From NCBI RefSeq assembly GCF_011764425.1, contig NZ_BLPF01000004.1, positions 1,004,001 through 1,068,000 on the forward strand: DNA of 64,000 bases, given 5' to 3'. A program made the position numbers and the translations under genes. Below are positions 1 through 64,000 of the stretch, one piece after another. Origin of the DNA: Phytohabitans houttuyneae (GTDB taxonomy: Bacteria; Actinomycetota; Actinomycetes; Mycobacteriales; Micromonosporaceae). How positions within the stretch are numbered: the stretch's first letter is position 1; every line of letters starts with the position of its first letter. The notes under the pieces are model-generated. The model saw only the letters and a list, made by a program, of their open reading frames with translations, ran no database searches and was not told the DNA's origin.

Positions 1-360
1 CCGCACCATCGCGGCGAAGACCTGGCCGACCGCGTCGAGCGCGACCACGCCCTCGGCGAGGCGGGCACCGCCCGAGTGCCACAGCCCGAGCACCGGCACC
101 CGCTCGCGGACCGCCGCGTCGATCGCGTCGACGATGTGACGGCAGCCCTCGCTGCCCATCGCGCCGCCCATCCGTGTGCCGTCGCTGGCGTACGCGACCG
201 CGGGCGTGCCCTCGATCTCGCCCCGCGCCCACAGCACACCGGAGTCGTCGCGCGGCGCCATCAGCCGCAGTGAACCGGTGTCGAAGAGCGCGCGGAGGCG
301 TACCTCGGGGTCACGGTGATCCACAGTGGACGAATCGGCGGCGACGGACGTGGCGGTCAC
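1..360 (-). CDS. Acyl-CoA carboxylase carboxyltransferase (beta) subunit, N-terminal 120 residues
   Basis: The beta subunit transfers CO2 from carboxybiotin to acetyl- or propionyl-CoA, giving (methyl)malonyl-CoA, the substrate FabD loads onto ACP. The visible part shows the crotonase-like carboxyltransferase N-terminus: a GSLRLM segment, a substrate-region GGAMGSEGCRHIVDAID, and LWHSGGARLAEGV typical of the family. The gene continues past the left edge. I place the start at GTG 360 because GGAGG lies six bases upstream; it follows the fabF stop by 12 bp, so it is the last visible gene of the fab operon. Acetyl versus propionyl specificity cannot be told from this part. Confidence 0.88.
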   Translation of the reverse strand, partial: MTATSVAADSSTVDHRDPEVRLRALFDTGSLRLMAPRDDSGVLWARGEIEGTPAVAYASDGTRMGGAMGSEGCRHIVDAIDAAVRERVPVLGLWHSGGARLAEGVVALDAVGQVFAAMVR

Positions 361-372
361 GACGGTCCTCCC

Positions 373-1596
373 TCAGGGACGGGTGAAGAGCAGCGCGACG
401 TTGTGACCGCCGAAGCCGAACGAGTTGTTCAGCGCGACGGGCACGTCGACGTGGCGGGCCTTGTGCGCCGGCACGTCGAGGAGGCCGTCTTCGGGGTCGT
501 CGAGGTTGATCGTCGGCGGGATTACCCCGTCGCGGATGGCGAGGATCGTGGCGATGGTCTCCACCGCGCCGGCCGCGCCCAGCAGGTGGCCGGTCATCGA
601 CTTCGTGGAGGTCAGCACCACGTGATCGCCGATCGCGGCCCGCAGGCCGGCGACCTCGACCATGTCACCGGTGGGCGTGGAGGTGGCGTGCGCGTTGACG
701 TGCACCACGTCCCTGCCCGTCAGGTCGGCGTCGGCGAGCGCCTTGCGGACGGCACGCACGAAGCCCGCGCCCTCCGGGTCGGGCTGCACGATGTCGAACC
801 CGTCCGAGGTGATGCCGGCGCCGGCGAGGCGCGCGTACACCCTGGCGCCGCGGGCCTCGGCGTGCTCGGCCCGTTCCAGGACCACGACGCCGGCGCCCTC
901 GCCGAGGACGAAGCCGTCGCGCCCCTTGTCCCAGGGGCGGGAGGCCCGCTCGGGGTCGTCGTTGCGCACCGACATGGCGCGCATGGAGGCAAACCCGGCG
1001 ATCGGCAGCGAATGTACGACCGCCTCGGTGCCACCGGCCACCACCACGTCGGCGCGGCCGGAGCGGATGATGTCGAGGCCCAGTGAGATCGCTTCCGCGC
1101 CGGTGGCACAGGCGCTGGCGACCGAGTGCACGCCGGCCTTGGCGCCCAGCTCCAAGCCGACCCAGGCGGCCGGGCCGTTGGGCATGAGCATCGGCACGGT
1201 GTGCGGCGACACCTTGCGCGGGCCGGAGGCCTCCAGGATGTCGTCCTGTGCGAGCAGCGTCATCGCACCGCCGATACCGGTGCCGACGCTGACCGCGAGC
1301 CGCTCCTTGTCCAGCCCGGAGTCGGCGAGGCCGGAGTCGGCCCACGCCTCGTGCGCGGCGATCAGCGCGACCGCCTCGGACCGGTCGAGCCGGCGCATCT
1401 TGACCCGCTCGATCTTTTCGGTCGGCTCGACGGCGAGCTGCGCCGCGATCCGTACGGGAAGGGTTTGCGCCCACTCCTGGGTGAGCGGACCCACCCCGGA
1501 GCGGCCGGCAAGCATTGCGTCCCAGGTGGACGCGACGTCCCCGCCCAACGGGGTGGTCGCGCCGAGCCCGGTGACGACGACGTCTGTTTTTGGCAT
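373..1596 (-). CDS. fabF: Beta-ketoacyl-ACP synthase II (KAS II)
   Basis: Elongating condensing enzyme of cytosolic type II fatty-acid synthesis. It joins malonyl-ACP to an acyl chain held on its active-site cysteine. The 407-residue length is normal. The Cys-His-His triad is visible: Cys in SACATGAEAI (about residue 164), His in NAHATSTPTGD (about 300) and His in NNSFGFGGHN near the C-terminus. It begins two bases after the acpP stop, so it is translated with acpP. Fourth gene of fabD-fabH-acpP-fabF, the order known from Streptomyces. A polyketide KS is excluded by context and by the lack of a chain-length-factor partner. Confidence 0.96.
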   Translation of the reverse strand: MPKTDVVVTGLGATTPLGGDVASTWDAMLAGRSGVGPLTQEWAQTLPVRIAAQLAVEPTEKIERVKMRRLDRSEAVALIAAHEAWADSGLADSGLDKERLAVSVGTGIGGAMTLLAQDDILEASGPRKVSPHTVPMLMPNGPAAWVGLELGAKAGVHSVASACATGAEAISLGLDIIRSGRADVVVAGGTEAVVHSLPIAGFASMRAMSVRNDDPERASRPWDKGRDGFVLGEGAGVVVLERAEHAEARGARVYARLAGAGITSDGFDIVQPDPEGAGFVRAVRKALADADLTGRDVVHVNAHATSTPTGDMVEVAGLRAAIGDHVVLTSTKSMTGHLLGAAGAVETIATILAIRDGVIPPTINLDDPEDGLLDVPAHKARHVDVPVALNNSFGFGGHNVALLFTRP

Positions 1597-1598
1597 GG

Positions 1599-1838
1599 TC
1601 AGGCGTTGCTCTCGATGTAGGAGACCGCGTCGCCGACGGTCTTCAGGTTCTGTACCTCGTTGTCAGGGATCTTGACGCCGAACTTCTCCTCGGCAGCGAC
1701 CACGACCTCGACCATCGAGAGCGAGTCCACGTCGAGCTCGTCGGTGAACGACTTCTCTTCGGCCACGTCGTCCGGGTTGACCCCGGCCACCTCTTCGAGG
1801 ATCTCGGCGAGGCCGGCGATGATCTCGTCACGGGTCAT
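1599..1838 (-). CDS. acpP: Acyl carrier protein
   Basis: 79-residue acidic helical protein that carries growing acyl chains on a phosphopantetheine arm. The attachment serine lies in DELDVDSLSMVEVV (about residue 41). Start ATG 1838 gives MTRDEIIAGLAEILEE, typical for actinobacterial AcpP, with an AGAGGAAA stretch upstream. It sits between fabH (80 bp gap) and fabF (2 bp gap). A longer overlapping frame through this gene and fabH is not coding in its first part. Confidence 0.96.
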   Translation of the reverse strand: MTRDEIIAGLAEILEEVAGVNPDDVAEEKSFTDELDVDSLSMVEVVVAAEEKFGVKIPDNEVQNLKTVGDAVSYIESNA

Positions 1839-1918
1839 GGGGATTGGTTTCCTCTCGTGCAATTGGGATCTTTGATGGAGCTGGCTCTCGCCGTTGACGC
1901 CACCGGCTGGGGGCGCGC

Positions 1919-2863
1919 TCACGGACAGCGGATGACCTGTCCGGCGTAGGTGAGGCCGCCACCGAAGCCGAAGAGCAGGACCGGGGCGCCGGAAGGCACC
2001 TCGCGCCGCTCGATCAGCTTCGACAGGGCCAGCGGCACACTCGCCGCCGAGGTGTTGCCAGACTCGACGATGTCCTTTGCGATCACCGCGTTGGGGATGC
2101 CGAGGCGCTTGACGATACCGTCGATGATCCTGGTGTTTGCCTGGTGTGGCACGAAGGCCGCGATGTCCTCCGGCGCCACCCCGGCCCGCTCGCAGGCCTG
2201 CAGCGCGAGCGGCGCGAGCATCGTGGTGGCCCAGCGGAAGACGGTCTGGCCCTCCTGCTGGATGTAGGGCTGCCAGCCCTCGATCTTGAGTACGTCGCCC
2301 TTTTCCGGCGCCGAGCCCCACACCACCGGCCCGATGCCCGGCTCCTCGCCGTCCGGCGCCGCGGTGACCACCGCCGCGCCGGCCGCGTCGCCGAAGAGCA
2401 CGCAGGTCGAACGGTCGCTCCAGTCGGTGATGTCGGAGAGCTTCTCGGAACCGATCACGATCGCGTTGCGCGCGGCGCCGGCGCGGATCGCGTGGTCGGC
2501 GGTGCCCAGCGCGTACGAGAAGCCGGAGCACGCGGTGTTGACGTCCATGGCGGCCGGTGCGGAGATGCCGAGCTTGTTGGCCACCCGGCTGGCCACGTTG
2601 GGGCAGCGGTCGATCGAGGAACAGGTGGCCACCACGACCATGTCGATGTCGGATGCGGTGAGCCCGGACGCGGCCAGCGCCTTGCCCGCGGCGGCGGCGG
2701 CCATGTCGGCGACCGTCTCACCCTCGGCGATCCGGCGGGTGGCGATGCCGACCCGGTCACGGATCCACTCGTCGTTGGTGTCCACGATGGCGGCGAGATC
2801 GTCGTTGGTGACGAGGCGGGAGGGCTGGTAGTGGCCCATCGAAAGGATGCGAGAACCGGCCAT
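1919..2863 (-). CDS. fabH: Beta-ketoacyl-ACP synthase III (KAS III)
   Basis: Initiating condensing enzyme: it condenses a short acyl-CoA starter with malonyl-ACP and so helps set straight or branched chain ends in actinomycetes. 314 residues. The catalytic Cys is in NTACSGFSYALG, the His in VPHQANTRIIDGI and the Asn in SGNTSAAS, matching the KAS III Cys-His-Asn triad. Its ATG overlaps the last base of the fabD stop (TAATG), implying translational coupling. Starter choice cannot be read from the sequence by eye. Confidence 0.96.
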   Translation of the reverse strand: MAGSRILSMGHYQPSRLVTNDDLAAIVDTNDEWIRDRVGIATRRIAEGETVADMAAAAAGKALAASGLTASDIDMVVVATCSSIDRCPNVASRVANKLGISAPAAMDVNTACSGFSYALGTADHAIRAGAARNAIVIGSEKLSDITDWSDRSTCVLFGDAAGAAVVTAAPDGEEPGIGPVVWGSAPEKGDVLKIEGWQPYIQQEGQTVFRWATTMLAPLALQACERAGVAPEDIAAFVPHQANTRIIDGIVKRLGIPNAVIAKDIVESGNTSAASVPLALSKLIERREVPSGAPVLLFGFGGGLTYAGQVIRCP

Positions 2864-4032
2864 TAGAGATGTCCTCCGATGCGGGCGAGGGGCTGGCCCG
2901 GGGCGACCGGGTCATCGTGGTGCGCGAGCCACTCCGTCAGCACACCGCCCTCGTGGGCGGCCACCTCGACGGCACCCTGGCGGGTCGCGACGTGGCCGAT
3001 CACCTGGCCGGCTGTGATGTCGTCGCCCTCGGCGAGGCCGGCGGCGGGCTCGAAGGTGCCGGCGCTGGCGGAGACCACGACCCGAAACTGGGGGGTTGGC
3101 TCGTGGTCGGGCGCGACACCGTGGCGGGCGATCACGTCGCGCGCCTTGGGCAGGTCGTCGGGGGTGTTGAGGGTGACGATCTCCGGAACGCCGGTGGCGG
3201 CCAGCTCCCGCTTGATCAACCCGGCGAGGGTACCGGCCGGTGCGAGCTCGATCACCGCGGTGACACCGAGATCGGCGAGCGTGCGCATGCACAGGTCCCA
3301 GCGCACCGGCGCGGTGACCTGCCGCACCAGCCGCTGCAGCAGCTCGCGGCCGTGGTTGACGGCGGCGCCGTCCAGGTTGGAAAGCACGATCTTGCTCGGG
3401 TCGGACGGCGTGATGCCGGCGGCCACCGCGGCGAGCGCCCTCTCGGCCGGCGCCATGAACGGCGTGTGGAACGCCCCGGCCACCTGCAGCGCGCGGACCC
3501 GACCGCCGCCCGGCCGGTCGGCGGCCAGCTTCTCCAGCTTGTCGATCGCGCCGGCAGCGACGATCTGGCCGGCGCCGTTGCGGTTGGCCGGGTACAGGCC
3601 CTGCGCCTCGATCGCCGCGACGACCTCCTCGGCGTCCCCGCCGAGCACGGCCGCCATGCCCGTCGGCTCGAGCGCACACGCGGCGGCCATCTCGCGGCCA
3701 CGCACACCGGCGAACGTGATCGCCGCCTCCGGCGAAAGCACCCCGCCGAGCGCGGCCGCGCCCACCTCGCCGACGCTGTGGCCGGCCACGACGGAGACGT
3801 CGTACAGCGGGAGGTGCTCGGCCGCGAGCAGGGCGGCTGCGACCAGCAGCGGCTGGGTGCGCGCGGTGTCCCTGATCTCGTCGGCGTCGGCCGCGGTGCC
3901 CAGGTGCACAAGATCGACGCCCGCGAGGGCTGACCACCACCGCAGGCGCGCCTCAGCACCTGGCAGGTCGAGCCAGGGGGTCAGGAAGCCGGGCTTCTGG
4001 GAGCCCTGTCCGGGCGACAGTACGGCGAGCAC
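2863..4032 (-). CDS. fabD: Malonyl-CoA:ACP transacylase with a C-terminal biotinyl/lipoyl-like domain
   Basis: Moves malonyl from CoA to ACP to feed FabH and FabF. The start is GTG 4032 (protein begins with LAVLSPGQGSQ), preceded by AAGGAAAG. The nucleophile motif GHSVGE lies at about residues 84-89 and the catalytic His in GAFHTPFM. The transacylase fold accounts for roughly residues 1-290. About 75 further residues (from ~314) read like a biotinyl/lipoyl hammerhead: EGDDITAGQVIGHV, then a turn, then GGVLTEWLAHHDDPVAPG. The modifiable lysine of the usual MKM turn is absent (QGAVEV instead). First gene of the fab operon. Confidence 0.93.
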   Translation of the reverse strand: MLAVLSPGQGSQKPGFLTPWLDLPGAEARLRWWSALAGVDLVHLGTAADADEIRDTARTQPLLVAAALLAAEHLPLYDVSVVAGHSVGEVGAAALGGVLSPEAAITFAGVRGREMAAACALEPTGMAAVLGGDAEEVVAAIEAQGLYPANRNGAGQIVAAGAIDKLEKLAADRPGGGRVRALQVAGAFHTPFMAPAERALAAVAAGITPSDPSKIVLSNLDGAAVNHGRELLQRLVRQVTAPVRWDLCMRTLADLGVTAVIELAPAGTLAGLIKRELAATGVPEIVTLNTPDDLPKARDVIARHGVAPDHEPTPQFRVVVSASAGTFEPAAGLAEGDDITAGQVIGHVATRQGAVEVAAHEGGVLTEWLAHHDDPVAPGQPLARIGGHL

Positions 4033-4098
4033 GACTAAGACTTTCCTTGATACTCGCGGGTCAGGTGTGTGCTGGCATGCACCAAACCGCACTACGGA

Positions 4099-4119
4099 CT
4101 TTGTGGAGACTCTACAAAG
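4099..4119 (-). promoter_or_regulatory. Palindromic operator candidate upstream of fabD (possible FasR site)
   Basis: A 21-bp imperfect palindrome with outer arms CTTTGT and ACAAAG and inner GAG/CTC pairs matches its own reverse complement at 18 of 21 positions. It lies 67-87 bp upstream of the fabD start, in the 113-bp gap between fasR and fabD. FasR of Streptomyces activates this operon from its promoter region. Assigning this palindrome to FasR is inference from position. Confidence 0.5.
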
Positions 4120-4145
4120 ATCGCTGGTGGCGCCCTAATAATCGT

Positions 4146-5345
4146 TCAGCTTGTGCCTTGTGTCACAGGCGTCTGGGGGTCCAGCCGTCCGATCGTCAGC
4201 GCCACTCGCAGCGCAAAGGCGTCCCGCGGGGTCAACGGCGACAGTCCGGTGACGTCGGCGACCCGGCGGAGCCGGTAACGCACGGTGTTCGGGTGGACAA
4301 ATAGTGCCCGAGCGGCGCCTTCCAAAACCCCTCCCGAGGCGAAGAACGCGTCGAGCGTCTCCAGCAGTTCGCCGCTGGCGCGGGCCAGGCCACCGTACAC
4401 GTCCTGGCGCAGCCGCCGCCGTGCCTCGATGTCGCCGGCGAGCGCGCGCTCGGGCAGCAGGTCACTGGCGGCCACGGGGCGGGGTGCGTCCGGCCAGCCG
4501 GGCGCCGCGCGGAAGCCCGCCAGCGCGGCCCGCGCCGACTCGGTCGCCTCGTCCAGGGTGGCGACGGCGGGGCCGACGACGACCGGGCCGGCGCCGAAGC
4601 CGACGAGCAGCTTTTCGGTGGCGGCGAGGGGGTCGCTGGCGCCACCGAGCACGAGTACCAGCCGGTCGCCGTGCACGCCACCGATGATCTCCACGCCGAT
4701 CCGGCGGGCCGCCCGGTACACGGTGTGCAGCACCGCGGTCGCGTCGCCGCCCGGCGAGCGCCCCACCGCTACCGCCACCGGCGGCGCGTCGGCCCAGCCC
4801 AGCGCGGCCGCCCTGCTGGCCAGCACGTCCGAGGAGTCGCCCCGCAGCAGCGCGTCGACCAGCAGCGCCTGCAGTCGCGCGTCCCAGGTGCCGCGCGACT
4901 CCGCCGCGCGTGCGTAAACCCGCGCGGCTGAGAACGCCACCTCGCGGGAGAAGCGCAGCACGGCTTCGTGGAGGGCGGTCTCCTCACCGGGTACCGCCAG
5001 GTGCGGCACCTGCTCCTCGGCCACGTCGATGGTCACCTTGACCAGCGCCACCGTCTGCTGCAGCGAGATCGAACGCGCCAGCGCGGTCGGCGCCGCATCG
5101 AAGATCTCGTCGGCCAGGTCCTGGGTGGGCCGCCGCCCGTCCCGGCGCAGCCACTCGACGAGCGACCGCACGCCCGCCTGGGCGACAAGCATGACCCAGG
5201 CCCGCTGGTCGGCCGGCAACTCGCGAAACCAGGGGAGCGTCTCGTCCATCCGGGCCACGCTCGCGGTCGCGAGGGAGCCGGCCGATCGCTCGATCCGCCG
5301 GACGGTCTCGCTCAGCGCGGCGCCGTCGTCGCTCCCAGATGGCAC
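4146..5345 (-). CDS. fasR: PucR-family transcriptional activator of fatty-acid synthesis (FasR)
   Basis: 399-residue regulator ending in the PucR-type helix-turn-helix: GGVLEGAARALFVHPNTV followed by RYRLRRVADVTGLS (about residues 340-375). The central part has the GGDEF-like fold typical of CdaR/PucR proteins. In Streptomyces the gene in this place, immediately upstream of fabD in the same direction, encodes FasR, which activates the fab operon. Same strand, 113 bp before fabD. Name based on family plus position. Confidence 0.88.
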   Translation of the reverse strand: MPSGSDDGAALSETVRRIERSAGSLATASVARMDETLPWFRELPADQRAWVMLVAQAGVRSLVEWLRRDGRRPTQDLADEIFDAAPTALARSISLQQTVALVKVTIDVAEEQVPHLAVPGEETALHEAVLRFSREVAFSAARVYARAAESRGTWDARLQALLVDALLRGDSSDVLASRAAALGWADAPPVAVAVGRSPGGDATAVLHTVYRAARRIGVEIIGGVHGDRLVLVLGGASDPLAATEKLLVGFGAGPVVVGPAVATLDEATESARAALAGFRAAPGWPDAPRPVAASDLLPERALAGDIEARRRLRQDVYGGLARASGELLETLDAFFASGGVLEGAARALFVHPNTVRYRLRRVADVTGLSPLTPRDAFALRVALTIGRLDPQTPVTQGTS

Positions 5346-5379
5346 GTCACCAGACTGTCATGCTGGGGTCCGTGCCACT

Positions 5380-6024
5380 ATGGCCGGGATGATCGCCCGC
5401 CCTCCGCTGGCCGTGCCGCTCGCGGCGCTGGTCGCGTTTTTAGCGCTCATGGCCCTCGTGGTCGGCGGCTGGGGCCCGCTCGACCGCCTCGACGTCGCCG
5501 TGAGTGACCGCCTGCGGGAGTACGGCACGAGCCGGCCCGGGCTTATCGACGTCATCCGCGTCGCCACCGACATCGCCGCGACGATCCCCTTCGTGGCCGC
5601 TGGCGTGGTCGCGACCGTGGGCCTGCTGCTGCGCCGCCACCGCCGGGAGGCGTACCTGTGCGCGTGGGTCACCGCGCTGATCCCGGTGCTGTGGGGCCTG
5701 ATGCACTGGGGCCTGCACCGCCCCCGCCCGCCGGAAGGCTTCGTCTTCGTCGACAGCAACGGCTTTCCCAGCGGCCACACCTCACACGCGGCGTCGGCGG
5801 CGCTGGTCGCGGTGCTGCTGCTCTGGCCACACCTGGCCCGCCGAGGCCGCGCGCTGGTGGTGACCGCCGCGGCGGCGCTCGCGGTCTTCGTCGGTGCGAC
5901 GCGGGTGATCCTGCTGGCCCACTGGCCGGCGGACGTGCTGGGCGGGTGGCTGCTGGCATTGGCGGTTGTGCCGCTGGCGGCGCGCGCGGTCGAGGGCCGC
6001 CGCGCGAATTACGGCCGCGAATAG
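5380..6024 (+). CDS. PAP2-family membrane phosphatase
   Basis: 214-residue integral membrane protein with about five or six hydrophobic segments. The three phosphatase motifs are present: LHRPRPP (motif 1), SNGFPSGHTSHAA (motif 2) and TRVILLAHWPADVLGG (motif 3, catalytic His). Such enzymes remove phosphate from lipid phosphates such as phosphatidate or undecaprenyl diphosphate; the substrate is not determined. Start ATG 5380; a second ATG at 5389 is possible. The 3' end overlaps the convergent NYN gene by 16 bp. Confidence 0.88.
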   Translation: MAGMIARPPLAVPLAALVAFLALMALVVGGWGPLDRLDVAVSDRLREYGTSRPGLIDVIRVATDIAATIPFVAAGVVATVGLLLRRHRREAYLCAWVTALIPVLWGLMHWGLHRPRPPEGFVFVDSNGFPSGHTSHAASAALVAVLLLWPHLARRGRALVVTAAAALAVFVGATRVILLAHWPADVLGGWLLALAVVPLAARAVEGRRANYGRE

Positions 6025-6626
6025 TCGGTCGGGTCGCAAACCTGCTCGTACACCTTACGGTCCAACCAATGACACCAGAGCGACTTGCTGTCGATAGCGA
6101 GTCGTCGGCTGTATCGTCGTTGACCGCTCCAAGCGGCAACCTCCACACGCTTATCCGTGAGGATCGCGACTTTCTCGAGCACGGGTTTAAGGTCGGTGTC
6201 GGTCGACACAAGCACGCCGACGTCGTATTGGTCTTCCAATGCTAGCCAGCCGAAATCTACCGCCAACGCGACGTCGACGCCCTTTTCCTGCGGCTTCTCT
6301 CCCGGCTGACAACGGTCTGGCCAGCCTCGCGGGTACCGGAGCGCCCTGGTGACCACCGTTACCAGCGGGTCGCTCGACCAAGCCTCGATCTGCCGCATGC
6401 ACGCGGCATTTCCGCGGCTGTCACGGGTCGCCTCTGGCATGCCCCGGTAGACCCGGACGCCCACCAGATCGCGATCAAACGGGCTCGTCGTGACGATGTG
6501 CCTGCCCAGAGCGAGCGGGCTGACCTGCCCGGCGACGTGGTGGGCGAACGGCTCGGGATGGAAGCAGTCACGAGCGCTGTGGTAGACGTTTTGGTAGTCG
6601 ACGAAGAGCATCACGCGATCTGTCAC
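6009..6626 (-). CDS. NYN-domain protein (putative PIN-like ribonuclease)
   Basis: About 205 residues. It opens with MLFVDYQNVYHSARD, the NYN/LabA-type start with the first metal-binding Asp. Further acidic residues occur in EKGVDVALAVDFG and STDTDLKPVLE, as in PIN-like nucleases acting on RNA. GTG 6626 is chosen because a GGAG lies six bases upstream and the domain starts directly after; an upstream in-frame start at 6662 would add 12 residues. Convergent with and slightly overlapping the PAP2 gene. Target unknown. A second NYN protein lies at 13527. Confidence 0.75.
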   Translation of the reverse strand: MTDRVMLFVDYQNVYHSARDCFHPEPFAHHVAGQVSPLALGRHIVTTSPFDRDLVGVRVYRGMPEATRDSRGNAACMRQIEAWSSDPLVTVVTRALRYPRGWPDRCQPGEKPQEKGVDVALAVDFGWLALEDQYDVGVLVSTDTDLKPVLEKVAILTDKRVEVAAWSGQRRYSRRLAIDSKSLWCHWLDRKVYEQVCDPTDYSRP

Positions 6627-7378
6627 GGGATCGCTCCGTCGGTGAAGAATAATCCCCGCCAATCCGGGCAGAAGCCAAGATGGCGGGGAACATTGCGTCC
6701 TTTATAGCGCAGGTCAGCCTGGTCGTCAAGTCGTGTATCCCCAAGAACTGTCGTCATGCCGGGCAGGTTTTCAGTCAACGCGATTGGGGGACACTGGCCG
6801 ATCATCCAGCAAATCCCTTGATCGACGGTCGGCGGCGCGATAACCGCTGCCTTTCCGAGCGCGGCCGCCTCCGGCGCGGAGTCATAACCACCAGAGTGGC
6901 GTGGAATACGCGGCAGCGCCTATCCGCATTCGAGTATCCGGGTCAGCGGGGAGCTCTCGATCGACTGAGCACCAGGTCAAGGCTTGGGGGCCTTTGGGTC
7001 TGGCCGCGCGGGTCGCTCCTGTCAACCGGGGTGAGGGTGACGGCCCCGGGACAACGACGCTAGTCCGCGGCGGTCGGCCAGCGCACCTGCCGCGGCTGAT
7101 CTCGGCACTCCCTCGCGGACCGGTCGACGATCAAACCCAGGTCGCTGCCAGCGGATCGTGGTACGAATCGGACCCCCGAGGCGCGGATCGGTACCACGAT
7201 CTGACCCAACCGAGCCATACCCCGGCAGGACAACCAGCCCGACGCGAGACCGCGAGGAGCGACAACCCCGAGCACAGCCGGTCCGCGAGCGGTGCCGGCC
7301 CCGGAGCGGTGCCGACCCCCGGAGCAGTGCCGCCCGCAAGCAGCGACCGGCCGAGCGCGAAATGACCCGGCACCCCGT
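6627..7378. other. Long stretch without a convincing gene
   Basis: About 750 bp between the NYN start and the end of the response-regulator gene. Short frames occur on both strands, but their proteins are low-complexity Arg/Pro/Gly-rich and overlap one another with no ribosome binding site. The only structure seen is the inverted repeat at 7154-7201. The stretch should hold the promoter of the NYN gene at its left end. Confidence 0.5.
7154..7201. repeat. 11-bp perfect inverted repeat
   Basis: GATCGTGGTAC at 7154-7164 is repeated exactly as its reverse complement at 7191-7201, with 26 bases between. No T-run follows, so it does not look like an intrinsic terminator. It may be a regulator site or the trace of an old element. 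Confidence 0.5.
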
Positions 7379-8029
7379 CTAAATGGACAGGTTGAGATCC
7401 TGCGCGAGGATCGCGGCCTGGACCCGGCTGCGCAGTCCCAGCTTCATCAGAATCCGGCTCACGTGGGTCTTCGTGGTGGACTCGGCCATGTCCAGCCGCT
7501 CGGCGATCTCCAGGTTGGACAGGCCCTGTCCCAGGCAGGCCAGCACGTCACGTTCCCGCGGTGTGAGGCCCTCCACCGCCGTCCGGAGGGCGGCTGACGC
7601 GCTGGGTGCGGTCGCGGCGAACGCGGCGATCAGCCGGCGGGTCACCGCCGGCGCGATGATGCCGTCGCCGCGGGCTACGGTGCGCACCGCGTCCACCAGG
7701 CCGTCCGCGTCGGTGTCCTTGAGCAGGAAGCCCGCCGCGCCGGCGCGGAGTGCGCCGAAGACGTACTCGTCCACGTCGAACGTGGTCAGCACCAGCACGT
7801 CGGCCAGGCCCTCGGCGACGATCTCGCGGGTGGCGGAGATGCCGTCCATGCGGGGCATGCGCACGTCGAGCACCGCCACGTCCGGGCGCAGGTCGCGGCA
7901 GAGAGTGAGTGCGTCCGCGCCGTCGGAGGCCTGGCCGACCACCTCGACGTCCGGCGCGCCGTTGAGGATCATGGCGAGGCCGGTGCGCACCGCGTCCTGG
8001 TCGTCGGCGATCACGACTCGGATGCTCAT
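7379..8029 (-). CDS. NarL/LuxR-family response regulator
   Basis: 216 residues. Receiver domain at the N-terminus (acidic pair in IADDQDA, phospho-Asp in VAVLDVRMPRMDG, Lys in FLLKDTDADG) and a LuxR-type HTH at the C-terminus (EGLTPRERDVLACLGQGLSN). Start ATG 8029 overlaps the stop of the kinase gene as ATGA, so the pair is translated together. Target genes are unknown. Confidence 0.93.
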   Translation of the reverse strand: MSIRVVIADDQDAVRTGLAMILNGAPDVEVVGQASDGADALTLCRDLRPDVAVLDVRMPRMDGISATREIVAEGLADVLVLTTFDVDEYVFGALRAGAAGFLLKDTDADGLVDAVRTVARGDGIIAPAVTRRLIAAFAATAPSASAALRTAVEGLTPRERDVLACLGQGLSNLEIAERLDMAESTTKTHVSRILMKLGLRSRVQAAILAQDLNLSI

Positions 8030-9180
8030 GCGACCTCTTCCGCGGCGGTGGGCAGCTCGGCGTGTACCCGCCATCGTGCGCCGTCGCCCCCGGCGTCGAA
8101 GCGGCCGTGCAGCAGTGCCGCGCGCTCGCGCATGCCGATGAGGCCGGCGCCGGCGCCGGGTACCGCCGATGCGCCGTTGATCGGGTTTTCGACGGTGAGT
8201 GAGACGACGCCGGCGCCGTACGCGACCGCCACGTCCGCCCTCCCGGTGCCGTGCTTGAGCGCGTTGGTGAGCGACTCCTGCACGATCCGGTACGCCGCCA
8301 GGTCCACTCCCACCGGCAGCGCGCGCGGCTCGCCCGTGGTCTCGACCCGCACGGTGAGGCCGGCGCCGCGTGCCTGCGCGATGAGGTGGTCAAGCTCGGC
8401 GAGGCGTACCCGGGTCGGCTCGTCCTCGCCCGCCCCCTCGCGCAGCAGCTCGATCATCTGGCGCATCTCGGCCAGCCCCTGCACGCTGTTTTCCCGGATC
8501 ACCTTGAGCGCCTGCTCGACCGCGGCCGGATCGCGACCGTGCACGGACAGCGCCGCCGTCGAGTGGATGGCCGCCGCGCTGAGGTGGTTGGCGATCACGT
8601 CGTGCAGCTCGCGGGCCATCCGGGTGCGCTCGGCGGTCACGGCTTGGCGGCGGTCGAGCTCGACGAGGCGGGCGGTCTGGTCGGCGCGGGCGCGCTCGGC
8701 GGCGGCCTGGTCGCGGTACTGCCGCACGCTGATCGCGGTCACCACCGGGAGCACGAGGATCAGCACCGCCGGGATGGCCAGCTGCAGGCCGCGCCACGAG
8801 CCGGCCAGGATGGGGCCCGCGACCACGCAGGCGGTGCTTACGGCGATGCCGACGCGCAGGAGGATGCGCCACATGCGCGCCGAGCCGTACAGGCACGTGT
8901 CGTAGAGGACCTGCGAGTAGACCAGCAGCGTGCCGAGCGAGCTGCCCAGCGCGATGTCGGTCACGACCGCGACGGTGCCGAGGGCCAGGCCGGTGCGGGT
9001 GGCGACGCGGCGGAGTGCGAGCGCCAGGCAGGCGAGCACGAGCGGCGGTACGAACAGCACGCTCGGCGGTCGAACCGGCCAGGGCTGGATCGTGTGCGCG
9101 ACGCCGAGCGCGAGCATGGCGAGGCCGCCGGCGAGCGAGAGGCCCGCCAGGGTCAGGTCGCGCCGCATCGCCCTGGACAC
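8026..9180 (-). CDS. Two-component sensor histidine kinase (HisKA_3 type)
   Basis: 384 residues. The N-terminal half has about five hydrophobic segments and no large extracytoplasmic loop. The dimerisation/phosphorylation motif is MARELHDVIANHLSA (His about residue 202), and a short HATPase region contains NALKHGTG and the G-box GAGLIGMRERA. This is the partner of the downstream NarL-type regulator (4-bp overlap). The compact sensor suggests detection of a membrane or intramembrane signal (inference). Confidence 0.92.
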   Translation of the reverse strand: MSRAMRRDLTLAGLSLAGGLAMLALGVAHTIQPWPVRPPSVLFVPPLVLACLALALRRVATRTGLALGTVAVVTDIALGSSLGTLLVYSQVLYDTCLYGSARMWRILLRVGIAVSTACVVAGPILAGSWRGLQLAIPAVLILVLPVVTAISVRQYRDQAAAERARADQTARLVELDRRQAVTAERTRMARELHDVIANHLSAAAIHSTAALSVHGRDPAAVEQALKVIRENSVQGLAEMRQMIELLREGAGEDEPTRVRLAELDHLIAQARGAGLTVRVETTGEPRALPVGVDLAAYRIVQESLTNALKHGTGRADVAVAYGAGVVSLTVENPINGASAVPGAGAGLIGMRERAALLHGRFDAGGDGARWRVHAELPTAAEEVA

Positions 9181-9322
9181 GTTTCGATCACATCACACGT
9201 TCCGCCCAGCGACCTCCGACCGGACGACGAGCCGGTAGGGGCGCGGGGTCCGTCGAAGGATGTACGTGGATTCCCTCACCGCTGCCGACGTTCCGGGGCG
9301 CGCGTGCCGTGAGGCTTGAGGC

Positions 9323-9862
9323 ATGGTTCTCGCGGTGATCGCCGCGTGCGAGATCGGGTTCTGGGTGATCCTGGGCGCCGGCCTCGTCGCGCGGTACCTG
9401 TTGCGGTGGCGGCGCGTCGGCGGCGTACTCCTGCTGTGCGTGCCCCTCGTCGACGTCGTGCTGCTCGTCGCGTCGGTGATCGACCTGCGGCGGGGCGCGG
9501 AGGCCAACTTCACGCACGGCCTGGCCGCGGCCTACATCGGCTTCTCCATCGCCTTCGGACACTCGATGGTGCGGTGGGCGGACCAGCGGTTCGCTCACCG
9601 CTTCGCTGGCGGTCCGCCGCCCTGGAAGCCGCCGAAGGGCGGGTGGGAGCGCGCCCGGTACGAGTGGCGGGAGTGGTTCAAGGGCCTGGCCGGCTGGGCA
9701 GTCGCGTGTGGCCTGCTGGTTGGCGGCATCCTCCTGGTCGACGACCGCGGCCGGACCGAACAGTTGGATGGATGGATCTGGCGGCTCACCGTGGCGCTCG
9801 TCGTCTGGTTGATCGCTTTCCCATTGTGGGCCACGTTATTTCCCGCACGGCCCAAGGAGTGA
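9323..9862 (+). CDS. Conserved-looking four-helix membrane protein of unknown function
   Basis: 179 residues with four predicted hydrophobic helices: residues ~3-23, ~33-53, ~64-82 (FTHGLAAAYIGFSIAFGH) and two close segments near ~125-170. A cytoplasmic loop rich in Trp, Lys and Arg (PPWKPPKGGWERARYEW) lies between the second and third pairs. I do not recognise a named function. It stands alone, divergent from the kinase/regulator pair (142 bp between starts). Confidence 0.7.
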   Translation: MVLAVIAACEIGFWVILGAGLVARYLLRWRRVGGVLLLCVPLVDVVLLVASVIDLRRGAEANFTHGLAAAYIGFSIAFGHSMVRWADQRFAHRFAGGPPPWKPPKGGWERARYEWREWFKGLAGWAVACGLLVGGILLVDDRGRTEQLDGWIWRLTVALVVWLIAFPLWATLFPARPKE

Positions 9863-10285
9863 TGTAGTAGCACCGGGGGAGCCTGGTACAGGCGGTTGTC
9901 CGCCGGTGAGGAGATCGAAGTATGGCGCACGGGAGGCCGAGCACGGCAGCGCCGAGAGCGAGCAGCATTACTTGCTTGGCGAGCACGGAGTGCCCGGCAG
10001 GCACTTGAGGTGGGTGTGCGGGGCCGGTCCGCAGCCCGTGGATGAGGCGGCTGCTGCCGGTGTGACAGGCGTTGCGCCTAGTGCCCCGGCGGAGGCATCT
10101 GACGCTCCGGCGGCCGAGCCGCCGCTGGACGAGGGGCGGAAGCTCGTGCCCGAGCGGCGCGGCCCGGCGGTGTGCCGGTCCAGCCAGTCGGGCTGGGCGG
10201 GCGCCCACCGCCACGGCGCCGTCCGCCCGCGGGCCCGCGCGACGCGTCGGGAGCGTCCACCGGACAGGTGGTGCTGAGCCCTCTC
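9863..10285. other. Gap with no convincing gene
   Basis: About 420 bp. Open frames exist on both strands (for example plus 9906-10277 and minus 9968-10297), but their products are low-complexity Pro/Ser/Arg-rich, they overlap each other, and no ribosome binding site or domain is visible. The right end carries the promoter of the tetR gene. Confidence 0.5.
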
Positions 10286-10291
10286 TACGCT
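10286..10291 (+). promoter_or_regulatory. Putative -10 box for a leaderless tetR transcript
   Basis: TACGCT lies six bases upstream of the GTG start at 10298, with a GGACAG -35-like hexamer 18 bases further up. There is no Shine-Dalgarno sequence before the GTG. This spacing is typical of leaderless mRNAs in actinobacteria. Confidence 0.45.
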
Positions 10292-10297
10292 GTACAC

Positions 10298-10930
10298 GTG
10301 CGCGCAAAACAGCAGATTCTGGACGAAGCGTTAGCCCTGGCCGACGAACACGGCCTGGCGGCGATCTCCATGCGTGCCGTCGCCCGCCGGATGGGGCTGA
10401 CGTCGATGGCGCTGTACCCCTACGTCGGCACCAAGGACGACCTGCTCGACGGCCTCGTCGACCGCCTGCTGGCCGGCCTGCTCCCGGACCCGGCCGCCGC
10501 CACCGCCGGCTGGCGCGAGCGGCTGCGCGCCATCGCCCGAGCCGCCCGCGCGCTGGCCAGCGCCCACCCCGGCGCGTACCCGCTGCTCATGACCCGCCCC
10601 TCGGCCACACCGGACGCCATGCGCGCGGTCGACCTGATCTACGACGCCCTGCTCGACGCCGGCGTGCCCGAGCCCGAGGTGCCCCGCCTGGAGCGGATGC
10701 TGTCCACCTTCGTCCTCGGCTACGCCACCTCCGAGGTAAACGGCCGCTTCGCCGCCGGCCGGCGCGGCGCCGGGTCGATCCCCGCCGGGCCGGCACTGCC
10801 CGCGCACACCCGCCTGTCCCGCTGGCTGGCGGAGGAGGTCGACTGGGACGCCGAGTTCGAGGCCGACCTGCGCGACCTGATCCACCTCGTCGAGGCCGCC
10901 GCCGGCTCCACGGTGGACAAAGCGCCTTAA
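10298..10930 (+). CDS. TetR-family transcriptional regulator
   Basis: 210 residues with an N-terminal TetR helix-turn-helix: ILDEALALADEHGLAAISMR then AVARRMGLTSMALYPYVGTK (about residues 6-45). The ligand-binding part follows, of the TetR C-terminal type common in actinobacteria. The reading frame is open further upstream, but the HTH begins just after GTG 10298, which follows a leaderless-type -10 box. No adjacent divergent target gene is evident, so its regulon is unknown. Confidence 0.88.
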   Translation: MRAKQQILDEALALADEHGLAAISMRAVARRMGLTSMALYPYVGTKDDLLDGLVDRLLAGLLPDPAAATAGWRERLRAIARAARALASAHPGAYPLLMTRPSATPDAMRAVDLIYDALLDAGVPEPEVPRLERMLSTFVLGYATSEVNGRFAAGRRGAGSIPAGPALPAHTRLSRWLAEEVDWDAEFEADLRDLIHLVEAAAGSTVDKAP

Positions 10931-10935
10931 TCCGA

Positions 10936-11180
10936 GCTACCGCGATGTCCGCCGTGGTCCGGACCGTTGCTCCCGCGGCCTCACCCGCCGCGGGGGTTGG
11001 GCTTGCCCGCGGACCTTGCAGCGGAGGTCGGGGAAGTCGGCGAGCCCCTGGCGAGCCGCCGACCTCCGCGTAGCCCGCGGGAAAGCACCCAAAGAAGACG
11101 CTCCGCTGCGCTCCACGTCTCCCCCGGGGCCCGCGCATGCGGTCCGCAGCTGGCGCGGACGCGGGCAAGTCTGCTTGAAG
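10936..11180. repeat. Intergenic repeat family, longest copy (copy A)
   Basis: The first 51 bases (10936-10986, beginning GCTACCGCGATGTCCGCCGT) recur in inverted orientation at 28750-28800 with one mismatch, and flank the element at 52730-52882. The remainder (10999-11180) matches, in reverse, the repeat at 63098-63222, including a GTCCGC...GCGGAC hairpin; a middle part matches 49874-49940. It fills the gap between the convergent tetR and membrane-anchored protein genes. Confidence 0.75.
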
Positions 11181-11186
11181 AAGTGG

Positions 11187-11837
11187 CTAGCGGGTGCGGC
11201 GGCGGACCAGCAGCGAGATGCCGGCCAGTCCCAGGGTGATGACGAGCACGACAGCGCCGTTGAGCAGCAGGACCTCGCGCAGGTCGGCGAGGAGCTTGTC
11301 GAGGTCGCGGCCCGGGTTGAGCGTGTCTTCGTCGAAGACGCGCTCGCCGCCGCCGATCCCGCCGTGCAGGGTCTCCGGCTTTTCCGGCAGCGGCACGCCG
11401 GCTGCCCGCAGCGTCTCGGACATGTTGAGCCGCCCGTAGAACCACGCGTTTGACGTCTTGCTCTTGTCGGGCTGCTTGGCCGGGCGGAAGGCGCGTGGGC
11501 CGCCGGCGGCCAGCGGGTAGAGGTCGTAGGTCTTCTTGGACTGGTCGCCGACGCGCACCACCACCGTGTACTTGCGGCCGAGCTTGTCCTTCTTCGGCGC
11601 GGTGGCCTGACCCTTGGCGGTGGCCAGCCAGTTGACCTGACTCAGCAGCGCCTCGAAGAGCTCCGGGTGGGTCTTGGCGTGGACCGTGATGGCCTCTTCG
11701 AGCTCCTCGCCGTCGATCGTGATGGTGTCGGGCTTGGGCGGCGCGGCGAGGGCGGGCGACGGGGCGAGCAGCGGGGCGGCGACGGCGACCAGCACCGCAC
11801 CGCTCATGAACCATCGGCGGCTCACCCTTGCGACCAT
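11187..11837 (-). CDS. Secreted, C-terminally membrane-anchored protein of unknown function
   Basis: 216 residues. N-terminal signal sequence (MVARVSRRWFMSGAVLVAVA then an ALA-APP cleavage-like site near residue 36), a soluble Lys/Asp-rich domain, and a hydrophobic helix near the C-terminus (LLLNGAVVLVITLGLAGISL) followed by VRRRTR, as in a sorting/anchor tail. ATG 11837 is preceded by GGGGAGG at six bases; the frame is open further upstream. The twin-Arg in VSRRWF suggests possible Tat export. Not recognised as a named family. Confidence 0.7.
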   Translation of the reverse strand: MVARVSRRWFMSGAVLVAVAAPLLAPSPALAAPPKPDTITIDGEELEEAITVHAKTHPELFEALLSQVNWLATAKGQATAPKKDKLGRKYTVVVRVGDQSKKTYDLYPLAAGGPRAFRPAKQPDKSKTSNAWFYGRLNMSETLRAAGVPLPEKPETLHGGIGGGERVFDEDTLNPGRDLDKLLADLREVLLLNGAVVLVITLGLAGISLLVRRRTR

Positions 11838-11991
11838 GACCGACCTCCCCGCCCCGATGGATGGTCCTGCCCCGTGGTGCGACCGACGATCCGCTTTAAA
11901 CCAAAGACTCCGCCATGCCTCGCGCGGTTGCATGCGCAGCCCAGGTTTTTGGAACTATCTGCGATCGTCGCCGGCGTGACATCAGGCCCAC

Positions 11992-13350
11992 TCATCCGGC
12001 CGCCGAATCGTAACCGGCTGACGTCGATCGTGGGGACCTGGGCGGCACGTTGTGATTGTGGCTGAACAGATTTGTCGGGTCGTACACCTCTTTGACCGCG
12101 GCCAGCCTCCGATAGGTGGCGTCCGGGTACATGGTGGCGACGTCGTCCGCGGTCGCGGTGGTGAGGAAGTTGCCGTAGGCGCCGCGCGTCATCGGCCCCA
12201 CCGCGCGCCACAGCCCCGCGAACGCCTCCGCCCCTGCCTCGCCGCTGTCGAGCTGGACGGTGAGCAGCATCGCCTCGCTGTCCCGGTGGGCGAACGCCGT
12301 CGCCTCCTCCGCCACGCGCCCGAAGGCACCGCCGAGGCCACGCAACTCCACGTACACGGTGCCGATCTCGCCCGCCCGGGCCAGCGCGGTGTCGATGAGC
12401 TCGTCCGTGACCGACGGCACGAGGCCGTTGCGCACCGCCGGCCGGAAGCCAGGTGGCAGGTCCGCGACCTCCTCCAGGACCTGCGGGTACGGCCGTCGCG
12501 TCACGTTTTCGGCGACCACAGTGCCGAGCTTGCGCAGCAGTTCGAGGGCGGACCGTGCGGCCTCCTCGTCACCGGCCGGCACGCAGAATGCCACCTCCAC
12601 CGGCGGCACCGGCCCACCGAACGACGGCGCGACGCGGGCGATGGTGGTGACCTCGTCGCCGCCGGCGCGCAGGAAGTCCCGCCAGCCGCGCAGCACGGCG
12701 GCCGCCTCCTCGGCCGGGTACGAGAACGAGCCGAAGAGCACGTCGCCCACCGGGTAGGCGAGCACCTCGAACGTCGTCACCACACCGAAGTTTCCGCCGC
12801 CGCCGCGCAGGGCCCAGAGGAGGTCGGGGTGCTCGTGCGCGCTGGCGCGTACCACGTCGCCGTCCGCCGTCACGACCTCGGCGGCGACGAGGCTGTCGAG
12901 GGCGAGGCCGTGCTTGCGTACCAGCCAGCCGATCCCACCACCCAGCATCAGCCCACCGACACCGACACTCGCGGTGTCGCCGGACGAGAGCGCGAGCCCG
13001 TGCGTGGCGAGCGCGGCGGCCACTTCCCGCCACCGGGCGCCGCTGCCGATCCGCACGAGGCCACGCGCGGCGTCCACGACCTCGACCGCGTCGATCGGCC
13101 CGAGGTCGATGACGACGCCGCCGGTGTTGGTGCCGAACCCGACGCCGTTGTGGCCGCCGCTGCGCACGGAGAGCACGAGGTCATGCTCGCGCGCGTACCG
13201 GATCGCCCGCCGCACGTCCGCGCCGTCGTGGCAGCGCACGATCACGGCCGGCTCGCCTTCGTGGACAAAGGTGCGCCGTAGCCGGTCGTAGGCCTCGTCA
13301 CCGGGCCGGATGATGTCGCCGGTCAGCGCCGCATGGGTGTCGGTGCTCAT
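11992..13350 (-). CDS. FAD-linked oxidase (berberine-bridge-enzyme/PCMH family)
   Basis: 452 residues. The FAD-binding PCMH domain spans about residues 30-200, with VRSGGHNGVGFG (a covalent flavin-binding His), SVGVGGLMLGGGIGWL and LLWALRGGGGNFGVVT. The BBE segment at the C-terminus is YRRLAAVKEVYDPTNLFSHN. Such enzymes oxidise sugars, alkaloids or polyketide intermediates with O2. No signal peptide is seen. It stands alone, so the substrate is not suggested by context. Confidence 0.9.
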   Translation of the reverse strand: MSTDTHAALTGDIIRPGDEAYDRLRRTFVHEGEPAVIVRCHDGADVRRAIRYAREHDLVLSVRSGGHNGVGFGTNTGGVVIDLGPIDAVEVVDAARGLVRIGSGARWREVAAALATHGLALSSGDTASVGVGGLMLGGGIGWLVRKHGLALDSLVAAEVVTADGDVVRASAHEHPDLLWALRGGGGNFGVVTTFEVLAYPVGDVLFGSFSYPAEEAAAVLRGWRDFLRAGGDEVTTIARVAPSFGGPVPPVEVAFCVPAGDEEAARSALELLRKLGTVVAENVTRRPYPQVLEEVADLPPGFRPAVRNGLVPSVTDELIDTALARAGEIGTVYVELRGLGGAFGRVAEEATAFAHRDSEAMLLTVQLDSGEAGAEAFAGLWRAVGPMTRGAYGNFLTTATADDVATMYPDATYRRLAAVKEVYDPTNLFSHNHNVPPRSPRSTSAGYDSAAG

Positions 13351-13526
13351 TGCTCCTCCTCGGGTTGCTCTTCACCCGTTGGTCGGAGCCAGGAGCCACA
13401 GCTCTACACGGTTGTGGTCGCTTCTTTCGTCCCACGCTCGCCGCGTGCGGGGCGGCCACCACCGGAGCGTGGGAGAGCCGGTGATTGGTGGGTCCTCACC
13501 AGCGGCAGCTCCGATTACCGTGAGCT

Positions 13527-14273
13527 ATGCCCCCGATTCCCACACGCGTGGGCGTGTATATAGACGGTTACAACCTCTACTACGGCGCCCGCGCGACGTG
13601 CGGCCGCGGGACGGCCGGGTGGCGGTGGCTGGACCTGCGGGTGCTGGCCACGTCGCTGGTCACCGCACAGCGGGCCTGGGCCGGCGCGGCGATCGACCGG
13701 ATCGTGTACTGCACCGCGCGGATCGACGGCGCGACCAACCCGAGCGGCAACGCAGACCAGGAGGTCTATCTCAGGGCGCTTGTCGAGAGCAGGAGCGTCG
13801 ACCTCGTCGAGTACGGCAACTATGTGGCGCGGGTAAAGCACGCCCCGCTCGCGACGAGAGGACCAGGCGGTGCACCGGTGGTGACAAGGCCGGAGTGGCC
13901 GATAAAGGTGCAATACCCGACGCCGATTGCCAACGGCGATGTCGCCTTCATGGTTTCTCACCTGCACCAGGAAGAGAAAGGTACGGACGTCAACATCGCC
14001 TCGCACATGTTGATGGATGTCCTCGAGGGGCGGGTGGACGGTGTCGTGGTTATATCCAATGACAGCGACCTGCGACTGCCCGTCCAGATCAGCCGGCAGC
14101 GGGTCCCGGTCGGGCATGTGAACCCGCGAAACACGCTCTTCGCCGGTGACCTGGCCGGCCTTCCGTCAGAGGGCGTCGGCAACCATTGGTGGCGCAAGCT
14201 GCGCCGGGACGACTTTTTCAGGCATCAGCTTCCCGACCTGGCGGGTACGTTCAGCAAACCGGTGGGGTGGTAA
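13527..14273 (+). CDS. NYN-domain protein (putative PIN-like ribonuclease)
   Basis: 248 residues. Opens with RVGVYIDGYNLYYGARATCG (NYN signature with the first catalytic Asp). Further acidic residues appear in EKGTDVNIASHMLMDVLEG and VVISNDSDLRLPVQ, consistent with the metal site of PIN-like nucleases. More typical of the family than the shorter NYN protein at 6009-6626. It is followed by a terminator at 14321. RNA targets are unknown. Confidence 0.85.
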   Translation: MPPIPTRVGVYIDGYNLYYGARATCGRGTAGWRWLDLRVLATSLVTAQRAWAGAAIDRIVYCTARIDGATNPSGNADQEVYLRALVESRSVDLVEYGNYVARVKHAPLATRGPGGAPVVTRPEWPIKVQYPTPIANGDVAFMVSHLHQEEKGTDVNIASHMLMDVLEGRVDGVVVISNDSDLRLPVQISRQRVPVGHVNPRNTLFAGDLAGLPSEGVGNHWWRKLRRDDFFRHQLPDLAGTFSKPVGW

Positions 14274-14320
14274 CGGGGTCCCGTCGCGGCCGACTGTGGG
14301 CTAAGCTATTCGCATAACTC

Positions 14321-14351
14321 ACCCGGCTCCTCTGGGGCCGGGTCTTTCTTT
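14321..14351 (+). terminator. Intrinsic terminator after the NYN gene
   Basis: Stem ACCCGGC (14321-14327) pairs with GCCGGGT (14337-14343) around a nine-base loop, followed by the T-rich CTTTCTTT. It lies 47 bp past the NYN stop and just beyond the convergent gltX 3' end. Confidence 0.75.
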
Positions 14352-14395
14352 GCCCAAGTGGCGAAACGTGATGATGCAGGTGGGCGGCGGCCGAG

Positions 14396-15796
14396 TCAGA
14401 TGAGGCGGGCCCGGGCGGCTTCGATCCGTGCGAGGGTCCGCTCCTTGCCCAGCACCACCAGTGACTCGAACAGGGGCAGTCCCACGCCGCGGCCGGTCAC
14501 CGCCACCCGCACCGGGGCCTGGGCCTTGCCGAGCTTCAGGCCGCGGGCGGCGCCTACCTCCTCCAAGGCGGCCTTCAGCGACTCCGCGTCCCATGTGGGG
14601 AGCGCGTTGAAGGCGGCCGCCGCGGCGTCCAGGAGGTCGGCGGCGCCGTCCTTCATCGCCTTGGACCAGGCGGCCTCGTCGATCTCGGGTGAGGGTACGA
14701 AGAGGAAGTCCACGTTCGGGACGATCTCGCTGAGCACGGCGATGCGGGTCTGTGCCAGCGGCGCCACCGCGTCGAAGGCGGCCGGGTCGAAGTCTTCCGG
14801 GCGCCACGGGGGCGGGGGGATCGTCTCGGTGCCGGTGAGCCACGGCCGGCAGGCGGCGGCGAAGGCGGCCGGCTCGAGTGCGCGGATGTACTCGCCGTTG
14901 AAGGCGCGCAGCTTCTTCTCGTCGAAGAAGGCCGGCGACGGGTTTACCTCCTCGAGGCGAAACTCCTCCTCGATCACCGACCACGGCACGATCTCCCGGT
15001 TGCCGCTCGGGGCCCAGCCCAGCAGCATCAGGTAGTTGCGCATGGTGTCGGCGAGATAGCCCTCGTCGCGGTACGCCTCGAGCGCCACCTTGTCGCGGCG
15101 CTTGGAGAGCTTCTGGCGCTTTTCGTTGACGACGACGGGCACGTGTGCCCAGATCGGTGGCTTCACGCCAAGCGCGTCCCAGAGCAGCTGCTGCTTCGGG
15201 GTGTTGGACAGGTGCTCCTCGGCGCGGATGACGTGCGTGATGCCCATCGTCATGTCGTCGACCACGTTGGCCAGCAGGAACACGGGCGAACCGTCGGTGC
15301 GCGCGATGACAAAGTCTTCGAGCAGCTTGTTTTCCCAGGTGGGTTCGCCGCGGATGAGGTCGACCACGACGGTGTTGCCCTCGTCCGGGGTGCGGAAGCG
15401 CAGCGCACCCGCGGTCAGGCCGCGGTCGCGGCAGAAGCCGTCGTACCCCTGGTACTGCGAGCCGGTGCGGGCCTGCACGTCCTCGCGGGTGCAGTCGCAG
15501 AAGTACGCCCGGCCGGCCGCGTAGAGCTTGTCGGCGGCGGCCCGGTGCTCGCCGGCGTTGGCGGACTGGAAGTAGGGCCCCTCGTACGAGCCGCGCTCGA
15601 TGCCGATCCAGTCGAGCGCGTTGAGGATGCCCTCGGTCCACTCGGGCCGGTTGCGCGCCGCGTCGGTGTCCTCGATCCGGAGGACGAACGCGCCGCCGTG
15701 CTGCCTCGCGTAGATCCAGTTCTGCAGCGCCGAACGGGCACCGCCGACGTGGAACATACCGGTGGGAGACGGGGCGAAGCGCACGCGTACGGTCAC
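14396..15796 (-). CDS. gltX: Glutamyl-tRNA synthetase
   Basis: 466 residues, class Ic aminoacyl-tRNA synthetase charging tRNA-Glu (and possibly tRNA-Gln in organisms using GatCAB). HIGH-type motif in [18 protein letters not shown] near residue 10-25 and KMSKS-type motif KLSKRRD at about residue 245. The open frame extends far upstream, but the protein begins at GTG 15796, which overlaps the MFS stop as GTGA. Being coupled behind a sugar transporter and a glucosidase is unusual for this housekeeping gene. Confidence 0.96.
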
Positions 15797-17049
15797 GGCA
15801 CCGAGCGTATCCGCACCACGAAGACGCTGCCGAGGAGGGTGACGGCGGCGGTGAGCGCGTAGAGCGTGGGGTACCCGCCGAGGTGCACCACGATCGGCGC
15901 CGACATCGCCGGCCCGAGCACCTGGGGCGCGGAGTTGGCGATGTTGATGACGCCCAGGTCCTTGCCCCGGTCGGTGGCGCGGGGGAGCACCTGCGTGATC
16001 AGAGCCGCGTCGACGGCCAGGTAGACGCCGTAGCCGGCGCCGAGCAGCACCGCGGCCACGATGGCCGTGCTCCACAGCGGCCACACGGCGAGCAGCGTCG
16101 CGGCCACCGCCATGATCACGCCGGACCAGATGACGAAGATCTTGCGCCGGCCGGAGCGGTCGGAGAGGCGGCCGGACACGACCGCGGTCGCCATCATGCC
16201 CGCTGTGTAGATCAGGATCAGGATGAGCAGGCCGCCCTCCGGATCGTGGTACTTCACCCCGTCCTGCAGGAAGTACAGCAGGTAGAGGGTGCCGAGCGCG
16301 TTGCCGACCTGCACGAGGAAGCGGGTGCCCCAGGCCCAGGCGAAGTCGGGGTACCGGCGCGGGCTGATCCACATGCCGGACAGCAGCGGAACGCGCGGGC
16401 GGGCCGCGCGGGGCAGCGGGTCGTCCGGGGTGAACAGCGCGAACGGCAGGGCGAGGATCAGCACGGCCACGGCCACCGCGTAGTACCCCGCCTTGTTGTC
16501 GGTGAAGATCGCGGTGACCAGCACCGCGCCCACGACGAGGCCGAGCGACTGCGGTATCCCCACCCACCCCGACACGCCGCCGCGCTGGGCGACCGGCACC
16601 CGGTCGGGGATCGCGGCGGTGAGGGTCGCGAGGGCGGCGTTGAAGCACACCTGCGCGGCCACCCAGCACACGGCGACGCCGACGATCGTGCGCTGCTGGC
16701 CGAGCGTGACCAGCGACGCGGCGCCGAGCAGCGCGCTGGAGAAGGTCCACACGTGGCGCCGCCCGAGGTCGCGCCCGCCGAGCCGCAGCGAGGTGCGGTC
16801 GGAAAGCGCACCGGCCAGCGGGTTGGCGATGACGGCCGCGAGCGCGCCGAGCGCGGTCACCCAGCCGAACATCGCCTCCTTGTTGGCCGGGTCGATCAGC
16901 TCGACCTGGTTGGGCAGCAGCACCTGGATCGGCGTGAAGAACGCCATCCACACGCCGAGGTTGGCGCTGAAGATCAGTGCGATCCAACTCCGCCGCACCG
17001 GCACGGTGGGCTCGGCGAGCGCGGCGGGTACCTCGATCCCGGCCTTCAT
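15793..17049 (-). CDS. MFS transporter (sugar-type)
   Basis: 418 residues with about 12 membrane helices. Start ATG 17049 overlaps the glucosidase stop (ATGA), and its own stop overlaps the gltX start (GTGA). MFS loop 2-3 motif at [19 protein letters not shown] and a second loop motif at [12 protein letters not shown]. Coupling to a family 1 glycosidase suggests import of a beta-glucoside or related disaccharide (inference from context). Confidence 0.88.
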
Positions 17050-18337
17050 CTGGAGGCTCTGATGAGGTCCCGGTACCAGGCGTACGAGGTCTTGGGAGTG
17101 CGCACCTGCGTCTCGTAGTCGACGTGCACGAGGCCGAAGCGCTTGGTGTACCCCTCGGCCCACTCGAAGTTGTCGAGCAGGGACCAGACGAAGTAGCCGC
17201 GAACGTCCACACCGGACGCCATGGCCGCGCGCACCGCCGCGATGTGACCGTCCAGGTAGGCCACCCGCTCGGGGTCGTCGATCCCGTCGTACGCGCAGCC
17301 GCTCTCGGTCACGTGGATCGGCGGGAGCGCCTCGCCGTACTCCTCCTTGAGCGACACCAGCAGCTCCCGCAGCCCGTCGGGGACCACCGGCCAGCCGAAC
17401 GCCGTCGTCGGATAGCCCTCAAGGGGTGCGAACTCGAACGGCAGCGGACTGTCCGCAGTGGACGGCGCGCGTATCCCCGTGGGGTTGTAGTAGTTGACAC
17501 CCAGCGCGTCGAGCGGTGCCGCGATCGTGTCGAGGTCGCCGTCGCGCACCACCGAGGGGTCCATGCCCAGCTCCGGATAGCCCCGCCCGAAGAGCGGATC
17601 GGTGAAGAGACGGTTGTGCAGCGCGTGGTACGCCGCGGCCGCGGCGGCGTCCGCGTCACTCACCGGCCAGTCGGGTGGGTACCAAACGGGGGAGTAGTTG
17701 TTGGTGATGGCCACCGCGCCGGCGCCCCGTGCCCGCAGGGCCGCCACCGCGAGACCGTGACCGAGCAGCTGATGGTGGGCCACCGGCAGCGCACCGAAGA
17801 GGAGGGTCTGGCCGGGCGCGTGCTCCCGGTGGCGTAGCCGAGGGTCATGTGGATGAACGGCTCGTTGAGCGTGATCCAGAGCCGCACGCGGTCGCCGAGC
17901 GCGTCGGCCACCAGCCCGGCGTAGTCGGCGAACCGGAACGCCGTGTCGCGGCTCAGCCAGCCGCCCTTTTCTTCCAGCGCCTGGGGCAGGTCCCAGTGGA
18001 AGAGCGTGACGACCGGGTCGATCTCCTTGGCCAGCAGGGCGTCCACGAGGCGGTCGTAGAAGTCGACGCCGGCCGCGTTTGCCGGGCCGGTGCCGTCGGG
18101 CTGGATGCGCGGCCAGGCCACCGAGAAGCGGTACGCGTCGACGCCGAGCCCGGCCATCAGGTCGACGTCCTCCGGGTACCGGTGGAAGTGGTCGCACGCC
18201 ACGTCGCCGGTGCCGCCGTCGGAGACCCGCCCCGGCTCGTGCGAGAACACGTCCCAGATGGACCGCCCGCGTCCACCCTCCGTGGCAGCGCCTTCGATCT
18301 GATAGGCCGCCGTCGATACACCCCAGGTAAAGGCCAC
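17046..18337 (-). pseudogene. GH1 beta-glucosidase, split by one frameshift
   Basis: The first part (from ATG 18337) runs [17 protein letters not shown] through the acid/base motif TLNEPF. The frame then breaks and continues in another frame at [11 protein letters not shown], through NNYSPVW, the nucleophile motif [11 protein letters not shown] and the end [13 protein letters not shown] single extra G in the GGG at 17825-17827 would restore one normal family 1 glycosidase of about 430 residues with both catalytic glutamates. Either a real mutation or a homopolymer error; the intact remainder and ATGA coupling to the MFS gene favour error. Confidence 0.85.
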
Positions 18338-18372
18338 CCGCGACCTCCTAGAACGCGAAAGATCCTCGCACT

Positions 18373-19420
18373 CTAGTCCGCGACGCTGACCTCCGGGAAC
18401 CCCTTCGTCAGGGCCGAACGGACCGACCTACCCAACGGTACGAACGGGGTCACGGTCGCGTCGTCCCACACGCCGTCGATCCGGCCGTCGACCACCAGAG
18501 TCGGCGAAATCCACCCTTGCGGGCGGGAAACCTTGGCCTTGTTGGGCCCGCTCACCACCCGATCGATCTGGCGCAGGCTGCCCACCGTGTACGGGTCGAA
18601 CGCGGGCAGCAGGTGCACGGACATCGGCCGCTTCCGCGCCACCTCGCCGGCCAGCTCGGCCGGCAGCGCGCCGCTCTCGACCTCGACGAGCTGGTCGGCC
18701 AGCCGGGCGAACGACTTCTTCGCCAGCGCCGGCTTCAGGTCGAACCACCGGGCGAACTCGTCCGCTGTCGACGGCCCGTACGTGCCGAGGTAGCCAAGGG
18801 TGAGCGCGTCGATCGCCGCCTCGGTCTCGACCTCTTCCCACCCGCCCAGCCAGGCGCGCGGCGCGACGAACGTGACGTTGCGCCCGCGTGGCGGCCCGAG
18901 CAGAGCAGCCCGCGGAACGCCAGCGGCTTGAGCACCGCCCGAAGCCCTGGATCAAGGGCTCGCGCAGGTCGTCGTGCCGGGTGGCCTTGACGATCGCGGT
19001 GGCCAGCTCCTCGCGGGTGAGCGGCTCACCGCCGAGCACGTCCGGCACGGCCGCGATGATGTCGGCCATCTGCTCGGCGGTCACCCCGTGGTAGCGCAGC
19101 CAGGAGCCGGTCGTCTCGCGGGTGCGGGTGGACATCGCGGCGACCCAGGTGGGCAGGTCGGCGGCGGGCAGCAGGTGCAGCGTGCCGCGCGCGGCCCAGG
19201 TCTTCACCAGCCGCCGCTTGTCCCACAGCTCCTTGTCGACGCTCGCCGCGGTGGCGCCGCCCTTCACCCGCAGGTCGAGCGCGGTCACCGCCGAGGCGGC
19301 GAGCTGGGCGTGCACGCCGCTGAGCCGCCGCGCCACCGCGACCGCATCCGTGCCGCGGGTGGCGCCCAGAAACTGCCGCTCGATGCGCCACCGGAGTATC
19401 TGTTCCCACGTCAACGGCAT
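18373..19420 (-). pseudogene. Winged-helix DNA-binding protein (YcaQ/HTH_42 family), two frameshifts
   Basis: From ATG 19420: MPLTWEQILRWRIERQFLG and the family segment RLSGVHAQLAASAVTALDLR, to LIQGFG. The frame then shifts at the CCC of 18938-18940 (giving VLKPLAFRGLLCSG) and shifts again at the CCC of 18895-18897 (giving a frame that reads WLGGWEEVETEAAIDALTLG and ends GFPEVSVAD). One added G at each site restores a single protein of about 350 residues. The family includes DNA glycosylases that unhook interstrand crosslinks (YcaQ/AlkX). Probably sequence errors. Confidence 0.82.
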
Positions 19421-19437
19421 GTAACCACAATAAGGGG

Positions 19438-19899
19438 TTACCAATACGCGCGGAACACGGAGCGGTCCACGGCGGCCCGCCAGCCGGGGTCGCCGGCGTC
19501 GGTGCGCAGCGCGGTGAGCGCCGCGATCGCGCCTTCGACGAGGTCGGGCCAGTCGGGCGGGGCACCAGCCGCGCCTTTCTGCATCAGGAACGCGAGACCG
19601 GCCGAGTTGCTGACCGCCCAGCCGGCCCGGCGGGGCGCGCGGTGGCCAGCGTCGCCGCCCTGGTCGCTGACCAGGCGGACGTTGAACGGGTAGCCGACCT
19701 CGCCGCCGGGCTTGGTCACGGCGATGTGCGCGCTGGCCGGCTCGGCGCCGAAGATGTCGCGAAGGAACGAGGGCGCGGGCGCCTCGAGGACGACCTCGAC
19801 CCCGTCGCCGTACTCCCCGGGGTCGCCGGTGGCGGCGACCCCGCGGATGAGCTCGACCACGACCGACGGCTCCCGCCGGTCGAAGATCACCCATTCCAT
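19438..19899 (-). CDS. Hypothetical protein
   Basis: 153 residues, no membrane segment or signal peptide. Contains EVGYPFNVRLVSDQ and SNSAGLAFLMQKG, which I do not recognise as a named domain. ATG 19899 is used; GTG 19908 would add three residues, and no clear Shine-Dalgarno decides. It lies between aceE (46 bp upstream in the gene direction) and the winged-helix gene, all on the minus strand. Confidence 0.6.
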   Translation of the reverse strand: MEWVIFDRREPSVVVELIRGVAATGDPGEYGDGVEVVLEAPAPSFLRDIFGAEPASAHIAVTKPGGEVGYPFNVRLVSDQGGDAGHRAPRRAGWAVSNSAGLAFLMQKGAAGAPPDWPDLVEGAIAALTALRTDAGDPGWRAAVDRSVFRAYW

Positions 19900-19945
19900 G
19901 CGGCTCACGCGATCAAGCATGGCCGCATGGAACAAGGCTGTGGGG

Positions 19946-22690
19946 TCAGCTGTCGCCGCCGGTCTCGCCGACCGGGGCGGCGTTGACGTCGTCGATCGCG
20001 TACTTCTTGGCCGCCTCGGCCGGCACCGCGGCCGGGATCTCCCCGCGGACGGCGAGCTGGCGCAGCGTGGCAACCGCGATCGACTCGGCGTCGACGTGGA
20101 AGTGCCGGCGCAGCGCGTGCCGCGTGTCGGAGAGGCCGAACCCGTCCGTGCCGAGCGAGGTGTAGTCGCCGGGCACCCACCGGGCGATCAGGTCCGGCAC
20201 CGCCCGCATCCAGTCGCTGACCGCGACGACCGGTCCGGCCGCCTCCGCCAGCTTGGACTTGATGTACGGCGTACGCGCCGGGCTGCCCGGGTGCAGCAGG
20301 TTGTACTCCTCGGCCTTGACCGCGTCGCGGCGCAGCTCGGTCCAGGAGGTCACCGACCACACGTCGGCCGCCACGCCCCAGTCCTGCGCGAGCAGCTGCT
20401 GGGCCTTGAGCGCCCACTGCATGCCCGTGCCGGAGGCGAGGATCTGCGCCTTCGGGCCGTCGACGCTGGGCGCCGGCGAGTACCGGTAGATGCCCCGCTT
20501 GACGCCCTCGACGTCGAGGTTTTCCGGCTCGACCGGCTGCAGGATCGGCTCGTTGTAGATGGTCAGGTAGTAGAAGACCGCCTCGGACTGCTCGCCGTAC
20601 ATCCGGTGGAGGCCGTCCTCGACGATGTGCGCGATCTCGAAGGCGAACGCCGGGTCGTACGCCACGACGGCCGGGTTGGTCGCCGCGATCAGGTGCGAGT
20701 GGCCGTCTTCGTGCTGCAGGCCCTCACCGTTGAGCGTGGTGCGCCCGGCCGTGGCGCCGAGCACGAAGCCCCTCGCCATCTGGTCGGCCGCCGCCCAGAA
20801 CCCGTCGCCGGTGCGCTGGAAGCCGAACATCGAGTAGAAGATGTACAGCGGGATCATCGGCTCGCCGTGCGTGGCGTACGCCGTACCGGCGGCGGTGAAC
20901 GACGCCACCGAACCGGCCTCGTTGATGCCCTCGTGCAGGATCTGCCCGGCCGTCGCCTCCTTGTACGACAGGAAGAGCTCGCGGTCGACGGACGTGTACT
21001 TCTGCCCGTGCGGCGAGTAGATCTTCTGCGTCGGGAAGAGCGAGTCCATGCCGAACGTGCGCGCCTCGTCCGGGATGATCGGCACCCACCGCCGGCCGAA
21101 GTCCTTGTCCTTCATCAGGTCCTTGAGTAGGCGGACGAAGGCCATTGTGGTGGCCACCTTCTGCTTGCCCGAACCGCGCTTGACGTCGGCGAACCGCTCC
21201 GCCCCCGGGATCTGCAGCGGGATCGTGGTGGTGCGCCGGGACGGCAGGTACCCGCCGAGCTGCTCGCGCCGCTCCCGCAGGTACTGCACCTCGTCGGACT
21301 TCTCACCCGGGTGGAAGTAGGGGGGCAGGTAGGGGTTGGACTCCAGGGCGGAGTCGGGGATGTCGAGGTAGAGGCGGTCGCGGAACGACTTCAGGTCGTC
21401 GAGCGTCAGCTTCTTCATCTGGTGGGTCGCGTTGCGCCCCTCGAAGTGCGAGCCGAGCGTCCAGCCCTTGATCGTCTTGGCGAGGATCACGGTCGGCTGG
21501 CCGGTGTGCTCGATCGCCGCCTTGTACGCCCCGAAGAGCTTGCGGTAGTCGTGGCCGCCGCGCTTGAGGTTCCAGATCTCCTCGTCGCTCATGTGCTCGA
21601 CCATCTTGCGGGTGCGGGGGTCGCGCCCGAAGAAGTGCTCGCGGACGAAGGCGCCGGACTCGGCCTTGTACGTCTGGTAGTCGCCGTCGGGCGTGGTGTT
21701 CATGAGGTTGACCAGCGCGCCGTCGGTGTCGGCGGCGAGCAGCGGGTCCCACTCGCGACCCCAGATGACCTTGATGACGTTCCACCCGGCGCCGCGGAAG
21801 AACGCCTCGAGCTCCTGAATGATCTTGCCGTTGCCCCGCACCGGGCCGTCGAGGCGCTGCAGGTTGCAGTTGATCACAAAGGTGAGGTTGTCGAGCTCTT
21901 CGCGCGCGGCCAGCCCGATCGCGCCGAGCGACTCCACCTCGTCCATCTCACCGTCGCCGAGGAACGCCCATACGTGCTGGTCGGACGTGTCCTTGATGCC
22001 CCGGTGGTGCAGGTACCGGTTGAACCGGGCCTGGTAGATCGCGTTCAGCGGGCCGAGACCCATGGAGACGGTCGGAAACTCCCAGAAGTCCGGCATCAGC
22101 CGGGGGTGCGGGTAGCTGGGCAGGCCGCCGCCCGGCCCGGCGTGGGAGAGCTCCTGGCGGAACCCGTCGAGCCGGTCCTCGCCCAGGCGCCCCTCGAGGA
22201 ACGCGCGCGCGTACATGCCGGGGGAGGCGTGGCCCTGGAAGAAGATGTGGTCTCCGCCACCCGGGTGGCTCTTGCCGCGGAAGAAGTGGTTCATGCCGAC
22301 CTCGTAGAGCGAGGCGGCACTCGCGTACGTCGAGATGTGCCCGCCGACGCCGATCTCCGGGCGCTGGGCGCGGTGCACGAGCATCGCGGCGTTCCACCGG
22401 ATGTACGCCCGGATGCGCCGCTCGACGAACTCGTCGCCGGGGAACCAGGGCTCCTGCTCCGGCGGGATCGTGTTGATGTAGTCGGTCGTGGTCAGGGGTG
22501 GGACCCCGACCTGGCGCTCCCGGGCGCGTTCGAGCAGGCTCAGCATGACGTAGCGGGCGCGTTTGGCACCTCGCTCGTCAATGACCGCGTCGAGCGACTC
22601 GATCCACTCGCGGGTCTCCTCGGGATCGATATCGAGAAGCTGGCTCGGCAGGCCATCGCTGATCACCGGGCGCTTGCGTTCGGTAGCCAC
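19946..22690 (-). CDS. aceE: Pyruvate dehydrogenase E1 component, homodimeric type
   Basis: 914 residues, normal for the alpha2-type E1 of actinobacteria and proteobacteria. It decarboxylates pyruvate with thiamine diphosphate and passes the acetyl group to lipoyl-E2. ThDP motif at [20 protein letters not shown] ending in NLTFVINCN; conserved [20 protein letters not shown] and [13 protein letters not shown]. Start GTG 22690 ([15 protein letters not shown]) follows GAGGGAG at five bases. E2 and E3 genes are not in the window. Confidence 0.96.
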
Positions 22691-22816
22691 CAGCGCTCCC
22701 TCTGCTTTGTGTGATGGGTCTCTGTAGCCTTCCATCCTGCCTTGTGCACCGGCCTCCGTCACGCCTGGTGGACCCCTACGCGACGCTCGACACATGTACC
22801 AGGGGGTAACAAAGCG

Positions 22817-23221
22817 TCAACCTGGGAGGAAGGAAAACCGCACCTGGCGGCTGGGGTTGTCGCCGTTGGTGTCGACCAGGCAGATCGACTGCCAGGTGCC
22901 CAGCGCGATACGCCCGTCGATCACCGGCAGGGAGGCGTAGGGGGCGACGAAGGCCGGCAGCACGTGGTCCCGGCCGTGACCCCTGGCGCCGTGCCGGTGC
23001 CGCCAGCGGTCGTCGGCGGGGAGCACCGCGTCGAGGGCGGTCAGCAGGTCGTCGTCCGAGCCGGCGCCGGTCTCGATGATCGCCACGCCGGCGGTGGCGT
23101 GCGGCACGAAGACGTGCAGGAGCCCGTCGCCCTCCCCGCTCACGAAGTCGGCCGCCTGGCCCGTGATGTCCCGTACGGTGGCGCGCCCGCCCGTCTTCAC
23201 CGTGATCACCTCTGTGCGCAT
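22817..23221 (-). CDS. YjbQ-family (UPF0047) protein
   Basis: 134 residues matching the YjbQ fold: a segment HVFVPHATAGVAIIETGAG near residue 45, the conserved HGARGHGRDH, and the C-terminal TWQSICLVDTNGD. Members have been linked to a thiamin-phosphate-synthase-like side activity, but the physiological role is unclear. Start ATG 23221 (MRTEVITVKTGG) is only 21 bp from the divergent MuiA-like start, so the two genes share a promoter region. Confidence 0.85.
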   Translation of the reverse strand: MRTEVITVKTGGRATVRDITGQAADFVSGEGDGLLHVFVPHATAGVAIIETGAGSDDDLLTALDAVLPADDRWRHRHGARGHGRDHVLPAFVAPYASLPVIDGRIALGTWQSICLVDTNGDNPSRQVRFSFLPG

Positions 23222-23229
23222 GCCGCCAG

Positions 23230-23235
23230 TATGGT
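23230..23235 (+). promoter_or_regulatory. Putative -10 box for a leaderless MuiA-family transcript
   Basis: TATGGT lies seven bases before the GTG start at 23243, and no Shine-Dalgarno is present in the 21-bp divergent gap. Position and sequence fit a leaderless promoter whose -35 region lies inside the 5' end of the divergent yjbQ-like gene. Confidence 0.45.
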
Positions 23236-23242
23236 TTGACGC

Positions 23243-24865
23243 GTGAACCCAGTGGTGCTTGACGCCCCGATCGTGGCGGTGACGGTGTACCCGGACCGGG
23301 CCCGAGTGACCCGCCGCGGCAAGCTGCGGCTGCCCGCCGGCCCCGGCACGGTCCACATCGGACCACTACCGCTCGGGCTGCACCGCGACTCGGTCCGGGT
23401 CGGCGGGCACGGCCCGGCCACCGTGCTCGGCGTCGACGTGGTCGTCCACCACCAGGCCCGCGCGACCGACGCGACAGTCGCCGAGGTCGAGGAGGCCCGC
23501 CGGGCGGTCACCGCCGAGCTGGCCGAGCTCGCCGACGCCGACGCGGTCGAGGCGCAGCGGGCCGACTTCCTGTCGACGCTCGCCCAGCGGGCCGGCTCGA
23601 CGTACGCGCGGGCGGTCGCCGCAGGCGAGTCCGACCCGGCTGCTGTCGCCGGGTTCGCCGACTCGATCGCCGAGCAGCTCACCGCGGGCAAGGCCCGCCA
23701 GCGCGACCTCGCCCGCCGCGCGGAGGAGGCCCGCGACCGCAAGGCCGCGCTCGACCGGCGGTACAAGGAGCTGGTCGGCCGCCGCGGGCCGGACCAGCTG
23801 GTCGCCGCCGTGGGCCTGCAGGTCTCGGCCGGCGGCGCGGCCGCGGAGGACGTCGAGCTTGAGCTGTCGTACGTGGTGGACGGTGCCGGCTGGGAGTCCA
23901 CATACGACGTGCGCCTCGCCGACGACCGGCTGGCCGTCACCTGGTTCGGGCTGGTCACCCAGCACACCGGTGAAGACTGGCCGGAGTGCGAGCTGGTGCT
24001 CTCGACGGCGCGGCCGGCGACGACCACGACCGTGCCGGACCTCGACCCGTGGTACCTCGACCGCATCCGCCCGCTCCCGGTCGCGCGGGCGGTGGCGGCC
24101 ACCCGGAGCCGGGAGATGATGCGCGCCGGCGGCCCGCCGATCCCGCCGCCCGCACCGGCTGCCGCCGCGGCCGGGTACGCGGCGGACAGCGTCGCGCCCG
24201 ACGAGATGCTCCTGCTGGAGGAGAGCACCGGCGTGGTGGAGCAGGGGGTCGCCGCCGCGACGTACCGCCCGGAGCACGCGGTCGCGGTCCCCGCCGACGG
24301 CACCGCGCACCGGGCCACCGTGGCCGTGCTCGACCTCGGCGCCGAGCTTGACTACGTGACCGCGCCGGCCAGCTCGCCCGACGCGCACCTGCGCGCCACC
24401 GCGGTCAACAGCTCCGCGCACACGCTGCTGCCCGGCCCCGCCTCGGTCTTCCACGGCGCCGACTTCGTGGGCACCACCCGGCTGGAGACCTGGGCGCCGG
24501 GCGAGGAGGTCGAGCTTGCCCTCGGCCTCGACGACCGGATCCGGGTGGAACGCAAGCTGACCCGGCGCACCGCCACCAAGGCCGCGCTCGGCTCGACCCG
24601 GCGTCGCGAGGTGGAGTACCGGACCACGGTCGCCAACCACACGCCGCGCCCGGCCAAGGTCACGGTGCTGGACCAGATCCCGGTCTCCCGCGACGAGGGG
24701 ATCACGGTGCGCGCCTTCAAGGTCGACCCCAACCCCGTCGACCGCACCGACCTGGGCGTGCTCAGCTGGAAGCTGGAGCTGGCCCCGGGCGAGACCAAGG
24801 AGGTCCACATGGGCCTGCGCGTGGAGCTCGCCCGTGGCGTGGAGATGTCCGGCTGGCGAGAGTAG
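23243..24865 (+). CDS. MuiA-family protein (DUF4140/DUF4139)
   Basis: 540 residues. The N-terminal DUF4140-like part starts APIVAVTVYPDRARVTRRG; a long Ala/Glu/Arg-rich coiled coil follows (about residues 75-180); then the DUF4139 part with YVVDGAGWESTYDVRL and the C-terminal TVLDQIPVSRDEGITV. Named after a mucoidy inhibitor of Rhizobium; biochemical function unknown. No signal peptide, so it is probably cytoplasmic here. An insert rich in Pro/Ala sits in the middle (about residues 295-312). Confidence 0.85.
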   Translation: MNPVVLDAPIVAVTVYPDRARVTRRGKLRLPAGPGTVHIGPLPLGLHRDSVRVGGHGPATVLGVDVVVHHQARATDATVAEVEEARRAVTAELAELADADAVEAQRADFLSTLAQRAGSTYARAVAAGESDPAAVAGFADSIAEQLTAGKARQRDLARRAEEARDRKAALDRRYKELVGRRGPDQLVAAVGLQVSAGGAAAEDVELELSYVVDGAGWESTYDVRLADDRLAVTWFGLVTQHTGEDWPECELVLSTARPATTTTVPDLDPWYLDRIRPLPVARAVAATRSREMMRAGGPPIPPPAPAAAAAGYAADSVAPDEMLLLEESTGVVEQGVAAATYRPEHAVAVPADGTAHRATVAVLDLGAELDYVTAPASSPDAHLRATAVNSSAHTLLPGPASVFHGADFVGTTRLETWAPGEEVELALGLDDRIRVERKLTRRTATKAALGSTRRREVEYRTTVANHTPRPAKVTVLDQIPVSRDEGITVRAFKVDPNPVDRTDLGVLSWKLELAPGETKEVHMGLRVELARGVEMSGWRE

Positions 24866-24924
24866 CCACCCCCACCTCCGAGGGACGTGTATTCGGGCCC
24901 CGCGAAGGTGGGTAGTAGTCGTTC

Positions 24925-25584
24925 ATGCGCCGGTGGATGTGGTTCAACGCCCTCTCCCTGGTGATGTTCGGGGCGTTTCTCGTGTTCATCGTGTTACAGA
25001 GCGTCTTCGGGTGGCACGTGCGGAACGAGGAGCTGACCCAGTACGGCCACGCCGCCGACAGCTACTGGGCGTACCTGCAGAGCGGGCACTTCGTCGAGGC
25101 CGTGTTCGAAAACTGGGAGTCCGAGTTCCTCCAGATGGGCTCGTACGTGCTGCTCACCGCGTACCTCGTCCAGCGCGGCTCGCCCGAGTCCAAGCAGCTT
25201 GACGAGGATGACCGGGCCGAGGACTACCCCGAGAAGGCGGGTCCACACTCGCCGTGGCCGGCGCGGCAGCACGGTGTGGCGAACGTGCTCTACCGCAACA
25301 GCCTGTCCATCGCGCTGCTCGGGCTATTCGTCGTCTCCTTCGTCATCCACCTGCTCGGCGGCACTGCCGAATACAACGAGCAGCAGGCGCTGGAGAGCGG
25401 CGCGGCGCCGATCAGCGCGGCCACGTTCCTCACCACGAGCGACTTCTGGTTTCAGTCGATGCAGAACTGGCAGAGCGAGTTTCTGGCCGTCGGCTGCCTG
25501 ATCGTGCTCAGCATCTTCCTGCGGCAGCACGGGTCGCCGCAGTCCAAGCCGGTGGTCAAGTCACACGCGCACACCGGCGAGTAG
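24925..25584 (+). CDS. DUF6766-like membrane protein with an internal duplication
   Basis: 219 residues with four hydrophobic helices in two matching halves. Each half ends in a similar block: ENWESEFLQMGSYVL with QRGSPESK in the first, and QNWQSEFLAVGCLIV with RQHGSPQSK in the second. The N-terminus MRRWMWFNALSLVMFG resembles DUF6766 proteins of actinobacteria and proteobacteria (from memory). Function unknown. The 3' end overlaps the convergent AraC-type gene by 24 bp. Confidence 0.75.
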   Translation: MRRWMWFNALSLVMFGAFLVFIVLQSVFGWHVRNEELTQYGHAADSYWAYLQSGHFVEAVFENWESEFLQMGSYVLLTAYLVQRGSPESKQLDEDDRAEDYPEKAGPHSPWPARQHGVANVLYRNSLSIALLGLFVVSFVIHLLGGTAEYNEQQALESGAAPISAATFLTTSDFWFQSMQNWQSEFLAVGCLIVLSIFLRQHGSPQSKPVVKSHAHTGE

Positions 25585-26324
25585 CCGCTGCAGCTCGCGC
25601 GGGGTGTGTCCCAGGTGGGCCCGCACGGTCCGGGTGAGGTGCGCCTGGTCGGCAAAACCAAGATCAAAAGCCAGCGCGGCAAGGCTCGTCTCACCCTGCT
25701 CGAGCCGGTCCAGCGCCGCGCCGACACGGACCCGGTTGCGGTACCGGGTGAGCGGCGCGCCCACCACCGCATGGAACGCACGGCTGAGCCGGTACGGCGA
25801 CACGCCCACCAGCCGGGCCAGCGGCACAAGCCCGCGCGCCTCCGGATGGCCGGCACGGATCGCCTCGCGGGCCCGCTCGACCGCCGTCCGGTCACCGCCG
25901 TCCGCTGCCCGATCCGGCGCGCTGTCGAGCAGCTGGACCAGCCGCTCGGCGACCGCGAAGTCGGGGTCGTCGCCGTGAGCGGCCCGCCACAGCAGGCGGT
26001 GCGCGAGGTCGAGCCGCGCGTCCACGTAGATCGGGCCGGCCGTGCCCTGCCACAGGTCGGCGCCGAGGCGGATGGAGGTGCACTCGTCCCCGCCGTACGG
26101 GTGGGCGAAGTGTTCCTCGTCCCCGGTGACGTGGCGTAGCCCATCGTGCGGTCGGCGAGCACCTCGCCACCCCGGCCGCGGCGGCGGAAGCCACCCGAGC
26201 GCACGAGCACCACCCCGAACTCCGGCACCGGCTCCGGCGGCGACCACCGCGCGTGGTCGTCGCGGCAGGCCACCGCGCGGACGGTGAAGTCCGGGCGGTC
26301 CACCAGCAGCCGGGTGGCGCGCAT
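25561..26324 (-). pseudogene. AraC-family transcriptional regulator, one frameshift
   Basis: From ATG 26324 (MRATRLLVDRPDFTVRAVAC) to TMGYATSPG the protein follows the N-terminal cupin-like half. It continues in another frame as DEEHFAHPYGGDECTSIRLG, and the C-terminal AraC DNA-binding domain follows (VGVSPYRLSRAFHAVVGAPL, then LAALAFDLGFADQAHLTRTV). Adding one C to the CCCC at 26121-26124 restores an intact protein of about 254 residues. It is divergent from the MFS gene at 26401, probably its target (inference). Confidence 0.83.
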
Positions 26325-26400
26325 GGGCCCAGCCTATGCCGGTGCCGGCCGGCAAGAATGTTCAAGACCGGCCCCGCCCGCGCCGCGCACAGTTGCCGCC

Positions 26401-27732
26401 GTGACCACCGTGACCGCCCGGCCGCGCGCCGGGACGATGCTCGCCGTCCTGCTCACCGGCCAGGCCATGGCGTCGATGGACAACTCCATCGTGGCGGTCG
26501 CCGCTCCCGCCATCCGGGCCGACCTCGGGGGGAGCGGGGCGGTGCAGCAGCTCGTGCTGGCCGGGTACACGCTGGCGTTCGCCGTGCTGGTGGTCACCGG
26601 CGCCCGGATCGGCTCGCGGTACGGGTACCAGCGAGTGTTTCTGCTTGGTCTGGCGGGTTTCACCGTGACCTCGCTGGCGTGCGGCCTCGCCCCCGGTGCC
26701 GCGTTTCTCGTCGCCGCCCGGATCGCGCAGGGCGCCGCCGCGGCCATCATGACGCCGCAGGTGCTGTCGCTGATCCAGGTCCGCTTCGAGGGCGCGGCGC
26801 GGGCGCGGGCCATCGGCCTGTACTCGATGATTCTCGCGCTCGGCGTCGCGGCCGGCCAGATCGTCGGCGGCCTTGTGGTGAGCCTCGACATGGGTGGGCT
26901 GTCGTGGCGGCCGGCGTTCCTCGTCAACGTGCCGATCGGCCTCGTCCTGCTGGTGGTCGGCCCGCGCCTGCTGCCCGCCGGCACGCCGGTGCCCGCCCGC
27001 CTCGACCTGACCGGCGTGTGGCTGCTCTCCGCCGCGATGGTCGGCGTGGTACTGCCGCTGGTGCTCGGCCGCGAGCAGGGCTGGCCCGCGTGGGCGTGGG
27101 CCCTGCCGCTCGGCGGGGGAGTCGCGCTGCTCGCGGCCTTCGTTCGGCACGAGCGGCGGGTGGGCGCGCCGCTTGTCGACCTCACGGTGCTGGCCACCCG
27201 CCCGGTGCGGCTCGGACTGCTCGCCTGCTGCGCGGTGATGGGGTGCTATGCGGCGTTCCTGTTCGCGCTGACGCTGCACCTGCAGGACACGCTGGGCTTC
27301 AGCGCGCTGGCCGCCGGGCTTGCCTTCGTGCCGTACGCGACCGGCTTCGCGACGAGCAGCCTGCTGGCCCGGCGGCTGCCCGCGCGGGTGGTGTCGGTGA
27401 CCGGCCCGCTGGCCTTCGCGGCGGCGGTGCTGGCGGTGGCGGGCATCGGGCAGAGCGGCTGGCCGTGGGGCCTGGGCAGCGCGCTGCTGCTGGTGGGCGG
27501 CGCCGGCCACGCGGCCGGCTTCACACCGCTTGTCACCCGCATCTCGCCGCTGATCCGCCCCGACCAGGCCGCCTCGTTTTCCGCGATGGTCTCCACCGGC
27601 GCCCTGCTGGCGAGCGTGCTCGGCGTGGCCGCACTCGGCGCCGTCTACCTGGGGACGGGCTCGTTTGCGCTGGTCGCGGTCCTGATCGCCGTCCTGCTGT
27701 GCGGCGGGGCGGCGAGCGCCTCCCGCGTGTAG
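26401..27732 (+). CDS. MFS drug-efflux-type transporter (DHA2-like)
   Basis: 443 residues, about 14 membrane helices. Begins TTVTARPRAGTMLAVLLTGQ and shows the DHA2 signatures MDNSIVAVAAPAIRADL in helix 1, the loop motif GSRYGYQRVFLLG, and the antiporter motif region ALGVAAGQIVGG in helix 5. GTG 26401 starts the protein; the frame stays open upstream into the divergent gene. It is 76 bp from the AraC-type regulator start, a common regulator/efflux arrangement. Substrate unknown. Confidence 0.88.
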   Translation: MTTVTARPRAGTMLAVLLTGQAMASMDNSIVAVAAPAIRADLGGSGAVQQLVLAGYTLAFAVLVVTGARIGSRYGYQRVFLLGLAGFTVTSLACGLAPGAAFLVAARIAQGAAAAIMTPQVLSLIQVRFEGAARARAIGLYSMILALGVAAGQIVGGLVVSLDMGGLSWRPAFLVNVPIGLVLLVVGPRLLPAGTPVPARLDLTGVWLLSAAMVGVVLPLVLGREQGWPAWAWALPLGGGVALLAAFVRHERRVGAPLVDLTVLATRPVRLGLLACCAVMGCYAAFLFALTLHLQDTLGFSALAAGLAFVPYATGFATSSLLARRLPARVVSVTGPLAFAAAVLAVAGIGQSGWPWGLGSALLLVGGAGHAAGFTPLVTRISPLIRPDQAASFSAMVSTGALLASVLGVAALGAVYLGTGSFALVAVLIAVLLCGGAASASRV

Positions 27733-27741
27733 CGCCGCATT

Positions 27742-28674
27742 ATGCGGCACCCCCGGCTGGCGGCGGCCACTTCGAGGGTTCCGAGCCGACACGCGGTGTC
27801 CGCCCTCACCCTCATGCTCATGTACGCATCCACGCATCCGTGGCGGTCCGCCGCCGTGAGCCTTTTCGGGGCGGCCGGCCTCGCACTGGCGATCGGCCTG
27901 GGCACGGCCATGGACACGGGCGCGCCAGCGCTCAACCTCGCGTCAGACGCCGCAGCGATGCCGTCAGCGAAGCCGCTGACCGCGGAGCCGGCATCCACCG
28001 AGCTGGATGTGCCCGCCGCCGACGGCGTCCGCGTCCCGGCTTCGTCACCTTCTGATCCGTCACCTGTTGATCCTTCACCTTCTGATCTGGCGCTTTCCGA
28101 TCCGGCGCTTTTCGGTCCAACCGCGCCCGCGTCGTCGCCGTCCTCACCTTCGCCGTCGCCGTCGCTGTCCGAGCCGTCGCTGTCCGAGCCGTCGCTGTCC
28201 GAGCCGTCGCTGTCCGAGCCATCGACGGCCGAGCCGTCCACGGACGAGCCGTCCACGGCCGAGCCGGTCTCACCGGCGGGGGCGGCGCCTGAGGAGGCGG
28301 AGCCGGCCTCACCGGCGGGGGCGGCGCCCGAGGCGGCGCAGGAGCCGGCCGCGGTGGAGTCCGTGGCCGCGCCGACGCCCACGGCGAGCAACAACCAGCC
28401 GATGGTCGGCCCACCGATGCCCACCAACGGCGACACGGACTGCGCGGACTACACGCGGCAGTCCTTCCCGATCGACCCCGCCAACGACCCGAACAACCTC
28501 GACGCGGACGGTGACGGCATCGCCTGCGAACCGCCGCCCGGCAGCCGCGAGTCCGAGGACCTGGACTGCGCCGACGTGGCGGAGCGTTCCTTCCGCATCG
28601 ACCCGGCAAACGATCCGAACAACTTCGACGCCGACGGTGACGGCATCGCCTGCGAACCGCCGCCCGGCGAATGA
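27742..28674 (+). CDS. Membrane-anchored or secreted protein with two Excalibur domains
   Basis: 310 residues from ATG 27742; ATG 27817, just before the hydrophobic segment SAAVSLFGAAGLALAIGLG, is an alternative. A long low-complexity Ser/Pro/Glu stalk includes tandem SLSEP repeats. Two tandem Excalibur calcium-binding-like domains follow, each ending in DADGDGIACEPPPG and preceded by DCAD and a paired Cys. Such domains occur on surface proteins. Start is 9 bp after the MFS stop, so it may be co-transcribed. A strong hairpin follows. Confidence 0.85.
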   Translation: MRHPRLAAATSRVPSRHAVSALTLMLMYASTHPWRSAAVSLFGAAGLALAIGLGTAMDTGAPALNLASDAAAMPSAKPLTAEPASTELDVPAADGVRVPASSPSDPSPVDPSPSDLALSDPALFGPTAPASSPSSPSPSPSLSEPSLSEPSLSEPSLSEPSTAEPSTDEPSTAEPVSPAGAAPEEAEPASPAGAAPEAAQEPAAVESVAAPTPTASNNQPMVGPPMPTNGDTDCADYTRQSFPIDPANDPNNLDADGDGIACEPPPGSRESEDLDCADVAERSFRIDPANDPNNFDADGDGIACEPPPGE

Positions 28675-28686
28675 CCGCGAAAAGCC

Positions 28687-28718
28687 TGAGGCCCCGGTTC
28701 CCGCACCGGGGCCTCAGC
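28687..28718 (+). terminator. Strong hairpin after the Excalibur gene
   Basis: CTGAGGCCCCGG (28687-28698) and CCGGGGCCTCAG (28707-28718) form a perfect 12-bp stem with an eight-base loop, 12 bp past the stop codon. The following run is not T-rich, so termination may be through the GC-rich stem alone, as is common in actinomycetes. Confidence 0.7.
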
Positions 28719-28749
28719 CTGTGGCGGGGTCGTGGCTGCGCACCGCGGA

Positions 28750-28800
28750 GGGTGAGGCCGCGGGAGCAACGGTCCGGACCACCGCGGACATCGCGGTAGC
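28750..28800. repeat. Intergenic repeat family, copy B (51-bp core only)
   Basis: The reverse complement of this stretch equals the first 51 bases of copy A (10936-10986) except for one base. It lies between the Excalibur terminator and the E1 dehydrogenase gene. Only the core is present here. Confidence 0.78.
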
Positions 28801-28877
28801 TCAAATCGGCATGAATCTCTTTCGCGTCTCGTGGGGTGACGGACGGTCCGGGTGGCCGGGGTTGGCCCGCGTCGGTA

Positions 28878-31214
28878 ATGCTGTGCACCGTGACCACCCC
28901 TCAAGATCTGGACGAACGTTTCCGGGAGGCGGTAGGCGGGCTGGCCGAGTCCGTGGGCCAGCAGGAGCCCGGCGCGCCTGTGCGCGAGGGCACCGACCTG
29001 ACCGGGACCGCCGCGCTCGACCTGTTCGACGCCCAGCTCACCAGCCGTCACCTCGACCTGGCCGGGCGTTGGCTGCGCAGCTTCGGCGAGGGGTTCTACA
29101 CGATCGGCTCCTCGGGCCACGAGGGCAACGCCGCCGTCGCCGCGGCCGTGCGGGTCGACGACCCGGCGCTGCTGCACTACCGCTCGGGCGCGTTCTACTG
29201 TGCGCGGGTCGCGCGGGCGCGGTCCGGCCCGGCCAATGGCAACGGCGACGACGCGGTCAGCGCCGCCGCGCGTGACGTGCTCCGGGGCATGGTGGCCTCC
29301 AGCCAGGAGCCCATCGCCGGCGGGCGGCACAAGGTTTTCGGCAACGCCGACCTGCACGTGATCCCGACGACCTCCACCGTGGCCTCGCACCTGCCGCGGG
29401 CGGTCGGTGTGGCGTTCGCGATCGAGAGGCTGCGGCGGCTGGGCCCGGCGGCGCGTGCGCTGCGGTCGGCGCGGCCCCAGCTCGACGCGCAGTCGCCGTG
29501 GCCGGCGGACGCGATCGCGGTGTGCTCGTTCGGCGACGCCTCGATCAACCACGCGAGCGCGGTGGCCGCCTTCAACACCGCCGGCTGGTGTGACCACGCC
29601 GGCCTGCGCCTGCCCGTGCTCTTCGTGTGCGAGGACAACGGCCTGGGCATCAGCGTCCGCTCGCCGTCGGGGTGGGTGGCGGCCGCGCTGCGCGCGCGGC
29701 CGGGGATCAGGTACTTCGCCGCCGACGGGTGCGACGCCGCCGCGACCTTCGACGCCGCGACGGAGGCAGCGGCCTGGGTACGCCGCCACCGCCGCCCCGC
29801 CGTCCTCCACCTGACCACCGTGCGGCTGATGGGGCACGCGGGCGCGGACGCCGAGAGTGCGTACCGGACGCCCGGCGACATCGCCGCCGACGTGGCGCGC
29901 GACCCGCTGGTGGCCACCGCGCGGCTGCTCGTGGCCGCCGGGCTGGCGCGGCCGGACGAGATCGTGTCGCGGTACGACGAGGTGGGCTGGCAGGTCCGCA
30001 AGGTCGCCGAGGAGGTGCTCGCCGAGCCCAAGCTGGAGGGTCCCGCCGACATCGCGGCCCCGCTGGCGCCCCGCCGGCCGGTGCGCGTGGCGAAGGCGAT
30101 CGCCGAGGCCGCCTCGCGGGCGGAAGGGCCGTCCGGTGCGGCACGGGACGCTGGGTTTTCCGCCCGGCTGCCGGAGGAGCAGGGCCCGCTCACGCTGGCC
30201 CAGACGATCAACGCGGCGCTCGCCGACGGCATGGTGGCCAATCCGGGCATGGCGGTGTTCGGCGAGGACGTGGCCGTCAAGGGCGGCGTGTACGGGGTCA
30301 CCAAGGGCCTGCGCGACCGCTTCGGCGCCTCGCGCGTCTTCGACACGCTGCTGGACGAGACGTCCATCCTCGGGCTCGGGCTCGGCGCGGGCCTGAGCGG
30401 CATGCTGCCGGTGCCGGAGATCCAGTACCTCGCCTACCTGCACAACGCCGAGGACCAGCTGCGGGGCGAGGCCGCCACCATGCAGTTCTTCTCCCGCGGC
30501 GCCTACCGCAACCCGATGGTCGTGCGGGTGGCCGGGCTCGCCTACCAGGAGGGGTTCGGCGGGCACTTCCACAACGACAACTCGGTGGCGGTGCTTCGGG
30601 ACATTCCGGGCATAGTGGTCGCGGTGCCGGCCCGGCCGGACGACGCCGCGCCGATGCTGCGCACGTGCCTGGCCAGCGCGGCGGTGGACGGCAGCGTGTG
30701 CGTGTTCCTGGAGCCGATCGCGCTGTACCACACCCGCGACCTGTATGCGGAGGGTGACGGTGAGTGGCTCGCCTCGTACCTCCCGCCGGACGCCTGGTCC
30801 GCCGCTCACGTGCCGATCGGACGGGCCCGCGTGTACGGCGTGGGCTCGGCCGAGGACCTCACGATCATCACGTTCGGTAACGGGGTGCGCATGGCGCTGC
30901 GCGCCGCCGCCCGTTTGGCCGGCGAGGGCGTCGGCTCCCGGGTCGTGGACCTGCGCTGGCTGGCCCCGCTGCCGGTGGCGGACATCATCCGCGAGTCCTC
31001 CGCGACCGGGCGGGTGCTCATCGTGGACGAGACGCGCCGATCGGGCGGGGTCGGCGAGGGCGTACTGGCAACGTTGGTCGATGGCGGCTTCGTCGGCGCG
31101 GCGCGGCGAATCGCGTCGGTTGACTCCTTCATCCCATTAGGTCCGGCTGCCCGTCACGTCCTCGTGACCGAAGATGCCATCACACAGGGTGCCCGAGGGC
31201 TCTTGGCACGGTAA
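28878..31214 (+). CDS. Fused 2-oxo-acid dehydrogenase E1 (alpha and beta parts in one chain)
   Basis: About 778 residues. The N-terminal half is E1 alpha-like: GFYTIGSSGHEGNAAVAAAV, then the ThDP region GDASINHASAVAAFNTAGW ending in CEDNGLGI. The C-terminal half is E1 beta-like: VFGEDVAVKGGVYGVTKGLR and LDETSILGLGLGAGLSG, then a transketolase C-terminal domain with VIVDETRRSGGVGEGV-like sequence. It would decarboxylate a 2-oxo acid (branched-chain or similar); no E2 or E3 is adjacent. ATG 28878 or GTG 28890 both fit the start; no Shine-Dalgarno is seen. Confidence 0.87.
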   Translation: MLCTVTTPQDLDERFREAVGGLAESVGQQEPGAPVREGTDLTGTAALDLFDAQLTSRHLDLAGRWLRSFGEGFYTIGSSGHEGNAAVAAAVRVDDPALLHYRSGAFYCARVARARSGPANGNGDDAVSAAARDVLRGMVASSQEPIAGGRHKVFGNADLHVIPTTSTVASHLPRAVGVAFAIERLRRLGPAARALRSARPQLDAQSPWPADAIAVCSFGDASINHASAVAAFNTAGWCDHAGLRLPVLFVCEDNGLGISVRSPSGWVAAALRARPGIRYFAADGCDAAATFDAATEAAAWVRRHRRPAVLHLTTVRLMGHAGADAESAYRTPGDIAADVARDPLVATARLLVAAGLARPDEIVSRYDEVGWQVRKVAEEVLAEPKLEGPADIAAPLAPRRPVRVAKAIAEAASRAEGPSGAARDAGFSARLPEEQGPLTLAQTINAALADGMVANPGMAVFGEDVAVKGGVYGVTKGLRDRFGASRVFDTLLDETSILGLGLGAGLSGMLPVPEIQYLAYLHNAEDQLRGEAATMQFFSRGAYRNPMVVRVAGLAYQEGFGGHFHNDNSVAVLRDIPGIVVAVPARPDDAAPMLRTCLASAAVDGSVCVFLEPIALYHTRDLYAEGDGEWLASYLPPDAWSAAHVPIGRARVYGVGSAEDLTIITFGNGVRMALRAAARLAGEGVGSRVVDLRWLAPLPVADIIRESSATGRVLIVDETRRSGGVGEGVLATLVDGGFVGAARRIASVDSFIPLGPAARHVLVTEDAITQGARGLLAR

Positions 31215-31320
31215 ATTGCCTTCCACTCGGTGCGCCACTTGCGCGCGGCGACGCACTTGTGTGGACTACGCGCTATCGGCGGTTGACGCCGGCAGTGTTG
31301 AGATGAGGAGGCACGCGACA

Positions 31321-31755
31321 GTGAGCGCGACCGCTGGTCAGGCCGCCGACGGCGTACGCAGCCTGGCGGACCGGTTCGGCATCGAGCCGGGGATGGTGGT
31401 CATGGAGATGGGGTACGACGACGACGTCGACGAGGATCTCCGCGACGCCCTTATTGACCGCTGCGGGGAGCTGGTCGACGAAGATACGGACGAGGTCGTG
31501 GACGCGGTGCTGGTGTGGTACCGCGACGGCGACGGTGACTTGTTCGACCTGCTCGTCCAGACCCTCACCCCGCTGGCTGACAGCGGCGTGGTGTGGCTAC
31601 TGACGCCCAAGGCCGGCCGGTCCGGGCACGTCGAGCCGAGCGAGATCAGCGAGGTGGCACCGACCGCCGGGCTGCAGCAGACCTCGACAGTCAATGCGGG
31701 TAAGGACTGGAGTGCCGCACGGCTCGTGACACCGCGCGCCGCTCGCAAGAAATAG
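31321..31755 (+). CDS. DUF3052 family protein
   Basis: 144 residues, acidic middle (GYDDDVDEDLRDALIDRCGE), then VDAVLVWYRDGDGDLFDLLV and GVVWLLTPKAGRSGHVEPSE, as in DUF3052. GTG 31321 is preceded by GAGGAGG about nine bases upstream. In actinomycetes the gene is commonly found near aceE and a peroxiredoxin gene, as here. Function is not established. Confidence 0.85.
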   Translation: MSATAGQAADGVRSLADRFGIEPGMVVMEMGYDDDVDEDLRDALIDRCGELVDEDTDEVVDAVLVWYRDGDGDLFDLLVQTLTPLADSGVVWLLTPKAGRSGHVEPSEISEVAPTAGLQQTSTVNAGKDWSAARLVTPRAARKK

Positions 31756-31831
31756 CCCACCCGCGCGCGACCGGCGGGGCGACCAGCCACCGCCGGGCCG
31801 TCGCCATGCGCTGACGAGAAGGGTTCCCCCG

Positions 31832-32296
31832 ATGCCGATCGACGTGGGTGTGCAGGCGCCCGACTTCCTCCTGCGCGACCAGAACAACCAGGAGGTGCGG
31901 CTCTCCGACTTCCGTGGCAGCAAGAGCGTGCTGCTGGTGTTCTACCCGCTCGCGTTCACCGGCACGTGCCGTGGCGAGCTGTGCGAAGTGTCGGAAAACC
32001 TCGACGTGTACGCCAGCAGCGAGGTCCAGATCCTCACCGTCAGCGTCGACTCCGTCTACAGCCACAAGGTGTGGGCCGAGCGTGAGGGGTACGACTTTCC
32101 GCTCCTGGCCGACTTCTGGCCGCACGGCGCCGTCGCACAGGCGTACGGCGTCTTCAACCAGGAGCGCGGGTACGCCAACCGCGGCACCTTCGTGATCGAC
32201 AAGGCTGGCATCGTCCGCTTCGCCGAGATGAACATGCCCGGCGAGGCCCGCGACCAGGCAGGCTGGCGCAAGGCCCTCGCCGAGGTGCAGGCCTGA
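31832..32296 (+). CDS. AhpE-like peroxiredoxin
   Basis: 154-residue thioredoxin-fold peroxidase. The peroxidatic Cys is in FYPLAFTGTCRGELCEV (about residue 46). A second Cys lies five residues later, unlike the 1-Cys AhpE of Mycobacterium tuberculosis, so an intramolecular disulfide is possible. Other Prx features: the invariant Pro/Thr before the Cys, and the Arg in GYANRGTFVIDKAGI. Reduces peroxides in the cytosol. AGAAGGG precedes the ATG. Lies upstream of tRNA-Val. Confidence 0.9.
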   Translation: MPIDVGVQAPDFLLRDQNNQEVRLSDFRGSKSVLLVFYPLAFTGTCRGELCEVSENLDVYASSEVQILTVSVDSVYSHKVWAEREGYDFPLLADFWPHGAVAQAYGVFNQERGYANRGTFVIDKAGIVRFAEMNMPGEARDQAGWRKALAEVQA

Positions 32297-32368
32297 CCGA
32301 TCGACTTGCGCCGAGCAGGGGGCGCCCGGCAAGGTAAGCTTGCCGCCGCCTGGATTCATCCGGCGTGG

Positions 32369-32440
32369 GGGCGCGTAGCTCAGCGGAAGAGCACTCGGCT
32401 TACAACCGAGGGGTCGCAGGTTCGAACCCTGCCGCGCCCA
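32369..32440 (+). tRNA. tRNA-Val (anticodon TAC)
   Basis: 72-nt cloverleaf. Acceptor arms GGGCGCG and CGCGCCC pair fully. The anticodon stem CTCGG/CCGAG encloses the loop CTTACAA with anticodon TAC. The T arm is GCAGG-TTCGAAC-CCTGC. Discriminator base A; the 3' CCA is not encoded. No direct repeat of the 3' end marking an integrated element was found nearby. Confidence 0.95.
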
Positions 32441-32519
32441 CAATCGTCGCCCCGGCGATCTCTAGGGCCTGTTTGAACAGAATTGTCCGGCGCAGCCCGG
32501 CAAGGATTTCCAAAAGGGT

Positions 32520-32768
32520 CTAATGCGGGCCGCTGTGTCCGGTGAAGTCGGGGCGTAGCGCACGCCCCGCCGCGCTGTGCGGGTCGGGTTCGCCGTCGGT
32601 GTCGGCGATCTCCCGCTGCACCTCCTCGTCGGCCTGCACGATGCCCGCGTCGTTGCCGGACTCGTCGTCGACCTGGCCGTCGCCCGGCGACATCGCCATC
32701 GCGCGGGTCAGCTCGGACAGCGGCAGCTTCTCCTCGTCCCGCCAGACGCCATCGGTGTCGTCGCTCAT
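32520..32768 (-). CDS. Small acidic hypothetical protein
   Basis: 82 residues from ATG 32768 (MSDDTDGVWRDEEKLPLSEL). Strongly acidic, no cysteines, no membrane segment. Codon use is normal for the window. I do not recognise it. It lies directly downstream of the Cys-rich gene on the same strand (63 bp). Confidence 0.5.
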   Translation of the reverse strand: MSDDTDGVWRDEEKLPLSELTRAMAMSPGDGQVDDESGNDAGIVQADEEVQREIADTDGEPDPHSAAGRALRPDFTGHSGPH

Positions 32769-32831
32769 ACCGCAAGGGCTACCCGACCGCGCTCCCCGCA
32801 AACGGCCCCCGTCCGTTTAGCGGTTCGCTTT

Positions 32832-33236
32832 TCAGCGCAACGCGACGATCAGGTCGCGGCAGACGCGTTCGCAGGAGCGGCATGCCTCGGCGCACACCTG
32901 GCAGTGCTGCTGGCGGGCGGCGTGCTTGGCGCACTCGTCCGCGCAGGCGCGGCAGGCGGTCGCGCACGCCTCCAGCATGGAGCGGCTGATCGCGCCGTCC
33001 TCCCCGGCGTGGCGGGAGAGCATGCGGGCGGTGGCGAGGCAGATGTCGGCGCAGTTGAGGTTGAGCGCGATGCACCGGGTCAGCTCGGCGACCGCGTCAT
33101 CGCTCAGGCAGGCGTCGGCGCAGGCGGTACAGGTTTCGGCGCACGCGTTCAGCGTGTCGATCGTGGCGGCGAGCCGGGTGCGGTCGACATCCGCCCGTCG
33201 GGGGTGGGACTCCAGCATGGAGAGCGTGGTGGTCAT
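32832..33236 (-). CDS. Four-helix-bundle copper-storage-like protein, Cys-rich
   Basis: 134 residues with about 15 cysteines spaced as CxxC and CxxxC along helices: NACAETCTACADACLSD, CADICLATA, ACATACRACADECAKHA, HCQVCAEACRSCERVCRD. This is the layout of Csp/DUF326 four-helix bundles that hold many Cu(I) ions in the core. No Tat or Sec signal, so it is a cytosolic type. ATG 33236 gives MTTTLSMLESHPRRAD. Neighbouring genes do not encode an obvious copper pump. Confidence 0.87.
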   Translation of the reverse strand: MTTTLSMLESHPRRADVDRTRLAATIDTLNACAETCTACADACLSDDAVAELTRCIALNLNCADICLATARMLSRHAGEDGAISRSMLEACATACRACADECAKHAARQQHCQVCAEACRSCERVCRDLIVALR

Positions 33237-33350
33237 GAGTGCGCGATTCCCCGTTAAAGCCGTCTCATGCGGCCGTGTCACGTCTGCGCCACAAGATCTG
33301 CCCAAAGCCGGCACTCACAGAACGTCCGATGTGGACGGTCCGGCCCGCCG

Positions 33351-34589
33351 TCAGTCGGCGAGGCGGGCGGCCCGCGCGTTGAGGTACCGCTGCTGCGGCG
33401 GGCTCGTCGTGCGCCCGGCGGCCAGCTCGTACGAAGCGCGCGCCGCCGCCCGCTCCCCGGCCATCTCCAGCAGGTGCGCACGCACCGCGTGCAGGCGGTG
33501 GTCGCGGGCGATCCGGTCGTCGGCCTCAAGCTCGCCGAGCAGGTCGAGGCCGGCCCGCGCACCGCGCGCCATCGCCACCGCCACGGCGTGGTTGAGCGCC
33601 ACCACCGGGTTGTCCGACATTTCCATCAGCACCTCGTACAGGGCGAGGATCTGCGGCCAGTCGGTGGCCTCCGCGTGTGGCGCCTCGTCGTGCACCGCGG
33701 CGATGGCCGCCTGCACCTGGTACGGACCCGGTGTCCCCTTCGGCAGGGTCGCGCTGATCAGTGCGACGCCCTCCGCGATGTACGCCGCGTTCCACCGGCT
33801 CCGGTCCTGCTCGGCCATCGGCACAAGCTCGCCGCCGGGCCCGGTGCGCGCGGGGCGGCGCGCGTCGGTGAGCAGCATCAGCGCCAGCAGACCGGCCACC
33901 TCGGTGTCGTCCGGCAGCAGCCGGTGCACCAGGCGGGCGAGCCGGATCGCCTCGGTGGTCAGCTCGGCGCGCTGCAGGGCCGGGCCGGATGTGCTCGCGT
34001 ACCCCTCATTGAAGATCAGATAGAGGACGTGGAGGACGGCGGCGAGCCGGGGCGCGCGCTCCTCGGGCCCGGGCATCCCGAAAGGGATGCCGCTGTGCTG
34101 GATGCTCTGCTTGGCCCGGGTGATCCGCCGGGTCATCGTCCCCTCCGGCACCAGAAACGCGCGGGCGATCTCCGCGGTGGTCAGGCCACCCACGGCGCGC
34201 AGTGTCAGCGCGATCTGGCCGGCCGGCGTGAGCGCCGGGTGGCAGCACATGAAAAGCAGGATCAGCGTGTCGTCGGAGTCGGACGCGGGCCGGTCGGCGG
34301 CCGGCGCCAGCCACTGCTCGGGCAACACCCACTGGGCGACGGTGTCCTCGCGCCGCTGCCGGGCCTGCTCGCTGCGGAGCAGGTCGGTCAGGCGCCGCGC
34401 GGCAACGGTGATCAGCCAGGCGCGCGGGCTGTCCGGCACGCCCTCCTTGGGCCACTGCAGCGCGGCCGCGAGCAGCGCCTCCTGCACGGCGTCCTCGGCG
34501 GTGTCGAAATGCCCGTACCGCCGCACGACCGCGCCGAGGACCTGCGGCGCGAGGGTGCGCAGCAGATCCTCGACCTCGGCGTCCGCCAC
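33351..34589 (-). CDS. ECF42-type sigma factor with a C-terminal TPR-like extension
   Basis: 412 residues. Sigma region 2 lies near the N-terminus (VVRRYGHFDTAEDAVQEALL, WPKEGVPDSPRAWLITVAAR). Region 4 is ALTLRAVGGLTTAEIARAFL then VPEGTMTRRITRAKQSI (about residues 125-165). A long helical C-terminal part, including NEGY in the linker, is typical of ECF42. GTG 34589 starts the protein, 8 bp after the DGPF gene stop; the two form the known ECF42-DGPF pair. Expected to direct RNA polymerase to specific promoters, probably its own. Confidence 0.93.
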   Translation of the reverse strand: MADAEVEDLLRTLAPQVLGAVVRRYGHFDTAEDAVQEALLAAALQWPKEGVPDSPRAWLITVAARRLTDLLRSEQARQRREDTVAQWVLPEQWLAPAADRPASDSDDTLILLFMCCHPALTPAGQIALTLRAVGGLTTAEIARAFLVPEGTMTRRITRAKQSIQHSGIPFGMPGPEERAPRLAAVLHVLYLIFNEGYASTSGPALQRAELTTEAIRLARLVHRLLPDDTEVAGLLALMLLTDARRPARTGPGGELVPMAEQDRSRWNAAYIAEGVALISATLPKGTPGPYQVQAAIAAVHDEAPHAEATDWPQILALYEVLMEMSDNPVVALNHAVAVAMARGARAGLDLLGELEADDRIARDHRLHAVRAHLLEMAGERAAARASYELAAGRTTSPPQQRYLNARAARLAD

Positions 34590-34597
34590 GGTGCCGC

Positions 34598-35023
34598 TCA
34601 GAGCTCCAGGTCCTCGAAGCCGTCGACGATCGGGCGGATGTCCACGTACCAGTCGCGGCCGAGCTGTGCGTGCTCCGGGTGCGGCGTGTGCGCCAGCTTC
34701 GCGGCGATCTCGGTGGCGCGGTCGAAGCTCTCGCACTCGACGATCGTGTAGCCGGCCAGCACTTCCTGCGTCTCCGCGTACGGCCCGTCGGTCACCACCG
34801 GCACGCCGTCCCGCACGCTCACCCGGCGGGCGTGCACGGGCGCGGTGAGACCCCGGCCGTCGACGAACTCGCCGGACTCCACGAGCTCACCGTTCCACTT
34901 GGTCATGAACTCGTGCATGGCGCCGATCTCCTCCGGCGTCCACGCCGGCGCGTCACCCACCGCCTTGCCCGAGATCATGTCGTAGTCCCGCTGCGACCCC
35001 ATCAGCATGATCAGGTACTTCAT
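34598..35023 (-). CDS. YCII/DGPF-domain protein, partner of the ECF42 sigma factor
   Basis: 141 residues. Begins MKYLIMLMGSQRDYDM and carries the DGPF-type motif as VVTDGPYAETQEVLAGYTIV (here DGPY), the mark of YCII-related proteins next to ECF42 sigma factors. Such proteins are thought to work with the sigma factor, but a mechanism is not established. ATG 35023 has GAGAGGGG about seven bases upstream. Confidence 0.9.
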   Translation of the reverse strand: MKYLIMLMGSQRDYDMISGKAVGDAPAWTPEEIGAMHEFMTKWNGELVESGEFVDGRGLTAPVHARRVSVRDGVPVVTDGPYAETQEVLAGYTIVECESFDRATEIAAKLAHTPHPEHAQLGRDWYVDIRPIVDGFEDLEL

Positions 35024-35177
35024 GGCAACGCCCCTCTCCATCCGGCGCCCCGGTGGCGCCGTCACGGGAGACGTCGGAGCCGCCGCCCGCCACCGGACAT
35101 CGCTACCCCGCAGGCTACGAGACCTGTGGCGCGCACGCGGCCGGTCCCGCGTGGGAACCGGCCGCATGGTGTGCCAG

Positions 35178-35399
35178 CTACGCGGACATCGCGTAGGGAT
35201 GCAGATGGGCACTTACCGCTTGAATTGCAAAATGCAATTGCGCGGGATCGGCAACCAGTGTCGCGCCGATCAGGGCAATCGATACAGCCACGAAAGCCAA
35301 CGGTAAGAGACCGATGGTCGCGAGGGCTAAGAGCATGTCTGAGGGACTCGGTTGCCTCCGGTACCGAATGGTCGTGCTCCTCTGGTCAGGGGGCGTCAT
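35178..35399 (-). CDS. Small membrane protein ending in HLHPY-type tail
   Basis: 73 residues from ATG 35399, or 52 from ATG 35336. One or two hydrophobic helices (MLLALATIGLLPLAFVAVSI), a short polar loop, and the C-terminus VSAHLHPYAMSA. It lies 150 bp downstream of the NB-ARC/TPR gene on the same strand. The peptide at 44217-44357, downstream of the SARP gene at a similar distance, ends LSHLHPYTLLG, so the two are likely related in function. Not recognised as a known family. Confidence 0.45.
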   Translation of the reverse strand: MTPPDQRSTTIRYRRQPSPSDMLLALATIGLLPLAFVAVSIALIGATLVADPAQLHFAIQAVSAHLHPYAMSA

Positions 35400-35549
35400 T
35401 GCCCCGCGCGGGACCAACCTATTGGGCGTTCACCATGACCGTCCATGGTGGACGCTAGTGCCAGTTGGTCCTTCCGCGCAACGCCTTTGGTGACACGACG
35501 TCCTGTGCAGCGCGTGACTACGCACTGTGTTGAGGCTTGCTGGAGCGAG

Positions 35550-38192
35550 CTATCGGGGACATTCGTTGAGCAGCTCGGAAATCGCGTTCGCAACGTGTTT
35601 CACGCCAATTCGGCGGTAGATTTTCTGTGCCTGCCGGAGCAGGTCGGTACCGTTCTCCGAATTGTCGAGGTGTTTATGGCATCGGCCCGCTCCGTGCAGG
35701 GCATTCGCCTCGGCGTTGGGATTGTGCGCTCGCCGCGCGAGGGCGAGAGCCTGTTCGTAGTGGTTGAGTGCCGCCTCCGGCTCGTCTGCGGCGAGCAGAA
35801 GCTCACCGATGTTGGAGAGCGCCTCCGACTGCCCTAACTCATCGGATACCTGCCGAAAGAGGGCAAGTGCCCGCTCGTGTGTCTGGGCCGCCGGCTCGTA
35901 GTCGTGGGTCAGTCGCTCCACGACCCCGAGGTGGTTGAGCACATCCGCCTCTCCGCTGCGGTAGCCCAGCTTGCGGTACAGGGCGAGGGCGTCTATCGCG
36001 ACCTGGCGAGCCGCCGGGTAGCGGCCGGCGCGGATGTGTGCGGCCGCGAGGTAGTTGAGCGCGTGAGCCTCGCCTTGGCTGTCGCCGAGATCGCGTTGAA
36101 TCAGGAGGGCCAGATCGAGCGCTTCGTGACTCGCGTCGTCCTCGCCGATGTGGCTGAGGGCGGTGCCGAGGAAGGTCAAGGCCTTCGCTTCACCGAGCCG
36201 GTCGCCGAGCTCGCGGTAGATGGCCAGCGCGCGCCGTTGTACGTCGATGGCGGACGGGTAGCCCTCTGTCAGTTGCCGCAGGCCGCCAAGCTGGTGAAGG
36301 GCCTCCGCCTCGCCTTGTCGGTCGCCGAGCTCCTCGCAGAGACGCAACGCCTGATCCGACATCTCCAGCGCCTGTGCAAAAGCGCCGCTGGCCCAGAGGG
36401 CGGTGCCCATCTCGTGGAGAGCACGGGCCTGACCGTGCGGGAGGTCCAGACTGCGGTATGTCGCGAGGGCCGCGCGCAGCTCCGCAGCAGCACCGTCATG
36501 GCTGCCCAGCCGCCACCGAACCCCGCCGAGCTCGGTCCGCACATCCGCCACTCCGAGCGCGTTGCCGATCCGCTCATAGATCTCCAGCGCCTGCTGAAGA
36601 GCTCGCTCAGCCTCGGGGTAGTGGCCAGCGTGTCGACGCAGGACCCCGAGCTCGCGCAGCGCGTCGGCTCGGCCTTCCTGATCCCCGGCCGCATCGGGCA
36701 CGGACGCCGCTGACTCGTGGAGAGTGATCGCCTGATCCCACGGCCCAGCCAGCCGCAGGTACGGCGCCATCGCCGCGGACAAGGCCGGCAGCAGGCTCAC
36801 CTGCCGCCGGGCACGGGGCAGGCCCGCACAGGCGAAGAGATTTGCCTGCTCGGCCTTCATCCAGCCCATCGCCTGCCGCCTGGTGCGCAGCGGCGGTAGG
36901 TCATCGTCAGTGGCAGCCGACGCGGTGGGTGGCGCGGTCGGGCGCGACAGGTGCCGCCCGGCGGACGCGGCGGCGCGCCGGTAGTAGTCCAGCAGCCGGG
37001 CGAGCGCACTGTCACGCTCGCGGGCCGAAGCGGTGCCGGCACGGATGATCGCGTACTCGCGGATCAGGTCGTGCATCCGGTAACGGCCGAGCGTGGGCTG
37101 GTCGAGGAGGTGTTGGTGGTACAGCGCGTCCAGGCATTTTCCGGCCTGGCGAGGACTGATGCCGTCGAGCGCGGCGGCGGCGAATCGGTCGACGTCCGGG
37201 CCAGGATGGAGGCCGAGGCGCCGGAAGAAGCGGCGCTGGGCGCTCGAGAGCTGGCGGTACGACACGCCGAAGACCGCCTCCACGGTGACGTCCTCGGCGC
37301 GCATGGAGGAGAGCGCGTGCTTGGCCTGCGTGAGCTCGCGTACCAGGTCGGCGACGGGCCATCGGGCCTCCAGCCGCAGGCGGGTGGCAAGCAGACAGAT
37401 CGCGAGCGGCAAGTAGCCGCAGTTCCGCACGAGATCGTCCACAGTGCTCGCCTCGGCGGGCTCGAGGTGGCGGTTCGCCATCGTGGCGAAAAGCGCGGTC
37501 GCCTCCTCCGGCGGCAGCGGCTCCAGGGTCAGGTTGACCGGCGCCAGGGTCGCCACCAGGCCGCTCAACCGGTATCGGCTAGTGATCATGACAAGGCAGC
37601 GACCCGCGCCGGGCAACAGCGGGCGCACCTGCCGCCAACTGTCCGCGTTGTCGAGAATGACCAAGGCACGGTGTCCGGCCAAGCGTTTACGCCACAACGC
37701 CGCTCGGTCTTCGAGTGCCGTGGGGATCTCTGCCGGACGGACACCGTCGGCCGACAGCAACTGGGAAAGCGCATCGCCCGGATCGACCGGGCGCTGCCCC
37801 GCGGTGTGAGCGTGAAGATTGACGAAGAACTGCCCGTCCCGAAAATGCTCTTGAAGCATGTGCCCGGCGTGTACCGCGAATGCGGTCTTGCCGACGCCCG
37901 GCATTCCGTCGATCGCGTAAACGGGAACGATCGTCTGGGCTTCCGCACGCTGCACGACATAGTGCACCAACGCCCGCAGTTCGCGAGCCCGACCCGTGAA
38001 GCCGGCGGTGTCGCGAGGCAGAATGTTGCAGGGCTCGGCGGCTGTGGCGGTCTGCTCGCGGTACAAGAAGATCTGATTACCCGCCGATTGATAGATCTTT
38101 TCGCCTTCGCGGGCATGTAGTTGCCTGTCGCCATGAGGCGCCGCGCTACCGGCACCGTCATCGGCCGTTGGTGTCCACCCCACAACAACCAC
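35550..38192 (-). CDS. NLR-like NB-ARC/TPR regulator with N-terminal amyloid-like motif
   Basis: 880 residues. A short N-terminal tail carries EKIYQSAGNQIFLY (about 31-44), resembling RHIM-like amyloid signalling motifs. NB-ARC ATPase follows with P-loop GMPGVGKT (96-103), Walker B-like ALVILDNAD, sensor MITSRYRL and MHD-type YRMHDLIREYA. The C-terminal half is about eight TPR units (ALEIYERIGNALG, ALAIYRELGDRLGEA and so on). No DNA-binding domain is visible. GTG 38192 is preceded by GAGG at a short distance. Role by family: ligand-gated oligomerisation and signalling, possibly immunity; inference. Confidence 0.85.
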   Translation of the reverse strand: MVVVGWTPTADDGAGSAAPHGDRQLHAREGEKIYQSAGNQIFLYREQTATAAEPCNILPRDTAGFTGRARELRALVHYVVQRAEAQTIVPVYAIDGMPGVGKTAFAVHAGHMLQEHFRDGQFFVNLHAHTAGQRPVDPGDALSQLLSADGVRPAEIPTALEDRAALWRKRLAGHRALVILDNADSWRQVRPLLPGAGRCLVMITSRYRLSGLVATLAPVNLTLEPLPPEEATALFATMANRHLEPAEASTVDDLVRNCGYLPLAICLLATRLRLEARWPVADLVRELTQAKHALSSMRAEDVTVEAVFGVSYRQLSSAQRRFFRRLGLHPGPDVDRFAAAALDGISPRQAGKCLDALYHQHLLDQPTLGRYRMHDLIREYAIIRAGTASARERDSALARLLDYYRRAAASAGRHLSRPTAPPTASAATDDDLPPLRTRRQAMGWMKAEQANLFACAGLPRARRQVSLLPALSAAMAPYLRLAGPWDQAITLHESAASVPDAAGDQEGRADALRELGVLRRHAGHYPEAERALQQALEIYERIGNALGVADVRTELGGVRWRLGSHDGAAAELRAALATYRSLDLPHGQARALHEMGTALWASGAFAQALEMSDQALRLCEELGDRQGEAEALHQLGGLRQLTEGYPSAIDVQRRALAIYRELGDRLGEAKALTFLGTALSHIGEDDASHEALDLALLIQRDLGDSQGEAHALNYLAAAHIRAGRYPAARQVAIDALALYRKLGYRSGEADVLNHLGVVERLTHDYEPAAQTHERALALFRQVSDELGQSEALSNIGELLLAADEPEAALNHYEQALALARRAHNPNAEANALHGAGRCHKHLDNSENGTDLLRQAQKIYRRIGVKHVANAISELLNECPR

Positions 38193-38425
38193 CGGTCCTC
38201 ACTAATAGTGTTGTGATGACTACGGTACGAGGCGGATGCGAGTCAAGTTCACGGCATAGAAGATCTAATGGGCGACAGAACTGATCGACTGATTCATTCA
38301 CGTCCGTCGGTCGAATGCATTGGCGTCGGTGATGTTCTTGGAACCCTCGACTTCGGTGAACAACTGGATGGGGGGTGGTTACCAAGAGCGATATCTGTCC
38401 TACTCTGGGTTGTTGGGAGGGTGAC

Positions 38426-38845
38426 ATGATTGATCCGCTCATGATCGCGGTGGCGACAACGCTGGCCGCAAAGACCGCTGAAGGGCTGTCCGAGGCGGGC
38501 CGTTCCGCGATGGGCAAGCTGATCCAGCGTGTTCGCGGACGGTTGGCCGCCGATCCGGACGGCGCGGCGGCGCTGGAGTCGGCGCGGCGCCAGCCGGAGG
38601 AAAGACAGCGGATGGAGCGGCTGGCCGCCGCCCTCTCCGAGGTTGCCGCGCGGGACCCGTTGGTCGCCGCCGACGTCGCTCGGTTGTGCGCCGCGGTCCG
38701 GGACGGCGGTGTGGCGGCCGCCGACGGTGGCGTGGTCAACCAGGTGTCCGGGAGCGTGGGCGAATCAGTTGTGCAAGCGCGCGACGTGAGCGGCGGTATC
38801 ACGTTCGGCGCGCGTCCCGATCCGGGCGCGCGCGAAGCTCGATGA
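38426..38845 (+). CDS. Small helical protein with C-terminal amyloid-like motif (Bell-type effector candidate)
   Basis: 139 residues. N-terminal helical region of about 90 residues (MIDPLMIAVATTLAAKTAEG onward, rich in Ala/Arg/Glu), then a Gly/Ala linker and the motif SVGESVVQARDVSGGITF (110-127). This is the layout of Bell-domain proteins described with NLRs in actinobacteria, where the motif forms amyloid and the helical part acts, perhaps on membranes. ATG 38426 has GGGAGG five bases upstream. Its stop overlaps the NLR start (ATGA), so the pair is co-translated. Confidence 0.72.
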   Translation: MIDPLMIAVATTLAAKTAEGLSEAGRSAMGKLIQRVRGRLAADPDGAAALESARRQPEERQRMERLAAALSEVAARDPLVAADVARLCAAVRDGGVAAADGGVVNQVSGSVGESVVQARDVSGGITFGARPDPGAREAR

Positions 38846-41004
38846 CCGCGACGGGGCCGGACAGTCGCCCAGAGTCAGCGGTCGTCACGGGCAACCTCCT
38901 CAGCGGTTACGTAGCGGGAAACGCTGTGCAGGCCGGCGCGATACACGGCGGCGTTCACGTGTACCAACCGGCGGCTCCGGCGATCCCCGTTCCGCGCCAG
39001 TTGCCGCCACCGCCCGCTCGGCTGGTGGGGCGCGAGGAGGAACTCGCCGAGATCGACAGCATTGTGCGACGCGCCCGCGACGGACCCGCGATCGTGGTCC
39101 TGAGCGGCACCGGCGGCGTAGGAAAGTCGACTGTCGCGCTGGCGTGGGCTCACCGGGCCCGAGAGCGGTACCCGGACGGGCAGCTCCATCTCAGCCTCGG
39201 CGCGTTCGACCCCGCCGGCCCGGCCGACCCCGCCACACTCCTGGCCCGGATGCTCCGCTCGCTCGGCCTTGCGCCGGAGCGCGTACCAGCGGACACGGCC
39301 GAGTCGAGCGCCTTGTTCCGTTCCCTCGCGGCGGACAAGCAGCTACTGATCGTGCTCGACAACGCCGTCTCCGCCGCACAGGCGCGCCCACTCCTGCCGC
39401 CGTCACGGTCCGCCGCCGTGATCGTGACCGCGCGCTGGCGGTTGGGCGGCCTCCTCGGCGATGGAGCCGCGTTTCTCGACGTCGAGCCATTGGCCGACGA
39501 GCCGGCCACCGCTTTGCTGGCCGGCGCGATCGGCACCGAGCGGATGCTGGAAGACCCGGCGTCGGTTTCGACGCTTGTACGCTTTTGCGCTGGTCTGCCG
39601 ATCGCGCTGGCGATGGCGGCCGCCCGGCTCGCCACACGGCCTCGGTGGCCGGTCGCCCGCGTTGTCGAGGAACTGGCCCAAGAGCGGCGGCGGCTGGTCG
39701 CCCTCGGCAGGGACGGTGACTCGGTGCAAGGGACGTTCGATGTGTCGTATCGTGCGCTGGATCCCGCGGCCGCACGGTGCTATCGGGCACTGGGACTGCA
39801 TCCTGGCCCCGACTTCGGCGTCCCGGTTATGGCCGCGGCGCTGCATCGTGGCCTGGACGAGGCCGAGGACCTGCTCGACAGGCTTGTGGAGGCAAGCCTC
39901 CTCAGCGAGGGTGCGCAGCGGCGGTATCACCCGCATGACCTGATCAGGTTGCACGCGCGGGAGGTGGCCGGCGGCGACGCGGACGCGCCCAGCACGACAT
40001 TGCGCATCCTCGAGTGGTACCTCGCGGGCGCACTCTCGGCCGACCGTGTCCTCACGCCGTACCGGCACCGTGATCCGGTGGACCCGTTCACCGAGCTGGA
40101 CGCGGGCACGGTGCGACACGACAGCCGGCAGGAGGCGCTTGAGTGGCTGGAAACCGAACGGGACAACCTCGTCGCGGCTGTACAGCGCGCGGCTTCCGAC
40201 CTGCCGCTGCTGGCGTGGCGGATAGCCGACTCGATGTGGCCGCTGTTCCTCCTGCGTCGCCACCACCGGGACCGTATGCTTGTGGACCGCGTCGCCGTGG
40301 AGTGTGCGGTGCGCTTGGGCGATCGCGATCGGGAAGCGCGGATGCTGCGCCGGTGGGCGTTCGCGCATTTCGACGTCGGGATGCTGGAGGAGGCGGAGCG
40401 GCACTTCGAGCGCAGCCGGTACCTGTGTGACGCGCTCGGCGACCAGTACGGCGTGGCCTCGGCGGTCGAAGGGCTCGGGATGGTGGCGGCGGCAAGCCAC
40501 CGATACGAGGCGGCGGTCGACCACTTCGGGCAGCAGGAGCGCCTCTGCCGGGAGTTGGGCGAGCACCGTCGCACCGGCCTCGCATTGCTCAACCTTGGCG
40601 GGGCGCACAACGCGCTGTCCCGTCCCGACCGGGCCGTCCGCCATCTGCGCGAGGCGGATTCCATCTTTGCTGGCCTCGACGGAATCGATCCGTACAACCA
40701 TGCGCGAGTAGGTATCGAGCTGGCCCGTGCGCTCGGCCGGCTCGGCGACTTCGCACCGGCACGGATGCGCCTGCGTGCGGCACTTGGCGAAATGCGCGGC
40801 GTGGGCTCGCCGCGTGGCGTGGCCGCCGCGCTGCACCGGCTCGGCGAGCTGGCGCTGTTGGCAGGGGACCACCGGTCGGCCGGGTCACATCTGGCCAGCG
40901 CGTTGCAGCTGTACGAGGAACTGGCCGACACGGAGGTGAGCGAGGTGCGACGTCTACTCGCGCTTGTCCCACCAGCCGAGGCTGACGCGCGCCGGATACC
41001 GTAG
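38842..41004 (+). CDS. NLR-like NB-ARC/TPR protein with N-terminal amyloid-like motif
   Basis: 720 residues. GNAVQAGAIHGGVHVY (26-41) lies before a Pro-rich linker, then NB-ARC with P-loop GTGGVGKS (89-96), Walker B-like LLIVLDNAV, VIVTARWRL and MHD-equivalent YHPHDLIRLHA. TPR-like helices follow (ALGDQYGVASAVEGLG, LGEHRRTGLALLNLGGAHN). The motif resembles that of the coupled upstream protein, as expected if the NLR templates the effector. ATG 38842 overlaps the upstream stop. The 3' end overlaps the convergent PfkB gene by 51 bp. Confidence 0.85.
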   Translation: MTATGPDSRPESAVVTGNLLSGYVAGNAVQAGAIHGGVHVYQPAAPAIPVPRQLPPPPARLVGREEELAEIDSIVRRARDGPAIVVLSGTGGVGKSTVALAWAHRARERYPDGQLHLSLGAFDPAGPADPATLLARMLRSLGLAPERVPADTAESSALFRSLAADKQLLIVLDNAVSAAQARPLLPPSRSAAVIVTARWRLGGLLGDGAAFLDVEPLADEPATALLAGAIGTERMLEDPASVSTLVRFCAGLPIALAMAAARLATRPRWPVARVVEELAQERRRLVALGRDGDSVQGTFDVSYRALDPAAARCYRALGLHPGPDFGVPVMAAALHRGLDEAEDLLDRLVEASLLSEGAQRRYHPHDLIRLHAREVAGGDADAPSTTLRILEWYLAGALSADRVLTPYRHRDPVDPFTELDAGTVRHDSRQEALEWLETERDNLVAAVQRAASDLPLLAWRIADSMWPLFLLRRHHRDRMLVDRVAVECAVRLGDRDREARMLRRWAFAHFDVGMLEEAERHFERSRYLCDALGDQYGVASAVEGLGMVAAASHRYEAAVDHFGQQERLCRELGEHRRTGLALLNLGGAHNALSRPDRAVRHLREADSIFAGLDGIDPYNHARVGIELARALGRLGDFAPARMRLRAALGEMRGVGSPRGVAAALHRLGELALLAGDHRSAGSHLASALQLYEELADTEVSEVRRLLALVPPAEADARRIP

Positions 41005-41889
41005 CCGAAGGGACGCCAGCTCGGAGCTGTCGAGCAGCACCGATGTAGGGCGACGGTGCCCGATGCGCCAGCCCGCGTAGAGAACGGCGTCGCCGAGAGC
41101 GTCCACCGGGTTTCCCGACGCCAGCCAGCCGTGCAGAAACGCGGCGAAGAGCGAGTCGCCGGCGCTGGACGTGTTCCGGACGCCAAGCGGCGTGGTGGCG
41201 GCGACCGTCACGAGCCGCCCGTCCCGCAGGCCCAAAACGCATCCGCGCGGGCCGCAGCCGACCGCCGCCATCCCGGCCCCCGGATGGCGTGTGAGCAACT
41301 GCGCTATCCACTGTGGAGCAGGGCAGGGAAGGCGCTCATGGCTGCAGAAGATGATGTCCGCGACGTCGAGCCATGGCTGGTAGTACGGCTCGTTGATGTC
41401 GGCGATCACGTTGACGTCAACGGCGATGGGTACGCCGCGCAGCACCGCCGCGGGCAGTAGGGACCGGACGAAGTCGGTGTTTGTCAGCACAGCCAGGTCG
41501 GCGCCGTCCAGCGCCTCGGCGAACCGCTCCTCGGGATAGCGGACGGTGTTGACGGTGGTGAGGTGCGGGTACACCATCCGTTGGCCGTTCGGCGCGACCA
41601 GCACGACCGCCTGGGAGGACTCCCACCCTTCCACGATTCCTGGCCCGTCCAGATCCGCGGCGCGTAGCTGAGCGCGGACGATCTCGCCCGCCGGGTCGCT
41701 GCCGACCACGGAGCAGAGCGTCACGTCGTCGCCGAGCGTTCGCAGGATGGAGGCGATCTGCGCGCCGGCCCCGCCGGGCCCCGTCTCCATCCAGGACGGG
41801 GCTACAACGGGTGCGTATCGGATGGGAAAGTCGTCGACCGCGAGGTGCACAGCGAGGCTCGCGACTCCCGCGACAAGGATCCGGCTCAC
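40954..41889 (-). CDS. PfkB-family carbohydrate kinase
   Basis: 311 residues from GTG 41889, with GGAGG about nine bases upstream. N-terminal PfkB signature METGPGGAGAQIASILRTLG; C-terminal signature NTSSAGDSLFAAFLHGWLA with the catalytic Asp. The family phosphorylates sugars, nucleosides or related alcohols. Its start overlaps the stop of the GT-like gene (GTGA), so the two act together. The substrate cannot be inferred. The stop lies inside the 3' end of the convergent NLR gene. Confidence 0.88.
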   Translation of the reverse strand: MSRILVAGVASLAVHLAVDDFPIRYAPVVAPSWMETGPGGAGAQIASILRTLGDDVTLCSVVGSDPAGEIVRAQLRAADLDGPGIVEGWESSQAVVLVAPNGQRMVYPHLTTVNTVRYPEERFAEALDGADLAVLTNTDFVRSLLPAAVLRGVPIAVDVNVIADINEPYYQPWLDVADIIFCSHERLPCPAPQWIAQLLTRHPGAGMAAVGCGPRGCVLGLRDGRLVTVAATTPLGVRNTSSAGDSLFAAFLHGWLASGNPVDALGDAVLYAGWRIGHRRPTSVLLDSSELASLRLRYPARVSLGWWDKRE

Positions 41890-43096
41890 CACCGGCCTCC
41901 TTCGTCGCCGACTGGAAACGCCGGCCCGACCGGAGCTGCCGTACATGGGTCCGGCGGTTCAGGCAGTCGAAGGAGGCTGTACATCTGCTCGCGCAGTAGC
42001 GCGGCCGCGCGGTTCGGCTTCGACGTGACACCACTCGCTACTGCGGAAGACAACGCTGCGCCGCGCGCGTCGAGGGCCTCACACAGTTGCGCGGCGAGCG
42101 GTGTGTCCGCCCGTACCATCGGCGCGGCCGCCGCCATGAGCTCCGCCGGCGAGCGCGGTGCGGTGTCCTGCGGCAACGGCCCGCCAAGCAGCACCGGTAC
42201 GCCCGCCGCGGCCGCGTAGATGGTCGCCGAGCCATGGTCGCCGATGACTACATCCGCGGCGGCGACCAGCCCGCGCCAACTCGCCGGGTCGATGACCCGC
42301 AGACCCGCCTGCCGCAGCCGGGCCAGCCAGGCGAGCACCTGCCGGCGGCCGTGGCACCAGGCAGCGGGGTGAACCGCCATGACCACCTCGAAGTCGTCAC
42401 GCGGCAGGCCGGCGATCTGCTCGAACAGGGCTGCCGGCGCGCGGCCCAGGAGCGACTGCGGCCCCAGGTCGAGCTGATCGCTACGAGGCGGCGCCCGTCC
42501 GGGACCGCCAAGGCTTGCCGGTACATCTCCCGGTTCGGGCGGCTGCTTGCCAGCCGGTCCAGGCACAGGTCGCCGACGACTGTCGCGACAGAGAGTGCCT
42601 CAGGGCACTGGCTGGACAGCACCGGCAGAACCTGGTCATGGGAAACCGCCAGCACCGCTGGCAGCAAACGGCCGTACCAGGTCAGCCACGGCGCACCGAG
42701 GCCGGTGACGAGGTGACTGGCCTGGCCACCGAGCGCCGGTGCCACGAGCTTGTTGTTCATGACTCCATGCGCGATAGCGAGCCAGGGCGCACGGATGCGG
42801 TGGACGCCGCCGCTGTCGGCGGCGATCATCAAGTCAAAGTCCGTGTGTGTCGCCTGCTCCCAGCCGATCTCCACAGCGCCGGCGGAGCGTAGGTATTCGC
42901 GAACGCCGCCGTCGAAGAGATCCGGAGCCTGTGTGAAAACGACCTGGATCCGATGATCGGGCTCCAGCAACTCGACCGCGTCGAGAACATGGCCGGCGGT
43001 GGCCATCGTGTGTACGGCCGCGAGGACCGTCCGCTCTGTCGCAAACGTGCGCCACTTCGCGGCGCCGGGGCCGGCGGGAAACTCCATCCACTGCAT
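41886..43096 (-). pseudogene. GT-B-like protein (possible glycosyltransferase), one frameshift
   Basis: From ATG 43096 (MQWMEFPAGPGAAKWRTFAT) the N-terminal half runs to LVAISSTWG. The frame then shifts at the CCCC of 42462-42465 and resumes as PQSLLGRAPAALFEQIAGLP, with the C-terminal part DVVIGDHGSATIYAAAAGVP typical of GT-B folds (CDP-glycerol transferase or GT28-like). One more G restores about 403 residues. Precise reaction not known. Divergent from the SARP gene by 122 bp and coupled to the PfkB kinase. Probable sequence error. Confidence 0.75.
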
Positions 43097-43218
43097 GGTG
43101 CCGAGGGTGTGCCCCACGTCCGGACAGGCGCCGGACACCGGGCCGGACACCAGTCCGGACGTATGTGCCGAACGCGCAGGTGGGGATAGCCGAGAAATTC
43201 TCGTGCCACACTTCGACA

Positions 43219-44079
43219 ATGGACATCCGGCTGCTCGGCGAGGTGGAGATCGAATCCGCCGGCACGATATTCGCGCTGCCCCGTTCTGCGGAGCGTTGTG
43301 TCCTGGCGACCTTGGCCCTGAACGTCGGGCGAGTGGTCCCGCTCGGCACGTTTGTCGATCACATTTGGGGCTCCAGGACGCCAACCAAGGCCGAGGAATC
43401 GGTTGCCACCTATGTCCGAGCAGTGCGTCGAATGATCGAGCGCGCCGGCGGCACGCGGGATTGTCTGCCTAACCGTCGTCTCGACGGTTATCGGCTCGAC
43501 GTCACGCCGAGCGCGATCGACCACCGCAGGTTCGTCGATCTTTCCGCCACCGCGCGGAGGTTGATCCGCCAGGAGAGTTTCCCGCAGGCGATCGGGACAT
43601 TCGAGCAGGCGTTGGCATTGTGGCGCGGCGAAGCGTTGACCAATGTCAACAGTCAATGGGCTGAGAGCGTCCGCTACCGGCTGCGACAGGATCGCTTGGA
43701 CGTCACCTGCGAGCTCCTCGACCTGCTGCTGCGCGTGGGTGCGCACGCGGACGTCGCTGCCCGGGCAGCTGATCTCGTCCAGGAGGAGCCGTCGGAGCGG
43801 TCGATCTCGCTCGCGCTTCGGGGTTTGGCGGGCAGTGGGCAGCGGGCCACGATTCCATCGTTCATGATGCGGGCGGCGGCACGGATGCGGGAGGCGAGCG
43901 GCGTGCGGCCGAGCGCTCAAATAGTCGCGCTGGCACGCAAGTTGGCCGACTCCGAGGAGGTCGACAAAATTGCCTTGGAAAGGCCGCGTGTGGCTGAGTC
44001 GAGCGGTGTCATCACGATAACAGCCGTCAATTCCAAGAATGTTTATCAGGCGGGTGGCGATCAGTACTTCATCGACTGA
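43219..44079 (+). CDS. SARP-family regulator with C-terminal amyloid-like motif
   Basis: 286 residues. N-terminal winged-helix DNA-binding domain (MDIRLLGEVEIESAGTIFAL, VPLGTFVDHIWGSRTPTK) and a BTAD helical domain (about 95-245), the SARP layout. There is no NB-ARC, but the last 14 residues, KNVYQAGGDQYFID, resemble the Q-x-G motifs of the neighbouring NLRs. ATG 43219 lies in the divergent gap with the GT-like gene, its likely target (inference). A small membrane peptide gene follows 137 bp downstream. Confidence 0.87.
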   Translation: MDIRLLGEVEIESAGTIFALPRSAERCVLATLALNVGRVVPLGTFVDHIWGSRTPTKAEESVATYVRAVRRMIERAGGTRDCLPNRRLDGYRLDVTPSAIDHRRFVDLSATARRLIRQESFPQAIGTFEQALALWRGEALTNVNSQWAESVRYRLRQDRLDVTCELLDLLLRVGAHADVAARAADLVQEEPSERSISLALRGLAGSGQRATIPSFMMRAAARMREASGVRPSAQIVALARKLADSEEVDKIALERPRVAESSGVITITAVNSKNVYQAGGDQYFID

Positions 44080-44216
44080 CTTCTAAGTGGCGAGCGCCGC
44101 CCACGGGGTTACGGGCGCGGGACACCTGGTTGGTCGAGTGTCTGCTATGGTCCTCGATCGCGGGCGTGACCAGGAAGGCCGTGCCCGTCGACATCTCGCA
44201 GATGTGGGGTGTGGCG

Positions 44217-44357
44217 ATGTTCGCATCGAGAGGAGTAGGCAAAGGTGATAAGCGGAAAGCGTGCACGCATAGTTCTGTGTCCGCGCGCGTGGTGACCGTC
44301 GTGGTGGCGGCGCTCGTCGTCTTGTCGCATCTGCATCCGTATACATTGCTCGGCTGA
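44217..44357 (+). CDS. Tiny membrane peptide ending in HLHPY-type tail
   Basis: 46 residues from ATG 44217: a basic start, one hydrophobic helix (VVTVVVAALVVLSHLHPY) and a short tail TLLG, then a strong terminator. A better ribosome site (GAGAGGAG) precedes GTG 44245 in another frame that closes after 16 codons, so the true start is uncertain, or a base is missing here too. The HLHPY end matches the peptide at 35178-35399. Confidence 0.4.
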   Translation: MFASRGVGKGDKRKACTHSSVSARVVTVVVAALVVLSHLHPYTLLG

Positions 44358-44362
44358 GAAAG

Positions 44363-44388
44363 GCCCGGCCCGCATTGCGGTGCCGGGC
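44363..44388 (+). terminator. Intrinsic terminator after the SARP/peptide unit
   Basis: GCCCGGC (44363-44369) pairs with GCCGGGC (44382-44388), extended by an inner CCGC/GCGG pair around ATT. It is followed by ATTTCTTCT. It starts six bases past the peptide stop, which supports a transcript ending at the peptide gene. Confidence 0.75.
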
Positions 44389-44555
44389 ATTTCTTCTATT
44401 CGTGGTCGCCTTTTGGTTCCGAGCCTCGATTCGTGGTCGGCGTTGAGGGATGGTGATTGCGGTCCGGATAAGCCTTGCCTGATCACGCCTCCGTGTGGTC
44501 GTGTAGTTACGGGTGGTTACCGCGTGGTCACGGTGTGGTTGGTGGGGAGGCGCTG

Positions 44556-45881
44556 GTGGAGCTCGAGGCCTTGTTCACGCCTGCGGCGGAAGAGCGGATC
44601 GGGATCGAGGTCGAATGCGGTCTCGTCGACGAGCGCAGCGGGCAGAGCGCTCCCTACGACGGCCCGTGCGGGTCGCGGGCGTTGCTGGAGCGCGTGCGGC
44701 ACGAGCTCGGCGCCGAGCCCCTCACCGAGGCGGGTTCGCTGGTCGGTGTGGCGCTGGCGCACGGCGCGCAGCTGTCGCTGGAGCTGGGCGGCGCGATCGA
44801 GTACTCGTCGGCCCCGTACCAGTCGTTGGTCGCGATGATCGGGGCCGCGCGGCGGGATCTTCGGGTGATCGCCGGGGTGGCCGCGCGGTCCGGGTTGGCG
44901 TTGTTGCCGGGCGGGCTGGTGCCGTTTACGCCGCGCGAGCGGATTCCGTGGGCGCCCAAGCCGCGGATCGACATCATGCGCGGCTACTTCCGCGGGCTCG
45001 GCACCGCGGCGGCGTACGCCGAGAACGTCATGGGCCTGACGCTCTCCACACAGACCACAGTGGACTATCTGTCGCCGGAGGACTTCCGGGAAAAGCTGGT
45101 GCTGCTGGTGAAGGCGGCACCGATCGCGGCGGCGCTGTTCGTCAACTCGCCGATCGAGGAGGGGCGACCGACCGGCCTGCTGTCGCGGCGGATGCAGATG
45201 TGGGGGTACGTGGACCCGAGCCGGTGCGGCGTCCTGGGTTTCGCGGTGCGGCCCGATGTGTCGGCGGCCGACGTGGTCGAGTGGGGCGGCGCGCTGCCGA
45301 TGATCTACCGGCAGGTGGGAGCCGGCTATGTGGCGGGGCCGGAGCGGCCGTTCCGCGACCTTGTCGAGCACGGCTTCGGCGACGGCACGGCGCCCGGGAT
45401 GGACGACTGGCGCGCGCACCTCTCCCAGGTGTGGCCGCAGGTGCGGGCGCGGCACACGCTGGAGATGCGTGCGTTCGACGGGCTGCCGTGGGAGGCGTTC
45501 GCGGCGGCGCCGGCCTTCTGCGTCGGGTTGGCCTACCATCCGCCCGCGCGGCGGGCGGCGCTCGCGCTGCTGGACGGCCTGACCGCGGCGGACCTGGCGC
45601 AGGCCACCGAGGACGTGGCGGTCAAGGGCCTCGACGCGATGGTGGGGGACAGGTCGGTCGGCGCGACGGCGGAGGCGCTGCTCGGCCTGGCGCGTCAGGG
45701 CCTGCGGGCGCGGGTCACCGCGGGCTGGGAGCGGCGCGACGCGGAGCACCTCCTCGATCCGCTCGACGACGTGGTGCGCAGCGGGGTCACCTTCGCCGAG
45801 CGGGCGGTCTCGGACTGGACCGGTCCCATGCGGGAGCGACCCGCCGCCCTGGTCGCGGCGGGTCGAGTTCCCGTGGGATAG
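44556..45881 (+). CDS. Glutamate-cysteine ligase family protein (GCS2/EgtA-like)
   Basis: 441 residues. GTG 44556 follows GGGGAGG at five bases; the frame is open upstream. Family features: RIGIEVECGLVDERSG near the N-terminus, QLSLELGGAIEYSSAPYQSL (substrate/metal site), MRGYFRGLGTAAAYAENVMG, TLSTQTTVDYLS and HTLEMRAFDGLPWEA. EgtA makes gamma-glutamylcysteine for ergothioneine; none of egtB-E is nearby, so EgtA versus another GCS2 ligase is open. Confidence 0.85.
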   Translation: MELEALFTPAAEERIGIEVECGLVDERSGQSAPYDGPCGSRALLERVRHELGAEPLTEAGSLVGVALAHGAQLSLELGGAIEYSSAPYQSLVAMIGAARRDLRVIAGVAARSGLALLPGGLVPFTPRERIPWAPKPRIDIMRGYFRGLGTAAAYAENVMGLTLSTQTTVDYLSPEDFREKLVLLVKAAPIAAALFVNSPIEEGRPTGLLSRRMQMWGYVDPSRCGVLGFAVRPDVSAADVVEWGGALPMIYRQVGAGYVAGPERPFRDLVEHGFGDGTAPGMDDWRAHLSQVWPQVRARHTLEMRAFDGLPWEAFAAAPAFCVGLAYHPPARRAALALLDGLTAADLAQATEDVAVKGLDAMVGDRSVGATAEALLGLARQGLRARVTAGWERRDAEHLLDPLDDVVRSGVTFAERAVSDWTGPMRERPAALVAAGRVPVG

Positions 45882-45890
45882 GGCCCCGCC

Positions 45891-46018
45891 GGGCTTCCAG
45901 GGCAGGAAGGGCGGGCCTCCGGGAGAAACGGCGGATAGGCAGCGCTACCAGCGCGGGCCTCCGGGAGAGGAACAGCGGGTAGGGCACCGTTACCAGTGCC
46001 GGGCCTTCAGGAGCAGAA
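45891..46018. repeat. Degenerate tandem repeat from the 3' end of the DUF3040 gene
   Basis: A GGGCCTCCGGGAG-type block occurs at 45913, 45955 and (as GGGCCTTCAGGAG) 46001, about 42-46 bp apart; the intervening bases also match. The rightmost block is the last codons of DUF3040 (LLKARHW and stop). The other two lie past the stop, so the gene tail has been duplicated in tandem and has drifted. Confidence 0.65.
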
Positions 46019-46241
46019 CGCCGGCGATCGCCAGCACCGCGGCGGAGACCATCGCAGCGACCCACCCGCCGATGAAGGCGAGGGCCGGCACGGTGGCCCA
46101 CAGCAGGGCGCTCGCCACGAAGAGCACGCGACCCCGGCGGGATCCCGTGCGGTCGCCCATGCGGACGACGAAGTCCGGATCTGTGGTACGAAGGTGCTGC
46201 GCCATCTCGTCGAGCCGGCGCCGCTCGTCGCTGCTGAGCAT
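45990..46241 (-). CDS. DUF3040 small membrane protein
   Basis: 83 residues. N-terminal MLSSDERRRLDEMAQHLRTT, then two hydrophobic helices (VLFVASALLWATVPALAFIG and VAAMVSAAVLAIAGVLLLKA), the DUF3040 layout common in actinobacteria. Function unknown. The 3' end is part of a tandem repeat that continues beyond the stop. Confidence 0.85.
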   Translation of the reverse strand: MLSSDERRRLDEMAQHLRTTDPDFVVRMGDRTGSRRGRVLFVASALLWATVPALAFIGGWVAAMVSAAVLAIAGVLLLKARHW

Positions 46242-46567
46242 GACGGCGCACTTACCCAGCGGAGGGGCGTTTCAAGCGCAGGCAAGGCGACACTCTTAGC
46301 GGGTCCTTAAATCTCGTTGAGGCTGTCATCCGCGGCGGATAACCGTACGTGTTGCCCCGCAGATCGGTTTGCGCTGCTCCGCGCCGGGAATCCCGGCCTG
46401 CCGAGATCCCCGGGGGGTGCAGCGCGGGCTTAAGCGGATGCCCGAACGGGTGCTGTCGCCTTGAGCCAGCCAGGAACCTTAACTACCGTCCCGTATCACT
46501 GAGTTATATGCGGCTTCCCCGGTCGTAAGGCATAGGCCGGGAGGACAGTGCGAATTGGGACTGGTGC
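46242..46567. other. Intergenic region with a sigma-70-type promoter for the DUF1800/DUF1501 pair
   Basis: 325 bp between divergent genes. TTGAGC (46461-46466) and TACCGT (46484-46489), 17 bp apart, form a good housekeeping-type promoter facing right, about 80 bp before the DUF1800 start. Nothing coding is seen in the rest. Confidence 0.55.
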
Positions 46568-48544
46568 ATGGTCGATCGGAGTGTGCCCCGCCACGCGCAG
46601 CACGCCGACGCGGCGGCGCAGGTCAAGCCGCACTCGCACCACTACCGGCAGTACGTGCCGCCGCCGCCGAAGCACCGCGCCTCGGAGCACCCGACCCGGC
46701 AGCCGCCGGAGCCGGAACCGCCGCCCGCGCCGCCGGAGAAGGAGGCGAAGCAGCCCCGCCGGCGCCGCGCGCGGGTCGGCCGGCGCAAGGCGATCCTCGG
46801 CATCAGCGGCCTCGCCGCGCTCACCGGCGGCACCGCGTTCGCGGCCACACCGGGCGGGCAGGAGGTCGTCGACTGGGCGCTGGGCCGCCCCGACTACGAC
46901 CCCGCGGCCGACCCGGCCAGCGACGGCAACCCCGGCCGCCCCGGCGGGCAGCAGCCGAGCACCGTGCGCACGTACACCGAGCAGAACGAGTCCTACATGG
47001 CCTCCAAGGCCGGCGACGCGCTGCGCGGCAACATCCCGCCGGGCGGGCGCCGCTTCTCCAGCCCGGCCATCGCCGCGCAGGCGACGAAGGTGACGGTGCC
47101 GACGGCGCTGGCCTTCGATCCGGTACGGCACCTGGTCAGCCGGCTCACCTTCGGGCCCACGCAGAAGGTGATGGCGGACGTCGCGCGGGTCGGCATCGAC
47201 GAGTGGATCGCTCAGCAGCTCGCCCCCGAGCGGATCGCGCCCACACCGGTCGACACGAAACTGCGCGAGCTGAGCACGCTGGAGATGAGCATCGCCGACC
47301 TGCGCGCCAAGCGGGAGGAGCTCGAAGCACAGGGCGTGCGGGCCGACGAGGAGATGGTGCAGGCCACGATCGCCCGCCAGATCTGGTCGGACCGGCAGCT
47401 GTTCGAGGTGATGGTCGACTTCTGGAACGACTTCCTGCACGTGCCCGCGTTCCACGAGGGGTCGGCGGTGCTGCGCTCGTCGTTCGACCGGGACGTGATC
47501 CGGCGGTACGCGTTGGACAACTACCCGGACATGCTGGTCGCCGCCAACCGGCACCCGGCGCTGCTGACCTTCCTCGACCAGTCGGCGTCCACAAAGGACG
47601 AAGTGACCGACAACCTGGCCCGGGAAAACCTGGAGCTGTACTCGGTCGGCGTCGACGGCGGCTACACCGAGCGCGATGTGCGGCAGGCCGCGCTGCTGCA
47701 GACCGGCCGCGCGGTCAAGGACGACAGGTACGTGTACCGCCCGGACAAGCACTACGTCGGCGCAGTAAAGGTCATGGGCTTCAGCCACCCGAACACCACG
47801 GCGGACGGCGGCGAGCAGGCCGGTGAGGAGTACTTCCGGTACCTGGCCAACCACCCCTCGACGGCCCGCCGCATCGCCGCGCGGCTGGCCACCCGCTTCG
47901 TCTCCGACACGCCGCCGCCGGCGCTCGTGGAGCGGCTGGCCCGCAGCTACACGGTCAACCGGGGCGCGGTGAAGCCGGTGCTGCTGGAGCTGCTCAGCTC
48001 GTCGGAGTTCTGGGCGGCGGTCGGGCAGAAGGTGCGCCGCCCGATGGAGTACCTGGTCGCCACGTACCGCACGCTCGGCGTGTCACCGGAGACGCCGGCC
48101 AGCTACCGCGCCGCCAGCCCGTCCCGGACCCCGTTCGTCGAGGGGATGCGGCAGCTTCAGCAGCGGCTGCAGGAGCTGGGCCACTTTCCGGCCGGCGCGC
48201 CCGGCCCGGCCGGCTACCCGGATGTGTTCGTCGCGTGGTCTTCGGCGAGCACGATGGTCGCCTTCTGGAACGAGGCCGCCGACGCCGTCGCGGGCACCCG
48301 CCCGATGTTCACGTACCAGCGGCCGGAGCAGCTCGCCGGCGCCAACCCGCCGAAGACGGCGGTCAGCTACGTGGGTGCCCTCGCCCAGCGGCTGGTCCAC
48401 CAGCAGCTCGACCGCGACGACCTGGTGACGATCGCCGGCGTGAGCGGCCTCGCGCCCGGCGCGGCCGTCGACGCCACCCTCAACGGCGCCGCCGTCGCCG
48501 TGGCCCGCGTTATCCTCGCCTCCCCCCAACACCTGCTGAGGTAG
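46568..48544 (+). CDS. DUF1800 family protein, exported or membrane-bound
   Basis: 658 residues. Basic Pro/His-rich N-terminus, one hydrophobic segment after RRRRARVGRRKAILGISGLA (about residues 70-95), then the DUF1800 domain: HLVSRLTFGPTQKVMADVAR, MVDFWNDFLHVPAFHEGSAV, NLARENLELYSVGVDGGYTE. DUF1800 genes pair with DUF1501 genes, as here (3-bp gap); the pair is linked to cell-surface or extracellular processes of unknown chemistry. Start ATG 46568, upstream GGGA weak. Confidence 0.87.
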   Translation: MVDRSVPRHAQHADAAAQVKPHSHHYRQYVPPPPKHRASEHPTRQPPEPEPPPAPPEKEAKQPRRRRARVGRRKAILGISGLAALTGGTAFAATPGGQEVVDWALGRPDYDPAADPASDGNPGRPGGQQPSTVRTYTEQNESYMASKAGDALRGNIPPGGRRFSSPAIAAQATKVTVPTALAFDPVRHLVSRLTFGPTQKVMADVARVGIDEWIAQQLAPERIAPTPVDTKLRELSTLEMSIADLRAKREELEAQGVRADEEMVQATIARQIWSDRQLFEVMVDFWNDFLHVPAFHEGSAVLRSSFDRDVIRRYALDNYPDMLVAANRHPALLTFLDQSASTKDEVTDNLARENLELYSVGVDGGYTERDVRQAALLQTGRAVKDDRYVYRPDKHYVGAVKVMGFSHPNTTADGGEQAGEEYFRYLANHPSTARRIAARLATRFVSDTPPPALVERLARSYTVNRGAVKPVLLELLSSSEFWAAVGQKVRRPMEYLVATYRTLGVSPETPASYRAASPSRTPFVEGMRQLQQRLQELGHFPAGAPGPAGYPDVFVAWSSASTMVAFWNEAADAVAGTRPMFTYQRPEQLAGANPPKTAVSYVGALAQRLVHQQLDRDDLVTIAGVSGLAPGAAVDATLNGAAVAVARVILASPQHLLR

Positions 48545-48547
48545 CGC

Positions 48548-49753
48548 ATGAGACACCCCGAGCTCAGCCGGCGCGCGTTCCTCACCGGAGCGGCCGCCAC
48601 CGTCACGGCCGTCGCCACCAGCCAGGTGCTGCCCGGGCGTGCGGCGTACGCGGCGCCGGCCAGGGGCACGCTCGTGCACGTCTTCCTGCACGGTGGGCTC
48701 GACGGGCTGAGCGTGGTCGCGCCGACCGACGAGCCGGTGCTGGAGGACGCCCGACCCAACCTGCTGATGACCGAGCGCACCGCGCTCGCCGTCGACCGCT
48801 CGTTCCGGCTCAACAGCGCGTTCGCCCCGCTCTCGCGGTACCTCAAGGACGGCCAGCTCGGCTTCATCCCGGGCGTTTCCGACCCCCGCCTGTCGCGCAG
48901 CCACTTCCAGGCCGTCGACATGTGCGACCTCGGCGGGCTGCCGCGCGAGGCGGGCGGGCGGGGCTGGCTGGACCGCCTCGTCGACCAGCTCGGCCCCGGC
49001 ACCGCGTTCCGCGGCGTCGGTGTGGGCAGCACGCTCCCGCGCTCGCTGGTCGGCGCCAACGGCGCTCTCGCACTGAGCACTGTGGATGGTCTGGCGCTCA
49101 ACGGCGAGGCGCGTTTCGCGGACCCGACGCTGGCCGCGATCGGTGCGCTCTACAAGGACATCAACCACCCGGTGCAGGACGCGGTGGGCGCCACGCTCGG
49201 CGCGGTGCGCGCCGTGCGAGGGATGACGTACGCGCCGGCGCCCGGCGTCGAGTACGACGGGATCGGCCACGCGTTCCGCCAGGTCGCCCAGCTGATCAAG
49301 GGCGGGGCCAGCGTGCGGGTCGCCGCGATCGCGATGGCCGGCTGGGACACCCACGAGGACCAGGGCACCCAGGACGGAGGGTACCTGCACGCGCGGCTCA
49401 GCGACCTGGCCCGCGGGATGGCCGCGTTCTTCACCGACCTCGGACCGGCGGCCGCCGACGTCACCGTGGTCGTGTCGAGCGAGTTCGGCCGCCGGGTGGC
49501 GGAGAGCGGTACCGGCAGCGACCACGGCCACGGCGGCGTGGTGATGCTGCTGTCCGGCCGCCGGCTGAGCGGCTCGCTGATCGGCCGGTGGGACGGGCTG
49601 GTCACGCTGGACAGCGGCGACGTGCCGGAGTTCAACAACCTCTTCGACGTGTACGGCTCGGTGGCGCAAGGTCAGTTCGGCCTCACCGACGCGCAGGTGG
49701 CCAAGATCTTCCCGCAGCGCCGGTACGCGCCCATGAAACTGTTCAGCGCGTAG
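48548..49753 (+). CDS. DUF1501 family protein with Tat signal
   Basis: 401 residues. Twin-arginine signal MRHPELSRRAFLTGAAATVT with a cleavage-like AYAAPA near residue 37. DUF1501 features: VHVFLHGGLDGLSVVAPTDE, SRSHFQAVDMCDLGG, AGWDTHEDQGTQDGG and SEFGRRVAESGTGSDHGHGG, resembling alkaline-phosphatase-superfamily metal sites. It follows the DUF1800 gene by 3 bp in one operon. Exported folded; substrate unknown. Confidence 0.9.
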   Translation: MRHPELSRRAFLTGAAATVTAVATSQVLPGRAAYAAPARGTLVHVFLHGGLDGLSVVAPTDEPVLEDARPNLLMTERTALAVDRSFRLNSAFAPLSRYLKDGQLGFIPGVSDPRLSRSHFQAVDMCDLGGLPREAGGRGWLDRLVDQLGPGTAFRGVGVGSTLPRSLVGANGALALSTVDGLALNGEARFADPTLAAIGALYKDINHPVQDAVGATLGAVRAVRGMTYAPAPGVEYDGIGHAFRQVAQLIKGGASVRVAAIAMAGWDTHEDQGTQDGGYLHARLSDLARGMAAFFTDLGPAAADVTVVVSSEFGRRVAESGTGSDHGHGGVVMLLSGRRLSGSLIGRWDGLVTLDSGDVPEFNNLFDVYGSVAQGQFGLTDAQVAKIFPQRRYAPMKLFSA

Positions 49754-49873
49754 GCCATCTGGCGGATCTATGGACGCCGGGGGAGCGGCCACGATACGCC
49801 AGTGCTGTGTCTGCCACGCTCCGCCGCTCGGTGCTCGTCCGCCGTCGCGGTCGAGCTCCGGAGCCTCGCAACT

Positions 49874-49940
49874 GCACCCAACGAAAACGCTGCGCTGCGC
49901 TTCGCGCCGCTCCACGTTTCCGCCGGGGCCCGCACTCCCG
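49874..49940. repeat. Intergenic repeat family, copy F (partial)
   Basis: GCACCCAACGAAAACGCTGC onward matches the middle of copy A (GCACCCAAAGAAGACGCTCC onward), both continuing into a CTCCACGT..CCC/CCGGGGCCCGC block, with about 10 extra bases here. It lies between the convergent DUF1501 and prim-pol genes. Confidence 0.55.
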
Positions 49941-49994
49941 CGTCGTCACTCTCCCGGGGCTCGACCCACTCAGTGCGCGCCGTTACGTTGGCTG

Positions 49995-50672
49995 CTATGC
50001 CGCGCGGCGCAGAGTGGACGTCTGCCGGGGCAGCTGCGCCCCGCGCGACGCGGCGCCCAGGGCATCGACCAGCATCCCCTGCACGGCGTACGAGTCGGGC
50101 AGGCGCCAGCGGGTCTCCTCCGGCGACACCGACCAGCGCACGGTCCCTTCGGGCAGGCGGGTCGGCGGCGCCGGGATCCACGAGCCGGCACCGTGCCGCA
50201 CCACGTCCAGGCTGTCGTCCAGCTCCGGGCGCAGCGGGTCGCCGGGACGCACCAGAAACATCCAGCGCCCGGTCGGCGTCACCGCCACCGGCCCGCGCAC
50301 CTGGCCACGCCCCGGGCCGAGCACGCTCGCGTGCAGCCGGGCCGCACCCAGCACGCGCAAGCCGAGGTGGGCGGGCACCTCCAGCACGTCGAAGGCACGT
50401 CCGGTCGGCAGCAGCACGGCGTGCGGCGCCCGTCGCCACCACTCGGCGACCTTGGCGGTGTCGCAGGTGGCGGCCTCCTCCCAGCGCTCCAGCGCCGGGT
50501 GGCAGCCGACGGTCGGGCAGCCGGGTCGGGCACAGTCAAACCTGTCCCCCGCGAGGTGCGCGCCGGGTGTAACGTCCCAGCCGTGCTCCGCGTAGCGCAG
50601 TGCCGCGTGGCGCAACCGGGAGCGGTCGAGCACCACAGATCGTATGAATGGCGGTCGAGGACTCCACCGCAT
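49995..50672 (-). CDS. Prim-pol (bifunctional DNA primase/polymerase) domain protein
   Basis: 225 residues from ATG 50672. N-terminal prim-pol pattern RHAALRYAEHGWDVTPGAHL, a CxxPxCPTxGCHP block (CARPGCPTVGCHP), EWWRRAPHAVLLPTGRAFDV (catalytic Asp region). Such small stand-alone prim-pol proteins are common in actinobacteria, often next to regulators; whether they make primers is unknown. Divergent from the XRE-flavoprotein gene (170 bp). Confidence 0.82.
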   Translation of the reverse strand: MRWSPRPPFIRSVVLDRSRLRHAALRYAEHGWDVTPGAHLAGDRFDCARPGCPTVGCHPALERWEEAATCDTAKVAEWWRRAPHAVLLPTGRAFDVLEVPAHLGLRVLGAARLHASVLGPGRGQVRGPVAVTPTGRWMFLVRPGDPLRPELDDSLDVVRHGAGSWIPAPPTRLPEGTVRWSVSPEETRWRLPDSYAVQGMLVDALGAASRGAQLPRQTSTLRRAA

Positions 50673-50842
50673 GGTCAGAAAACCTCCCACTAGCGGCCGG
50701 CGTCATATCAGGCGCCAGGCACCGTCACCAAGCACGACACGCGGTCGTTGCCATTGACAGAGAGCCGCTTGCAACTTGCATCAGAAACTACGAGCGAGGG
50801 CCCAGGTGCCAGCGCACAGAGTGTGCGATCGGGCCCGAATGA

Positions 50843-52702
50843 GTGACGAAACGGACCGCACCGCCCAACCGGCCCGGTCGCCGGCGAGGCAAGGGGAGGT
50901 ACGACGTGGATGAGCTGCCCATCGGGCGCCGCGTCGCGTACTGGCGCGGGCGCCGCAAGATGTCGCAGCAGGTCTTCGCCGACCGGCTGGGCAAATCGAA
51001 GAGCTGGGTGGACAAGGTCGAGCGGGGCGTGCGCCGGCTCGACAAGTTCTCCGTCGTCTACGAGATAGCGGACGTCCTCCAGGTCGACGTGCAGCTCCTG
51101 CTCGGCAAGGAGCCAGAGCGGCGGATCGACAGCGTCAACTGCATCGACCAGGTCGAGGTGGAGGAGATCCGCGCCGCCCTGGAGCGCTACGACCAGATCA
51201 GTGCCTTCTTTTTCGCCCCCACACAGGCGCTGCCGCTGCCGGAGATGCGCAAGGCGGTCAGCCACGCCTGGCTGACCTACCAGCACGCCAAGTACGGGGT
51301 GCTGGCCCGCGCGCTGCCCAAGCTGCTGCGCGACGGGCAGGCCGCCGACACGGCGTACGCGGATCACGAGAAGTCCTCCGAGGCCGCCCACCTGCTCGGC
51401 CAGATCTACCAGATCGCCTCGTCCACCCTGCGCAAGCTGGGCGAGCACGAGCTGTGCTGGCTCGCAGCGGACCGCTCGATCGCCGTGTCGCAACGGGCCG
51501 GCGACCAGCTTCTCGCCGGCATCGCCAGCTACCGGGTGGGAAGCGCGCTGCTCGCCCTCGGCCGCGCCCGCCCCGCGCTCGAGGTCAACGTCAACATCGC
51601 CAACCGGCTCGCGCCCGGCGATGGCAACGAGGCCACACCCGAGCGGCTGTCGGTGTATGGCATGTTGCTGCTCAACGGCGCGATGGCCGCCGCCAGGATC
51701 GGTGACAGCGCGACCGTCCGCGACCTGTTCGCCGCCGCCGAGGAGGCCGCCCGCCAGCTGGGCAGCGACCAAAACCACTTCTGGACCTCGTTCGGCCCCA
51801 CAAACGTCAAGCTGCACCGGGCCGCCGCCGCGGTCGAGCTGGGCGAGGGGCGGGTCGCGGTCGACACTCACGAGCAGATCGACGGGGACGCGTTCGCGGC
51901 TCTGCTGCCCGAGCGGCGCGCGCACCACTTCATCGACATCGCCCGTGGGTACACGCAGATCGGCGACGTCGAGCGGGCCAGCGAGATGCTCCTGGAGGGC
52001 GACCGCCTCGCCCCCTCGGAGATCCGCTGCCGGCCGATCGCACACGAGGTGCTCTCGGACGTGCTGCGCCGCACCAAGGGGTCACCGCCGACCCCGGTGG
52101 CGGAGCTCGCCGAGCACATGGGGTTGGAGTATGACGGGGTGGTAGACCGCGGCGTTCTCTACATCATCGCGTGCGGGTCACCGGTCGCCAGGGACGTGGG
52201 GCGACTGGTGGCCCTGGCCCAACGCGAGGGGTGGGACGTGTGCGTCGTGGTCACGCCCGACGGGCGCAAGTTCGTCGACGTTCCCGCGCTCGCCCTCCAG
52301 ACCGGCCACCCGGTCCGCACGCTCTACAAAAACCCCGGCGACCCGGACGTGCTGCCCGCGCCGGACGCGATCATCGTCGCGCCGGCCACGGTCAACACCA
52401 TCAACAAATGGGCCTGCGGCATCGCCGACACGCTCGCCCTCGGGCTGGTCGTCGAGGGGCAGGGCAAGGGGCTGCCGATCGTGGCGATGCCGTACACCAA
52501 TCTGGCGATGGGCTCGCACCCCGCCTTCCGCGAGAGCCTGGACCGGCTGCGCGGCTGGGACGTCACCGTCCTGTTCGGCGACGACTACTTCCCGCTGCAC
52601 CCGCCGGGCACCGGAGAGCAGCACCGCGACATGTTCCCCTGGGAGATGGCCCTGGAGGCGCTGCACACCCGCGTCGACGCCGGCCCTCTCGGCGCACCCT
52701 GA
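50843..52702 (+). CDS. XRE-type HTH, TPR and flavoprotein (PPC decarboxylase-like) fusion
   Basis: 619 residues. Helix-turn-helix at about 28-80 (RVAYWRGRRKMSQQVFADRL, SKSWVDKVERGVRRLD). A helical TPR-like middle follows (about 90-410). The C-terminal HFCD flavoprotein domain starts near 433: LYIIACGSPVARDVGRLV, APATVNTINKWACGIAD and VAMPYTNLAMG, the last replacing the usual MNxxM clasp. Fusing a regulator to an FMN-binding fold suggests redox or ligand sensing (inference). Start ATG 50843 or an upstream GTG; no strong ribosome site. Followed by the palindromic repeat at 52730. Confidence 0.83.
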   Translation: MTKRTAPPNRPGRRRGKGRYDVDELPIGRRVAYWRGRRKMSQQVFADRLGKSKSWVDKVERGVRRLDKFSVVYEIADVLQVDVQLLLGKEPERRIDSVNCIDQVEVEEIRAALERYDQISAFFFAPTQALPLPEMRKAVSHAWLTYQHAKYGVLARALPKLLRDGQAADTAYADHEKSSEAAHLLGQIYQIASSTLRKLGEHELCWLAADRSIAVSQRAGDQLLAGIASYRVGSALLALGRARPALEVNVNIANRLAPGDGNEATPERLSVYGMLLLNGAMAAARIGDSATVRDLFAAAEEAARQLGSDQNHFWTSFGPTNVKLHRAAAAVELGEGRVAVDTHEQIDGDAFAALLPERRAHHFIDIARGYTQIGDVERASEMLLEGDRLAPSEIRCRPIAHEVLSDVLRRTKGSPPTPVAELAEHMGLEYDGVVDRGVLYIIACGSPVARDVGRLVALAQREGWDVCVVVTPDGRKFVDVPALALQTGHPVRTLYKNPGDPDVLPAPDAIIVAPATVNTINKWACGIADTLALGLVVEGQGKGLPIVAMPYTNLAMGSHPAFRESLDRLRGWDVTVLFGDDYFPLHPPGTGEQHRDMFPWEMALEALHTRVDAGPLGAP

Positions 52703-52729
52703 AGACCGATCAAGAGACAGAAAATGTGG

Positions 52730-52882
52730 GCTACCGCGACGTCCGCCGTGGTCCATACCGTCGCTCCCGCGGCCTCACCCTTCGCGGTGGGCGAGCCAGA
52801 CCCCCGCGGGCTGAAGCCTTCGCGACGCGGACGGTGAGGCCGCGGGAGCAGCGGTCCGGACCACGGCGGACATCGCGGTAGC
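52730..52882. repeat. Intergenic repeat family, palindromic copy (C and D)
   Basis: The 51-bp core of the family (52730-52780) is repeated in inverted orientation at 52832-52882, with a 51-bp spacer between. The arms differ at about six positions, so the RNA could fold into a long hairpin. It lies between the convergent XRE-flavoprotein and histidine-kinase genes. Confidence 0.8.
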
Positions 52883-52905
52883 CCGAGAATTTCTGAATTT
52901 GATCG

Positions 52906-54195
52906 TCAGCCGAAGACGACCCGGACGCGCGCGCCACCGAGCGCGGAGTCGTTGCCGGCGGTGGCGGCGCCGCCGTGCGCGCGGGCGACCGTCGCCACGA
53001 TCGCGAGGCCCAGCCCCGTGCCGCCGTGCGTGCCGCGGAAACGGTCGAACACGACCGGCAGCAACGGCTCCGGAAACCCCGGACCGTCGTCGTCCACCGT
53101 GATCGCGAGCGTGGAGCCCGCCGGCTGCGCCACCGCGATCCGCACGCGGGCCGCGCCGGCCTGTGCCGCGTTGCCGACAAGGTTGCTCACCACCTGCTCG
53201 AGCCGCACCGGATCGACCTCGGCGACCACCTCCGGCCCGGTCACCTCCACCGCCAGCGCGTGCACCCGGGCGACCCGCGCCGCCGCGTCGCGGATCACGA
53301 TGGTCGCGTCGGTGGGCGCCCGGTCCAGCTCCAGCGCGCCGGCCCGCGAGCGGGCGATGACCAGCAGGTCGGTGGCGAGCCGGCCGAGCCGGTCCGCCTC
53401 CACCAGCGCCGCGGTCAGGGCCCGCCGGGCGGCCCGCGGATCCTCTTCCGCGACGCCGAGCTCCAGCTCCGCGCGGAGGACCGCGATCGGGGTACGCAGC
53501 TCGTGCGCCGCGTCGTCCAGAAACGCCCGCTCCCGCCGGTTTGCCGCGTCGATGCGGTCGAGCATCTCGTTGAGCGTGCGCGCCAGCGTGGCGATCTCGT
53601 CCGCGCCCGGCGGCTCCGGCAGCCGTCCGGTGCTCAGCTCCCGCGCCCGCGTGGTCATCGCGGCGACCGGCGCGAGCGCGCCGCCCACGAGCCGCCGCAC
53701 GCCCAGCGTCAGCACGAGCACCAGCGCCGGACCGAGCACCGCCAGCCCGACGAGCACCCGCCGCGCCGCGTCATCCACCGTCGCGAGGCTGGTACCCACC
53801 ACGAGCAGCCGCCCGTCCGGCAGCCGCCGCCCGGCCAGCAGCGCCGTGCCGCGCAACCCCGCGCTGCGCCGCTCCACCATCCGCCCGTGCCCGGCCACCA
53901 CCTGCTCGCGCGGGCTGAGCACCGGCGTGGTCGGCGTGGCCGCCGAGCGGGCGCCGACCGTGTCGCCCGAGATCACCTGCGCGTACGGGTCCCGCTCCAC
54001 CGGCCGCACGTCGCCGGCCTCCACGGCCGCGCTCACGTCGTCGAGGCGCACCGACAGCTCGCCGGCGGACGCGGCGCGCAGCTGGGCCGCGAGGGCCAGA
54101 TAGCCGGCGCCGAGCACGACCGCCACCACGACGGCCAGCCCGATCGCGTACGCCGCCACCAGCCGGCCGCGCAACGTCCCTGGTAGCAGCCTCAC
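52906..54195 (-). CDS. Sensor histidine kinase with HAMP domain
   Basis: 429 residues. N-terminal helix (VAAYAIGLAVVVAVVLGAGY), an extracytoplasmic sensor of about 120 residues, second helix (LVGLAVLGPALVLVLTLGV), HAMP, HisKA motif DDAAHELRTPIAVLRAE (His about 238) and HATPase with NLVGNAAQAG and DDDGPGFPE. Divergent from the OmpR-type gene at 54213 (17 bp between starts), which is the likely partner; the second OmpR-type regulator ends tail-to-tail with that gene. Confidence 0.92.
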   Translation of the reverse strand: MRLLPGTLRGRLVAAYAIGLAVVVAVVLGAGYLALAAQLRAASAGELSVRLDDVSAAVEAGDVRPVERDPYAQVISGDTVGARSAATPTTPVLSPREQVVAGHGRMVERRSAGLRGTALLAGRRLPDGRLLVVGTSLATVDDAARRVLVGLAVLGPALVLVLTLGVRRLVGGALAPVAAMTTRARELSTGRLPEPPGADEIATLARTLNEMLDRIDAANRRERAFLDDAAHELRTPIAVLRAELELGVAEEDPRAARRALTAALVEADRLGRLATDLLVIARSRAGALELDRAPTDATIVIRDAAARVARVHALAVEVTGPEVVAEVDPVRLEQVVSNLVGNAAQAGAARVRIAVAQPAGSTLAITVDDDGPGFPEPLLPVVFDRFRGTHGGTGLGLAIVATVARAHGGAATAGNDSALGGARVRVVFG

Positions 54196-54200
54196 GCGCG

Positions 54201-54206
54201 TACCGT
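54201..54206 (+). promoter_or_regulatory. Putative -10 box for a leaderless regulator transcript
   Basis: TACCGT is followed by six bases and then the GTG start at 54213. Only 17 bp separate the divergent kinase and regulator starts, with no room for a ribosome site, so both transcripts are probably leaderless or nearly so. Confidence 0.45.
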
Positions 54207-54212
54207 AAACCC

Positions 54213-54887
54213 GTGCGGCTGCTGCTGGTCGAGGATGACGCGGCCCTGGCCAATGTGCTGCGCCGCGGGCTCGCCGCCGAGGGCCACGCGGTCGACGCGG
54301 TCGGCACCGGCGTGGACGCGCTGTGGGCCGCCCGCGAGGAGCCGTACGACCTCCTGGTGCTCGACCTGATGATCCCCGCGCCCGACGGCGTCACCGTGAT
54401 CCGCACGCTGCGCGGCGAGGAGCGGTGGGCGCCCATCCTGGTGCTGACCGCGCGGGACGCGGTCGCCGACCGGGTGGCCGCGCTCGACGCCGGCGCCGAC
54501 GACTACCTCGTCAAGCCCGTCGCACTGGCGGAGCTGCGGGCCCGGGTGCGCGCACTGACCCGCCGCGCGCCGGCCCGCCGCCCGGCGGTACTGACCGCCG
54601 GCGGCATCGCGCTCGACCCCGCGCGCCGCACCGTCACCCGGGACGGCGCCGCCGTGGCGCTGTCGGCGAAGGAGTTCGCGCTCCTGCACGAGCTGATGCG
54701 CCACCCGGGCGAGGTGCTGTCCCGCACCCACCTGATCGACCACGTGTGGGACAGCGCGTACGAGGGCGGCTCCAACGTCGTCGACGTCTACGTGCGGTAC
54801 CTGCGCGAGAAGCTCGGCCGCGACCGGATCGAGACGGTGCGCGGCGCCGGCTACCGACTCGTTCACCCTTCCGGGTCGAAGCGGTAG
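54213..54887 (+). CDS. OmpR/PhoB-family response regulator
   Basis: 224 residues. Receiver: acidic pair in LLVEDDAALA, phospho-Asp in LLVLDLMIPAPDG, Lys in DDYLVKPVALAEL. C-terminal winged helix: LSAKEFALLHELMRHPGEVL, VVDVYVRYLREKLGR. Divergently arranged with the HAMP histidine kinase, a less usual layout than a same-strand pair. Its 3' end overlaps the convergent regulator at 54863 by 25 bp. Confidence 0.93.
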   Translation: MRLLLVEDDAALANVLRRGLAAEGHAVDAVGTGVDALWAAREEPYDLLVLDLMIPAPDGVTVIRTLRGEERWAPILVLTARDAVADRVAALDAGADDYLVKPVALAELRARVRALTRRAPARRPAVLTAGGIALDPARRTVTRDGAAVALSAKEFALLHELMRHPGEVLSRTHLIDHVWDSAYEGGSNVVDVYVRYLREKLGRDRIETVRGAGYRLVHPSGSKR

Positions 54888-55537
54888 GCGCCGATTTCGG
54901 GGATCTCCTGGATGTTCTGGCGCGCGAACGGGCGGTCCACCTTGTCGCGCAGGTACCGCACGTACGCGCCGACCAGCTCCGGCCCGTCCAGCGCCAGGTC
55001 CCACACGTCGTCGAGCAGGTCCGACGGGCTGAGCACCTCACCCGGCCGGCTCAGAAACGCCGCCAGCAGCGCGAACTCCCGCGGCGACAGCGCGATCCGC
55101 GTCCCGCCGCGGCGTACCACCCGGGAGACCGGGTCGAGCGAGAGGTCGCCGATCTGGACGAGGGCCGGGCGGGCGTGCGGGTGGCGGCGGGTCACCGCGC
55201 GCAGCCGGGCGTACAGCTCGGCGAACGTGAACGGTTTGAGCAGATAGTCGTCCGCGCCCGCGTCGAGCCCGCGTACCCTGTCCGGCACCGCGTCCCGGGC
55301 GGTCACCAGCAGCACCGGCTCCCACCGCCCCTCCTCGCGCATCCGCCGGCACACCTCGAACCCGTCCGGCGGCGGGATCATCGCGTCCAGCACGACCGCG
55401 TCGTAACCGTTTTCGAAGACGCTCCACAGCGCGTCCGGCCCGTTGTCGACGGCGTCCACCACGTACCCGACCCGTTCCAGCCCGCGGACCAGCAACGCGG
55501 ACATCGTCGGGTCGTCCTCGACCACGAGCAGCCGCAT
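54863..55537 (-). CDS. OmpR/PhoB-family response regulator (second)
   Basis: 224 residues from ATG 55537; the frame is open upstream with ATG 55597 also possible. Receiver: VVEDDPTMSALLVRGLE, phospho-Asp in AVVLDAMIPPPDGFEV, Lys in DDYLLKPFTFAEL. DNA-binding: LSPREFALLAAFLSRPGEVL, VGAYVRYLRDKVDRPF. Closely similar in layout to the regulator at 54213, suggesting a duplicated pair now tail-to-tail. No second kinase is adjacent, so it may be an orphan or share the kinase. Confidence 0.9.
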   Translation of the reverse strand: MRLLVVEDDPTMSALLVRGLERVGYVVDAVDNGPDALWSVFENGYDAVVLDAMIPPPDGFEVCRRMREEGRWEPVLLVTARDAVPDRVRGLDAGADDYLLKPFTFAELYARLRAVTRRHPHARPALVQIGDLSLDPVSRVVRRGGTRIALSPREFALLAAFLSRPGEVLSPSDLLDDVWDLALDGPELVGAYVRYLRDKVDRPFARQNIQEIPEIGAYRFDPEG

Positions 55538-55655
55538 GGCGGCCGGCGTGGCGTCGTCACCCCACCGGGTACGCCCGGTCTGGAGGTTTTCCATCATGGG
55601 GACACGCTGCGCCACGGACTGTGAGAGGACCGTGAGAAGCGCGCGCCCGCGCTGG

Positions 55656-55661
55656 TAGCCT
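55656..55661 (+). promoter_or_regulatory. Putative -10 box before the NIF3 gene
   Basis: TAGCCT lies seven bases upstream of GTG 55669, with no Shine-Dalgarno between. This fits a leaderless transcript for the NIF3-zinc ribbon-RNase H operon. Confidence 0.4.
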
Positions 55662-55668
55662 CGCCGCC

Positions 55669-56513
55669 GTGACGACAACTGAACCCACCGTCGCCGACGT
55701 GGTGGCGACCCTCGACGCGCGGTACCCGCCGTCGTGGGCGGAGTCATGGGACCGGGTGGGTCTGGTGCTCGGCGAGCCGGAGGCTCCCGTGCGCCGGGTG
55801 CTGTGCGTCGTCGACTGCGTGCCGGAGACGGTGGCGCAGGCGCGGGAGGTCGGCGCCGACCTGATCGTGGCGCACCACCCGCTGCTGCTGCACGGGGTGT
55901 CGTCGGTGGCGCCGACGACGTACAAAGGACGGATCGTCCATCAGCTCATCAAGGGCGACATCGCCCTCTTCGTCGCGCACACCAACGCCGACGTCGCCAA
56001 CCCGGGCGTCTCCGACGCGCTCGCCGCCCGGTTGGGCCTGCACGACCTGCGCCCGCTGCGCCCGGCGGCGCCGGGTGACCGCCCGGACGGCGACGGCCGC
56101 GGCACCGGGCGGATCGGGCGCCTTCCGGCGCCGATGACGCTCGCGGAGCTCACCCACCACGCGGCACGCGCCCTTCCGAGCACCACTTGGGGGTACGGGC
56201 GGCCGGGCGGCCCGATCGCATGATCGCGACTGTGGCGGTGTGCGGCGGCGCGGGTGACTCGTTCCTCGCCGACGCGAGCGCCGCGGGCGTGGACGCGTAC
56301 CTCACCGCCGACCTCCGCCACCACCCGGTGAGCGAGCACATCGCCGGCGGAGGCCCGGCGCTGCTCGACGCCGCGCACTGGGCCACCGAACGTCCGTGGC
56401 TGGACGACCTCGCCGCCCACCTGCGCGCCGCCTGCGGTGTCGAGGTGGTCGTCTCCGACCTCGACACCGACCCGTGGACCGTGCACCACTCGTTGAAGGA
56501 GCCCCACTCGTGA
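55669..56513 (+). pseudogene. NIF3/DUF34 family metal-binding protein, one frameshift
   Basis: GTG 55669 starts TTTEPTVADVVATLDARYPP; the metal site includes LIVAHHPLLLHGVSS and HTNADVANPGVSDALA. The frame ends early after ALPSTTWGYGR; one more G in the run at 56189-56193 continues it as VRAAGRPDRMIATVAVCGGA, then GVDAYLTADLRHHP and DAAHWATERPW, giving about 281 residues. NIF3 proteins bind two metals; the general role is unclear. The end overlaps the zinc-ribbon gene start (GTGA). Likely an error, as this operon is conserved. Confidence 0.83.
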
Positions 56514-57250
56514 AGGCAGACCCGGAAGCACAGCGACGCCTGCTCGACGTCCAGGCGATCGACACCGCGCTGGCCCAGCTGGCCCACAAGCGCCGTACGC
56601 TGCCGGAGCTGGCCGAGATCGAGACGCTCGCCCGGCAGCTGTCCGCGCTGGAGGACGAGCGGGTGCGGGCCCAGGTGGCGGTCGACGACCTCGATCGGGA
56701 CATCGCGCGCATCGAGCGCGATGTGGAGCAGGTGCGCGGCCGCAAGGACAAGGACCAGGCGCGGCTGGACACCGGCCGCGGTCCGGCGCGCGAGCTTGAG
56801 GCGCTGCAGCACGAGCTTGTCTCGCTGGCCCGGCGGCAGACCGAGCTGGAAGACTCCGAGCTGGAGCTGATGGAGCAGCGCGAGACCGCGCAGGGCACGC
56901 TCGACCAGCTGCTCGCCCAGCTGGCGACCGCCCGCGAGGCGCGCGACGCGGCCGAGGCACGGCGCGACAAGTCGCTCGCGGACATCGCCAAGGAGGAGGA
57001 CTTCCGCACCTCGGCCCGGCGGCCGCTCGTCGGCGACCTCCCGGCCGACCTGGTGACGCTCTACGACAAGATCCGTGAGTCCTCCGGCGGCCTCGGCGCC
57101 GCACTGCTCAAGGGCGGCCGCTGCGGCGGGTGCCGGCTGGAGCTGTCCGGCAGCGAGCGCTCCCGCATCAAGGCCGCGCCGCCGGACGAGGTCGTGCGCT
57201 GCGACGACTGCCGCCGCATCATGGTCCGCACCGCGGAGTCGGGTATATGA
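56510..57250 (+). CDS. Coiled-coil zinc-ribbon protein (C4-type)
   Basis: 246 residues. Long coiled coil (about 10-165: LDVQAIDTALAQLAHKRRTL, ARELEALQHELVSLARRQTE), then a C-terminal zinc ribbon with GGRCGGCRLELSG and VVRCDDCRRIMVR. Conserved in actinobacteria between NIF3 and the RNase HI/phosphatase gene; nucleic-acid or tRNA-linked roles have been suggested but not proven. GTG 56510 and ATG 57247 overlaps on both sides make this a tightly coupled operon. Confidence 0.9.
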   Translation: MKADPEAQRRLLDVQAIDTALAQLAHKRRTLPELAEIETLARQLSALEDERVRAQVAVDDLDRDIARIERDVEQVRGRKDKDQARLDTGRGPARELEALQHELVSLARRQTELEDSELELMEQRETAQGTLDQLLAQLATAREARDAAEARRDKSLADIAKEEDFRTSARRPLVGDLPADLVTLYDKIRESSGGLGAALLKGGRCGGCRLELSGSERSRIKAAPPDEVVRCDDCRRIMVRTAESGI

Positions 57251-58383
57251 GTACGCTCCGGGTCATTGTCGAGGCCGACGGGGGAGCGCGCGGCAACCCC
57301 GGCCCGGCGGGGTACGGCGCGGTCGTGCGCGACGCCAACTCCGGTGAGGTGCTCGCCGAGCGGGCCGAGGCGCTGGGCGTCGCGACCAACAACGTCGCCG
57401 AGTACTCGGGGCTCCTCGCCGGGCTGCGCGCCGCCGCCGAGCTCAACGCCTCCGAGGTCGAGGTGCGGATGGACTCCAAGCTCGTGGTGGAGCAGATGTC
57501 CGGTCGCTGGCAGATCAAGAATCCGGGGCTGCGCCCGCTCGCCGCGCAGGCGGCCTCGCTGCAGCGGCGGTTCGAGCTCGTGACCTTCGTGTGGGTGCCG
57601 CGCGAGCGCAACAAGCACGCCGACGCGCTCGCCAACAAGGCGATGGACGAGGCGGCCGGCGTCGCCACCGGCACGCGAGGCAAGGGTGAGGTGGCGGGCA
57701 AGGACCGGGCCGCGGAGCCCGCAGCGCTCGGCGTCCGGCCGTCCTGGGAGCCGCCGGTGGTGACGCCCACGCGCCTGATCCTCGTGCGCCACGGCGCCAC
57801 CGCGCTCACCGCGCAGCGCCGCTACTCGGGCCGAGGCGACGTACCGCTGTCGGACATCGGGCTCGCCCAGGCGCGGGCGACCGCCGCGCGGGTGAAGGCG
57901 CTGGCGCCCTCGGCCGCCGCGGTCGTCACCTCACCGCTCGCGCGATGCACGCGCACCGCGGAGGTCATCGCGGCCACGCTCGGCGGCGGCGTGCCCGTGG
58001 AGGTCGAGCCGGACCTCGTCGAGTGCGACTTCGGCGAGTGGGAGGGCAAGACCTTCACCGAGGTACGCGCGCAGTGGCCGGACGAGATGGACGCCTGGCT
58101 CGGGTCCACTGAGGAGGCACCGCCGGGCGGGGAGTCGTTCCGCGCCGTGGCGACGCGGGTTCGCCGCGTGGTGGCGACACTTCACAAGACGTACCCGGAG
58201 AGCACACTCGTACTGGTGTCGCATGTCTCGCCGCTGAAGATCCTGCTGCGCGACGCGCTGGCCGCCGGCGACGCGTTCCTGCACCGGCTGTACCTCGACC
58301 CCGCCGGCCTGTCCATCGTGGACATGTGGGCGGACGGCGGCGTGGCCGTCCGGATGGTGAACGAGACCGCCCACCTCGCGTGA
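57247..58383 (+). CDS. Bifunctional RNase HI / acid phosphatase (histidine phosphatase)
   Basis: 378 residues. N-terminal RNase HI (about 1-140): VEADGGARGNPGPAGYGAVV, NNVAEYSGLLAGLRAA, VRMDSKLVVEQMSG and RNKHADALANKAMDE supply the acidic active site that cuts RNA in RNA:DNA hybrids. C-terminal histidine phosphatase (about 175-378): RLILVRHGATALTAQRRYSG, SPLARCTRTAEVI, VLVSHVSPLKILLRD. The second domain is a candidate alpha-ribazole phosphatase, as in mycobacteria and Streptomyces. Start ATG 57247 overlaps the zinc-ribbon stop. Confidence 0.94.
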   Translation: MSTLRVIVEADGGARGNPGPAGYGAVVRDANSGEVLAERAEALGVATNNVAEYSGLLAGLRAAAELNASEVEVRMDSKLVVEQMSGRWQIKNPGLRPLAAQAASLQRRFELVTFVWVPRERNKHADALANKAMDEAAGVATGTRGKGEVAGKDRAAEPAALGVRPSWEPPVVTPTRLILVRHGATALTAQRRYSGRGDVPLSDIGLAQARATAARVKALAPSAAAVVTSPLARCTRTAEVIAATLGGGVPVEVEPDLVECDFGEWEGKTFTEVRAQWPDEMDAWLGSTEEAPPGGESFRAVATRVRRVVATLHKTYPESTLVLVSHVSPLKILLRDALAAGDAFLHRLYLDPAGLSIVDMWADGGVAVRMVNETAHLA

Positions 58384-58450
58384 GCGAGCTCGCGAGCGAA
58401 CCATCAGGCTCAGGGAGAGACGCACCGCGTTGCCGCACGATCAGGCGGTG

Positions 58451-59206
58451 CTAGTACGCCCGCCACAGCAGCACGAGACCCACGACCGTCCCCGCGGTCA
58501 CGATGACCGCCTTCAGCACCCCGCCGGGCAGGCGGCGGGCGAGCCGCGAGCCGGCGTACCCGCCCAGCAGCGTGGCCGGGGCGATGACGGCCACGCCCAC
58601 CCAGTCGACCGGACCGAACGCCGCGTACGCGACGACGGTGGCGAGGCCGATGACCGCCGACAGCACGTTCTTGAGCGCGTTGATGCGGGCGAGCGGCTCG
58701 TCCAGCAGCAGCGCCAGCCCGGCGACGAGCATCACGCCGAGCGCGGCGCCGAAGTACCCGCCGTACACGCCGCCGACCGCCGTGAGCGCGTACAGCGCGA
58801 CCGCGTGGCGGCGCGGCGCCATGTGACGCGGGTGACCCACGAGGCGCCGCAGGCGGTCCTGGAAGGCGAGCACGGCCGCCGCGCCGAGCACGAGGAAGGG
58901 CACCACGACCTCGAACGCGCGCTGCGGTGTGGCGAGCAGCAGCACGCACCCCGCGAGGCCGCCCAGCACGGCGACCGGCACGAGCGCGCGCACGCGTTCG
59001 CGCGGCAGGTCGGCGCGGCTGCCCACGACGCTGCCGACGTAGCCGGGGCTGACCGCGACCGAGTTGGTCACGTTGGCCGGCACCGGCGCGAGCCCCACCG
59101 CGATGAGCGCGGGGAACGTGATGAGCGAGCCTCCGCCCGCGATCGCGTTCACCGTGCCGGCGCCCAACCCGGCCGCGGCGAGCAACGCCATTCCTGGAAG
59201 ATCCAT
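58451..59206 (-). CDS. TSUP/TauE-SafE family membrane permease
   Basis: 251 residues with about eight membrane helices. N-terminal MDLPGMALLAAAGLGAGTVN then AIAGGGSLITFPALIAVGLA, and GGVYGGYFGAALGVMLVAGL, both typical TauE/SafE repeats. The family exports sulfite, sulfonates or other organic anions. ATG 59206 used (TTG 59209 also opens the frame). Between the RNase HI and RNase P RNA genes; substrate unknown. Confidence 0.9.
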   Translation of the reverse strand: MDLPGMALLAAAGLGAGTVNAIAGGGSLITFPALIAVGLAPVPANVTNSVAVSPGYVGSVVGSRADLPRERVRALVPVAVLGGLAGCVLLLATPQRAFEVVVPFLVLGAAAVLAFQDRLRRLVGHPRHMAPRRHAVALYALTAVGGVYGGYFGAALGVMLVAGLALLLDEPLARINALKNVLSAVIGLATVVAYAAFGPVDWVGVAVIAPATLLGGYAGSRLARRLPGGVLKAVIVTAGTVVGLVLLWRAY

Positions 59207-59235
59207 CAACGCCGAGGCTAGTACGATTGAGCGCG

Positions 59236-59651
<416 letters not shown>

Positions 59652-59929
59652 CCCTCACGCAGTCGCGTTGAGGGCCACAGTGGAGGCTCAGGTACGCCAC
59701 GCGGGTGTCATCGCGCCAGAATTTTTTTGGGACGCGGTCATGGGTGCCCCGCTGTGTGGGTCCTTGCGCTTACGCGGATAAATCCCTTATCGAATAAGGC
59801 TTTCTCTTCGAATCGCGTCGCGCGGCGAGCCGCGTACAGTTGTCGACGGGGCTGGTCTATTGTGGAGGCGCGGCCGATTTTTCTGCGGAAAAGGTAGCGC
59901 TTGTTCGGTTTGCGGTGCACAGTGATCTC

Positions 59930-60133
59930 ATGACTAACAGCGGAAGTGGCGCGCAGTACTACTGGTGTGTGCGCCATCACCGCGTCGAGGACGACTCCGA
60001 CTCGTGCCCGGCCAAGTACACGCTCGGTCCGTACGGATCCGCACAAGAAGCGGAGCGCGCACTCGAGCAGGTGCGTGAGCGCAATGACAAGTGGGACGAG
60101 GAAGACGCCCGTTGGTCGGGTGGGGAGAAGTAA
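59930..60133 (+). CDS. Small SPOR-like protein
   Basis: 67 residues from ATG 59930: YYWCVRHHRVEDDSDSCP, then YTLGPYGSAQEAERALEQVR and an acidic end. This small SPOR-like protein is common in actinobacteria; function unknown. An overlapping minus-strand frame at 59738-60046 is rejected. The 280 bp upstream, after the RNase P RNA, hold nothing recognised. Confidence 0.72.
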   Translation: MTNSGSGAQYYWCVRHHRVEDDSDSCPAKYTLGPYGSAQEAERALEQVRERNDKWDEEDARWSGGEK

Positions 60134-60201
60134 TCGGCGCGGTTCCGCTGCGCGCGGCCGTCGGCTGAGCGCGGAAACACATTCGCAAGGAGGAGACAGA
60201 G

Positions 60202-60891
60202 ATGGCCGTAGCGAAGAAGGCCACCAGCACCCCGGCCGCGAAACGCGCGGCTGCCAAGAACAGCGCGGCGACGCCTGAGGCAGCGCCGGCGGCGGACGAG
60301 GTAAAGGCGGCTGTGCCGGCGACCGCGACGACCGCCGCGCGCAAGACCGTCACGAGCAAGGCGACGGCTAAGAAGGCCCCCGCCAAGAAGACCGCCACCG
60401 CGAGCAAGTCCACTTCCGCAGCGCGTAAGACTGCGGCGGCGAAGTCGACGACGGCGCGGAAGACCACCGCCGCCAAGAAGACGACGACCGCCAAGAAAAC
60501 CGCTGCCAAGAAGACCGCGCCCGCCACGAGAACCGCGGCTAAGAAGGCCCCCGCCAAGAAGGCCACCGCGACCAAGAGCACCACCGCGCGCAAGGCGGCC
60601 GCAAAGAAGACGACGACGGCGAAGAAGACCACCGCCGCCAAGTCGACGACCGCCAAGAAGACGGCCGCCGCTAAGTCGACGACCGCGCGGAAGACCACTG
60701 CCGCCAAGACCACCACGGCGCGCAAGACCGCCGCGAAGAAGACCACGGCAAAGGCGGCTCCGGCCAAGAAGGCCGTCGCCAAGAAGACGGCGGCGAAGAG
60801 CACCGCGGCCAAGCGCACCACCACGGCGGCCAAGAAGGCGCCGGCGCGCAAGACCGCCGCTCGCAAGACCACGACCCGCACCACCCGCTAG
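60202..60891 (+). CDS. Histone H1-like Lys/Ala/Thr-rich protein
   Basis: 229 residues, almost entirely Lys, Ala, Thr, Ser and Pro in KKTTAAK- and KKAPAKK-type repeats, like the tails of histone H1 and of actinobacterial HU (HupB), but without the HU DNA-binding domain. AAGGAGGAG lies about six bases upstream of ATG 60202. Expected to bind DNA (or RNA) by charge, as a nucleoid-associated protein. Repeats make the gene prone to length change. Confidence 0.82.
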   Translation: MAVAKKATSTPAAKRAAAKNSAATPEAAPAADEVKAAVPATATTAARKTVTSKATAKKAPAKKTATASKSTSAARKTAAAKSTTARKTTAAKKTTTAKKTAAKKTAPATRTAAKKAPAKKATATKSTTARKAAAKKTTTAKKTTAAKSTTAKKTAAAKSTTARKTTAAKTTTARKTAAKKTTAKAAPAKKAVAKKTAAKSTAAKRTTTAAKKAPARKTAARKTTTRTTR

Positions 60892-60928
60892 TACAGCGGG
60901 GTGGGACGCGTGCAGTAAGAATGACCGC

Positions 60929-62344
60929 GTGGTTATTCGACGCGTAGTCGCACCCCGCATCGACTTCGGCGAGCTGCGCCGCGAGCTGGAACTCCCTGAG
61001 GTGTTCCCGCCCGCGGCGCAGCGCGAAGCCGACGAGGCGGCGTCCCGTACCGCCCTTCCGGCCGCCGACCGCACGGACATCCCGTTCGTCACGATCGACC
61101 CGCCCACGTCCCGCGACCTCGACCAGGCGATGTGGATCGGGCGCCGCGACGGGGGCTACCGGGTCCACTACGCGATCGCCGACGTCGCGTCCTACGTACG
61201 CCCCGGCGGCGAGCTGGAGGCGGAGACCTGGCGCCGCGGCCAGACCGTGTACCTCCCCGACAGCAAGGTGCCCCTGCACCCGGTCGAGCTGAGCGAGGGC
61301 GCGGTGAGCCTGCTGCCCGACCAGGAGCGCGCCGCGGTCGTGTGGACGATCGACCTCGACTCCTCGGGCGAGACCACTTCCGTACACCTCGAGCGGGCAC
61401 GCGTGCGCAGCCGCGCCAAGCTCGACTACGCCGGCGTGCAGGCTGACGCGGACGCGGGGAGGCTGCCCGAGTCGATCGCCGCGCTGCCGGAGCTCGGCGC
61501 GCTGCTCGCCGAGCGTGGCTTCGACCGCGGTGCGATCAGCCTGCCGCTGCCCGAGCAGGACATCGAGCCGGACGGCACGGGATGGCGCCTGGTGCTGCGC
61601 GCGCCGTACCCGGTCGAGGAGTTCAACGCGCAGATCTCGCTCCTGACCGGCATGGCCGCCGCGCGCGTGATGCTCGACGGCGGCATCGGCCTGCTGCGCA
61701 CGATGCCCGCGCCGCGCGAGCAGTCCATCGCGAAGCTGCGCCGCGCCGCCGGGCCACTCGGCGTGCGGTGGCCGGAGGGTGCCGCCGTGGGGCGCGTCGT
61801 CGCCTCGGTCGACCCGGCGCAGCCGCGTGCCGCCGCGTTCCTCGACCACGCGGCCGAGCTGATGCGCGGCGCCGGCTACACGGCCTTCGACGGCAAGGTG
61901 CCCGACGATCCGGGACACGGCGCGGTGGCGGCGCCGTACGCGCACGTGACCGCGCCGCTGCGGCGCTTGGCCGACCGGTACGCCACCGAGGTGTGCCTGG
62001 CGCTGTTCAGCGGCGAGTCCGTGCCCGACTGGGCCGGCGCGGCACTGCCCAAGCTGCCCGAGGTGATGGCCGAGACCGACCGCGTCGCGTCCGCCGCGGA
62101 GCGCGCCGCCGTCGACCTGACCGAGGCGGTCCTGCTCGCCGGCCGCGTGGGCGAGGAGTTCGACGCGGCGGTGCTCGACCTCGACGACCGCCCGAAGCGC
62201 GTGCCCGGCGGGATGATCGCGCTCGACGAGCCGCCGGTGCGCGCCCGCTGCGAAGGCGACCTGCCGCTCGGCGAGCGCGTCCGCGTCCGCCTGGTGACCG
62301 CCGACCCCCAGGAGCGCCGCGTCCTCTTCGCCCGCGCGGGGTGA
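60929..62344 (+). CDS. RNB-domain exoribonuclease (RNase II/R family)
   Basis: 471 residues. RNB catalytic block IPFVTIDPPTSRDLDQAMWI with the metal-binding Asps, then YAIADVASYVRPGGELEAET, the segment EEFNAQISLLTGMAAARVML, and APYAHVTAPLRRLADRYATE. Shorter than RNase II/R because cold-shock and S1 domains are missing or reduced. Degrades RNA 3' to 5' (family). GTG 60929 start; stop overlaps the next gene (GTGA). Confidence 0.93.
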   Translation: MVIRRVVAPRIDFGELRRELELPEVFPPAAQREADEAASRTALPAADRTDIPFVTIDPPTSRDLDQAMWIGRRDGGYRVHYAIADVASYVRPGGELEAETWRRGQTVYLPDSKVPLHPVELSEGAVSLLPDQERAAVVWTIDLDSSGETTSVHLERARVRSRAKLDYAGVQADADAGRLPESIAALPELGALLAERGFDRGAISLPLPEQDIEPDGTGWRLVLRAPYPVEEFNAQISLLTGMAAARVMLDGGIGLLRTMPAPREQSIAKLRRAAGPLGVRWPEGAAVGRVVASVDPAQPRAAAFLDHAAELMRGAGYTAFDGKVPDDPGHGAVAAPYAHVTAPLRRLADRYATEVCLALFSGESVPDWAGAALPKLPEVMAETDRVASAAERAAVDLTEAVLLAGRVGEEFDAAVLDLDDRPKRVPGGMIALDEPPVRARCEGDLPLGERVRVRLVTADPQERRVLFARAG

Positions 62345-63090
62345 ACGACGACCTGGGCGCGGCGGTGCACCTGCCGCGCCCACCCCGCCGGGTCGTGTCG
62401 CTCGTGCCGTCGCTGACGGAGGCGATCGCGGTGTCCGCGCCCGGCCTGCTCGCCGGCGCCACCGACTACTGCACCCACCCGCCGAGCCTGGACGTGCCGC
62501 GCGTCGGTGGCACGAAGTACCCGTCGGTCGAGCGCGTCCGCGCGCTCGCGCCCGACCTGGTGGTCGCCAACGCGGAGGAAACCCGCCGTGAGGACGTCGA
62601 GGCGCTGCGGGCGGCGGGCGTGCCGGTGTGGGTGACCTACCCCCGCACGCTGGACGAGGCGCTGGCGTCGCTGGCGCGCCTGCTGGCCGTCCTGGGCGCT
62701 GGCGAGCCCGCGTGGTTGGCCGACGCCCGCACGGCCTGGACACCACCGCCCTCGGGCCCGCCGGTGCGCGCCGTGATCCCCGTCTGGCGCCGCCCCTGGG
62801 TCGTCCTGGGGGGCGAAACCTTCGCCGGTGACCTCCTGCGCCGCCTGGGCGTCCAAAACCTCTACGGCGGCTCTCAAGACCGCTACCCGAGACCGCCGCT
62901 GGCCGAGATCCTGGCGCGCACCCCGGACCTGGTCGTCCTCCCCGACGAGCCGTACGCCTTTACGCCCACCGACGGCCCCGAAGCCTTTCCGGGCGTGCGC
63001 TGCGCGCTGGTGTCCGGCCGCCACCTGACCTGGTACGGCCCGTCGCTCGCCGGGGCCCGCGCCCTGCTCGCGACCCAACTCGACCGATAG
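62341..63090 (+). CDS. Helical-backbone metal receptor / cobalamin-binding-like protein
   Basis: 249 residues, BtuF-like fold: RRVVSLVPSLTEAIAVSAPG, TDYCTHPPSLDVPRVGGTKY, LAPDLVVANAEETRREDVEA, and TFAGDLLRRLGVQNLYGG. No signal peptide or lipobox, so it is not a periplasmic binding protein in the normal sense; cytoplasmic members of this family exist. GTG 62341 overlaps the RNase stop. Vitamin B12 binding is an inference from the fold. Confidence 0.83.
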   Translation: MNDDLGAAVHLPRPPRRVVSLVPSLTEAIAVSAPGLLAGATDYCTHPPSLDVPRVGGTKYPSVERVRALAPDLVVANAEETRREDVEALRAAGVPVWVTYPRTLDEALASLARLLAVLGAGEPAWLADARTAWTPPPSGPPVRAVIPVWRRPWVVLGGETFAGDLLRRLGVQNLYGGSQDRYPRPPLAEILARTPDLVVLPDEPYAFTPTDGPEAFPGVRCALVSGRHLTWYGPSLAGARALLATQLDR

Positions 63091-63097
63091 AGCTCCG

Positions 63098-63222
63098 GCA
63101 GATGTGCCCCGGTCCGCGCCAGCTGCGGACCGCACGCTCCCGCGGGCACCGCTGCGGTCGGCGGCGAGCTTGGCGCTCGCCGAAATCCCCGACCTCCGCT
63201 GCCGGGCCCGCGGGACAAGCCC
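63098..63222. repeat. Intergenic repeat family, copy E
   Basis: Matches the reverse complement of copy A: GTCCGCGCCAGCTGCGGACC (a GTCCGC/GCGGAC hairpin) and 63176-63222, which aligns with 10999-11044. It lacks the 51-bp core. It lies between the convergent cobalamin-binding-like and panB genes. Confidence 0.7.
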
Positions 63223-63245
63223 GGACCCGGCCGCGCCGGCAGCGA

Positions 63246-64000
63246 CTAGTGGAAGGCGTGCTCCGGGCCGGGGAACTCGCCGCCCCGGACCTCGTCGGCG
63301 AAGCGCTTGGTGGCGTCGGTGAGCGCGCCGGCCAGGTCGGCGTAGCGCTTGACGAAGCGGGGGGCGTGGCCCGTGCGCAGGCCGGCCATGTCCTGCCAGA
63401 CGAGCACCTGAGCGTCGGTGTCCGGGCCGGCGCCGATGCCCACCGTCGGGATGGGGAGGTCGTGCGTGATGCGCTTGGCGACCTCGCTGGTCACCATCTC
63501 GAGCACCACCGCGAACGCGCCCGCCTCCGCCACCGCGTGCGCGTCGGCCACCACGTCTTCGGCGGCGTCGCCGCGGCCCTGCACGCGGTATCCGCCGATG
63601 GCGTGCTCGCTCTGCGGGGTGAAGCCGACGTGCGCCATCACCGGGATGCCGGCGGCGGTGATCGCCGCGATCTGCTCCGCGACGCGGCGGCCGCCCTCCA
63701 GCTTGATCGCGTGGGCGCCGCCCTCCTTCATGAACCGGACGGCGGTGCGCAGCGCCTGCGTGGGGCCCTCCTCGTACGAGCCGAACGGCAGGTCGGCGAC
63801 GACGAGCGTGCGCTTTGTGGCGCGTACCACAGCGCGTACCAGCGGGATCAGGTCGTCGACAGTGACCGGGACGGTCGTCTCGTAGCCGAACACGTTGTTT
63901 GCCGCCGAGTCGCCCACGAGGAGCACCGGGATGCCGGCCTCGTCAAAGATGCCGGCGGTGTACTGGTCGTACGAGGTGAGCATCGGCCAGCGCTCGCCGC
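63246..64000 (-). CDS. panB: Ketopantoate hydroxymethyltransferase, 5' end beyond window
   Basis: Makes ketopantoate from 2-oxoisovalerate and methylene-tetrahydrofolate, first step of pantothenate (CoA) synthesis. The visible part begins with [20 protein letters not shown] and carries [47 protein letters not shown] and [20 protein letters not shown], all panB signatures. The first residues lie past the right edge. C-terminus complete at 63246. Confidence 0.95.

Follow-up and report, generated by a model that had tools for sequence, protein, structure and literature searches.

Two NB-ARC/TPR receptors and two candidate effectors are encoded in the window, the stretch of 64,000 nucleotides of the Phytohabitans houttuyneae genome analyzed here (NZ_BLPF01000004.1, positions 1,004,001 to 1,068,000). 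With a probability of about two in three, they make up an island of two receptor–effector pairs, each wired by its own motif. In the first pair, a small Bell-like protein is matched to the receptor NLRb; in the second, a stand-alone SARP transcription factor is matched to the receptor NLRs, the two together representing a split AfsR. NLRb, NLRs, wire and Bell-like are labels coined in this analysis, whereas Bell and BASS follow the usage of the papers cited. L-numbers denote loci and G-numbers denote genomes, G000 being the genome of the window itself (own genome).

The Bell-like gene (38426–38845, forward strand) begins at an ATG preceded by a Shine–Dalgarno-like run (GGGAGGG) and encodes a small helical protein of 139 residues, an effector candidate described here from its open reading frame (ORF), an 18-sequence family alignment and a structural model. 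Its translation contains SVGESVVQARDVSGGITF, and VVQARDVSGGITF lies near its end. The effector-side motif, SVVQARDVSGGITF in the ORF translation, spans residues 114–127 (38765–38806). The first-pass annotation had the protein ending in this motif; the motif is indeed present near the end, but 12 further residues (GARPDPGAREAR) follow it. Five residues (D77, N105, G109, Q117, and G123) are invariant in the 18 aligned sequences. Single-sequence AlphaFold2 predicts helices at residues 4–20, 23–42, 44–54, 59–76, and 78–99 with a mean pLDDT of only 57.7, consistent with the helical front domain proposed in the first-pass annotation. Residues 95–139 have a pLDDT below 50, and a low-confidence helix (111–120), with no strand, covers part of the motif. 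On this low-confidence model, used as support only, a flexible tail would follow the helical front domain. The N-terminal helix is mildly hydrophobic (best 19-residue mean 1.15; 0.93–1.73 over the 18 sequences). No domain scores above the curated cut-offs of Pfam, NCBIfam, or PADLOC, no enzyme or DNA-binding domain was found, and comparison with the PDB gave no telling match.

The Bell-like gene is followed by the gene encoding NLRb (38842–41004, forward strand), and the stop and start codons overlap in an ATGA at 38842–38845; both the gene order and the coupling are as the first-pass annotation had described them. NLRb is an NB-ARC and TPR protein of 720 residues, as judged from its ORF and its Pfam matches (NB-ARC, E = 1.4e-7; TPR_12, 2.6e-17), with the NB-ARC domain at residues 79–284 (39076–39693). 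AVQAGAIHGGVHVY is found near the start of the protein, and GNAVQAGAIHGGVHVY (residues 26–41) lies ahead of the P-loop, so the placement of a motif before the ATPase, also claimed earlier, is borne out. The receptor-side motif itself, NAVQAGAIHGGVHVY, corresponds to residues 27–41 (38920–38964) in the ORF translation and is recognized by the Bell-tail profile described below.

Alone, the match between the two partners in the window is only suggestive, because one unrelated segment, the best of 324 segments of 85 residues from other genes of the window, also reaches its local score of 42. When the NLRb front was shuffled 2000 times, 9 of the shuffled versions matched the Bell-like tail at this score or better, and among 30 other NLR fronts of the own genome there was none that did. 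Of 300 family genomes, 103 have a match to the Bell-like protein at E ≤ 0.01. Seventy Bell loci, including the own locus, were analyzed; they are the best-ranked among the matches listed, down to E = 5.3e-9, with a partial match in G014 left out (30 came from the search and 40 were retrieved, with longer stretches for 28 of the 70). NB-ARC proteins are encoded in the DNA stretches examined at 62 of these loci. A profile built from 68 Bell tails of relatives, with the window excluded, gives the NLRb of the window 30.2–30.4 bits, compared with at most 2.1 bits for the 30 other NLR fronts (filtered out of 34 NLR loci of the own genome) and 7.0 bits for 325 shuffles. Except for the window, the profile was trained on the loci whose NLR fronts it then scored, and 58 of the 65 NLR fronts at the 70 loci lie above all 355 controls; at least one passing NLR is found at 58 of the 70. 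At the level of sequence, the family profile test is decisive for the Bell/NLRb motif match. The motif that the first-pass annotation saw in both partners is thus confirmed, together with its conservation between partners at homologous loci, on which that annotation had made its reading depend.

Among the seven fronts that fail, three belong to the second kind of NLR (window, L155, and L157), one belongs to an AfsR-type neighbor (L188), one was read in the wrong frame (L069), and two are weak cases (L191 and L194). Relative to the Bell gene, the passing NLR is downstream at 22 loci, upstream at 11, and divergent at 24, with the position of the Bell gene not re-found at one. Since passing loci come in three arrangements, the match survives rearrangement. 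At 12 of the 70 Bell loci, no passing NLR was found in the DNA examined. Two of these (L082 and L069) show a motif-bearing front by pattern, two (L157 and L106) are at or on short contig ends, and the others are counted as misses.

Two observations on the relatives can be added. At L183 and L194, the Bell tail and the NLR front both depart alike from the usual motif (SYQAQTININ with LYQGHTITVT, and VFQIGSAGTINI with LYQSQNLTVI). In several relatives where the Bell-like gene and a motif-bearing NLR gene diverge, another gene separates them (for instance, L054:508–1140 and L060:544–1176, minus strand). This gene, putatively similar to DUF6879, may encode a third component there.

The second pair in the same locus, which the first-pass annotation overlooked, is the more unusual one. 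NLRs (35550–38192, reverse strand) is a second NB-ARC and TPR protein, of 880 residues by ORF and Pfam, encoded divergently from the Bell-like gene. Its receptor-side motif, KIYQSAGNQIFLY, occupies residues 32–44 (38061–38099, reverse strand). The SARP (43165–44079, forward strand; alternative ATG at 43219) is a stand-alone protein of 304 residues with HTH and BTAD domains (Pfam Trans_reg_C, 2.4e-8; BTAD, 2.9e-21), and its relatives in the PDB are AfsR and EmbR. Its last 13 residues form the effector-side motif, NVYQAGGDQYFID in the ORF translation (44038–44076). The SARP tail and the NLRs front score 37, a value reached by 6 of 2000 shuffles, none of the 30 other NLR fronts, and none of 324 other segments of the window (best 36). 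The pairwise matches within the window, for both Bell/NLRb and SARP/NLRs, are modest on their own.

In a survey of 354 family genomes at E ≤ 1e-60, the SARP turned up in 11, which belong to four genera and have 12 such genes between them (two in G084). Of the 11 genomes, 9 encode NLRs near the SARP, and G077 has the two on different contigs; in G006, the SARP gene is interrupted, and the 19 kb inspected on its contig showed no NLRs gene. The mean pairwise identity of eight aligned SARPs is 47% in the DNA-binding part, 9% in the linker (48% gaps), and 42%, with no gaps, in the tail. The SARP motif is not always terminal, since residues follow it at L153 (G103) and the open frame continues from it into the next gene at L154 (G091). 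The tail is weak at L159 (VHQAAGRITIF), and the printed tails of nine stand-alone SARPs from other loci (L195–L203) show no such motif by eye. A profile of the nine non-window SARP tails, also trained on loci whose NLR fronts it then scored, apart from the window, matches all nine scored NLRs fronts at 12.7–30.1 bits (window, 16.8), compared with a maximum of 8.9 bits among 450 controls (6.1 for 30 own-genome NLR fronts, 7.1 for 60 Bell-partner fronts, and 8.9 for 360 shuffles). The nine leave out L158 and L227, whose fronts show the motif by reading.

The composition of the SARP loci differs among genomes. G103 and G091 (L153 and L154) encode NLRs and the SARP, both with motifs, and Bell and NLRb were not found in these stretches. 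All four genes are present in G048 (L155), and in G077 they are split over two contigs (L156 and L157), with the NLRb front cut off. Four genomes of genus g7 (L158, L160, L162, and L163) encode NLRs, the SARP, and an NLRb without the motif, with no Bell gene in the stretch; because all of them belong to one genus, these loci may count once, perhaps as a single event. In G737 (L227), the SARP tail VFQCFGDQHIYEA and the NLRs front VYQAAGDQHIYDH both have an H that is absent at that place elsewhere, which, as far as sequence can tell, is a point for co-variation within the pair. The NLRb of L227 retains its motif though the locus has no adjacent Bell gene, an exception to the link between Bell and NLRb. 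Several of the SARP-locus genomes, including G737, hold Bell-type matches elsewhere, so Bell partners could be supplied in trans.

The two motif wires do not cross, in that neither tail profile recognizes the fronts of the other pair. The SARP-tail profile gives six NLRb fronts at most 0.1 bits, and the Bell-tail profile gives nine NLRs fronts at most 1.3 bits. The Bell-tail profile scores the NLRb of L155 at 38.1 bits, whereas the four Bell-less NLRb proteins receive −1.9 bits or no score at all. The own genome encodes at least two other pairs. The third, on C1 at about 1,616 kb, consists of a BASS3-like small protein (L242:5531–5983) and an NLR (L032:9–2663; G000:C1 ~1,616.5–1,619.7 kb), and its tail KGVQVGDHNTQHNTF and front RGVQVGDGTVQHNYF resemble the published BASS3 peptide. 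The fourth, on C1 at about 670 kb, has overlapping genes, both on the minus strand, for a small protein (L042:7992–8450) and an NLR in a short frame of 237 residues (L042:7300–8013), with the tail SGIIQTGDSS and the front AGVMQTGNNA. When the four tails are compared with the four fronts, the highest value of each row and each column falls on the diagonal (42, 37, 81, and 59), the best off-diagonal score of 36 being close to the weakest diagonal one. The motifs of the window presumably lack a RHIM-type core. By eye, VVQARDVSGGI and AVQAGAIHGGV differ from the VQVGDxNxQ-type core of BASS3 (RHIM-like), for which Table 2 of PMC8086366 gives the Frankia peptide VDLRDAKGVQVGDGNVQINRF. The RHIM-type identity considered in the first-pass annotation is not supported; judged against that table, it is the 1,616-kb pair that matches BASS3 instead.

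Both kinds of pair also have fused versions. The own-genome NLR L034:5951–7642 has a Bell-like domain joined straight to NB-ARC, and the motif is absent. Its Bell-like match has an E of 1.4e-9 among 1779 ORFs from the 34 own NLR loci, where the small protein belonging to the 670-kb pair ranks next (E = 0.0032). The L034 gene is perhaps broken or misassembled, because the rest of the NLR sits in another frame. L167 (G021) is an NLRs homologue, 41% identical over the NLR part, whose single chain also includes HTH and BTAD (BTAD, E = 2.2e-33; NB-ARC, 5e-9). Since Bell–NB-ARC and SARP–NLRs fusions exist, the architecture suggests that the partners of each pair belong together, and that the motif stands in for a covalent link and would be needed only between separate chains. 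At L247, in another family, the gene for an NLRs relative is preceded by one for a small Bell-like protein; the tail of the latter, ARQFIAGRDMHV, matches the NLR front, AQVHIAARDLYV, at a level reached by 1 of 5000 shuffles. With the SARP-tail profile, this front scores 10.5 bits, just above the controls, and the tail only 2.5. L247 weakly suggests that the wire may be older than the SARP output and that effectors may have been swapped on a kept wire.

The SARP is surrounded by other genes that recur. A PfkB-family carbohydrate kinase gene (40954–41946, minus strand) recurs at the loci L155 and L227, and a GCS2-type glutamate–cysteine ligase gene (44475–45881) comes after the SARP and lies next to it in G103 and G091 as well. 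The gene divergent from the SARP (41886–43384, minus strand) is interrupted in the window, where it appears as two overlapping frames (41886–42566 and 42248–43384), and is open in relatives such as L155:7055–8269, for which no Pfam or NCBIfam match was found. It adjoins the SARP divergently at 8 of the 12 SARP loci viewed, including the window. The intergenic region between the two (43119–43161) contains CCGGACA twice with an 11-base period (43120 and 43131). No repeat with this period was found in G103 or G091, but both share with the window a CCGGAC pair spaced 12 bases apart. The CCGGAC repeats could be a SARP target, because the SARP family binds direct repeats.

From the genes and their overlap, the motifs and their conservation on both partners, the non-crossing specificity, and the fused versions, we infer a mechanism involving oligomerization, amyloid stacking, a direction of signaling, membrane action, and promoter control. 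STAND ATPases oligomerize upon binding ligand and ATP. A signal sensed via the TPR part of NLRb would lead the NB-ARC protein to oligomerize, and the clustered front motifs would nucleate a beta-arch stack; this would draw in the motif-bearing tail of the Bell-like protein and serve as its template. The mildly hydrophobic N-terminal helix of this protein would then act, probably at the membrane. The available parts of PMC7889193 propose such nucleation by clustered front motifs, with capture of effector tails, for fungal and bacterial pairs. NLRs would work alike with a different motif and a transcription factor as partner, so that the SARP and NLRs would be a split AfsR with the shared motif in place of the covalent SARP/NB-ARC link and an output by clustering or release of the SARP on DNA. 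The same island would thus have one membrane or cell-death-type output and one transcriptional output. More tentatively, and at somewhat less than even odds, an amyloid-type templating motif may carry the signal from the NLR to the DNA-binding transcription factor, with prion-like assembly replacing a peptide bond. If so, the SARP wire would provide all-or-none, possibly self-sustaining (heritable) gene expression beside a cell-death wire with which it does not cross.

Other explanations would account for part of these data. The motifs could simply be short sticky stretches of an ordinary kind, or beta-zippers, which hold effector and NLR together in a defined complex with no amyloid templating involved. 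Such a static tether predicts co-occurrence and specificity equally, and direct fusions without the motif exist, yet the motifs lie where the published Bell/NLR amyloid motifs do, at the effector C-terminus and the NLR N-terminus (PMC7889193, in the parts available), and another pair of the own genome matches the published BASS3 peptide; a simple tether thus seems unlikely. It is also conceivable, with still lower probability, that the Bell/NLRb pair is real and the SARP resemblance incidental, the SARP being an ordinary regulator of its divergent neighbor with another role for its tail. All nine scored NLRs fronts match the SARP-tail profile with none of the 450 controls reaching the lowest of them, the SARP tail is conserved where the linker ahead of it is not, and one NLRs homologue has a SARP in its own chain. 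These results argue against coincidence, although the neighbor is common beside the SARP, CCGGAC-type repeats are present in the promoter, and the SARP sample is limited to 11 genomes of four genera.

Both NLR proteins may instead be AfsR-type regulators of secondary metabolism with no function in immunity or cell death. Their best NCBIfam matches, to AfsR and a RiPP TPR regulator, point in this direction but fall below the cut-offs, and those of PADLOC are limited to a generic TPR model plus some weak ATPase matches. An exclusively regulatory role is improbable for a receptor whose Bell-like partner has no enzyme or DNA-binding domain that could be found and recurs alongside NLR proteins across the family. 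The Bell/NLRb pair alone is a sound further case of the already described Bell/NLR amyloid-motif pairs, whereas the apparent SARP/NLRs wiring would be a new sort of output, in which genes are switched instead of a killer protein being engaged. The outcome of motif-wired signaling in filamentous bacteria is left open in the available text of PMC7889193, and a real SARP pair would bear on this question by showing that bacterial motif-wired NLR signaling also drives transcription. Because there are at least four motif pairs, fusions that lack the motif, and loci that have or lack each effector, it can be tested directly how specific the wires are, whether effectors are exchanged, and whether templating is needed.

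Several known systems resemble the two pairs. Effector-associated domains (EADs) are folded domains, whereas the module shared here is a motif of about 15–20 residues. In the EAD adaptors of STAND conflict systems, as described in the portions of PMC8195603 and PMC7159879 available, a homotypic module likewise joins a separately encoded effector and STAND ATPase. The closest description in the available parts of PMC7889193, PMC8086366, and PMC12261475 is that of the Bell/NLR BASS pairs, which have adjacent or overlapping genes, a small helical effector, and a motif at the effector C-terminus and the NLR N-terminus that is matched and conserved at related loci; the difference is that the second, independent pair here ends in a transcription factor. 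The fungal NWD2/HET-S and HELLP/PNT1 systems (PMC7889193 and PMC7885112, in the parts available) also have matched motifs at the NLR N-terminus and the effector C-terminus, with parallel wires in one genome, but the likeness to the window pairs that can be seen is one of layout rather than of sequence homology. Finally, SARP and NB-ARC/TPR parts co-occur in AfsR/SARP regulators (PDB 8hvr, 8jke, and 8k60) and are fused in the L167 homologue, whereas in the window they are encoded not as one chain but by two genes about 5 kb apart, whose products share a short terminal motif.
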